This document shows, piece after piece, positions 1 to 34,149 of a stretch of DNA of 34,149 nt (positions within the stretch are counted from its first letter, which is position 1; the number at the start of each line of letters is the position of its first letter). Below the pieces are notes generated by a model. The model had not been told where the DNA came from and searched no databases. It was given only the letters and a program-made list of their open reading frames with translations. This DNA is from an uncultured Bacteroidales bacterium (GTDB lineage: Bacteria; Bacteroidota; Bacteroidia; Bacteroidales; Bacteroidaceae), in assembly GCA_902776455.1 (NCBI GenBank), contig CACYQI010000051.1, positions 1 through 34,149 of the forward strand, read 5' to 3'. The position numbers and the translations under genes were made by a program.

Positions 1-950
1 CTACGGTGAAGAAGACTTTTCAGGACGATGTCTATGGCATGCTCATCACGAGCAAGCGGAACGGCAAGAGCATCTTCCTGCCTGCTGCCGGTATCCGCAT
101 GGACACGGATCTCATCAACGATGGCTCAAGGGCATACTACTGGTCGCGCGACGTTGTCAGGGTCGATAACTTCCTGGCTCGTGACTTCAGTTTCACCACG
201 TCCAGCAACACTCCCAACGACACGAAGAATCGCTGCTATGGCCTGAGCATCCGCCCCGTCATCAACGGTCATGAGTACGTCGAGATAGGCGGCCTGAAGT
301 GGGCGACGATGAACGTCGGTGCTACGACTGTGGCAGGCAGCTACGAGACATGCTACGGCGACTACTTTGCCTGGGGCGAGACACAGCCGCGCTATGCGAG
401 CATTACGCGTTCGGGAGCTAAAGATGATGCTTCCTTCACCTGGCGTAACGGCTACAGTGACGGCTACAGCAGCAGCAACAATCCCACCTACATGGGCACG
501 ACGCTCGATGCTACCCACGATGCTGCCACCGCCAACTGGGGAGGCAACTGGCGCACGCCGACCATGGCGGAGTATGAGGCTTTGGCCGTAGCCTGCTCGG
601 GCCGCAGTGCTAACAATCAGATACACGTCAATCTGACAAGCACAATCACGGAGGGCGGCATCTACTGGCTGAGCAGCACGCAGACCATCGAACCGGCCTA
701 CACAGGTGTAGCCGGCTTACTCTTCGTGAGCAAGGCAGACATCAGCAAGCGGGTTTTCTTCCCCGCCTCCGGCTACGTCCTCGACTCGATCCTCGACTAT
801 GGCGGCACGTTTGGCAGCTATTGGTCATCGACGCTTAATACGTCGAATACCAAATACGCCTACTACCTGCGCCTCGACCCGTTTTTCGTCAATCCGTCCG
901 ACGGCGTTAGCCGTTACTACGGGTTCACGGTGCGCCCTGTTTCAGACTGA
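1..950 (+). CDS. C-terminal part of a FISUMP-repeat surface protein (5' truncated by window edge)
   Basis: The frame is open to the window edge, so this is the end of a longer gene; a GTG at 6 is only the first possible start inside the window. The protein shows the tail of one and then a complete Fibrobacter succinogenes major paralogous (FISUMP) domain. Signs are the phrases VEIGGLKWATMNVGA and GDYFAWGET, a GGNWRTPTMAEYEAL segment, and two closing blocks of the form YYWS...YGLSIRPV and YWSS...YYGFTVRPV. Such domains are common in secreted or surface-exposed proteins of Bacteroidales and are rich in Gly, Ser, Tyr and Trp. Function, export signal and anchor lie outside the window or are unknown. 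Confident on family, not on role. Confidence 0.75.
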   Translation, partial: TVKKTFQDDVYGMLITSKRNGKSIFLPAAGIRMDTDLINDGSRAYYWSRDVVRVDNFLARDFSFTTSSNTPNDTKNRCYGLSIRPVINGHEYVEIGGLKWATMNVGATTVAGSYETCYGDYFAWGETQPRYASITRSGAKDDASFTWRNGYSDGYSSSNNPTYMGTTLDATHDAATANWGGNWRTPTMAEYEALAVACSGRSANNQIHVNLTSTITEGGIYWLSSTQTIEPAYTGVAGLLFVSKADISKRVFFPASGYVLDSILDYGGTFGSYWSSTLNTSNTKYAYYLRLDPFFVNPSDGVSRYYGFTVRPVSD

Positions 951-1193
951 ACCCTTCACAGCCTGCATATTCGAAGTCACACCATCGCCACCGCCGCCCG
1001 CGCCTACAACGGCAGCGCGTGGCTGGTGAGTTGCATCGGCGACGAAGAATATCCCATCGCGTCGGAAGACGTGGAGTTGTGGCGACATGCGTATGTGGAC
1101 TGCTGCATCCCCTGCTTTGAGGAACCGATAAAACAAAAAAAAGAGAGTGGCTTCACAGCTGCTCTCTTCCACATTGGTATTAGCTTTGTTTAA
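951..1193 (+). pseudogene. Possible gene remnant in frame after the FISUMP stop
   Basis: Directly after the TGA of the FISUMP gene the same frame stays open for 80 codons up to TAA at 1191. The middle part has coding-like composition (AYNGSAWLVSCIGDEEY, then ASEDVELWRHAYVDC). No start codon with an obvious promoter is visible. The last third overlaps a minus-strand hairpin and A-run, so that part is unlikely to be protein. It may be the tail of a decayed gene or a chance open frame. I do not recognise the peptide. Confidence 0.25.
1131..1168 (-). terminator. Rho-independent terminator, minus strand
   Basis: A hairpin with a 7-bp AAGAGAG/CTCTCTT stem, extended by two inner pairs across a 2x2 mismatch, is followed on the minus strand by eight T residues, then GTTTT. 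It can end the candidate small RNA and any read-through from the BadF-type gene. No T-run follows on the plus strand. Confidence 0.6.
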
Positions 1194-1218
1194 GGTAAAA
1201 AGATTGTTTTCAGGATAA
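1131..1218 (-). ncRNA. Candidate small RNA, about 85-90 nt, with its own promoter and terminator
   Basis: On the minus strand a good promoter (TTG, 20 bp, TAACTTTG) at 1225-1255 predicts transcription from about 1218. About 50 nt downstream is a hairpin (AAGAGAG pairing with CTCTCTT, 1141-1168) followed by a T-run (complement of 1131-1142). Promoter and intrinsic terminator therefore bracket a short transcript with no convincing open frame. Inferred only; it could also be an attenuated leader. Confidence 0.4.
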
Positions 1219-1224
1219 CGAGTG

Positions 1225-1255
1225 CAAAGTTATGGAATTTTTATGCATTACGCAA
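1225..1255 (-). promoter_or_regulatory. Bacteroidetes-type promoter for the candidate small RNA
   Basis: The minus strand reads TTG (1253-1255), 20 bp, then TAACTTTG (1225-1232). This fits the Bacteroidetes -33/-7 arrangement (TTG, 19-21 bp, TAnnTTTG). It lies downstream of the BadF-type gene and points away from it, so it does not serve that gene. Confidence 0.5.
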
Positions 1256-1321
1256 GAGTTCATAGTATGTTTTTCAACATATTTCCTCATTTTTTTTGTT
1301 TTTGTTCCCAAGTAGGTCTTT

Positions 1322-2164
1322 TTAGAGGTGAAATTGAGCAATCGCTTCGATGGGACGTCGCAGGATTCGACCTATTTCCATGTTTTCTTCCTTGGCTGCT
1401 GTCTTTAGCTCTTCTTCGAACTGGTAGGCGATGCCTCCAACCAGGTGGATGGGCATTTCCTTGTGCCCGTAGCAGGCGATGTTTCGCGAGAAGAACAGGC
1501 GGAAGGCCGTGGTCAGCATGTTGTGGATGTCGGGGTGCGAGCGGTGTTCTGCGATGAAGGGGACCAGCGAGGCAAGGAATGTGTTGGCCGAAGGCAGGCG
1601 ATAGACGCGCTCGATGATGCCGGGCAGCGACAGATGGAACTTGTCGCAGAACGTCTCTCGGAGTTCCTCGGGCAAAGTTCCCTTGAAGAGTCCGTTCAGG
1701 AGCGTCTTGCCCAGAAAGGCGCCGCTGCCTTCGTCGCCCAGGATGTAGCCGAGCGGCGGCGTGTGCGCAACGATGTCCTTGCCGTCGTAGAGGCAGCTGT
1801 TGGAGCCTGTGCCCAGTATGCCTGCAATGCCAGGCTCGCGTCCGCACAGGGCGCGGGCTGCTCCCAGCAGGTCGCTTCCCACTTCGATGTGGCATCCCGG
1901 CAGCAGCTCGCCCACAACGCTCCGCACCGTCTCGCTGAACGGTTCTATGCACCCCGCGCCGTAGAAAAAGACGTCCAGCGGTCCGTTTCCTTGTGGAAGT
2001 TGGGTCAGCAGCTGGTGGTATAATACATTATATATAATATCGCGCGCGTCGCGCGCGGGGTTGATGCCGTCGGTATGGAAGTAGGAGCGAGTGCCGTCGG
2101 GAGTGGTCAGTAGCCAGTCCGTCTTGGTGGAACCGCTGTCGGCTATGAGTAGTGGCTTGTTCAT
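1322..2164 (-). CDS. BadF/BadG/BcrA/BcrD-type ATPase, N-acetylglucosamine kinase-like
   Basis: A 280-residue protein of the ASKHA (actin-like ATPase) fold. Visible motifs are phosphate-1 DSGSTKTDW near residue 8, phosphate-2 GTGSNSC near residue 100, GDEGSGAFLGK near 125, and the adenosine-type HLVGGIAYQF near 245. Eukaryotic and bacterial GlcNAc kinases belong to this family, so a sugar or amino-sugar kinase is the best guess; the substrate is not shown. The start is the ATG before NKPLLIADSG, because the open frame upstream runs through low-complexity repeat sequence. It lies 109 bp after secG on the same strand without a clear own promoter, so it may be read from the upstream operon. Confidence 0.8.
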   Translation of the reverse strand: MNKPLLIADSGSTKTDWLLTTPDGTRSYFHTDGINPARDARDIIYNVLYHQLLTQLPQGNGPLDVFFYGAGCIEPFSETVRSVVGELLPGCHIEVGSDLLGAARALCGREPGIAGILGTGSNSCLYDGKDIVAHTPPLGYILGDEGSGAFLGKTLLNGLFKGTLPEELRETFCDKFHLSLPGIIERVYRLPSANTFLASLVPFIAEHRSHPDIHNMLTTAFRLFFSRNIACYGHKEMPIHLVGGIAYQFEEELKTAAKEENMEIGRILRRPIEAIAQFHL

Positions 2165-2169
2165 GATGC

Positions 2170-2256
2170 ATACGAAAAGGGGCAAAGAGCAGAGGGCAGG
2201 AGGACCCATACGTTCCTCTCTATTCTCTTGCCCCTTGCTCCTTGTCCCTTTTCCCT
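2170..2256. repeat. Dispersed G/A-rich intergenic repeat, copy 1, in imperfect inverted halves
   Basis: The stretch holds AGGGGCAAAGAGCAGAGG on one side and CTCTTGCCCCTTGCTCC on the other. Its minus strand closely matches the block that follows the GH3 gene (12885-12910). A copy thus sits between secG and the kinase gene; it may fold into a long imperfect hairpin. Confidence 0.5.
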
Positions 2257-2273
2257 GTTTACTCTTCCAGTGA

Positions 2274-2633
2274 TTACTGAGCGGGAGCCTCTGCGGGAGC
2301 TTCGGCAGGCGCGTCGGTAGCTGCGGGCTGTTCCATAGCGGGAACGTTGGCAGGATTGGTTGCTGCCTGTTCAATGGCCTGCTGCATGATGACAGAGTCG
2401 CTGTGGCTTGCGCCGGGCAGACATGCCACGCTGATGACGCTAAGGAAAATCATAATGCCTGCGAGCGTCCAAGTTGCCTTTTCGATGAAGTTTGTTGTCT
2501 TGGGAGCGCCCAGAATCTGGTTGTTGTTTGAGTAGTCGGCAGCCAGTCCGCCGCCTTTTGATTCCTGGATAAGTACGATGAGGCACATGAGGATGGAGGC
2601 CAGTACAATCAGGATAACGATAGATGTGTACAT
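2274..2633 (-). CDS. secG: Preprotein translocase subunit SecG
   Basis: A 119-residue membrane protein: first transmembrane helix at residues 3-23, the conserved cytoplasmic loop QESKGGGLAADYSNNNQILG with GAPKTTNFIEKATW, and a second helix at about 52-72. SecG assists the SecYE channel in moving unfolded proteins across the inner membrane. The C-terminus carries an Ala/Pro/Glu-rich tail after the second helix, absent from E. coli SecG but common in this phylum. It follows the TPR gene by 3 bp and is the last member of the tight rlmN-secG gene run. Confidence 0.92.
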   Translation of the reverse strand: MYTSIVILIVLASILMCLIVLIQESKGGGLAADYSNNNQILGAPKTTNFIEKATWTLAGIMIFLSVISVACLPGASHSDSVIMQQAIEQAATNPANVPAMEQPAATDAPAEAPAEAPAQ

Positions 2634-2636
2634 GTG

Positions 2637-3428
2637 TTATTTGTGTTTATTATTTAAGATTAATTTCTCAAGAAATCTGATTTGGTCTGCAAAGTAACGA
2701 TTTTTTTTTGGATATTTCAAGGAAAGTTGCCGGATAATTTTCACTGCGTTCTCATATTTGCCTTGTTTGATGTAAATTCCGGCCATTATTTCAGTCAAAA
2801 TCTCGTTATTTGCATCATTTTTCGTTGTATTGTCCTCGTCGGGATGACTCTCTTCGTGTTCGTCTCCGATGTTCTCGCCGGCAGCCCTTCCCATTGCGTC
2901 CTCGGGGAGGCTCTCCTCGTCATGTTTGTCGATGAGGACAATCCTTCCGCTCCCGTTCTCGAGGAAGTCTTCCACCACGCCGCCGCCGTTCATGGGCAAT
3001 GCCTCTTGCCGCTGCCGGCCTTGCTGGCTTTCGCGTTGCAGCAGGTAGCCGATATAGTCCTGGGCAGCATCGATGGGGTGGCTGGCAGGCGTAGCGGGTA
3101 TCTGTGCTTCGAGGAAGTTGTCGATGAGGCTTACGGTTCGCGATTCGGGTGCATCGTCGCTATCGTCGTAGCGTTTGCGTTCCTCTGCATGGGTGTAGTG
3201 TGCTTCTTCCGTCAGGTGGAAGATAGCTTCGCGGCTTGGCACAAGGATGGCTGTTCGTCGCAGCGTCTCGTCGTAGGCCGCATCGTGCTTCTTGTAGAGG
3301 GCTTGCAGGAGCAGAATGCGAGCGACGTGGAAGTAGGGGTACTCTAGTGTGAGAGCCTGCAGCTGGGCGATGGCATCGTCGTCGATGGTGTCGGGCCTGC
3401 GAATGTAGTCTATGATATGTCTATTCAT
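2637..3428 (-). CDS. Bacteroidales-conserved TPR protein of unknown role
   Basis: 263 residues. The N-terminal third is helical (PDTIDDDAIAQLQALTLEYPYFHVARILLLQAL), the middle acidic and low in complexity (residues ~150-210). The end holds at least one tetratricopeptide-like unit (EIMAGIYIKQGKYENAVKII with RQLSLKYPKKNRYFADQI). There is no signal peptide or membrane helix, so it is probably cytoplasmic and acts through protein contacts. It lies between lptE and secG, which hints at an envelope or secretion link, but this is only context. The ATG is the fifth in a run of AAATG motifs made by a GGTAAAT repeat; only this one opens the long frame. Confidence 0.7.
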   Translation of the reverse strand: MNRHIIDYIRRPDTIDDDAIAQLQALTLEYPYFHVARILLLQALYKKHDAAYDETLRRTAILVPSREAIFHLTEEAHYTHAEERKRYDDSDDAPESRTVSLIDNFLEAQIPATPASHPIDAAQDYIGYLLQRESQQGRQRQEALPMNGGGVVEDFLENGSGRIVLIDKHDEESLPEDAMGRAAGENIGDEHEESHPDEDNTTKNDANNEILTEIMAGIYIKQGKYENAVKIIRQLSLKYPKKNRYFADQIRFLEKLILNNKHK

Positions 3429-3466
3429 TTACCATTTAATCATTTACCATTTACCATTTGATTCCC
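3429..3466 (-). repeat. GGTAAAT heptamer array just upstream of the TPR gene start
   Basis: The minus strand reads GGTAAAT twice, GATTAAAT, GGTAAAT, then the start codon. Four ATGs in the array open frames of only 4-5 codons. The same array, in the same orientation to the downstream gene, precedes the DUF721 gene (30341-30490) and the Crp/Fnr gene (33288-33318). Confidence 0.7.
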
Positions 3467-3487
3467 ATAAATGAGGTGAAGTGAGCT

Positions 3488-3997
3488 TTACCAGTTGGCA
3501 ACTGTGGCGTTGAAGATTTGGTCGGTGATGTCTTTCACCATCTGCGTGACGAGTTCTTCCTGAACTGCGTTGAGCTGTTGCGATGCGTCGTAGTCGGCGG
3601 TTGCGGAGAACTGTCGTTCGAAGTCGTCGCTATGCTTGTTGTTGTTGACGAAGCGGACGTTGACCGTCATCTTCAACTGTACCTGACTGCTGTAGCCATC
3701 GCTGGAGATGCCTTTGTTGAACTGGTCGAAGGCTACAATCTCGCCAGCGAGCTGCATGTCGCCGTTCTTCTTCACCTGCTTCAGCTTTGTCTGATTGGCA
3801 TAGACGTCGGTTATTCTGTTCTGGAAGATGCTTTGCATTGGTGCCCAGACGTATGCGCTTCGGATGGGGAAGTTGTCTATCTGTATGGTTTTCGTCGTGG
3901 TGTAGTCGATGCTGGCTCCGTTGAAGCTGTAGCTGATGGTGCATGCCGAGACAGCCAGAGCCAGCAGGAACATGATGGCGAGGTGTATTCTATTCAT
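3488..3997 (-). CDS. lptE: LptE-family lipoprotein, LPS assembly
   Basis: 169 residues with a lipoprotein signal peptide: hydrophobic stretch at 6-16 and lipobox VSAC with Cys19 as the lipidated residue. The body matches the Bacteroidetes LptE family (SYSFNGASIDYTTTKTIQIDNFPIRSA, then a Lys/Gln-rich region and FERQFSATADYDAS). LptE sits in the outer membrane and plugs LptD, the channel that places lipopolysaccharide in the outer leaflet. The start is the ATG before NRIHLAIM, which gives the signal peptide; it overlaps the 3' end of the sigma-54 activator gene by 8 bp, so translation is probably coupled. Confidence 0.85.
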   Translation of the reverse strand: MNRIHLAIMFLLALAVSACTISYSFNGASIDYTTTKTIQIDNFPIRSAYVWAPMQSIFQNRITDVYANQTKLKQVKKNGDMQLAGEIVAFDQFNKGISSDGYSSQVQLKMTVNVRFVNNNKHSDDFERQFSATADYDASQQLNAVQEELVTQMVKDITDQIFNATVANW

Positions 3998-5213
3998 CGA
4001 TTCCGTATGCTTTGATCTTGCGGTAGAGAGTGCGTTCGCTGATGCCAAGCTCCTCGGCTGCGAGCTTACGCTTGTAGTGGTTGCGTTGGAGGGAAAGCAG
4101 GATGTTGCGTTTCTCCATGTCGCCGATGTTGAGTGTGTCTTCATCGACTATCTCCTCGGCAGTAGGGATGTCCAGTTCCTCCGTTGTGGTGTGCCGAGGT
4201 TTCTTCTGCGTGGAGATGGGGACGGGCAGCGTCGCGCCGGTCGGAGCTTCGTGCCAGTTGTGGTCTTGGAGCTTTTCCTTGAGTTCCTGCACCTCAGAAC
4301 GAAGCTCGAAGACGGCGTGGGCCAGAATCTTTATCTCCTGTTCATAGTCGTGCTGGGAGCTGGAGCTGTTTCCACCTCCGATGGTAGCTATGCCTGTGTC
4401 GGCATCGGAGTTTGGCGTGATGCCGTACTTGGCAAGCACTTCTGGCGTGATGCTTCGGCTCTCGGCGAGGATGCTGAGTTGCTCCGTGATGTTGCGTAGC
4501 TGGCGTATGTTGCCGGGCCATTTGTAGGAGTTGACCACGTCTTCAGCCTCGGGAGTGAGGCGGATAGGCTCAGGAATGTTGTAGCGTGCGGCCGTGTCGA
4601 GCGCGAACTTCTTGAAGAGAAGCACAGCGTCGCCTTGCCGCTTTCGCAGGGGCGGTATCTTGATGTTGATGGTGCAGAGGCGGTAGTAGAGGTCTTCGCG
4701 GAAGCGTCCCTGCTTGATGGCGTTGGGAATATCTACGTTGGTGGCGGCCACGATGCGCACGTTGGTCTTTCTGGGAGTGCTGCTTCCCACCCGAAGGTAC
4801 TCTCCTGTCTCCAGCACGCGCAACAGTCTTGCCTGTGTGCTCAATGGCAGTTCGCCCACTTCGTCGAGGAAGAGCGTGCCGCCATCTGCAGCGCCGAAGT
4901 ATCCTTCGTGCTCGCCGATGGCACTAGTGAAAGCGCCCTTCTCGTGTCCGAAGAGTTCGCTGTCGATGGTTCCTTCGGGTATGGAGCCGCAGTTGATGGC
5001 GATGTATGTCTTGCCTCGGCGTTTGCTGTGGTCGTGTATGATGCGCGGTATGACCTCTTTGCCCACGCCGCTTTCGCCCTGAACGAGGACGGAGAGGTCG
5101 GTAGGAGCGACGAGGACGGCTGTGGCAAGTGCTTCGCGAAGTGCTTCGTTGCGTCCCACGATGCCATATCTGTTCATCAGGGATTGCATATCTGAATTGT
5201 TACTCTTCGGCAT
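3990..5213 (-). CDS. Sigma-54 interaction (NtrC-type AAA+) transcriptional activator without receiver domain
   Basis: 407 residues. The AAA+ core starts almost at the N-terminus: Walker A GESGVGKE at 46-53, GAFTSA at 93-98 in place of the usual GAFTGA, Walker B GGTLFLDE at 111-118, and RFREDLYYRL near 168. A Fis-type helix-turn-helix ends the protein (KRKLAAEELGISERTLYRKI). There is no REC, GAF or PAS sensor domain, so signal input is unclear; a partner protein or expression level may control it. It remodels sigma-54 RNA polymerase at promoters. It overlaps lptE by 8 bp and follows the pdxA-like gene by 30 bp. Its targets are unknown. Confidence 0.88.
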   Translation of the reverse strand: MPKSNNSDMQSLMNRYGIVGRNEALREALATAVLVAPTDLSVLVQGESGVGKEVIPRIIHDHSKRRGKTYIAINCGSIPEGTIDSELFGHEKGAFTSAIGEHEGYFGAADGGTLFLDEVGELPLSTQARLLRVLETGEYLRVGSSTPRKTNVRIVAATNVDIPNAIKQGRFREDLYYRLCTINIKIPPLRKRQGDAVLLFKKFALDTAARYNIPEPIRLTPEAEDVVNSYKWPGNIRQLRNITEQLSILAESRSITPEVLAKYGITPNSDADTGIATIGGGNSSSSQHDYEQEIKILAHAVFELRSEVQELKEKLQDHNWHEAPTGATLPVPISTQKKPRHTTTEELDIPTAEEIVDEDTLNIGDMEKRNILLSLQRNHYKRKLAAEELGISERTLYRKIKAYGIDE

Positions 5214-5243
5214 AATACACTATTCTGGGTTCATAGTTCAAGG

Positions 5244-6077
5244 TCATTCTTCCTCGACCGTCATGTCTTCTTTCTCTGTTTGGAATTTGGGAGTCCTGGC
5301 ATTCGCTTGCGAGGTGTCGTCCTTCTTCTTGTCATCGCGTTTGTCGCGGAAGAGCTTTTGGAGCGGGTTCTGCCGTGCTTCGTCGTAATGGGCGCGGTTG
5401 CGGATGACGTCGAAGGCTGTGTAGAAGGGATGTGTCCATGCCGACACGTCGGCCAGACCTTCTTCGGGATTGCCTGTGCGGCTGGGTTTGCAGACGGCCG
5501 TAACCACAGTCTCTTTGCCTGCGAAATAGCGGACGGGAGCTTCCAGCGAGAGTTCTGCGATGATGTTCTGCACGGTTGCCTTGCCATTGGCTGCTATGAT
5601 GCCGTCGAAGTGGCTGAGCTTGTCCCCCTCCAGTATCTGTGCGACGGTGTAGGGGCCGTAGGTGTTAATGCCTTGTTCTGCTGTAACTTGGTTGGCGAGG
5701 TCCGGGTTCTGTAGGCTGGTTTCCTGTACGATGGCGATGCGTGGGGAGCGTATGTCGAAGTCGCGCTCCAGGATGTTTCGGAGGTTGACGACGTCCTCGG
5801 CAGTCGGTTCCTTTGCGATGGGTATGAAGTATATCTTGTCGGTCGCGATGATTTCGATGGCGTCGGCGGGGTGAGCCGGGTCGGTCGGAGAGATGTGAAC
5901 CAGGGCGTCGGCCTTTCCTTCGGCTACGTCGCGGAGGGCTGCTTCGGCCTTTCCTGCATCATAGAGGATGGGCGAGCAGAGTTCGAGCAAGGCTGTGTCT
6001 CCCAGTATGCTGCGGATGAGTTCGCCGGCTGCGTCGCTTGTGTTGCTTTGTGTGACGGCTATCTTGAGTTTGTCCAT
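5244..6077 (-). CDS. PdxA-like protein lacking the metal-binding histidine motifs
   Basis: 277 residues, against about 330-360 for 4-hydroxythreonine-4-phosphate dehydrogenase (PdxA). Resemblance at both ends: KIAVTQSNTSDAAGELI matches the family start (usually ITxGDPxGIGxE), and YTAFDVIRNRAHYDEARQNPL matches the family end. The three segments that normally carry metal-binding His are altered: no GHTE motif, AIVQETSLQN where NPHAGxGG is expected, and FDGIIAANGKAT where YDxxLAMYHDQG is expected. It is then probably not a working dehydrogenase. From memory, related genomes have a normal pdxA near this site, so this may be a vertically inherited gene that changed function. A charged tail (residues ~245-277) is added. 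It lies 8 bp after the DUF4837 gene. Confidence 0.7.
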   Translation of the reverse strand: MDKLKIAVTQSNTSDAAGELIRSILGDTALLELCSPILYDAGKAEAALRDVAEGKADALVHISPTDPAHPADAIEIIATDKIYFIPIAKEPTAEDVVNLRNILERDFDIRSPRIAIVQETSLQNPDLANQVTAEQGINTYGPYTVAQILEGDKLSHFDGIIAANGKATVQNIIAELSLEAPVRYFAGKETVVTAVCKPSRTGNPEEGLADVSAWTHPFYTAFDVIRNRAHYDEARQNPLQKLFRDKRDDKKKDDTSQANARTPKFQTEKEDMTVEEE

Positions 6078-6085
6078 GTGTCTGT

Positions 6086-7159
6086 CTATTTGGTTGTCTT
6101 GTCTTTGTCCTTTTTCTCCTCTTCCAGTCCGGTGTCGATGAGCGAGTACTGTTCCTCTGGGAGCTGCAGCGTGTAGAGCGAGCCTTCGAGCCGGCGGATG
6201 AGTCCGCGCTTCATCTTTTCTGGTGCATAGACAAAGCCTTCGACCACGACGACGCGATTCGTCTCCGTGTCGATGCGGGAGTGGCTGACGAAGGGGCCGC
6301 CCATGCAGTCGTGCTCCATGTACCAGAGGCCGCGCATCTCCATAGCGTAGCGGCTGTGGACGACGATGGGTTTGACCATCGTGCAGAGGGTGTCGGTCTT
6401 CATGTACATGCCGGGCTTCTCGCCGGGGAGGTTTGCTTTCATCACGGAGTCGCGCTTTGCGGTCATGTACTCCTTGTTGAACGTCTCAGGCCCTTCGTAG
6501 GGGTAGCTGTACATGCAGATGTTCTCCAGGCCGCTTGCCGTGTTGTTGCTTGTCCAGAGGAAGTGTTCGCCCTTCTTGTAGGCTGTGAGTTCCTTGGGAG
6601 CATAGAAGCGGCAGGCGAAGATCTGCCAAGCCAGGTCGTAAGTCACCTTTGAGTGTCTCTTCTCCAGTTCCACGATGAGGCGGTTCATCTCGGTGCGTGT
6701 CAGGAAGTCGATGACCTCCTGCTTGTGGTCGATGCAGAACTGGCGGAAGTCCTCCAGGCTTGGGCTGTTGATGGTGAGCACTATTTGGTCCATCGCATAC
6801 TTGTTGCGCATGAAGCGCATGCCGGTACGGGTGTACTGCGTCTTGTCGATGTTGACCTGTATGATGTTGCGGAAGATGCTGAAGTTTGCATTCAGGTCCT
6901 TCGGTTCGATCTGCGTGATGTGGAACGAGCGTTCGCTCTGCGGGAGGCAGGGCACATCGGTGTCGAGGATGTCGAACAGGGCGCGGCCGGCAGGAGCCTC
7001 CCACGTCTGTTTGTCGAGCACGACAAGCACTTCGTAGGGACGTCCGCTGGCTCTCGGGAAGATTTGTTCCTTCGTGCAGCTTGCCAAAAGAAATAAACAG
7101 AGGAGAGACCCCCCGACCCCCTTTAGGGGGAGATAAAGATTCTTTATATTCATATTCAT
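6086..7159 (-). CDS. DUF4837 family lipoprotein
   Basis: 357 residues from the chosen start; an in-frame ATG at 7210 would add 17 residues. The downstream start is preferred because it gives a compact lipoprotein signal peptide: hydrophobic core, then LLAS with lipidated Cys28. The body fits the Bacteroidetes-specific DUF4837 family (RPYEVLVVLDKQTWEAPAG, LNANFSIFRNIIQVNID, GPFVSHSRIDTETNRVVVVEGFVYAP). Function unknown; it would be membrane-anchored on the periplasmic side or surface exposed. Residues 10-18 of the signal peptide (LPLKGVGGS) are encoded by a copy of the GC-rich palindromic repeat at 7107-7132, so part of the export signal is repeat-derived. Confidence 0.8.
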   Translation of the reverse strand: MNMNIKNLYLPLKGVGGSLLCLFLLASCTKEQIFPRASGRPYEVLVVLDKQTWEAPAGRALFDILDTDVPCLPQSERSFHITQIEPKDLNANFSIFRNIIQVNIDKTQYTRTGMRFMRNKYAMDQIVLTINSPSLEDFRQFCIDHKQEVIDFLTRTEMNRLIVELEKRHSKVTYDLAWQIFACRFYAPKELTAYKKGEHFLWTSNNTASGLENICMYSYPYEGPETFNKEYMTAKRDSVMKANLPGEKPGMYMKTDTLCTMVKPIVVHSRYAMEMRGLWYMEHDCMGGPFVSHSRIDTETNRVVVVEGFVYAPEKMKRGLIRRLEGSLYTLQLPEEQYSLIDTGLEEEKKDKDKTTK

Positions 7160-7241
7160 AGTTCTATGTTCTTTATAATGATATACGATAATTTGTTTGT
7201 CCTTACTCATTTATGCTCCCCCTAAAGGGGGTTGGGGGGTC
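7107..7241. repeat. Inverted pair of the CCCCCTTTAGGGGG element (7107-7132 and 7216-7241)
   Basis: Two 26-bp copies in opposite orientation match at 25 of 26 positions. In the rlmN-DUF4837 mRNA they can form a 26-position stem with one A.C mismatch, closing an 83-nt loop that holds the rlmN stop codon and the DUF4837 start codons. Each arm can also fold alone (CCCCC-TTTA-GGGGG). One arm codes for the RlmN C-terminus, the other for part of the lipoprotein signal peptide. Confidence 0.85.
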
Positions 7242-8242
7242 CTGCTGTGCAGCAGTCCGCAGGCGGCGAAGATGTCTTGTCCGCGGCTGGCACGGATAGT
7301 GGTCGTCACGCCGTGGTGCGTCAGATAGTCGCGCAGCCAGACCATCTTCTCCTCCGATGCGCCGTGGTAGGGCGAGTCGGGAATCTCGTGGAAGCGTATC
7401 AGGTTGACGCGACATTCGATGGGCGCAAGCAGTCGGACCAGTTCGCGAGCATGGCGTTCCGAGTCATTGAGGCCGCCGAAGACGATGTACTCGAAGCTGA
7501 GCCGGCGCTGGTGGCTCCAGTCCTGCTTTCGGAGCAACGCCAGCAGGTCGAGCAGTCCGAAAGCCTTCTCAGCCGGCATCATCGCGAGGCGTTCCTCGGG
7601 GAAGGGGTTGTGGAGGCTGACAGCGACGTGGCAGTCGCTCTCCTGAAGGAAGCGTTCAACGCCTTTCCTTACGCCAACGGTCGAGACTGTGATGCGCTTC
7701 GGACTCCAAGCCCACCCGTCGGGAGCCGTGAGCAACTGCGTGGCTCTCAGCACGGCATCGAGGTTGTCCATCGGTTCGCCCTGCCCCATGAAGACGATGT
7801 TGGTGAGCTTTTCGCTCCCGGGCACCGAATAGACTTGGTTCAGGATGTCGGTGGCGGAGAGGTTTCCTCCGAAGCCTTGCCTGCCCGTCATGCAGAAGCG
7901 GCACCCCATGCGGCAGCCTGCCTGACTGCTGACGCAGAGCGTTGCCCTGTCGTCGTCCGGGATATAGACGCACTCCACCTGTTGTCCGCTTTCCGTCGGG
8001 AAGAGGTATTTGGCCGTTCCGTCCGTGCTCTGCTGTACGTCGCTTGGCGGCACGCAACCTATCTCGTAGTGCTTCGCGAGGGCCGACCTGCCTTTCAGCG
8101 AGAGGTTGGTCATCTCTTCGATGCTGCGCACATGCTTCCCGTAGATCCATTCCGCCATTTGCTTTGCAGCAAAACGGGGCAGTCCGACCTCCGTGGCCAC
8201 AGCCTTCAGTTCGTCGAGTGTCATGCCGAGCAGCTTCTTCAC
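7211..8242 (-). CDS. rlmN: 23S rRNA (adenine(2503)-C(2))-methyltransferase RlmN, radical SAM
   Basis: 343 residues. The radical-SAM cluster motif CRMGCRFC gives Cys110, Cys114 and Cys117; Cys328 in DIFAACG matches the second catalytic Cys that takes part in methyl transfer. RlmN methylates A2503 of 23S rRNA and a tRNA adenine. The GTG at 8242 is chosen: it opens VKKLLGMTLDELK as in relatives, whereas the more distant TTG at 8284 lies inside the -7 promoter element. The last residues (TPQPPLGG, 335-342) come from a GC-rich palindromic repeat that also provides the region just before the TAA stop. It is the first gene of the minus-strand operon. Confidence 0.9.
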   Translation of the reverse strand: MKKLLGMTLDELKAVATEVGLPRFAAKQMAEWIYGKHVRSIEEMTNLSLKGRSALAKHYEIGCVPPSDVQQSTDGTAKYLFPTESGQQVECVYIPDDDRATLCVSSQAGCRMGCRFCMTGRQGFGGNLSATDILNQVYSVPGSEKLTNIVFMGQGEPMDNLDAVLRATQLLTAPDGWAWSPKRITVSTVGVRKGVERFLQESDCHVAVSLHNPFPEERLAMMPAEKAFGLLDLLALLRKQDWSHQRRLSFEYIVFGGLNDSERHARELVRLLAPIECRVNLIRFHEIPDSPYHGASEEKMVWLRDYLTHHGVTTTIRASRGQDIFAACGLLHSRTPQPPLGGA

Positions 8243-8281
8243 CTTGTCTCCTTTCTTTGATGAGTCGTCCCTTTTATTCTG

Positions 8282-8289
8282 CAAAGATA
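8282..8289 (-). promoter_or_regulatory. -7 element TATCTTTG of the rlmN operon
   Basis: The minus strand reads TATCTTTGC, matching Bacteroidetes TAnnTTTG. It would start transcription about 30 nt before the GTG of rlmN and probably serves the run of genes down to secG. No clear -33 TTG is visible. Confidence 0.6.
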
Positions 8290-8996
8290 CATTATATTAT
8301 GTAATAAGCGCGCATGAAAGCGGAAAAAGTTCTCTTTTTTCACTTCTTTTAGGCTTTAGGGTAGGAAAAGTTAAATAAGTTCAAGTTCCGAAAGTCGCGT
8401 AGTGGAAGGAACTAAAGTCCATAAGAGCGGATTCAAATCCGCTCGAACCGTTTTCTGTGCTTTCCGTGCTTTCCGTGTGACACACCCCACCCCTTCGCCG
8501 AAGGCGACATTTCTGATTTCTGTGCTTTCCGTGTGAAGTTTATGTGTGTTTTGTCAGAAGTTTTCGCATTGGGATGCGTTCTGGCGGCGTTTTTTTGCTT
8601 CTGTGGCACTTTGGTCCACCGAAGGCGGAAAATGGGCTTAAATCGAATTGGCGTTGATAATCAAGGGGTTAGAAAGGCGAGTTTTGCCGATGAGGGTTAA
8701 GAAAGTATAAGGATGGAATGGCATGCCGACAAACGGAACAAAGAATGAAGGGGAAAATTGAAAGTTGAAAAAGGAAAGTTAACGTGGAGGAAAAAGCTAC
8801 ACTACGTGGAGAATCGGCCGACACTACGTGGAGTGTTGAAAAGGACGGCGTGCAGGGGAGGGGATTTCCCTGTGGAGAGGGAGAAAATAGTGTCGTGAAA
8901 TTTCGGATGCGCAACCTGTGCCTTTGGGCGAGGCAAAAGCAGTCTTGGCAGATTAGAACCTTGTCTCTGCTGCCTGTGTGCCTGCGGCGGACTCAA
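8290..8996. other. Gene-free stretch (707 bp) built from repeats
   Basis: No credible gene. It holds: a tRNA T-arm-like hairpin (AGCGGATTCAAATCCGCT, near 8426-8443); two copies of TTCTGTGCTTTCCGTG (8453-8480 and 8517-8538); a palindromic CCTTCGCCGAAGG; the shared GTGGCACTTT and TTAAATCGAA modules (8603-8664); and a 22-bp-period array (8782-8833). The rest is A/G-rich without recognisable content. Confidence 0.7.
8603..8833. repeat. Composite intergenic element, copy A: TTAAATCGAA module plus 22-bp array
   Basis: GTGGCACTTT (8603-8612) is followed 31 bp later by GGGCTTAAATCGAATTGGC (8634). An array with ACGTGGAG at 8782, 8804 and 8826 (exact 22-bp spacing) comes 148 bp further on. The array reads in the opposite orientation to copies B and C. 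Confidence 0.75.
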
Positions 8997-10427
8997 TCAA
9001 ACACATTTGTGTGCTTTACGCCTCAGCTCGCACCAGTAGATTACGGCACAGTATGCCAAGATGAGGAACGTGCTGAGGACGAGGCTCTGCCACATCGGCC
9101 AGTCCGTCGGGAAGAGCGTCATCGCATAGTAGAGGACGGCTGCGACGACGGTATAGCCAGCCATCGAGCGGATAGGGTAGGGGATGGGATTGAGCCGACA
9201 GCCTACGAAATAACTCAGGAGCATGGCCGTTCCGTAGCCTGCCACACCGCCCCAAGCACAAGCCATGTAGCTGTAATGGGGGATTCCCCAGACGTTGACG
9301 GCCAGAAGAACGACACATCCTGCCAGCGAGAACAGGGCGCCGTAGATGGTTTTGTCAATCAGTTTGTACCAGAAGGACAGGTTGAAGTAGATGCCCATCA
9401 TTATCTCTGCGGCCATGACGATGGGCACAACCTGCAGTCCCTCGCGGTATTCCTCCCCGATGAGGTGTTGCAGTAAGGGCATGTAGCCCACTACGCAGAG
9501 GAACGCAAGCAGGGTGAAGATGACGAAGTACTTCATTCCCAGAGCGTAATACTCGTTCTTGTCGGCATCCTTCGCCTTGGCAAAGACGATAGGCTCGTAG
9601 GCAAATCGGAAGGCTTGGGTTATCATCGCCATAATCATGGCTATCTTTACGCAGCTGCCATACACGCCGAGTTCCACATTGGCCTGTGCCTCATCGGGAT
9701 AGACCTTCGGGAAGAGTATCTTGTCGGCCACTTGATTCAGGATGCCCATCACGCTCAGGAGGAGTATCGGCCACGAGTAGGAGAGCATCCTTCGGAGCAG
9801 CTGTCCGTCGAACTTCCAACGGATCTTGAGCAGGTCGGGCACGAAGAAGAAGGTGATGAAGCCCGTGCAAAGCAGATTGATGAAGAAGACGTAGAACACA
9901 CTCGTTTTGCCCAAGAGGATGAAGAAGATGAGGTTGAGGGCGATGTTGAGGAAGATGAAGCCCATCTTCAGCGACATGAAACGGATGGGGCGGTGTTGGA
10001 ACCGAAGGTAGCAGAAAGGCAGCGCCTGCAGGGCATCAAGGGCAACCACCGTCGCCATCATCAGCAAGTATTCGGGATGCTCTGCGTATCCGAGATAGTT
10101 CGAAATGGGGCCGATGAAGCTGAAAAGCAGCAGAAGAAAGAGGGCGGCGAGGCTCCCCACCATCGCCAAGCCGGTGGTGAAGACCGTATCGGGCTGTTCC
10201 CGCTCGTCGTTGGCGTAGCGGAAGAGCGTCGTCTCCATGCCGAAAGTCAGTATGGCGAAGAAAAGAGCCGTGTAGGCATACATGTTCGTGCTCACGCCGT
10301 AGTCGCCCGAAGCCTTGGGCATGTAGTGGGTGTAGAGCGGCACAAGCAGGTAGTTGAGGAACCTGCCCACGATGCTCGACAACCCGTATATAGCGGTGTC
10401 CTTGAAGAGACCTTTGAGGTTTGCCAT
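8997..10427 (-). CDS. Polysaccharide/lipid-linked precursor flippase, Wzx/MurJ-like (MOP superfamily)
   Basis: 476 residues with about 12-14 hydrophobic helices over the whole length and the family N-terminus (LKGLFKDTAIYGLSSIVGRFLNYLLVPLYTHYM). Proteins of this type move lipid-linked sugars (O-antigen, capsule or peptidoglycan precursors) across the inner membrane. No glycosyltransferase or wzy gene is next to it, so it is not part of a visible polysaccharide locus, which fits a housekeeping flippase; the substrate cannot be read from sequence. It is divergent from the GH3 gene, with its own -7 element 26 bp before the ATG. Confidence 0.82.
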   Translation of the reverse strand: MANLKGLFKDTAIYGLSSIVGRFLNYLLVPLYTHYMPKASGDYGVSTNMYAYTALFFAILTFGMETTLFRYANDEREQPDTVFTTGLAMVGSLAALFLLLLFSFIGPISNYLGYAEHPEYLLMMATVVALDALQALPFCYLRFQHRPIRFMSLKMGFIFLNIALNLIFFILLGKTSVFYVFFINLLCTGFITFFFVPDLLKIRWKFDGQLLRRMLSYSWPILLLSVMGILNQVADKILFPKVYPDEAQANVELGVYGSCVKIAMIMAMITQAFRFAYEPIVFAKAKDADKNEYYALGMKYFVIFTLLAFLCVVGYMPLLQHLIGEEYREGLQVVPIVMAAEIMMGIYFNLSFWYKLIDKTIYGALFSLAGCVVLLAVNVWGIPHYSYMACAWGGVAGYGTAMLLSYFVGCRLNPIPYPIRSMAGYTVVAAVLYYAMTLFPTDWPMWQSLVLSTFLILAYCAVIYWCELRRKAHKCV

Positions 10428-10452
10428 GGTCGAAGTTTCGTTTTGTCAGTCG

Positions 10453-10460
10453 CAAAGTTA
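10453..10460 (-). promoter_or_regulatory. -7 element TAACTTTG of the flippase gene
   Basis: The minus strand reads TAACTTTGC about 25 bp before the flippase ATG. It matches TAnnTTTG. No clear -33 element. Confidence 0.55.
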
Positions 10461-10468
10461 CGATTTTT

Positions 10469-10500
10469 AATTCATAATTCATAATTCGTGGTTCATAATT
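10469..10500. repeat. AATTCAT heptamer array between two divergent promoters
   Basis: Four consecutive 7-mers: AATTCAT, AATTCAT, AATTCGT, GGTTCAT. They fill the space between the flippase and GH3 promoters. Confidence 0.6.
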
Positions 10501-10523
10501 ATGGGACTTCGCAACTTTTTTCG

Positions 10524-10531
10524 TAACTTTG
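10524..10531 (+). promoter_or_regulatory. -7 element TAACTTTG of the GH3 gene
   Basis: TAACTTTGC lies 68 bp before the chosen ATG. It also shows that the frame upstream of 10600 is leader, not coding. Confidence 0.55.
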
Positions 10532-10599
10532 CGCTCAAAGAAGCTCGTTTTGAAGCCCGAATATATATAAATGTCAAACAAAATTCAGCATTGAGAAAG

Positions 10600-12876
10600 A
10601 TGAATTGGAACCAGAGAAAACTCTGCTCGCTTGTGGCTATCCTGTTCGCCACCTTTTGCTATGGTGCCTCCGACGCCAAGATGGAGAAGTTCGTAAGCTC
10701 GCTTCTGAAGAAGATGACGCTACGCGAGAAGATCGGTCAGCTCAACCTGCAGCCCGCCGGCGAGGTAACGACAGGCGGAGCTATGGACACCCGTGTCGGC
10801 TCGCTCGTAATGAACGGAGAGCTGGGAGCCGTGCTTAACCTCACCGGCAAGGACCGGATTCGCGCCTTGCAGGAAGTGGCTGTGAAGAAGAGTCGCCTCG
10901 GCATCCCCCTCCTCGTAGGCCTCGACGTCATCCACGGCTACCATACCATTCTCCCCATTCCCTTGGCTCAGGCTTGCTCCTGGGACATCCTCGCCATCGA
11001 GGAAGGCGCACGCATCGCAGCCGAAGAGTGTTCCTCCGACGGCATCTCATGGACCTACAGCCCGATGGTCGATATAGCGCTCGATGCCCGATGGGGTCGC
11101 ATCATGGAAGGCAGCGGCGAGGACCCCTACCTGGGTAGCCTTGTGGCAGCGGCTCTGGTGCGTGGCTATCAGGGCGACTTCAAAGAGCGGCACAACGTCA
11201 TGGCCTGCCTGAAGCACTTCGCCCTCTATGGCGCAGCAGAGGCCGGACGCGACTATAACACCGTCGATATGAGCCATCTGCGCATGTTCAACCAGTACTT
11301 CCCGCCCTACAAGGCAGCAGTCGAGGCAGGAGTGGGCAGCGTGATGACCAGCTTCAACATCGTCGATGGACTTCATGCTACGGCCAATCCCTGGCTCCTC
11401 AACGAGGTGCTCAGGCAGAAATGGGGCTTCGACGGCTTCGTTGTGACGGACTATGCCAGCATCGACGAAATGACGTCTTGGGGCTTCGGACAGCAGAAAG
11501 AGAACGGCGTGAAAGCCCTCAAGGCAGGCACCGACATGGATATGTGCTCGCAAGCCTTCCTCAACCATTGCGAAGCCGCTGTCCGCGAAGGACTTCTCAC
11601 CGAGCAGGACATCGACCAGGCCTGTCGCCGAGTGCTCGAAGCAAAGTACCGTCTCGGCCTCTTCAAAGACCCTTATAAGCATTGCTACATGAGCGATCAG
11701 GAGCAGGCCAGGCACCTCTTCACGCCGGAGCATCGGCAGAAGGCACGCGACTTCGCTGCCGAGACTTTCGTCCTCCTCAAGAACGAGGGCGGCATCCTGC
11801 CCTTGAAGAAGCAAGGAAAGATTGCCCTCATCGGCCCCAATGCCGACACGACCGACGGCTTGCTCGGTTCCTGGTGCGTGGTAAGACCTGCCCGCGATGC
11901 CTATCCCTCTCTGCTTCAGGCCATGAAGGAATGCTTGGCAGGCCAGGCCGAAGTGCTCTATGCACAGGGCTGCAACCTGAGCGACGACGAGCGGCAGGAC
12001 GCGGCCGGCATGGCCAACGCACCCTATCGAACCGTGCCCCGCGTGGATGCCGAGCAGGCCTTGCAGGAGGCTGTCAAGGTGGCAGCAGAGGCCGACGTCA
12101 TCGTCTATGCAGGCGGCGAGGGAGCAGAATGGAGCGGAGAGAGCCACAGCCGCGCCGACATCGCCCTGCCCGACTGCCAGAGGAAGCTTCTCCTGGCTTT
12201 GAAGGCACTCGGCAAACCACTCGTCATGCTCAACTTCTCCGGCCGTCCCACAGCGATGGGGTGGGAGAAAGACAACCTTCCAGCTATCCTGAACGTCTGG
12301 TTCGGCGGTACGGAGATGGGCCAAGCCCTTTGCGATGTGCTCTTCGGAGAGAAGGTGCCGAGCGGACACCTCACGGTCAGCATCCCGCAGACGACGGGCC
12401 AGGAACCCCTCTACTACAACCATCTCAACACCGGACGGCCTGTAGGCGACGACGACAACCGCTTCCGTCAGTACCAGAGCAACTACTTCGAAGTGAGCAA
12501 CGGTCCTGCCTTCCCCTTCGGTTACGGCTTGTCCTACACGACGTTCAAGTATGGCGAGATGAGCGTCGAAGCAAGCGGCCGGAGCGTCACAGCCACGGTC
12601 TCTGTCACCAACCAGGGCGACTACGATGCCGCCGAAGTGGTGCAATGCTACATTCGCGACGTGGCGTGCCGCTTTGCCCGTCCCGTCAAGGAACTCAAAG
12701 GCTTTGAGCGCATCATGCTCCGCAAAGGCGAGACGAAGACCGTCAGCATCAGCCTCTCCGAGCAGGACCTCAGCTACTACGACGCAGAAGGCAACCTCTT
12801 CTTCGAGCCGGGCGAGTTCGACATCATGCTCGGTCCTAACAGTCGCGACGTACAGACAAAGAGAATCACTTTTTAA
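10600..12876 (+). CDS. Glycoside hydrolase family 3, BglX-type periplasmic beta-glucosidase
   Basis: 758 residues. Signal peptide at 1-22 (KLCSLVAILFATFCYGA), then the GH3 N-terminal barrel (MTLREKIGQLN; EGSGEDPYLG; KHFALYG), with the nucleophile Asp284 in GFVVTDYASID. The C-terminal alpha/beta sandwich has WSGESHSR, which carries the likely acid/base Glu. A fibronectin-III-like end follows (FPFGYGLSYTTFKY). It cleaves beta-linked glucosides or related glycosides, probably in the periplasm; exact specificity is not visible. No SusCD or other polysaccharide-utilisation genes are adjacent, so it stands alone. The ATG is chosen because it starts the signal peptide and lies after the promoter. 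Confidence 0.88.
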   Translation: MNWNQRKLCSLVAILFATFCYGASDAKMEKFVSSLLKKMTLREKIGQLNLQPAGEVTTGGAMDTRVGSLVMNGELGAVLNLTGKDRIRALQEVAVKKSRLGIPLLVGLDVIHGYHTILPIPLAQACSWDILAIEEGARIAAEECSSDGISWTYSPMVDIALDARWGRIMEGSGEDPYLGSLVAAALVRGYQGDFKERHNVMACLKHFALYGAAEAGRDYNTVDMSHLRMFNQYFPPYKAAVEAGVGSVMTSFNIVDGLHATANPWLLNEVLRQKWGFDGFVVTDYASIDEMTSWGFGQQKENGVKALKAGTDMDMCSQAFLNHCEAAVREGLLTEQDIDQACRRVLEAKYRLGLFKDPYKHCYMSDQEQARHLFTPEHRQKARDFAAETFVLLKNEGGILPLKKQGKIALIGPNADTTDGLLGSWCVVRPARDAYPSLLQAMKECLAGQAEVLYAQGCNLSDDERQDAAGMANAPYRTVPRVDAEQALQEAVKVAAEADVIVYAGGEGAEWSGESHSRADIALPDCQRKLLLALKALGKPLVMLNFSGRPTAMGWEKDNLPAILNVWFGGTEMGQALCDVLFGEKVPSGHLTVSIPQTTGQEPLYYNHLNTGRPVGDDDNRFRQYQSNYFEVSNGPAFPFGYGLSYTTFKYGEMSVEASGRSVTATVSVTNQGDYDAAEVVQCYIRDVACRFARPVKELKGFERIMLRKGETKTVSISLSEQDLSYYDAEGNLFFEPGEFDIMLGPNSRDVQTKRITF

Positions 12877-12878
12877 GG

Positions 12879-12993
12879 GGCATGGAGCAAGGGGCAAGGA
12901 GCAAGAGAATACATCCTTCCCTGTCATTCCTCCTGCCCCTTGCCCCTTGCCCCTTGCCCCCTAACTTCTAACCCTTAACCTCTAACCCCTAAC
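12879..12993. repeat. GH3-xth spacer made of short tandem repeats
   Basis: It consists of a copy of the AGCAAGGGGCAAGGAGCAAG block (12888-12907; copy 1 lies near 2225-2256), a CCCCTTG heptamer array (12935-12960), and a CTAACCC-type 7-8-mer array (12961-12993) that runs right up to the xth start codon. The first two blocks are complementary and could form a hairpin after the GH3 gene. No separate xth promoter is seen. Confidence 0.65.
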
Positions 12994-13755
12994 ATGAAAT
13001 ACATCAGTTGGAACGTCAACGGCCTGCGTGCCGTGGTAGGAAAGAACTTCAAGGAAACCTTCGAGCAGCTCGACGCCGATGCCGTCTGCCTGCAAGAGAC
13101 AAAGATGCAGGCCGGACAGCTCGACCTAAGCTTCCCCGGCTATGAGTCGTACTGGAACTATGCTGAGAAGAAAGGCTACTCGGGTACTGCCGTCTTCACG
13201 CGACAGAAGCCCCTTGCCGTCACCTACGGCATGGGCATCGCGGAGCACGACAACGAAGGGCGCATCATCACGCTCGAGATGGCCGACCACTACCTCGTCT
13301 GCGTCTATACCCCCAACAGCCAGGACGGACTTCGCCGCCTCGACTACCGCATGCAATGGGAGGATGCTTTCCGTCAATATCTCCTTTCGCTCGACAGCAA
13401 GAAGCCGGTCGTCGTCTGTGGCGACATGAATGTGGCACACAAGGAGATAGACCTGAAGAACCCTGCCACGAACCACAAGAACGCGGGCTTCACCGACGAG
13501 GAGCGCGAGAAGATGACCGTGCTGCTCCAAAGCGGTTTCGTCGATACCTTCCGCCACTTCCATCCCGATGCCACAGACCGCTACAGCTGGTGGAGCTACC
13601 GCTTCCATGCCCGTGAGAAGAACGTGGGGTGGCGCATCGACTACTTCCTCGTTTCCGAGCGACTACTGCCGCGACTGAAGTCGGCCGACATCTGCGACGA
13701 CATCATGGGCAGCGACCACTGCCCCGTGTCATTGGAATTAGGGATTAAAGATTAG
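12994..13755 (+). CDS. xth: Exodeoxyribonuclease III / AP endonuclease
   Basis: 253 residues of the EEP nuclease family. Catalytic motifs: WNVNGLRA near 6, LQETKM near 34 (metal-binding Glu), YTPNSQ near 105, GDMNVAH near 144, RIDYFLVS near 212, and SDHCPV near 242 (catalytic Asp-His pair). It cuts DNA at abasic sites and degrades 3' ends in base-excision repair. The last seven codons (ELGIKD and stop) lie within an ATTAAAG-type heptamer array, so the C-terminus appears repeat-derived. Confidence 0.93.
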   Translation: MKYISWNVNGLRAVVGKNFKETFEQLDADAVCLQETKMQAGQLDLSFPGYESYWNYAEKKGYSGTAVFTRQKPLAVTYGMGIAEHDNEGRIITLEMADHYLVCVYTPNSQDGLRRLDYRMQWEDAFRQYLLSLDSKKPVVVCGDMNVAHKEIDLKNPATNHKNAGFTDEEREKMTVLLQSGFVDTFRHFHPDATDRYSWWSYRFHAREKNVGWRIDYFLVSERLLPRLKSADICDDIMGSDHCPVSLELGIKD

Positions 13756-13860
13756 GGATTAAAGATTAAGGATTAAAGCTTGATACCATGTTTCCTTAAA
13801 TCTTCAATTCGTAAACAACCAAACCTTAATCTTTAATCTTTAATCCTTAATCCTTAATTT
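13737..13860. repeat. Inverted heptamer arrays between convergent xth and rhaD
   Basis: ATTAGGG/ATTAAAG 7-mers (13737-13777) and their complements (13826-13857) flank about 50 bp. Both stop codons, TAG of xth and TAA of rhaD, are inside the arrays. The arms could fold into a long hairpin that ends both transcripts. Confidence 0.7.
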
Positions 13861-14675
13861 CTTTTCTTCGGCAGGTTGAACACTTCCTGCACCTCCTTCA
13901 TCGCCTCGTCTGTCATGCCTTCAGGCTCCTCGCCCATCGAGCGTGCACATATATATATATTGGCAGCCTTGCAGAGAACGTCCGTCTGGTCGAAGGCATC
14001 CATGATGTCCGTGCCAACGGCCACCGTGCCGTGCTTCTCCCAGAGAACCACGTCGTAGTCCTTTATCTGTTCGAGCGTAGCGTCGGCCAAGCGGACAGAC
14101 CCCGGCAGGTCGTAGGGAACAATGCCGATGCCCAGCGGCGCAAAGGCAAGCGTCTCGGGAATCATCGACCAGAGCACATGCGTCATCTCTCCCGGCTTGA
14201 GGAAGCGACGGATGTGGCTCATTGCCACCAGCTCAATGGGGTGTGTGTGGAGCGTGGCCTTATAGCCGGAGTCGGAACCAATGAGGTAGTCCTGCAACAC
14301 CAAGTGGCTGGGCAGTTCGCTTGTGGGTGCAACAGGCACATCGGCAATGATTTCGTAGCTCTGGCAGTCGTCGCAGATGCGGATAATGGCACCATTCTCC
14401 ATCGGACAGCGTGCCAAGTCGCGCATCCGCTTGCCTGTTCCTTTGGCGTAGAAGTACTTTCCTTTCAGGTTGGGCAGCACCTTGCCAATGGGTTTTGCAG
14501 GTGCAATGGCGGGCAAGTTGCGGCATTCCTCGTCCATCCACTCCGTGACGTTCACCGTGATGTTGCCGCCGTTGCGCTCGGCCCAACCCTTCTGCCAGAG
14601 GTAGCCAGCCACTTCTGCCACCTCTCCAATCACAGCCGCCAGCTCCGGACGGCCTTCCAGTATCGACCTTTTCAT
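13854..14675 (-). CDS. rhaD: Rhamnulose-1-phosphate aldolase
   Basis: 273 residues, close to E. coli RhaD (274). Class II aldolase motifs: AERNGGNITVN near 33, the zinc ligands in LHTHPIE near 141-145, and a third His in LWEKHGTVAVG near 212. It splits L-rhamnulose 1-phosphate into dihydroxyacetone phosphate and lactaldehyde, the last step of rhamnose breakdown. No rhaA, rhaB or transporter is nearby, which is unusual for a rhamnose gene. It has its own -7 element 39 bp before the ATG. Confidence 0.92.
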   Translation of the reverse strand: MKRSILEGRPELAAVIGEVAEVAGYLWQKGWAERNGGNITVNVTEWMDEECRNLPAIAPAKPIGKVLPNLKGKYFYAKGTGKRMRDLARCPMENGAIIRICDDCQSYEIIADVPVAPTSELPSHLVLQDYLIGSDSGYKATLHTHPIELVAMSHIRRFLKPGEMTHVLWSMIPETLAFAPLGIGIVPYDLPGSVRLADATLEQIKDYDVVLWEKHGTVAVGTDIMDAFDQTDVLCKAANIYICARSMGEEPEGMTDEAMKEVQEVFNLPKKRN

Positions 14676-14713
14676 CGTATGTCTTGTTTTAAGTTCTATT
14701 CACTTTCCGTCCG

Positions 14714-14721
14714 CAAAATTA
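14714..14721 (-). promoter_or_regulatory. -7 element TAATTTTG of rhaD
   Basis: The minus strand reads TAATTTTGC about 40 bp before the rhaD ATG and fits TAnnTTTG. Confidence 0.5.
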
Positions 14722-15215
14722 GGAAAAAAATCCCAATTAACAGCCTTCCAACCACAAAAAAACACGAAAGACTACGCTCGCGACTCCCCTCCTCTCTAAG
14801 GGGAGGGGTTAGGGGTGGGTATCTATCTCACACAGAAGTACAGAAAGTACAGAAATTTGCTGCCGCCCTGTTAATAGCTAAATTGTAACTATTCAGCGAT
14901 TACCATATATCTGAAGGCTTTTAAAGACGTTCTCGAAGGAGAAGGCAGACGGACGTGCGGTTTCCGAGAGGGTGTAGGAGGAGTGTGTGAATGTTGATTA
15001 ATTACCGTCACTCCGTCACCTTTCCGCTTATTGCATTGTGATTCAACGGGATGCGAGGTGAAAAAGAGGCACAAGACATTTAGAACCGATGCAAATATAC
15101 AAACTTTTCTCAACATAAAAGCAAATATACGAATAAAAAAGAAGCCTAAAGTACAAAAAGCTGAGTTAAGGCACATTTCTTCCCGCTTGGTAGAGGAAGT
15201 TTCAAATATAATCAG
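14722..15215. other. Gene-free stretch with two outward TATATTTG elements
   Basis: No recognisable gene. It contains a CCCCTCC...GGAGGGG hairpin of the GC-rich repeat type (14785-14818) and two minus-strand TATATTTGC motifs (15091-15099, 15121-15129) that could drive a transcript leftwards. The peptide possible there (ending at 14889) has no family I know. Confidence 0.5.
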
Positions 15216-15223
15216 TACCTTTG
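15216..15223 (+). promoter_or_regulatory. -7 element TACCTTTG of nadK
   Basis: TACCTTTGC lies 47 bp before the nadK ATG. It excludes the more upstream in-frame starts. Confidence 0.55.
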
Positions 15224-15270
15224 CGGGCGTATCAGGACACGAGGTGACGTCCGGACATACAGGAGAGACT

Positions 15271-16179
15271 ATGGAAAAGAGAACAAGATGCGCCATCTTC
15301 GGCAATACCTACCAGCCCAAAAAGAGCGAGGCTGCGCAGCGGCTCTTCGACGCGCTGGCTGCACAAGGCATTGAGCCGCTCGTTGACAGCCCTTTCTATG
15401 CTTATCTCAAGGAGGAGATGCACGTTTGCATCCCTGACTGCCAGCTCATTACGGACGATGCTTTCGAGGCCGACTTTGCTATCAGCATGGGCGGCGACGG
15501 CACGTTTCTGACGACAGCCATGAGGGTAGGGGAGAAGCAGATACCGATTCTTGGCATCAATACGGGACGCTTGGGCTTCCTGGCCGACTTTGCGCTCGAC
15601 GACATCACAGGCACGCTTGGCGACTTTGCCGACGGACGGCTGCGGACGGAACGCTGCAATGTGCTTCAGGTGGAATGCTCGGAGGGACTACAGGGCTATC
15701 CCTTTGCCCTCAACGAAGTAGCGGTGCTCAAGCGCGACGACAGCAGCATGATAAGCATCCGCGTTGACCTTGGAGGCCAATATCTTACGACCTATCAGGC
15801 CGACGGACTCATCGTCAACTCGCCGACGGGCAGCACCGGCTATGCGCTTAGCGTAGGAGGTCCGGTCATGCTGCCTGGCAGTCAAATCGTTGGCCTTGTG
15901 CCTGTGGCTCCTCACGGCCTTACAGTCCGCCCGTTGACGTTGCCCGACGACATCGAGGTGACGCTGACAGTAGAGAGCCGCAACCACAACTTCCTCGTTG
16001 CCATCGACGGACGCAGCGAGCCTTGCCAAGATACAGCCCGGCTCACTATCCGCAAGGCTCCCTATCAGGTCGTCGTGCTGAAACGTGCTGAGACAACGTT
16101 CCTCCGCACCCTCCGCAGCAAGTTGCTCTGGGGAAGCGATGCAAGAACCAGCCTATCGCCGAAAGGAAATGAAGAATGA
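15271..16179 (+). CDS. nadK: NAD kinase
   Basis: 302 residues. It phosphorylates NAD+ to NADP+ in the cytoplasm. Motifs: GGDGTFL at 74-80 (the GGDG diacylglycerol-kinase-like signature), GINTGRLGFLAD near 98-109, NEVAVLKRD near 152 and NSPTGSTGYALSVGGP near 185-200. The ATG at 15271 is preferred: it follows AGGAGAG (15261-15267), one of the few Shine-Dalgarno-like sites here, and lies after the promoter. The C-terminal tail and the TGA stop run into an AATGAAG heptamer array. Confidence 0.93.
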   Translation: MEKRTRCAIFGNTYQPKKSEAAQRLFDALAAQGIEPLVDSPFYAYLKEEMHVCIPDCQLITDDAFEADFAISMGGDGTFLTTAMRVGEKQIPILGINTGRLGFLADFALDDITGTLGDFADGRLRTERCNVLQVECSEGLQGYPFALNEVAVLKRDDSSMISIRVDLGGQYLTTYQADGLIVNSPTGSTGYALSVGGPVMLPGSQIVGLVPVAPHGLTVRPLTLPDDIEVTLTVESRNHNFLVAIDGRSEPCQDTARLTIRKAPYQVVVLKRAETTFLRTLRSKLLWGSDARTSLSPKGNEE

Positions 16180-16422
16180 GGGAAATGAAGAATGAAGAGT
16201 GAAGAATGAAGAGTGAAGAATGAAGAATGAAGAATTTGCTACCGCGCTGAGAAAAGTTAAAAGGTTAAAAGGCTCCGTCCTGTAAATGGTTAAATTGCTA
16301 TATTGTACATCAATTGTACATTGTACATTGTTAAATTGTACATCAAATCTACATTGTTAAATTGTACATTATCAAAATCGTAAATAAATAGTAAATCGTA
16401 AATCGTCAAATCGTAAATCAAC
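16166..16422. repeat. nadK-ABC gene spacer of three short-repeat arrays
   Basis: AATGAAG/AGTGAAG heptamers (16166-16237) supply the nadK stop codon. AATTGTACAT units with a TGTACA palindrome follow (16300-16372), then CGTAAAT heptamers (16378-16418) up to the ABC gene ATG. No -7 element is visible. Confidence 0.65.
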
Positions 16423-18072
16423 ATGTCTTCTTCCGTTCGTGACCTTTCTCTTTGGCTTTGGCGTTCCTCCCGCGGCTTGCGGCTGCAGGCGGCTCTCAAT
16501 GCTGTCATCGGCATCGTGACTGTCTGCTTCGACTTCGCCTTCATCTATGCCACGAAGTGGACGATAGACATCGCCACCGGTCGTGCCGAGGGAAGCCTTC
16601 GCGTTGCGGCTTACGCGCTGATTGCCATCATGGTTAGCAAGATAACCCTTGGCTTTGCCCGCAAGTGGGTGAGTGCCTTGCTTGGCGTCCGCTCGCTCAA
16701 TATCCTGCAGAGCCGCCTGTTCTCCCGCCTTCTGCAAAGTGAATGGAACGGTCAGGAGGACCGTCACAGCGGCGACACCCTCAACCGCATGGAACAAGAC
16801 GTGCGCGACCTAACTTCCTGCATCACAGAGACTATTCCCGCTTTGCTCGAGGTTTCGTTTCGCTTCGTGGGTGCCTTCTTCTATCTCTTCAGCATGGATG
16901 GGCGGCTGGCCTGCCTGATAGTCTGCATCGTTCCCTTCTTCCTTCTGCTGAGCAAAGTGTATGTGCGCAAGATGCGTACCATTACGCGCGACATCCGTTC
17001 CACGGAGAGCCAAGTGCAAAGCATTCTGCAAGAGAGCATCCAGCACCGCGCTATCCTCAAGACGCTGGAGCGGACGAAGACGATGATAGAGAAGCTCATG
17101 CTGACACAGAGCGAGTTGCGTCGCCACGTACGCCATCGTGCCGTCTTCAGCAGCACGTCGTCCACCCTGCTCAGCATCGGCTTCGGCACGGGCTACCTCG
17201 TCACCTTCCTTTGGGGCGTCAACAGCTTGCAGGAAGGCTCCATCACTTACGGCATGATGATTTCCTTCATTCAGCTTGTCGGGCAGATACAGGGTCCATT
17301 CCGCGACATGACGCGCTTCATCCCCGTCCTCATCAATACGCTCACGGCCAGCGAACGCCTCATGGAACTCGAAGAAATGCCGCTCGAAGATGACTCCAAC
17401 CCCATCCTCTTCGCCGAAGGAGCGGGCGTGCGGCTCACCGATGTCTGCTTCCGCTACAAAGATGGCGGACGTTCCATCCTCTCGCACTTCTCCTGCGACT
17501 TTCCCAAAGGTTCCACTACGGCCATCCTCGGCGAGACGGGTGCCGGCAAGACCACGCTTATCCGCCTCGTCCTTGCTTTGCTCAAGCCGACAGAGGGAAG
17601 GGTGGAGATGTACGACGAACACCGAACAGAACGCGTCTCGCCACGTACGAGAGGCAACCTCGTGTATGTGCCGCAGGGCAACACGCTCTTCAGCGGCACC
17701 ATCCGCGACAACCTGCTGCTCGGCAACCCCGATGCCTCGGAGAAGGAGATGCGCGAGGCGCTCGAAGCCGCTTGTGCGGGCTTCGTCATGGACCGTCCCG
17801 ACGGACTCGATGCCGTCTGCGGCGAGCTTGGAGCAGGCCTTAGCGAAGGACAGGCACAGCGTATCGCCATAGCTCGTGCCCTCTTGCGCAAAGGCTCCGT
17901 CCTGCTGCTCGACGAGGCAACCAGCGCTCTCGACATGCAGACAGAGAAGCAGCTCCTGCAGAACCTCACCGCTCGCGAAGTGGGGCAAACCATCATCTGT
18001 GTCACGCATCGTCCCGCCGTCATCGAGTACTGTTCGCAGGTCATCGAAATGAAACGCGTCACGCAAGGTTGA
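16423..18072 (+). CDS. ABC exporter, fused permease and ATPase
   Basis: 549 residues. The N-terminal half is a type-I exporter membrane domain with about six helices (AALNAVIGIVTVCFDFAFIYA, FRFVGAFFYLFSM, CLIVCIVPFFLLL, and others). The C-terminal half is a nucleotide-binding domain: Walker A GETGAGKTT near 370, signature LSEGQAQR near 472, Walker B VLLLDEATSAL near 491 and the H-loop His in CVTHRPA near 528. It works as a homodimer or with a partner half. The signature is LSEGQ rather than LSGGQ. Substrate unknown; neighbours give no clue. Confidence 0.88.
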   Translation: MSSSVRDLSLWLWRSSRGLRLQAALNAVIGIVTVCFDFAFIYATKWTIDIATGRAEGSLRVAAYALIAIMVSKITLGFARKWVSALLGVRSLNILQSRLFSRLLQSEWNGQEDRHSGDTLNRMEQDVRDLTSCITETIPALLEVSFRFVGAFFYLFSMDGRLACLIVCIVPFFLLLSKVYVRKMRTITRDIRSTESQVQSILQESIQHRAILKTLERTKTMIEKLMLTQSELRRHVRHRAVFSSTSSTLLSIGFGTGYLVTFLWGVNSLQEGSITYGMMISFIQLVGQIQGPFRDMTRFIPVLINTLTASERLMELEEMPLEDDSNPILFAEGAGVRLTDVCFRYKDGGRSILSHFSCDFPKGSTTAILGETGAGKTTLIRLVLALLKPTEGRVEMYDEHRTERVSPRTRGNLVYVPQGNTLFSGTIRDNLLLGNPDASEKEMREALEAACAGFVMDRPDGLDAVCGELGAGLSEGQAQRIAIARALLRKGSVLLLDEATSALDMQTEKQLLQNLTAREVGQTIICVTHRPAVIEYCSQVIEMKRVTQG

Positions 18073-18119
18073 GAATCCGCCAGCCGAGTCCGAATTGTAA
18101 TTATTGTTGTCCGCCAAAT

Positions 18120-18331
18120 AAGCACCGAAGGCGCGACAGACCACAGACGGGGGTGTAACCCCCGGGACAAGCAGATTAACAGAACTAAGCCCTGAAAGGG
18201 CGACAGAATATCTAACTTGCTTAATTTCAACATGCATCTATCTCTGTCGTCCCTTCGGGACTTCTTTCGCCGTCGCACTAATACCGGGGGCTTGCGCCCC
18301 CGTCTGTGTTCTATCGTCTCTTCGAGACTTT
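18120..18331. repeat. Inverted pair of REP-like elements
   Basis: Two arms of about 96 bp (18120-18215 forward, 18236-18331 reverse) are separated by about 20 bp. Each has three small hairpin motifs: CACCGAAGG-type, a GGGGGCGCAAGCCCCC type, and (forward arm) AAGCCCTGAAAGGGC. This architecture resembles REPIN/BIME doublets. No RAYT transposase gene is in the window. Confidence 0.8.
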
Positions 18332-18465
18332 AAAGTAAGCCTACATTAGTTACATTTCGTCAGGGAAGCCGATGGATAGGCACATAAATAGAGGCACACA
18401 TAAATATCCCCGGATAGCAATAAATTGTCTTCTGCCCGAAGTAATGGACCCTTGCTTGACAAAAA

Positions 18466-18491
18466 GTAAGCGAAACGCCCGTTTTGCTTAC
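18466..18491 (-). terminator. Strong hairpin, possible minus-strand terminator
   Basis: GTAAGCGAAAC and GTTTTGCTTAC pair over 11 positions (one G.T) around a 4-nt loop. On the minus strand five T residues follow. No minus-strand gene is known upstream, so its role is uncertain. Confidence 0.4.
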
Positions 18492-18537
18492 ACTCCAAAT
18501 TTTGACAGACCCTCCAGAATCGCTTGAAATGCCTTCG

Positions 18538-18831
18538 GTGGCACTTTTTAACCCTAAAACAAAAACATGGGCTTAAATCGAAAGGAGTTTTGCAACTACT
18601 TAGCTCCTAGTAGGTTATTGTTCGCCGTCCCCTCCTTGTTGTTCTTCGTAAAATGCCGAATTGCTATGTACATATAGCAATATGGACGTCTTTGGCCCGT
18701 TTTTGCACACTTTTTGACGTGTGAAGTCCGTCAACTTCACGTGGAGAAAATCCAAACACTCCACGTTAAGTTGGCCAACACTCCACGTAGTGTTTCCCGA
18801 TGCTCCACGCTCTTCGAGCCGATACCCCGTG
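18538..18831. repeat. Composite intergenic element, copy B
   Basis: GTGGCACTTT (18538) lies exactly 31 bp before GGGCTTAAATCGAA (18569), as in copy A. The array has CTCCACG-type units at 18759, 18781, 18803 and 18825 (22-bp spacing), with a further related unit at 18735. Confidence 0.75.
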
Positions 18832-19021
18832 TTTTGCCCCCTTTTTCGCCACTTTGAGTGAGTGTGCAATAATAGCATTGTGAAAGTGAAAGGGCTGAAT
18901 GGCTGACAATGTGTTACTGCCAGTTTCGGCTCGCGCGAAGCAAAAAACAACCGAACAGAGCGTGGAAAAACGCCCTTTTCGAAGAGAATTTGCCCCTCAT
19001 TGTTAATTTTCTTCAAAAATG

Positions 19022-19053
19022 TTTGGCAGTTTTAATAATTCTTAATAAATTTG
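19022..19053 (+). promoter_or_regulatory. Promoter of the outer-membrane protein gene
   Basis: TTTG (19022-19025), 20 bp, TAAATTTG (19046-19053): the best -33/-7 match in the window on the plus strand. It leaves a leader of about 30 nt. Confidence 0.65.
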
Positions 19054-19088
19054 CAAGAAGAATGTACAAAAACTAATACATACACGTT

Positions 19089-20015
19089 ATGAACTTAATG
19101 AAAATAATGCCCGCAGCGTTGCTGCTGAGTCTGAGCCTTGGAGTTTATGCCCAGGACGAAGAAACCCAAATTGAAGCCACCGAAGAAGAAGCGCCGGAAG
19201 TCTTTGTTCCCAGCACTCCAACGGAAAAGAAATTCTTCCACCGCGTGCAGGTGGGTTTCATTGGCACCAATGCTAAGTACACCAACCATAATGTGGAACG
19301 TCAGGCCCGTGTGCCTCAAAGCGAAAAGTATTTCCTCAAGGGCGTGAGCCTCGGCTGGATGGGAGACCTTCAGCTGACGAAGAAGTTCCCTCTCTATTTC
19401 GAGATAGGCACGAACCTCTCCTTCCTTAGTGGCAAGGATTCGCGCAACGAGACGACACGCTATACCTTGGGAAGCGGCGTCTCTACCGACTATGCTACTC
19501 GCGTCCAGGCATTCACCCTGCAGATTCCCATCAACTTGAGCTATCAGTTCCGCAACGTGGCTAATGTGGACGGCCTCACCTTAGCTCCCTTCATCGGTCC
19601 CTACATCCGCTTCAACATCATCGCGAAGCGCAAGCAGACCAAGACGGAAACTGTCTATGACAACTACGATGCCAACGGCAACGACGTCATTCAGCAAGTG
19701 AACGTCACCTCAGAGACCAGAAGCCTGATGAAGGACAATCTGAAGAACGACGACGGTTGGATGGAAGGCCGTAAGCACGTCGGAAAGCTCGTACAGGTCG
19801 GTGCTCAGGTGGGCGTAAATGCTTTCTACAAGCACTACTCCTTCGGCATTGCCTATCTGCACGACTTTACCCCGTTTGCCAAACACTCCAGCCCGCTTGG
19901 AATTACCAGCAAGGAAACAGACCAGGGCGGCCATATCCCAATGAGCGGAACGGGTTGCGACATGAAGATTTCCACCCGTCACAACTTCGCAATTACCGTA
20001 GGTTACGTCTTCTAA
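19089..20015 (+). CDS. Outer-membrane beta-barrel (porin-family) protein
   Basis: 308 residues. Signal peptide at 1-21 (LLLSLSLGVYAQ, with cleavage after Ala), then an acidic linker (EETQIEATEEEAPE), then alternating beta strands (VQVGFIGTNAKY; PLYFEIGTNLSF; FTLQIPINLSYQF; FAITVGYVF). It ends in aromatic Phe, as expected of a BAM-inserted barrel. Probably a small outer-membrane protein of unknown ligand. It is monocistronic: strong promoter upstream, bidirectional terminator downstream. Confidence 0.75.
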   Translation: MNLMKIMPAALLLSLSLGVYAQDEETQIEATEEEAPEVFVPSTPTEKKFFHRVQVGFIGTNAKYTNHNVERQARVPQSEKYFLKGVSLGWMGDLQLTKKFPLYFEIGTNLSFLSGKDSRNETTRYTLGSGVSTDYATRVQAFTLQIPINLSYQFRNVANVDGLTLAPFIGPYIRFNIIAKRKQTKTETVYDNYDANGNDVIQQVNVTSETRSLMKDNLKNDDGWMEGRKHVGKLVQVGAQVGVNAFYKHYSFGIAYLHDFTPFAKHSSPLGITSKETDQGGHIPMSGTGCDMKISTRHNFAITVGYVF

Positions 20016-20036
20016 ACGTTAGCCTCAAGATACAAA

Positions 20037-20072
20037 AAGCGGCGCACAGAAACATCTTTCTGTGCGCCGCTT
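20037..20072. terminator. Bidirectional intrinsic terminator between the barrel gene and rprY
   Basis: A perfect 16-bp stem (AAGCGGCGCACAGAAA with its complement) closes a 4-nt loop. On the minus strand it is followed by a T-run, which fits the end of rprXY; on the plus strand the tail is weaker. Confidence 0.85.
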
Positions 20073-20102
20073 GCTTGTATAACCTGTTTAGAGAGAGAGG
20101 TT

Positions 20103-20807
20103 TTACTCTTGCAACAGGTTCGGCACGATGAGGCGATAGCCGCGGCCGTGTACGTTGTTGATCTCGATTTCGGGGTCGTCCTTCAAGAGCTTGCGCAGCT
20201 TCGTGATATAGACATCCATGCTGCGGGCGTTGAAGTAGTTGTCGTCCATCCAGATGGTCTTGAGGGCCAAGTCGCGCTCCAGCACGTCGTTGACGTGGAC
20301 GCAAAGCATGGTCAGCAGCTCGCTCTCCTTCGTGGTGAGCTTTGTCTGCTGTTCGCCCAAGAGCAGCACCTGCCGTTTGGTGTCGAAGATGAACTTGCCG
20401 AGCTGGAAGCGCGTGATGTTCTTCTGCTCCTTGCTCTTCACGCGTCGCAGAATGGCCTCCATGCGATAGACCAGTTCATCCATAGAGAATGGTTTCGTCA
20501 GGTAGTCGTCGGCTCCGAGCTTGAAACCCTCCAGGATGTCTTCCTTCAGGTTCTTGGCTGTCAGGAAGATAATGGGCACTTCGGTGTTGACAAGGCGAAT
20601 CTCCTTTGCCAGCGCGAATCCGTCCATCTTGGGCATCATCACGTCGAGCAGACACATGTCGAACTTCCTTTTCATAAAAGCGCGATAGCCGGCCTCGCCG
20701 TCGAGGAAGAGTTCGGCATCGTAACCTTTCGCTTCGAGGTACTCCCGTACAAGCATTCCGAGGCTCTCTTCGTCCTCGCAAAGCAGAATGTGCAGTTTCT
20801 GTTCCAT
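20103..20807 (-). CDS. rprY: OmpR-family response regulator RprY
   Basis: 234 residues. Receiver domain with acidic pocket CEDEE at 10-14, phospho-acceptor Asp55 (LLDVMMPKMDG) and Lys105 (LTKPF). A winged-helix DNA-binding domain follows (LTTKESELLTMLC; MDVYITKLRKLL; VHGRGYRL). It matches the RprY regulator first described in Bacteroides fragilis. It is paired with the kinase gene upstream, 112 bp apart. Targets in this organism are unknown. Confidence 0.88.
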   Translation of the reverse strand: MEQKLHILLCEDEESLGMLVREYLEAKGYDAELFLDGEAGYRAFMKRKFDMCLLDVMMPKMDGFALAKEIRLVNTEVPIIFLTAKNLKEDILEGFKLGADDYLTKPFSMDELVYRMEAILRRVKSKEQKNITRFQLGKFIFDTKRQVLLLGEQQTKLTTKESELLTMLCVHVNDVLERDLALKTIWMDDNYFNARSMDVYITKLRKLLKDDPEIEINNVHGRGYRLIVPNLLQE

Positions 20808-20844
20808 AATCTATAGTTATTAAGTTAATGAATATGTGTGATTT

Positions 20845-20884
20845 CGTTATTACGTTATTTCGTTATCTCGTTATTGCGTTATGC
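20845..20884. repeat. CGTTATTN octamer array between rprX and rprY
   Basis: Five consecutive 8-mers (CGTTATTA, CGTTATTT, CGTTATCT, CGTTATTG, CGTTATGC). They lie in the spacer between kinase and regulator. Confidence 0.65.
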
Positions 20885-20919
20885 CGAGGTTGCGTCCGGT
20901 CGTTATGAAGGCGGATGAA

Positions 20920-22425
20920 TCAGAGCGAGAGCGGCAACGTTATGGTGAACTTCGTTCCCTTGCCCAGTTCGCTGCTGGCCTTGATGGTGCCTTGGTGCAG
21001 CTCCACCATCTTCTGTACGTAAGCCAAGCCAAGGCCGAAGCCCTTGACGTTATGCTGGTCGCCCGTGTGTACTCGGTAGAACTTGTCGAAGATGCGCTTC
21101 AGGTTGTCCTTCGCGATGCCTATGCCGTTGTCGGAGATGCTGATGCAGAAGTGCGTATCCCCCTGGTTGTAGGTATGCACTTGGATGGCCAGCGGCTCGT
21201 CTTCCCTGCGGTACTTGAAGGCGTTGTCGAGCAGGTTGAAGATGATGTTCGTGAAGTGCATCTCGTCGGCATTGATGAAGGGATTGTAGGCCTCGACCTT
21301 CATGTCGAGCGTGCCGCCGCTTTGTGTCACCTTGAGCGAAAAGGTGTCCACCACGTTCCCTATAATCTCGTTGGCATCCAGCTCCTGCATCTTCAGGGCG
21401 ATGTTGTTGTTGTCGAAGAGGCTCATTTGCAACACTTTCTCCACCTGATAGCGCAGGCGTCGCGTCTCGCTCGTAATGACGCCGCCCAGTCGCTCGTAGG
21501 TCGCCTCGCTCTTGCTGATGCTCTTGTCGGCAAGCATCTGTGCCGCAATGGAGATGGTGGAGATAGGCGTCTTGAACTCATGCGTCATGTTGTGGACGAA
21601 GTCGTTCTTCATTTCGCTGATACGCTTCTGTCGGACAATGAGATAGATGGTGATGAGCGACGTGATGAGCAGTATGATGGTGAAGCCCATGGCAGGTGCC
21701 ACATAGCTGGCTATGCCTCTGATGTACTGCTTTTGGTCGGGGAAGTGTATCACTACCGTACCCATTTGTCCCATCGGGTCGCTGCGGAAGAGCGTCTGCT
21801 GATAGCTGTCCGTGTCGTCGTCCACCTCGGTGTAGTCTTCGCAGCGGTACACCTCGCGCCCGTCGCTCGTATAGACGATGAAGTGGAAGGGTAGGGTGAT
21901 GCCGTTTCCCTGCAAGGCGTTGCGCAGGAATCCGTCGAGGACAGCAGGGTTGAGTCTGTCTTGGAATCGCTGCTCGCTGGCTGTGTACATGACGGCAAGG
22001 ATTACCTCGTCGAGCACGCCCTGCTCGTAGATGTAGGCCTCGCGCACTTGCCTCTGCAAGTTGCTGATAGTCTCTGCCATCCGGTTGTACTTGTTCATGC
22101 CGATTGAGCCAAACGTCATGCCGGCAGCCGTAGGCGAGATGGTGTCGAGCGGCAACAAGTGGTGCGGGACGCGGAAGCTGTCGGGGATGACGATTTCCTC
22201 TCTCTTCTCTGACTCATGCTCTGAAAGCACCGACTGAAGGTAGCGGTACGTTTCGGCCTTCTCCAGCTCGCGCGATGCTTGGTCAAGACTGCGCCAAACG
22301 TTCTCGTTGAACTGTTCCTCGCGCATCTTCACCATTGTGTTCGCATAGCTTCCCTGCAAGTAAAGCAGCGCGATGAATGCTATGCAGACAAGAAGGCAGA
22401 TGAGCCAAATGTAACTCCGTTTCAT
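20920..22425 (-). CDS. rprX: Sensor histidine kinase RprX
   Basis: 501 residues. First transmembrane helix at 6-24, a periplasmic sensing region of about 230 residues, and a second helix near 245-270 (APAMGFTIILLITSLITIYLI). Then come the dimerisation H-box with the phospho-His (NMTHEFKTPIST), N-box NLLDNAFKY, and G-boxes DNGIGIAKD and GFGLGLAYV. It phosphorylates RprY. The ATG before KRSYIW is used: it gives a clean membrane anchor, and the open frame further upstream runs through a promoter and a terminator. The promoter is so close that the mRNA may be leaderless. Confidence 0.88.
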   Translation of the reverse strand: MKRSYIWLICLLVCIAFIALLYLQGSYANTMVKMREEQFNENVWRSLDQASRELEKAETYRYLQSVLSEHESEKREEIVIPDSFRVPHHLLPLDTISPTAAGMTFGSIGMNKYNRMAETISNLQRQVREAYIYEQGVLDEVILAVMYTASEQRFQDRLNPAVLDGFLRNALQGNGITLPFHFIVYTSDGREVYRCEDYTEVDDDTDSYQQTLFRSDPMGQMGTVVIHFPDQKQYIRGIASYVAPAMGFTIILLITSLITIYLIVRQKRISEMKNDFVHNMTHEFKTPISTISIAAQMLADKSISKSEATYERLGGVITSETRRLRYQVEKVLQMSLFDNNNIALKMQELDANEIIGNVVDTFSLKVTQSGGTLDMKVEAYNPFINADEMHFTNIIFNLLDNAFKYRREDEPLAIQVHTYNQGDTHFCISISDNGIGIAKDNLKRIFDKFYRVHTGDQHNVKGFGLGLAYVQKMVELHQGTIKASSELGKGTKFTITLPLSL

Positions 22426-22429
22426 ATTG

Positions 22430-22437
22430 CAAAGGTA
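22430..22437 (-). promoter_or_regulatory. -7 element TACCTTTG of rprX
   Basis: The minus strand reads TACCTTTGC only 4 bp before the rprX ATG. Transcription would start at or near the start codon. Confidence 0.55.
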
Positions 22438-22448
22438 TCGCTTTATGT

Positions 22449-22490
22449 TAAAATATAAAGAAAAACGTCGGCACTTTTGCACCGACGTTT
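22449..22490 (-). terminator. Intrinsic terminator after the EF-G2 gene
   Basis: A 9-bp stem AAACGTCGG/CCGACGTTT (22463-22490) is followed on the minus strand by TTTTTCTTTATATTTT. It separates EF-G2 from rprX. Confidence 0.75.
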
Positions 22491-22621
22491 AACTTATTTA
22501 AGAATTAATGGGTTCCTTAGTTGCTTTTCTGTGAATTAAAGACCTTTTCAACGTTCTCTTTTAGCCTTTAGGGCGAGGGCTTATTGTTCTCTCTCCTTTA
22601 AGGATAGGTCAGAGGGGACTT

Positions 22622-24778
22622 TTAATCCTCCTTGAGCGTTGCTTGGTACTCGGCTACGAGCTTCTGCTGAACATCGGCAGGAACGAGTTCGTAGCTTGCG
22701 AACTTCGTGTTGAAGCTTGCGCGACCGCCGGTGAGACTGCTCAACGCGGTGCTGTAGCTTGCCATCTCCTTCAGCGGAGCCTTTGCCGTCAGCTTCTCGT
22801 AACCGCTTTCGCTGCTCATGCCCATAATCATGGCACGGCGTCCTTGCAGGTCGCTCATCACGTCGCCCATCTTGTCGCTCGGAACGAGTACTTCTACGTC
22901 GTAGATAGGCTCCAGAATCTTCGGTCCTGCCTCCTTGAAGGCTTGTGCGAAGGCTTGGCGGCCGGCGAGCATGAAGGAAAGTTCGTTGGAGTCAACGGGG
23001 TGCATCTTGCCGTCATAGACGATGACGCGGACGTCGCGGGCATAGCAGCCCGTCAGAGGACCCTGTTCCATGCGTTGCATTACGCCCTTCAGGATGGCGG
23101 GCATGAAGCGTGCATCGATGGCACCGCCCACCACGCTGTTGATGAAGACGAGCTTGCCGCCCCATTCCAAGTCGATGACTTCCTCGCTCTTTGCATTAAT
23201 GCGGAATTCCTGATTGCCAAAGCGATAGACTTCCTGTGTAGGAGTGCCTTCCACGTATGGTTCGATGATGAGATGCACTTCGCCGAACTGTCCTGCGCCG
23301 CCGGACTGCTTCTTGTGACGATAGTCGGCACGGGCTGCCTTCGTAATGGTCTCGCGATAGGGGATTCTGGGTTCGTCGAAGATGATCTGAATCTTCTCGT
23401 TGTTTTCCATGCGCCACTTGAGGGTGCGGAGGTGGAACTCTCCTTGTCCGTGTACAAGAATCTGGCGAAGCTCCTTGCTTTGCTCTATCTGCCATGTCGG
23501 GTCTTCTTCGCGCATCTTCTGCAGAGCGTTCATCATCTTCTCCGTTTCGCTTTCGTTGACGGCGCGGATGGCGCGTGAGTACTTGGCGTTGGGGAACTTG
23601 ATGAAGTTGAACTTGTGGTCGCAGTCCTTGCCGTTGAGCGTGTTGCCGGTCTTGACGTCCTTGAGCTTGACGCTGCAGCCTATGTCGCCTGCTGCAAGCT
23701 CTTCTACCTTAATGCGGTTTGCACCTGCGCATACGAACATCTGAGCAATGCGCTCCTTGCTGCCGCGGTCGGCGTTGTTGAGGTCGTCGCCTTCCTTGAC
23801 GGTACCGCTCATTACCTTGAAGTACTGCACTTCGCCGATATGCGGTTCCATCGCGGTCTTGAAGAAGAAGAGGCTAGTGGGAGCTGTTGCATCGGGAGCA
23901 ACTTCTTCGCCGCGGGAATTGTGTACCTTGGGCATTTCATCTACGAAGGGAACGACGTTGCCGAGGAATTCCATGAGGCGACGCACGCCCATATCCTTCA
24001 CAGCATCAACGCAGAAGAGGGGGAACATGCCGCGGCTGATGAGGCCCTTGCGAATGCCTTCGCGCATCTCGTCTTCGGAGAGGTCTTCGCTCTCGAAGAA
24101 CTTTTCCATGAGCGTTTCGTCGTGCTCGGCTGCTGCCTCGATAAGGGCTTTGTGCATCTCCATCGCCTTGTCCATCTGGTCGGCTGGTATGTCTTCGATG
24201 GTGGGAGCGCCGCCATCGGGACCCCATGAATACTTCTTCATGAGGAGGACGTCGATGAGGGAGTTGAAGTTTGGGCCTGTCTCGATGGGGTACTGGATGG
24301 GCACAACCTTCGGGCCGTAGATGCTTGTGAGCTGTTCCAAGAGCTGGTCGAAGTCGCAGTTCTCGTCGTCGAGCTGGTTGACGAGGAAGATGACGGGCTT
24401 GCCGAGCTTTTCTGTGTAGCGGAAGTGGTTCTGTGTGCCAACCTCTACGCCTGCGGCTCCCTTGAGAAGGAGGATAGCCGTGTCGGTCACGTTGAGGGCT
24501 GTGATGGCAGCACCTGCAAAGTCGTCACTGCCTGGGCAGTCGATGAAGTTGATCTTCTTGCCGTTCCATTCTACATGGCAGACGGTAGAGAACACCGAAT
24601 AGCCGTATTCATGCTCTACGGGGAAGTAGTCGCTGACGGTCGTATGCTGGCTGACTCTGCCACGACGCTTAATGATACCGGCCTCGTAGAGCATGGCTTC
24701 AGTCAAGGTTGTCTTGCCTGCTCCGTCGTTGCCCAAAATGGCAACATTTTTAATCTCATTTGTCTTGTAAGCTTTCAT
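22622..24778 (-). CDS. fusA2: EF-G2-type elongation factor paralog with altered GTPase motifs
   Basis: 718 residues with all EF-G domains in order (G domain 1-~270, domain II ~300-390, III-V to the end). The G motifs are changed: P-loop GNDGAGKT at 16-23 instead of AHIDAGKT; DCPGSDDF at 80-87 instead of DTPGHVDF, so the catalytic His is Ser84; NQLD at 134-137 instead of NKMD; and the switch-I RGITI is not visible. This pattern matches the EF-G2 paralog of Bacteroides thetaiotaomicron, reported as a translocation factor lacking GTPase activity and needed for fitness in the gut and under carbon limitation. It probably supports slow, GTP-sparing translation when starved. It is monocistronic. Confidence 0.85.
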   Translation of the reverse strand: MKAYKTNEIKNVAILGNDGAGKTTLTEAMLYEAGIIKRRGRVSQHTTVSDYFPVEHEYGYSVFSTVCHVEWNGKKINFIDCPGSDDFAGAAITALNVTDTAILLLKGAAGVEVGTQNHFRYTEKLGKPVIFLVNQLDDENCDFDQLLEQLTSIYGPKVVPIQYPIETGPNFNSLIDVLLMKKYSWGPDGGAPTIEDIPADQMDKAMEMHKALIEAAAEHDETLMEKFFESEDLSEDEMREGIRKGLISRGMFPLFCVDAVKDMGVRRLMEFLGNVVPFVDEMPKVHNSRGEEVAPDATAPTSLFFFKTAMEPHIGEVQYFKVMSGTVKEGDDLNNADRGSKERIAQMFVCAGANRIKVEELAAGDIGCSVKLKDVKTGNTLNGKDCDHKFNFIKFPNAKYSRAIRAVNESETEKMMNALQKMREEDPTWQIEQSKELRQILVHGQGEFHLRTLKWRMENNEKIQIIFDEPRIPYRETITKAARADYRHKKQSGGAGQFGEVHLIIEPYVEGTPTQEVYRFGNQEFRINAKSEEVIDLEWGGKLVFINSVVGGAIDARFMPAILKGVMQRMEQGPLTGCYARDVRVIVYDGKMHPVDSNELSFMLAGRQAFAQAFKEAGPKILEPIYDVEVLVPSDKMGDVMSDLQGRRAMIMGMSSESGYEKLTAKAPLKEMASYSTALSSLTGGRASFNTKFASYELVPADVQQKLVAEYQATLKED

Positions 24779-24969
24779 TACAGTATTGTTTTTGTTAGTT
24801 AATACATAATTTCGGGTGTAAAATTACTATTTTTTTCGCTAACGGCAAGGGGACAGAAATATGTTAGACAGCATATTTTTCTTATATTTTTGTTCTGTTA
24901 ACGTATTTGGGCGCTAATGATGGGTGATTTTGGCCAAAGAAAGCCGCTTTTGTCCATAAGAGATTGGTT

Positions 24970-25090
24970 CACGCGGCATCGGGCAGCGGCTTATGCGCCA
25001 CGGGGCAGCGTTTTACGCTCCACGGGGCAGCGTTTTACGCTCCACGTTGCATCGGCCCACGCTCCACGTTGCATCGACCCACGCTCCAGC
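24970..25090. repeat. 22-bp-period array, copy C
   Basis: CACG-type unit starts at 24999, 25021, 25043, 25065 and 25087, exactly 22 bp apart, with a related unit at 24970. Two units are identical (CACGGGGCAGCG then TTTTACGCTC). No TTAAATCGAA module is seen here. Confidence 0.8.
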
Positions 25091-25142
25091 AAGCGTGAAA
25101 TAACGTGGTACGAGGTATCGTCAATTATCGTTTTTCGGGGAA

Positions 25143-25240
25143 AAAGCACCGAAGGTGCGAAAGAACACAGCCGGGGGCGCAAGCCCCGGGACAATGGCAT
25201 AAACAAAACTAAGCCCTAAAGGGGGCGACAGAACACATAA
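25143..25240 (+). repeat. REP-like arm, forward
   Basis: It shares the three hairpin motifs of the 18120 arm: CACCGAAGGTGCGA, GGGGGCGCAAGCCCC, and AAGCCCTAAAGGGGGC. Confidence 0.75.
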
Positions 25241-25246
25241 CTTATT

Positions 25247-25775
25247 AATTGCCATGTAACTGCCCATTAATTTCCATAAATTTTATGATAATTCGTGAGC
25301 AATTTATGGTAATTCGCTTTTTATCTTTAACATATAATTGCCATATAATTGCCCATTAATTTCCATAAAATTATATTTATGATAATTCGTGGGTCATTTA
25401 TGGCAATTCGTGTTTATATCTTTAACATATAATTGCCATGTAATTGCCCATTAATTTCCATAAAATTATTTTTGTGATAATTCGTGGGTCATTAATGGTA
25501 ATTCTTCGGCAGTCGCCTCAGGCGCAGGCGGAGCGTGTTTCTATCTTTAACATATAATTGCCATGTAATTGCCCATTAATTTCCATAAAAATATATTTAT
25601 GATAATTCGTGGGTCATTAATGGTAATTCGTGTTTCTATCTTTAACATATAATTGCCATGTAATTGCCCATTAATCTCCATAAATTATATTCATGATAAT
25701 TCGTGGTTCATTTATGGTAATTTGTGTTTTATCTTTAACATATAATTGCCATATAATTGCCCATTAATTATATTT
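25247..25775. repeat. AT-rich tandem repeat, about five units of 89-95 bp plus a partial
   Basis: AATTGCCAT begins at 25247, 25336, 25431, 25556, 25651 and 25744 (spacings 89, 95, 125, 95, 93). The 125-bp interval holds a 30-bp GC-rich insertion (about 25506-25535). Each unit is itself imperfectly palindromic: AATTGCC...CCAT against ATGG...AATT. Confidence 0.85.
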
Positions 25776-25804
25776 CGTCGATTTCACGTTAATTTAATAT
25801 CCAC

Positions 25805-25838
25805 TTGCATCTATCTCTGTCGTCCCTTCGAGACTTTC
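25805..25838 (-). repeat. Part of an opposite REP-like arm
   Basis: It shares TGCATCTATCTCTGTCGTCC with the reverse arm at 18235. With the forward arm at 25143 it forms an inverted pair, here pushed apart by the tandem repeat. Confidence 0.7.
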
Positions 25839-25858
25839 CCCCAAACAAGAACAATCAC

Positions 25859-26968
25859 TCATTTCATCAGGTCGCTGATGATGTCGTTGGAAGTGAAAAT
25901 GCCTTCTTTCGTGAGGCGGAGATGTCCTTCGCTTTGGGTGAGAAGCTGATGCGAAAGGTGTGGCGCAGCCATGGAGAGACAGTACTCCCGCGCTTCGGGG
26001 GTAAGTTCGTCAAGGGGGATGCCTTTGGCTGTTCGCAGCCGCGTCATAATGAATTCGTTGTAAAGCTCGTCGTCGCTGAGCACTTCTGTTTCGTGCGGCA
26101 CATCGCCGGCCGATGCTATGTACGCCTTGATGTCGGGCAGGTTGGCGCGTCGGCAGCGTTGTCCGTCGTAGGAATGAGCGCCAGCACCAAGCCCAAGATA
26201 AGGCACGCCCTCCCAGTAGCTGCTGTTGTGGCGCGAATGGTAGCCGGGCAGGGCGAAGTTGGAAATCTCGTAGTGAAGGAAGCCAGCCCTCTTTGTCTCA
26301 GACAGCAGGAAGTCGTACATGGCGCGCGACAGCTCTTCGTCCGCCTCCCTGACGAGTCCCTTCCTTCGCATCGCTTCGAGGCGCGTCCCTTCCTCGAAAG
26401 TGAGGGAGTAGGCGCTGAGGTGCGTGATGTTGAGGCCAAGTGCCGTCTCGACATCGCTTCGCCAATCGTCCATCGTTTGCTCGGGAAGTCCGTAGATAAG
26501 GTCAAGGCTGATGTTTCTGAGACCAGCTTCCCTGCACGCGCTCACGGCATCAACTGTCTGTCTGCCATCATGTCGGCGACCGATAAGGCCGAGCAGCTTG
26601 TCGTTGAAGGTCTGTGCCCCCATGCTAATGCGGTTGACCGGCGTTTCTGCTACGCCTTTCAGCCATTCGGAAGTCACGTCATCGGGATTTGCCTCAATGG
26701 TAATCTCTGCATCCTGCTCTATCGTGAAGTGGCGGCCAATCGTGCAAAAAAGCTCTTTCAGCAGCTTGGACGGCAGCAGACTCGGTGTTCCGCCCCCTAT
26801 AAATATAGTATGTACGCGCGTACCTTTTATATATTGTCTGTTCCGAAGCTCCTTTTCCAGCGCCTGCACGTACGCAGCCATAACGTCATGGCCGTAAGTG
26901 GTGGAGTAGAAATCGCAATAGAAGCATCGCTTCTTGCAGAAAGGAAAGTGGACGTAGAGAGAGTTCAA
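25859..26968 (-). CDS. hemW: HemW-type radical SAM heme chaperone
   Basis: 369 residues. The radical SAM motif CKKRCFYC near 12-19 is followed by Asp-Phe as in HemW/HemN relatives; then GGGTPSLL near 60, EANPDDV near 95, GAQTFND near 116 and HNSSYW near 250. HemW binds heme and hands it to respiratory enzymes; it is often misnamed coproporphyrinogen oxidase. The reading frame starts with TTG: an in-frame TAA lies two codons before it and the next ATG is about 30 codons in, inside the conserved core. It is the last gene of the TPR-ribH-DUF4827-hemW run. Confidence 0.85.
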   Translation of the reverse strand: MNSLYVHFPFCKKRCFYCDFYSTTYGHDVMAAYVQALEKELRNRQYIKGTRVHTIFIGGGTPSLLPSKLLKELFCTIGRHFTIEQDAEITIEANPDDVTSEWLKGVAETPVNRISMGAQTFNDKLLGLIGRRHDGRQTVDAVSACREAGLRNISLDLIYGLPEQTMDDWRSDVETALGLNITHLSAYSLTFEEGTRLEAMRRKGLVREADEELSRAMYDFLLSETKRAGFLHYEISNFALPGYHSRHNSSYWEGVPYLGLGAGAHSYDGQRCRRANLPDIKAYIASAGDVPHETEVLSDDELYNEFIMTRLRTAKGIPLDELTPEAREYCLSMAAPHLSHQLLTQSEGHLRLTKEGIFTSNDIISDLMK

Positions 26969-27075
26969 AGTTTAGAGTTTAGAGTTTAGAGAAAGTTTAC
27001 AAGTTCAGAGTGGCAAGACTTATAGACAATCAACTATGCGCGAAGCGCCACTGACTATCAACACTCAACTCTCGA
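26964..27075. repeat. AGTTTAG and CAACTCT-type heptamer arrays between hemW and DUF4827
   Basis: On the minus strand, CTCTAAA repeats three times and then CTTTGAA, which contains the TTG start of hemW. A second array of ACTCAAC/TCTCGAC type occupies about 27045-27075, next to the DUF4827 stop. Confidence 0.6.
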
Positions 27076-27091
27076 CTCTACACTTTTGGCA

Positions 27092-27787
27092 TTAGTCTCT
27101 CATTTTCTGAAAGGTGAGTTCGTAGAAGCAAGGATAGACATTGCCGACGGCGCTGGTCTGTCCTTCTGTATGCGGCACGATGAGTCGCACCTTGGCTATG
27201 CCCTCTTCGGCATTGTCCTGACGGCCGATGCGAATATAGGAGAAGGGGACGAGCCAACCATTGGGCACGCTGGTGCTGCCGTACTTGAGGTACATCGCAC
27301 CGCCGCCGTTGATTTCCGTGTCGAAGCTGCCCGAGAAACTGCCGTAGTTGTTGGAAATCTTCATGATGTCGGGACTCGGGTGCCAATAATAGACATCGTT
27401 GCGGAGCTGGATGCTGTCGCCCAGAATGTTGAACTCCACGAAGCGGCAGATGATGCGTGCCGTTTTGCCCGGCTCCAACTTCTCGCCAACGCCCTTGCGG
27501 ACTATCTGCATGTAGATGCCCGAATTGCTGAACAAAACGTACTCGTTCTTGCTCAGGTCGGTCGTTGAGTCCTGATTGAGGAACTGTTCCTCCGAGATGG
27601 GATTGACCTTGCCCACATTGCATACGACCGTACCGTCCTCGTCGCGCACTACAATGTCGCGCTGAATGAAGGCGTCGATGGCTTTGCGTTCCTTGTTTTT
27701 CTGTTCGGCATACGTCTCGCCGTCCTTGCACGAGGCAAACAGAGCAACCAGAAGCAGAAGCGCGATGTATGTGGTTGGCTTTTTCAT
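27092..27787 (-). CDS. DUF4827 family lipoprotein, FKBP-like
   Basis: 231 residues. Lipoprotein signal peptide at 1-20 (YIALLLLVALFASC, Cys20 lipidated). The body fits the Bacteroidetes DUF4827 family, with an FKBP-like arrangement (YMQIVRKGVGEKLEPGKTARIICRF near 93). Peptidyl-prolyl isomerase activity is not shown. It starts 4 bp after ribH, in the same operon. Probably attached to the periplasmic side of the envelope. Confidence 0.78.
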   Translation of the reverse strand: MKKPTTYIALLLLVALFASCKDGETYAEQKNKERKAIDAFIQRDIVVRDEDGTVVCNVGKVNPISEEQFLNQDSTTDLSKNEYVLFSNSGIYMQIVRKGVGEKLEPGKTARIICRFVEFNILGDSIQLRNDVYYWHPSPDIMKISNNYGSFSGSFDTEINGGGAMYLKYGSTSVPNGWLVPFSYIRIGRQDNAEEGIAKVRLIVPHTEGQTSAVGNVYPCFYELTFQKMRD

Positions 27788-27791
27788 AGTC

Positions 27792-28274
27792 CTAATCCCA
27801 GCCTTTAGCCATCTTGATGGCGGTGACGGCGCATTCGTCGCCTTTGTTGCCGAGCATGCCGCCGCAACGTTCCTGCGCCTGTTCGAGGGTGTTGCACGTA
27901 AGCAAACCGTAGATGACGGGCACCTTGCCCTCGCGGTTCAAGTCGGCCAGCCCTTGGGTCGCTCCCTGACAGATATAGTCGAAATGGGGCGTGTCGCCGC
28001 GAATCACGCAACCGATGGCAATGACGGCATCGACCCTTCCGGAGTTGACAAAACGCGCTGCGCCATAGACCAGCTCGAAGCTACCGGGGACGGGTCTGAC
28101 GATGATGTCTTCTTCCCTAACGCCGTGCCTCATAAGCGTTTGGCAAGCACCTTCTGCCAATGCGCCCGTAATCTTTTCGTTCCATTCGCTGACGACGATA
28201 CCCACCCGCATGCCTGTTGCATCGGGCACGGAGTGGATGTCGTAGTCAGAAAGGTTATGAAGGAAGGAGGCCAT
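27792..28274 (-). CDS. ribH: 6,7-dimethyl-8-ribityllumazine synthase
   Basis: 160 residues, the usual length for lumazine synthase. Motifs: [12 protein letters not shown] near 28-39, VPGSFEL near 62-68, [15 protein letters not shown] near 88-102 (the His takes part in catalysis), and GNKGDECA near the end. It joins a pyrimidine and a four-carbon unit in the penultimate step of riboflavin synthesis and normally forms large icosahedral shells. It overlaps the TPR gene by one base (TAATG), so translation is coupled. Confidence 0.95.
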
Positions 28275-28945
28275 TACTGTGCCTGCTCAATGTATTTGTC
28301 TATCTCGTAGAAGACGCTGTTCTGCTGATACTTCGTCTTAATCTGGTTGTAGCAGTCGAGCGCCTTGTCCTTCTGGCCGAGAGCCACATACAGCTGGCCA
28401 GCCTGCAGCAGGCAAGTGGGGCTGACGGTATTGTTGTCGGCCTCCTTGGCAGCCTCGACAAGCAGCTCGGCAGCCTTCTCGTTCTGGCCGAGTTCAGCAT
28501 AGCAGTTACCCTTGAGGGCAATGGCAGCAGGGCTGATGAGCGCATCGCCGCAGCCGTCGAACTTCTCGAGCATGTCGATAGCCTCCTGATACTTCTCAGT
28601 AGCGGCATAGCACTTGGCAGCATAGAGGCACGCGATGTTGCCAGCCTTCGTGCTTCCGTATTCGTCGATGACAGCGAGGAAGCCCATGCTCTCGCCCTCG
28701 CCGTTCAGCGCCTTCTCGTAGTTGCCGTCGAGGAAGGCCTGCTCAGCGCGGAAGATGCTCTCGTTGGCACGGTTGTTGCGCGGCGTGATGTAGAACTGGT
28801 GGATAAGGAGGGCAGCGATGACAATGAACAGGACGCTGCCTACACCATAGAGGATTGTTTTCTTGTTCTTCTCGTAGAATGATCTCGAGGCGGCGAGCGT
28901 TTCGTCAAACTCGTTCACCTGTGCTTTAGCTTTTTTCTTAGACAT
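28274..28945 (-). CDS. Membrane-anchored TPR protein, YfgM-like
   Basis: 223 residues. A basic N-terminus is followed by a single transmembrane helix at about 31-52 ([22 protein letters not shown]), then several TPR-like helical hairpins ([63 protein letters not shown]). The shape recalls YfgM, which works next to the Sec translocon; that role is inference. It is the first gene of the operon, with a -7 element 30 bp upstream, divergent from recF. Confidence 0.78.
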
Positions 28946-28974
28946 TTTGTTAAAGGTTTTTATTAAATTGCGTG

Positions 28975-28982
28975 CAAAGATA
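28975..28982 (-). promoter_or_regulatory. -7 element TATCTTTG of the TPR-ribH operon
   Basis: The minus strand reads TATCTTTGC about 30 bp before the ATG; it matches TAnnTTTG. Confidence 0.55.
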
Positions 28983-29088
28983 CAAATAAATTTGGGATTA
29001 GAGACGAAAGATGGACGATTATTTTTGCTTTTCTTCCATTTTTAGCTCTTTTTCCCCGTTCCTTCATCCCTATTCCCCAATCTTTTGC

Positions 29089-29096
29089 TAACTTTG
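29089..29096 (+). promoter_or_regulatory. -7 element TAACTTTG of recF
   Basis: TAACTTTGC lies 8 bp before the recF ATG, leaving almost no leader. Confidence 0.5.
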
Positions 29097-29104
29097 CGGT
29101 CGAA

Positions 29105-30220
29105 ATGAGACTGACAGGCCTTACCATATTTAATTATAAGAACATCGCCGAAGCCGAGCTAAGCTTCTCTCCCAAGCTCAACTGCTTCATCGGCGGCAAC
29201 GGGCAGGGGAAGACAAACCTGCTCGATGCCATCCACTTCCTCAGCTTCTGCCGCAGCTACAGCAGCAGCATCGACACGCTGGCCGTCCGCCACGGCAGCG
29301 AGTTCATGTCCCTGCAAGGACGCTACGACTTCGACGACGGCACCTCCGAGGACATCCACATCGGCTTGAAGCTCGGGCAGAAGAAGGTGGTGCGCCGCGG
29401 CAAGAAAGCCTATCGGCGCATCTCGGAGCACATCGGACTCATCCCGCTCGTCATGGTGTCGCCCGCCGACCAGATACTCGTCATGGGTGGCAGCGAAGAG
29501 CGCCGCCGCTTCATCGACATGGTCATCTGCCAGTACGACCCCGCCTACACCGAGGCGCTCCTGCGCTACAACAGGGCCTTGCAGCAGCGCAACGCCATGC
29601 TCAAACAGGACGACGAACCCGACCCCTCAGTCATCCTCGTCTTCGAGGAACAGATGGCCCGCGAGGCAGACTACATCTACCGCCAACGCAACGCTTACAT
29701 CACCGACCTCATCCCCATCTTCCAGCAGTTCTACGACCGCATATCGGGGCGGAACGAAGAGGTGGAGCTGCGCTACGTCTCGCACATGCAACGCGGCCCG
29801 TTGCTCGAGCAGCTGCAGAGCCAGCGCTTCAAGGACCGTGCCGTAGGCTACTCGCTCCACGGCATACACAAGGACGACCTCGAGATGCTGCAGAACGGCT
29901 ATCCCGTCCGCCGCGAAGGGTCGCAGGGACAGAGCAAGACGTTCCTCATCGCCCTCAAGCTCGCACAGTTCGACTTCCTCAGCCGCACCGGTCGCCGCAC
30001 CACACCGCTGCTGCTGCTCGACGACATCTTCGACAAACTCGATGCCGACCGCGTAGAACAGATTGTGCGACTCGTGGGCGGCGAACACTTCGGACAGATA
30101 TTCATCACCGACACCAACCGCTCCCACCTCGACCGCATCCTCGCCTCCCTCCAAGGCGACAACAGAATATTTCTCGTCGAGAAAGGAAAACCCCTCTCAG
30201 ACCCCCACAGCCTCTCCTAA
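29105..30220 (+). CDS. recF: DNA replication and repair protein RecF
   Basis: 371 residues, the normal length. SMC-like ATPase: Walker A GGNGQGKT near 30-37, signature SQGQSKT near 273, Walker B LLLLDDIFDKLD near 303. It binds single/double-strand DNA junctions and helps RecO and RecR load RecA at gaps. The DUF721 gene follows on the same strand after a repeat-rich spacer of 276 bp. Confidence 0.95.
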   Translation: MRLTGLTIFNYKNIAEAELSFSPKLNCFIGGNGQGKTNLLDAIHFLSFCRSYSSSIDTLAVRHGSEFMSLQGRYDFDDGTSEDIHIGLKLGQKKVVRRGKKAYRRISEHIGLIPLVMVSPADQILVMGGSEERRRFIDMVICQYDPAYTEALLRYNRALQQRNAMLKQDDEPDPSVILVFEEQMAREADYIYRQRNAYITDLIPIFQQFYDRISGRNEEVELRYVSHMQRGPLLEQLQSQRFKDRAVGYSLHGIHKDDLEMLQNGYPVRREGSQGQSKTFLIALKLAQFDFLSRTGRRTTPLLLLDDIFDKLDADRVEQIVRLVGGEHFGQIFITDTNRSHLDRILASLQGDNRIFLVEKGKPLSDPHSLS

Positions 30221-30496
30221 ATCCTCCCCTAAAGGGAACCGATAGGTCGACGGCCAAAGGGAAAGTCAAGGACTTCTCCCTCTCCCACGGGAGAGGGTGA
30301 ACAAATGGTAAATTGGAGACCCCCTAACCCCCTTTAGGGGGAATAAATGGTAAATGGTAAATGATTAAATGGGAGACCCCCTAACCCCCTTTAGGGGGAA
30401 TAAATGGTAAATGGTAAATGATTAAATGGGAGACCCCCTAACCCTCTTTAGGGGGAATAAATGGTAAATGGTAAATGATTAAATAGTAAATGCGAG
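30221..30496. repeat. 57-bp tandem repeat combining GC-rich palindrome and GGTAAAT heptamers
   Basis: GGAGAC starts at 30315, 30372 and 30429, exactly 57 bp apart. Each unit has CCCCCTTTAGGGGG (third copy one mismatch) followed by GGTAAAT twice and GATTAAAT. Two further GC-rich palindromes lie at 30226-30240 and 30276-30300. The array ends beside the DUF721 start. Confidence 0.85.
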
Positions 30497-30787
30497 ATGA
30501 TAAACGACAAGTCTTCCATAATGCGCGATGTCTTGCTGGCTTTCTTGCGCGAAGAAGGCCTCGAGACCCCTCTGTTGCAATACCGCATCGTGCAGTCTTG
30601 GCCCGAAGTCATGGGCGAGACCATCAGCCGCTACACCCGACAAGTCTTCGTGCGCGACGGCAAGTTGCAAGTGCAGCTCACCAGTCCCTCCCTTCGCCAA
30701 AACCTCTTGATGGAGCACAAACGCATCGCACAGAAGCTCAACGAACACGTCGGCTCCTTTGTCATCAGCGACGTCTGCTTCTTCTGA
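30497..30787 (+). CDS. DUF721 (DciA-like) protein
   Basis: 96 residues of the DUF721 family (VLLAFLREEGLETPLLQYRIV; QSWPEVMGETISRYTRQVFV; LRQNLLMEHKRIAQKLNEHVG). The family includes DciA, a loader of the replicative helicase in bacteria without DnaC; this short form consists of the core domain only. Its place next to recF supports a role in DNA metabolism. The ATG at 30497 is used; an out-of-frame ATG lies 7 bp before it. Confidence 0.8.
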   Translation: MINDKSSIMRDVLLAFLREEGLETPLLQYRIVQSWPEVMGETISRYTRQVFVRDGKLQVQLTSPSLRQNLLMEHKRIAQKLNEHVGSFVISDVCFF

Positions 30788-31397
30788 AACGGCATAAATG
30801 TCAAAATAATTCTCAATCGCACCCCCTCCAACGGCCTCTTTCCCCTCCAGCCGTACTTTTCTACTCCCGAGGGAAGAAAGGGCCTTAAATCGAATCGGCA
30901 TTGATTATCAATGTCTTACAACGCCTCGTTTTTCGACACTATGTTAAGAAGGTGTTCCTTCTATTCACATGAGGGATAAAATCCGCATAGATTTCCTTCA
31001 AAAACAGCCTGAAATTTCACCCAACACTCCATGGGGTTTCAGCCGACACTCCGTGGAGAGTTGGCCGACTCTCCACGGAGTGTTGTCCAACACCCCGTGC
31101 CGTGTCCTTCTGAATGCCGTGGAGTGACTGTTTTTGCTGTAAAGGATTTTCGCGAACATAGCCAGTGAAGCATACACTATCGGACCCCCGACTTTTGCCC
31201 CCAAACAGCAAAACTAACGTCTTTCCTCTCTTTTTTCTACTTTTGTTATGCATCGCATTTGCCCGCAGCGTCCAAGTCTGGTCGTTTCTGTCCCTTCGAG
31301 TTGCTTTTTATGCTGGGTTTTGTTGCTCCCGAGGCTTGATTAGCTGAAATAAGAATAAAAAAGTAAGCAAGCACTATGTTTTGTGAACTTTTTTTTG
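30788..31397. other. Gene-free stretch (about 610 bp) with composite element D
   Basis: No credible gene. It holds the TTAAATCGAA module and a 22-bp array; the remaining sequence on both sides shows nothing I can name. Confidence 0.65.
30880..31121. repeat. Composite intergenic element, copy D
   Basis: GCCTTAAATCGAATCGGC (from 30882) with TTGATTATCAA. The array follows about 150 bp later, with unit starts CATG/CGTG/CACG at 31030, 31052, 31074, 31096 and 31118, exactly 22 bp apart. Confidence 0.8.
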
Positions 31398-31405
31398 TAC
31401 CTTTG
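31398..31405 (+). promoter_or_regulatory. -7 element TACCTTTG of lepA
   Basis: TACCTTTGC lies 27 bp before the lepA ATG and matches TAnnTTTG. Confidence 0.55.
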
Positions 31406-31432
31406 CAAAGCAATTTATAGACTTTTGAATTC

Positions 31433-33232
31433 ATGCAAAACATTCGCAACTTCTGCATCATCGCCCACATTGACCACGGAAAGAGTACACTCGCCGACCG
31501 ACTGCTGGAATATACGAAGACTATCACCGTCACCAAAGGGCAGATGCTCGACGATATGGACCTGGAACAGGAACGTGGCATCACCATCAAAAGCCACGCG
31601 ATACAGATGCAGTGGACCCCCCAACCCCCTTTAGGGGGAGAGCGGAAGACGTATGTCCTCAATCTAATCGACACTCCGGGACATGTGGATTTCAGCTACG
31701 AGGTGAGCCGAAGCATCGCGGCCTGCGAGGGCGCGCTGCTCGTGGTGGACGCTACGCAGGGCGTACAGGCTCAGACCATCAGCAACCTCTACATGGCCAT
31801 TGACCACGACTTGGAAATCATTCCCGTCATCAATAAGTGCGACATGCCCAACGCGATGCCCGAAGAGGTGGAGGACGAGATTGTCGATCTGCTTGGCTGC
31901 AAACGCGAGGAAATCATACGCGCCAGCGGCAAGACAGGCATGGGCGTGGAGGAGATTCTCAGGGCTGTGGTGGAACGCATCCCGTGTCCCAAAGGCGACG
32001 AGAAGGCTCCCCTACAGGCGCTCATCTTCGACTCGGTGTTCAACTCCTTCCGTGGCATCATCGCCTACTTCAAGATAGTGAACGGCACGATGCGGAGCGG
32101 CGACTTGGTGCAGTTCATCAACACCGGCAAGGAGTATAAGGCGGACGAAATCGGTGTGCTGAAGATGGATATGGTGCCAAGACAGGTGCTGCATTGTGGC
32201 GACGTGGGCTACATCGTTTCGGGCATCAAGACGGCCACTGAGGTGAAGGTGGGCGACACGATAACGAGTGTGGAGAACCCTTGCCGCGAGGCTATTGCGG
32301 GCTTCGAGGAGGTGAAGCCGATGGTCTTTGCGGGTGTCTATCCCATCGAGACGGAGGACTTCGAGAACCTCCGTGCCTCGCTGGAGAAGCTACAGCTCAA
32401 CGATGCCAGCCTCACCTTCCAGCCCGAGAGTTCCGCGGCGCTCGGCTTCGGCTTCCGTTGCGGCTTCCTCGGTCTGCTACACATGGAAATCATTCAGGAG
32501 AGGCTCGACAGGGAGTTTGACATGGACGTCATCACGACGGTCCCCAACGTCTCGTACCTCGTCTATGACAAGCAGGGCAACGTGCAGGAGGTGCACAACC
32601 CCAGCGGCATGCCCGACCAGACGCTCATCGACCACATCGAGGAACCCTACATACACGCCTCCATCATCACGACGGCCAACTTCATCGGCCCTATCATGAC
32701 GCTCTGTCTGGGCAAAAGAGGCGAGCTGCTGAAGCAGGAGTACATCAGCGGCAACCGCGTGGAGCTGCAGTACGCCATGCCGCTGGGAGAGATTGTCATC
32801 GACTTCTACGACAAGCTGAAGAGCATCTCGAAGGGCTATGCGTCGTTCGACTATCATCAGGACGGCTACCGACCCAGCAAGCTCGTGAAGATGGACATCC
32901 TGCTGAACGGAGAACCTGTGGACGCGCTCTCTACGCTGACACATTTCGACAACGCTGAGACCTTCGGGCGCCGCATGTGCGAGAAGCTGAAGGAACTCCT
33001 GCCGCGACAGCAGTTCGACATCGCCATACAGGCTGCCATCGGAGCCAAGATAATAGCCCGCGAGACGGTGAAGCAGGTGCGCAAGGATGTGCTGGCAAAG
33101 TGCTACGGCGGTGACGTGAGCCGCAAACGCAAGCTCCTCGAGAAGCAGAAACGAGGCAAGAAGCGCATGAAGCAGATAGGCAATGTGCAGGTGCCGCAGA
33201 AAGCCTTCCTCGCTGTGCTGAAACTGGATTAG
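31433..33232 (+). CDS. lepA: Elongation factor 4 (LepA), with a repeat-encoded insertion in the G domain
   Basis: 599 residues. GTPase motifs: AHIDHGKST near 10-18, ERGIT near 46, DTPGHVDF near 78-85 and NKCD near 133. EF4-specific parts follow to [23 protein letters not shown] at the end. LepA is a ribosomal GTPase acting in translation initiation or stalled-ribosome rescue. Residues 61-70 ([10 protein letters not shown]) lie where relatives have a short turn, as I recall about YTYKGE, between SHAIQM and the strand before DTPGH. This stretch is encoded by a copy of the GC-rich palindromic repeat; the frame stays open and all catalytic motifs are intact. Confidence 0.95.
31615..31641 (+). repeat. 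GC-rich palindromic element inside lepA
   Basis: It has the CCCCCTTTAGGGGG core in the same orientation and reading frame as the copy at the end of rlmN; both read TPQPPLGG. It is the same element as at 30321-30341 and 7216-7241. Confidence 0.85.
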
Positions 33233-33233
33233 C

Positions 33234-33318
33234 TCCCTGACCCCTTTAGAGGGAAAGGACCCCCTGACCCCCTTTCGGGGGAAACAAATGGTAAATGGTA
33301 AATGATTAAATTGTAAAT
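33234..33318. repeat. Two GC-rich palindromic elements and GGTAAAT array between lepA and the Crp gene
   Basis: A degenerate copy (CCCTTTAGAGGG, 33240-33251) starts 2 bp after the lepA stop. A better one (CCCCCTTTCGGGGG) follows near 33268-33281. GGTAAAT twice, GATTAAAT and TGTAAAT then lead to the Crp start, as in the DUF721 leader. Confidence 0.75.
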
Positions 33319-33324
33319 GCCAAG

Positions 33325-33954
33325 ATGGAAAACCACCGCGACGTAGCTCGGGAGATAGCCCGCATATATTGCCCTCTCACCCCTCTCGGGGTAGAGGTGC
33401 TGGACAGCATACTCGTTCCCATGAAGTTCCAGAAGGGAGCCAAGATACTGGAAGAAGGCGAGGTGTGCCGCGCGCTCTACTTCGTCGAGAAGGGAATGGT
33501 GAGACAGTTCTATTATAAGAATAAGAAGGACGTCACCGAACACTTCTCTTTCGAGGGGCGCATCGTCTTCTGCATCGAGAGCTTCCTGAAGCAGGAACCC
33601 AGCCGACTCATCGTCGAGGCCTTGGAGAACACTGTCCTCTATGCCATTCCGCGCGATGCCCTGTTCGGCTTGATGGTGAGGAACCAAGAGATGGAGATGC
33701 TCTACCGCAAGATACTGGAGCACGTGGCCATCAGCAGTCAGGAACATGCCGACAGCCAGCGTTTTGAGAACGCCGCCGAGCGCTATGAGCGTCTGCTGCG
33801 CGAGAAGCCCGAGATAGTGCTCCGCGCTCCTATGGTACACATAGCCAGCTTCCTGCAGATGTCGCCCGAGACGCTCAGCCGAGTAAGAGGCGCCAGTGCC
33901 ACAAAGACACAGCCCCGCGACAACCCCGACCCCTGGTGGGCACGGACAACATAA
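33325..33954 (+). CDS. Crp/Fnr-family transcriptional regulator
   Basis: 209 residues. Cyclic-nucleotide-binding-like beta roll at about 25-115 (KGAKILEEGEVCRALYFVEKG; TEHFSFEGRIV), dimer helix, and a C-terminal helix-turn-helix (VHIASFLQMSPETLSRVRG near 169-190). No cluster-type cysteine set is seen, so it is not an obvious Fnr iron-sulfur sensor; the ligand is unknown. The final ~18 residues (TKTQPRDNPDPWWARTT) go beyond the usual end after the recognition helix. The start follows a GGTAAAT array with short upstream ATG frames; an out-of-frame ATG lies 8 bp upstream. Confidence 0.85.
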   Translation: MENHRDVAREIARIYCPLTPLGVEVLDSILVPMKFQKGAKILEEGEVCRALYFVEKGMVRQFYYKNKKDVTEHFSFEGRIVFCIESFLKQEPSRLIVEALENTVLYAIPRDALFGLMVRNQEMEMLYRKILEHVAISSQEHADSQRFENAAERYERLLREKPEIVLRAPMVHIASFLQMSPETLSRVRGASATKTQPRDNPDPWWARTT

Positions 33955-34064
33955 AGACCCCTCTCCATCTCCCCCGAGGGGGAGAGAGAAGCCTCTCTAA
34001 CTCCCCCATAAAGGGGGAGGACAAGAAAGTAAATAGCTAAATTACTGAATTTTCGGAAGTAAAA
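33955..34064. repeat. Degenerate GC-rich palindromes after the Crp gene
   Basis: CTCCCCCGAGGGGGAG (33970-33985) and CTCCCCCATAAAGGGGGAG (near 34001-34019) follow the stop codon. They may act as terminator hairpins; neither has a T-run. Confidence 0.55.
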
Positions 34065-34149
34065 ATGGAAGTTAAAATGGAAGTTAATTCGCTACACTCA
34101 TGGAAGTTAAAATGGACAATAGTAAACGAAGCTGCTAGCATCCAAGGCT
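34065..34149 (+). CDS. Possible start of a further gene, cut by the window edge
   Basis: From ATG at 34065 (or 34077) a frame stays open to the edge and would begin MEVKMEVNSLHSWKLK. The first codons overlap an ATGGAAGTTAA repeat (34065, 34077, 34102), so this may be only repeat sequence. Not recognisable. Confidence 0.2.
   Translation, partial: MEVKMEVNSLHSWKLKWTIVNEAASIQG

Follow-up and report, generated by a model that had tools for sequence, protein, structure and literature searches.

Dispersed intergenic arrays with a kept 22-bp period and changing unit sequences in a Bacteroidales genome and its relatives

Short tandem arrays in the gaps between the genes of an uncultured Bacteroidales bacterium raise the question of what is kept in a repeat whose units differ in many bases. 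The window, that is, the whole stretch of 34,149 nucleotides that was analysed, lies in contig 51 of a 94-contig, 3.39-Mb genome and holds four such arrays. A preliminary description read them as units spaced exactly 22 bp apart around an 18-bp palindromic core, and suggested that either a series of hairpins or a protein bound every two helical turns was under selection. Sequence is the usual basis for classing the intergenic repeats of bacteria. Much of the present class is recognisable by its period alone, and sequence searches would therefore miss it. Identifying what fixes the 22 bp would reveal either a protein of nucleoid or centromere type or an enzyme that copies repeats, and because the arrays occur in the cultured species Paraprevotella clara the question is testable now.

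Four arrays in one window

The link motif of the window arrays is CTCCACG, a variant of it, or its complement, recurring 22 bp apart, with a single inverted link at 18740 (Table 1). The exact spacing first described was recovered at all four loci, save for the first interval of the array at 18735-18831, where the CTCC anchors are spaced 19, 22, and 22 bp and the first link is inverted. As an independent check, TRF calls a period of 22 at every array but the one at 18735-18831. None of the arrays lies in a gene, as had been stated from the outset, genes here being called with a simple codon-usage caller built for this analysis. The interval 30880-31121, at first treated as one feature, mixes a conserved left block with an array, and that array contains an inverted repeat whose 16 pairs are all perfect and whose loop is 6 bases long.

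Table 1. Coordinates of the 22-bp arrays, of the conserved blocks to their left, and of other tandem repeats in the window.
Feature	Position	Strand	Basis
22-bp array, 3 link motifs CGTGGAG at 8783, 8805, 8827	8782..8833	-	TRF period 22 (8782-8833), lag-22 self-similar segment 8782-8833, anchors
22-bp array, link 18740 (-) inverted, then 18759, 18781, 18803 (+)	18735..18831	+	Anchors, lag-22 segment 18755-18809
22-bp array, ~5.5 units, type B (no type A element)	24966..25088	+	TRF period 22 (24981-25046 and 25037-25088), lag-22 segment 24966-25088, score 61.4
22-bp array between 97-codon ORF (30497-30787) and lepA (31433-33232)	31015..31105	+	Lag-22 segment 31015-31105, gene calls; TRF period 22 (31015-31056 and 31042-31099)
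Type A left block for 8782 array	8580..8710	+	nhmmer E 3.6e-33; element ~8550-8910, approximate borders
Type A left block for 18735 array	18516..18630	+	nhmmer E 1.5e-22
Type A left block for 31015 array	30827..30957	+	nhmmer E 8.4e-31; element ~30797-31158, approximate borders
Separate-class tandem repeats	30309-30484, 25238-25769, 16168-16419, 12934-12993 and others		

Arrays of the own genome have two settings. In type A, which includes the window arrays at 8782, 18735, and 31030, the array sits in a dispersed element of ~350-400 bp, the conserved left block of which gave 20 nhmmer matches in 408.7 kb; a detected array lies near 14 of these. Type B arrays have other flanks, as at 24966-25088. 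At the ends of the three window elements, whose borders are approximate, the best inverted 14-mer matches at 9-10 of 14 positions. The arrays lack a CRISPR layout, whole 22-bp units being repeated without unique spacers, and a phage or plasmid origin was rejected (24960-25120 is unmatched in phages and 30790-31180 in plasmids). At gathering scores Rfam has no match over any window array; its sole match within the window is an Acido-Lenti-1 RNA (RF01687) at 25145-25190 on the minus strand, just past the array at 24966-25088, with 42.8 bits (gathering score 37). The window also carries a separate class of repeats, heptamer-based tandem repeats with periods of 7, 14, 21, and 28 together with 57-bp and 95-bp arrays.

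A period of 22 bp and its unit families in related genomes

The period was followed through several samples. The own-genome sample (G000) comprises two contigs and the window, 408.7 kb of the 3.39 Mb. The lepA-relative sample consists of the 80 best LepA-matching loci (736 kb; LepA 88-97% identical); the titled nearest matches among these 80 are MAGs from rumen, omasum, and other animals, mostly filed under Bacteroidaceae, Prevotellaceae, or Bacteroidales, and they include Paraprevotella, with P. clara YIT 11840. A genus sample covers 36 further genomes at up to 20 kb each (634 kb in total), and an other-family sample 24 genomes of the same order (313 kb). From P. clara 400 kb were taken in 20 stretches, 16 of them nearly contiguous on one contig and 4 picked for listed units. 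Self-similarity was scored at each lag with no model of the unit and with short-period repeats removed, a variant of this statistic being used for the genus and other-family sets. Most of these genomes are incomplete metagenome assemblies, and repeats break contigs, so that copy numbers are lower bounds.

In the own sample 33 non-simple segments stand at lag 22, against 0 in a Markov control; lag 44, the doubled period, has 26, and no other lag from 10 to 45 exceeds 6. The 80 lepA loci gave 25 segments at lag 22, 14 at lag 44, and at most 4 at any other lag. Lag 22 accounts for 26 segments of the genus sample, found in 17 of the 36 genomes, other lags having, for example, 8 (lag 18), 6 (lag 15), 4 (lag 21), and 0 (lag 23) segments, and for 11 in P. 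clara (8 of them from the 16 almost contiguous stretches), where any other lag has at most 3. With short-period repeats removed, the peak is at 22 in all three sets of relatives. The peak thins beyond this group, since the genomes of other families yielded only 2 segments at lag 22; they also gave 2 at lag 23, both in one genome. With short periods removed, lag 23 has 0 segments in the own and genus samples and 1 in the lepA relatives. Once simple repeats are set aside, lag 21 alone among the neighbouring lengths of 20-24 occurs more than twice, with 4 segments in each of two counts, some perhaps in coding sequence, and it is a length that a two-turn rule would allow. Array density is ~27-95 per Mb in samples of this group and ~95 per Mb in the own genome, and in some bacteria of the gut and rumen such arrays may make up a considerable part of the intergenic DNA. 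One genome of another family, G054 (L186), has 23-bp arrays (CTCACAAGTTTGTCAGTTTTCAC) at 8231-8298 and 9647-9751, so that other parts of the order may keep a neighbouring period.

The lock on length is also visible in the spacing of links. Among link spacings of 14-30 bp in samples of five genomes, counted on both strands so that one unit or pair may count twice, 364 of 383 are exactly 22: 125/128 in the own genome, 58/58, 81/82, and 46/47 in three others, and 54/68 in P. clara. Adjacent units differ on average at 11-21% of their bases (79-89% identical), and with the spacing fixed at 22 substitutions are evidently tolerated while length changes are rare. Conservation of the period across species with very different units supports spacing as the property that is kept. 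Decayed units extend this phase past the visible arrays: lag-22 self-match in the flanks, with z measured against the spread of other lags, is raised in G029 (0.336 vs 0.260, z 5.6), the lepA relatives (z 4.4), G020 (z 3.3), the genus set (z 2.8), G000 (z 2.4), and P. clara (z 2.2), and has z 0.4 in G022. Dyads in the flanks are mostly out of phase, G029 alone reaching z 3.2 at phase 11.

Each genome favours families of its own, of which GAGTCCATGTGCGTGGACTCAA (G029), GTTTCTGCAGCAGAAACTTTTA (G022), TTGCTTGTACATGTAAAAGCAA (G020), CTCCACGGAGCATCGGCTTACG (own), and GAAAAATCGTTTGGCTGAGATT (P. clara) are example units. Searches for the first four families in 18 genus genomes allowed up to 3 mismatches, and controls gave 0 or 1 match per genome and strand. 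Matches in the home genome and in the remaining 17 together number 63 and 0 for the G029 family, 194 and 1 for the G022 family, and 378 and 1 for the own family (home genome G000). The G020 family (TTGCTTGTACATGTAAAAGCAA, TACATGTA) has 280 + 282 strand matches in G020, a palindromic unit possibly counting on both strands; it is low-copy in six of the other 17 (G000 13, G005 8, G027 5, G036 5, G024 2, G012 1) and absent in 11. The P. clara unit pattern gave 135 matches and 0 controls. Dispersal is genome-wide: CTCCACG-N15-CTCCACG, at up to 1 mismatch, occurs 419 + 353 = 772 times in the own genome and the reversed pattern 1 + 1 = 2 times, while in 60 relatives the highest counts are those of G025 (18) and G036 (14), most being near their controls. 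From the dispersal of such near-identical families it follows that they have been copied around the genome.

The families are nonetheless partly related. Consensus units of 105 arrays from 44 sources (own genome, lepA relatives, genus, and P. clara) were compared in all rotations and on both strands, and single-link clusters were formed at 16 or more of 22 matches, a level above the 99.9% point of shuffled units. At this level 67 of 4668 between-source and 256 of 792 within-source pairs are alike, and the arrays fall into 38 clusters, 30 arrays being singletons. Some sources are possibly the same or very near species, L054/G020 and L066/G035 having the same units. In the largest cluster, to which the own CTCCACG family belongs, 43 arrays of 16 different sources are chained together, which rules out a complete lack of relatedness between the units of different species and makes part of the unit diversity a matter of divergence in one old family.

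Placement, palindromes and folding

Intergenic placement is general. None of 109 arrays (own 39, lepA relatives 32, genus 27, P. clara 11) lies more than half in genes, the sequence being 80-87% coding in the own, lepA-relative, and genus sets; a 13% overlap with a gene was seen for one genus array. Of 59 arrays in co-directional gaps, 43 sit closer to the 3′ end of the upstream gene (sign test p 0.0006), a bias driven by the relatives and P. clara (P. clara 8/8, lepA relatives 14/17, genus 8/10 with p 0.11), the own genome having no such preference (13/24). Convergent and divergent gaps with arrays stand at 22:18, against 63:111 for background gaps of at least 200 bp (p 0.03). A lag-22 segment lies within 600 bp upstream of lepA at 13 of the 80 loci, which may reflect merely the density of arrays in gaps; a single conserved array location there is ruled out, the upstream gene differing among species. 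Ten loci have a glycosyltransferase-lepA gap in common, and six of these hold arrays (one weak), of at least 3 dissimilar families as judged by eye. The borders of the stacks were read in two genus genomes. In G020, 13 of 16 stretches chosen at exact unit matches contain three units with inward-facing TTGCTTGTACATG on both sides, and in 15 stretches of G029 arrays of two to five units mostly have inverted TTCATCATCCGGACATTTCTTT-like units outside.

Units are often palindromic. Consensus arms with 7-8 matched positions out of 8 are present in 13/27 genus and 3/32 lepA-relative arrays, compared with 2.4% of random 22-mers. The dyad test is significant in 41% of the own (39) and 47% of the lepA-relative (32) arrays, so that palindromicity is ruled out as a universal feature; at other lags the test is significant in 22% and 26%, respectively. 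The 18-bp palindromic core of the preliminary description is best regarded as an idealised consensus, only 2 of 182 unit dyads of the own genome having fully matched 6-bp inner arms. Fully matched arms number 2/82 in G020, 0/113 in G029, and 0/64 in P. clara; both strands were scanned in all four genomes, so that a unit may count twice.

Covariation of the palindrome halves, proposed earlier as a check, was sought with anchors fixed outside the tested arms and is absent at the unit dyad. In four of five genomes the arms of the unit dyad match less than re-dealt arms (own 2.48 vs 2.75 of 6, G020 5.66 vs 6.00 of 7, G029 1.71 vs 2.70 of 4, P. clara 3.05 vs 3.90 of 7), and in G022 they vary independently. 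When distinct units only are counted the effect weakens in the own genome (1944/2000 permutations at or above native) and holds in G020, G029, and P. clara. For the link dyad of the own genome the result is mixed, the match being below re-dealt when all 76 occurrences are counted (1996/2000) and slightly above when the 31 distinct ones are (620/2000). Arms that match less than re-dealt ones indicate that many units are composed of two different half types. Perfect palindromes are unstable in bacteria, and the mismatch could be caused by avoidance of perfect palindromes or by recognition of two different halves. The preliminary description was to be given up if compensatory change and conservation of the period were both lacking; compensation alone is lacking.

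Swapping whole array halves led to the same result. Native halves pair no better in G020, G029, G022, and P. clara. In the own genome they seemed to do so over all arrays (17/2000 permutations as low), the 14 class A arrays pairing worse than permuted ones (1997/2000 as low or lower) and the 32 class B arrays seemingly better (4/2000). When swaps stayed within a single oriented family, which kept 19 of the class B arrays and dropped 13, 829/2000 permutations were as good as native, and the class B signal therefore came from mixing families.

Predicted folding against shuffles gave z of -3 or lower in 22/27 genus, 13/32 lepA-relative, 24/46 own, and 1/7 P. clara arrays and in 11/60 controls, with medians of -4.8 in the genus set and -0.5 in the control; 10 of the 32 lepA-relative arrays have z above -1. 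Within the window z is -5.5 at 18730-18835 and -6.0 at 31010-31125, and -0.6 and -1.1 for the other two arrays. Two P. clara arrays contain perfect inverted repeats, of 22 bp with a loop of 4 (L263, 6500-6720) and of 28 bp with a loop of 10 (L265, 10100-10300). As single cases both stems favour hairpins. The L265 array has AATCACA/TGTGATT on both sides where other P. clara units have AATCTCA/TGAGATT.

What may keep the spacing

A protein that reads DNA would best explain the lock on spacing, in which neighbouring units differ at 11-21% of bases with few length changes. The reading preferred here, held tentatively and with somewhat less than even confidence, is that of a non-autonomous repeat of the BOX, BIME, or BrickBuilt kind in which a protein would constrain the spacing of double-stranded sites while their sequence turns over. 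The dispersed intergenic repeats would be short stacks of 22-bp units, bounded by inverted ends of the sort read in G020 and G029, and many units would be two half-sites of ~11 bp set face to face. Evolution would keep the 22 bp, ~two helical turns, so that one half-site after another falls on the same helical face, and would replace the half-site sequences, leaving each species with amplified families of its own. With two turns of double-stranded DNA read per unit, the protein would bind side by side on the units and so impose their spacing. It might be the copying enzyme itself or a host nucleoid or gene-end protein, and either it or a linked nicking or copying enzyme would presumably also spread the repeats. 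Such an arrangement has plasmid models: R6K 22-bp iterons and the 11-bp repeats of ParR/parC are helically phased at one or two turns, with protein bound side by side. Those iteron and centromere arrays are single plasmid loci beside the gene for their protein, whereas here many chromosomal intergenic sites are involved and the binding protein is only inferred. Of the two structures first suggested, a protein bound every two helical turns is preferred, and a hairpin series loses ground through the absence of compensation.

Several observations weigh against the preferred reading. No spacing protein was found, and one that reads sequence would have to change specificity fast, or else read shape. 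Flank dyads are mostly out of phase, arrays in several sets fold better than controls, the G020 family is shared at low copy with six genomes, and spacing is looser in P. clara. Recombination within arrays would likewise keep unit length, and common descent can explain the shared period in the 16 of 44 sources that one cluster joins. Common descent with slow length change is the main rival: the arrays would be neutral satellites, an old tandem family whose length is kept by unequal exchange or slippage and whose species families are drawn from a shared library, the period being inherited and unselected. This explanation, rather unlikely on present evidence, is strengthened by the 16-source similarity cluster, which links the main own family with 15 other sources; the TACATGTA family, abundant in G020 and rare in G000, G005, G012, G024, G027, and G036, is distributed as a library model expects, and adjacent units are 79-89% identical on average. 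A comparable minisatellite is BrickBuilt of P. gingivalis (PMC4596501). Neutral satellites account less well for many substitutions beside very few length changes in four of five genomes, for flanks too diverged to show as repeats that keep the 22-bp phase in most sets (G022 excepted), and for the 37 further clusters, unlinked to the main one, that have the same period.

Hairpins of RNA or single-stranded DNA, formed in transcribed 3′ ends or at replication forks and acting in termination, mRNA stability, or transposition, are improbable as the general explanation. They would suit the matching consensus arms and low fold z of the genus set, the two well-folding arrays of the window, the overall nearness to 3′ ends, and the long stems of P. 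clara. Compensatory change, which hairpins should leave, is absent from the unit dyads, half swaps within one own family leave pairing unweakened, nearly a third of the lepA-relative arrays fold no better than z -1, the own genome has no 3′ preference, and over the window arrays there is neither an Rfam match nor, in 30600-31440, a terminator-like site. Still less probable is copying as REP/BIME repeats by a RAYT (Y1 transposase). The arrays do resemble such repeats in being intergenic, often palindromic, species-biased, provided with inverted ends, and present in hundreds of copies, and a Y1-like gene of the own genome (L210, G000:C22, 1495-1977) is followed by a 22-bp array at 2248-2342, ~270 bp downstream of its stop; at ~95 arrays per Mb this adjacency may be chance. 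Y1_Tnp (E ≤ 0.001) was detected in 6 of 17 carriers (4/12 + 2/5), the genomes being mostly incomplete, and in none of the other 11, G020, G029, and P. clara among them. REPs are reported to keep their palindromic features by complementary mutations and to have inter-REP segments of variable length (PMC2817692), unlike these arrays, and a RAYT is not the general answer.

A bolder form of the preferred reading takes the arrays for a genome-wide set of docking sites in one lineage of Bacteroidales, the 22-bp geometry and not the sequence being the inherited signal while a fast-diverging DNA-binding or copying protein co-evolves with its sites into codes proper to each species. Such a system, itself rather doubtful, would be the bacterial parallel to satellites and centromeres that evolve fast.

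Among known repeats, BrickBuilt is the closest in host group and architecture and fails on unit length and terminal repeats. This minisatellite-MITE of P. gingivalis has a 23-nt unit in 19 copies and IS5-type terminal repeats, and BLAST matches are reported in P. gingivalis only, with homologues in P. gulae (Klein 2015; PMC4596501). Both systems belong to Bacteroidales and are foldable, with tandem units of near-equal length in dispersed intergenic elements that have their own flanking blocks; the BrickBuilt trait of an intergenic minisatellite within a dispersed element is found here in the placement of all arrays mainly outside genes and in the repeated type A block. The present arrays differ from BrickBuilt in their period of 22 rather than 23, in hundreds of copies in some genomes, in diverse units, and in many host species. 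The IS5-like terminal repeat GAGACCTTTGCA has 3 window matches at up to 2 mismatches, against 3.2 expected, none of them at an array. BIME-2, REP, and REPIN sequences are likewise clustered intergenic imperfect palindromes of alternating orientation and species-specific sequence, and the palindromic features of REPs are reported to be preserved by complementary mutations (PMC2817692, PMC3733652, PMC3116915); the present arrays differ from them in having a fixed 22-bp period, no covariation, and no consistent RAYT. Pneumococcal BOX is similarly modular and dispersed, with end modules around variable tandem internal modules, but its modules are streptococcal and, as described, have no 22-bp pitch common to different units (PMC3049150). 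No description of a 22-bp period shared by diverse units was found in the full-text literature searched, most subscription journals being outside its scope, in agreement with the initial statement that no named family has this form.

The stretch at 8633-8654 (TGGGCTTAAATCGAATTGGCGT) matches the right terminal repeat of P. gingivalis MITE239, as given in Table 2 of Klein 2015 (PMC4596501), at 19 of 22 positions, a level reached by 0 of 100 shuffles. Of the 11 places at which TAAATCGAA occurs in the 408.7-kb sample, 9 are no more than 1.5 kb from an array.
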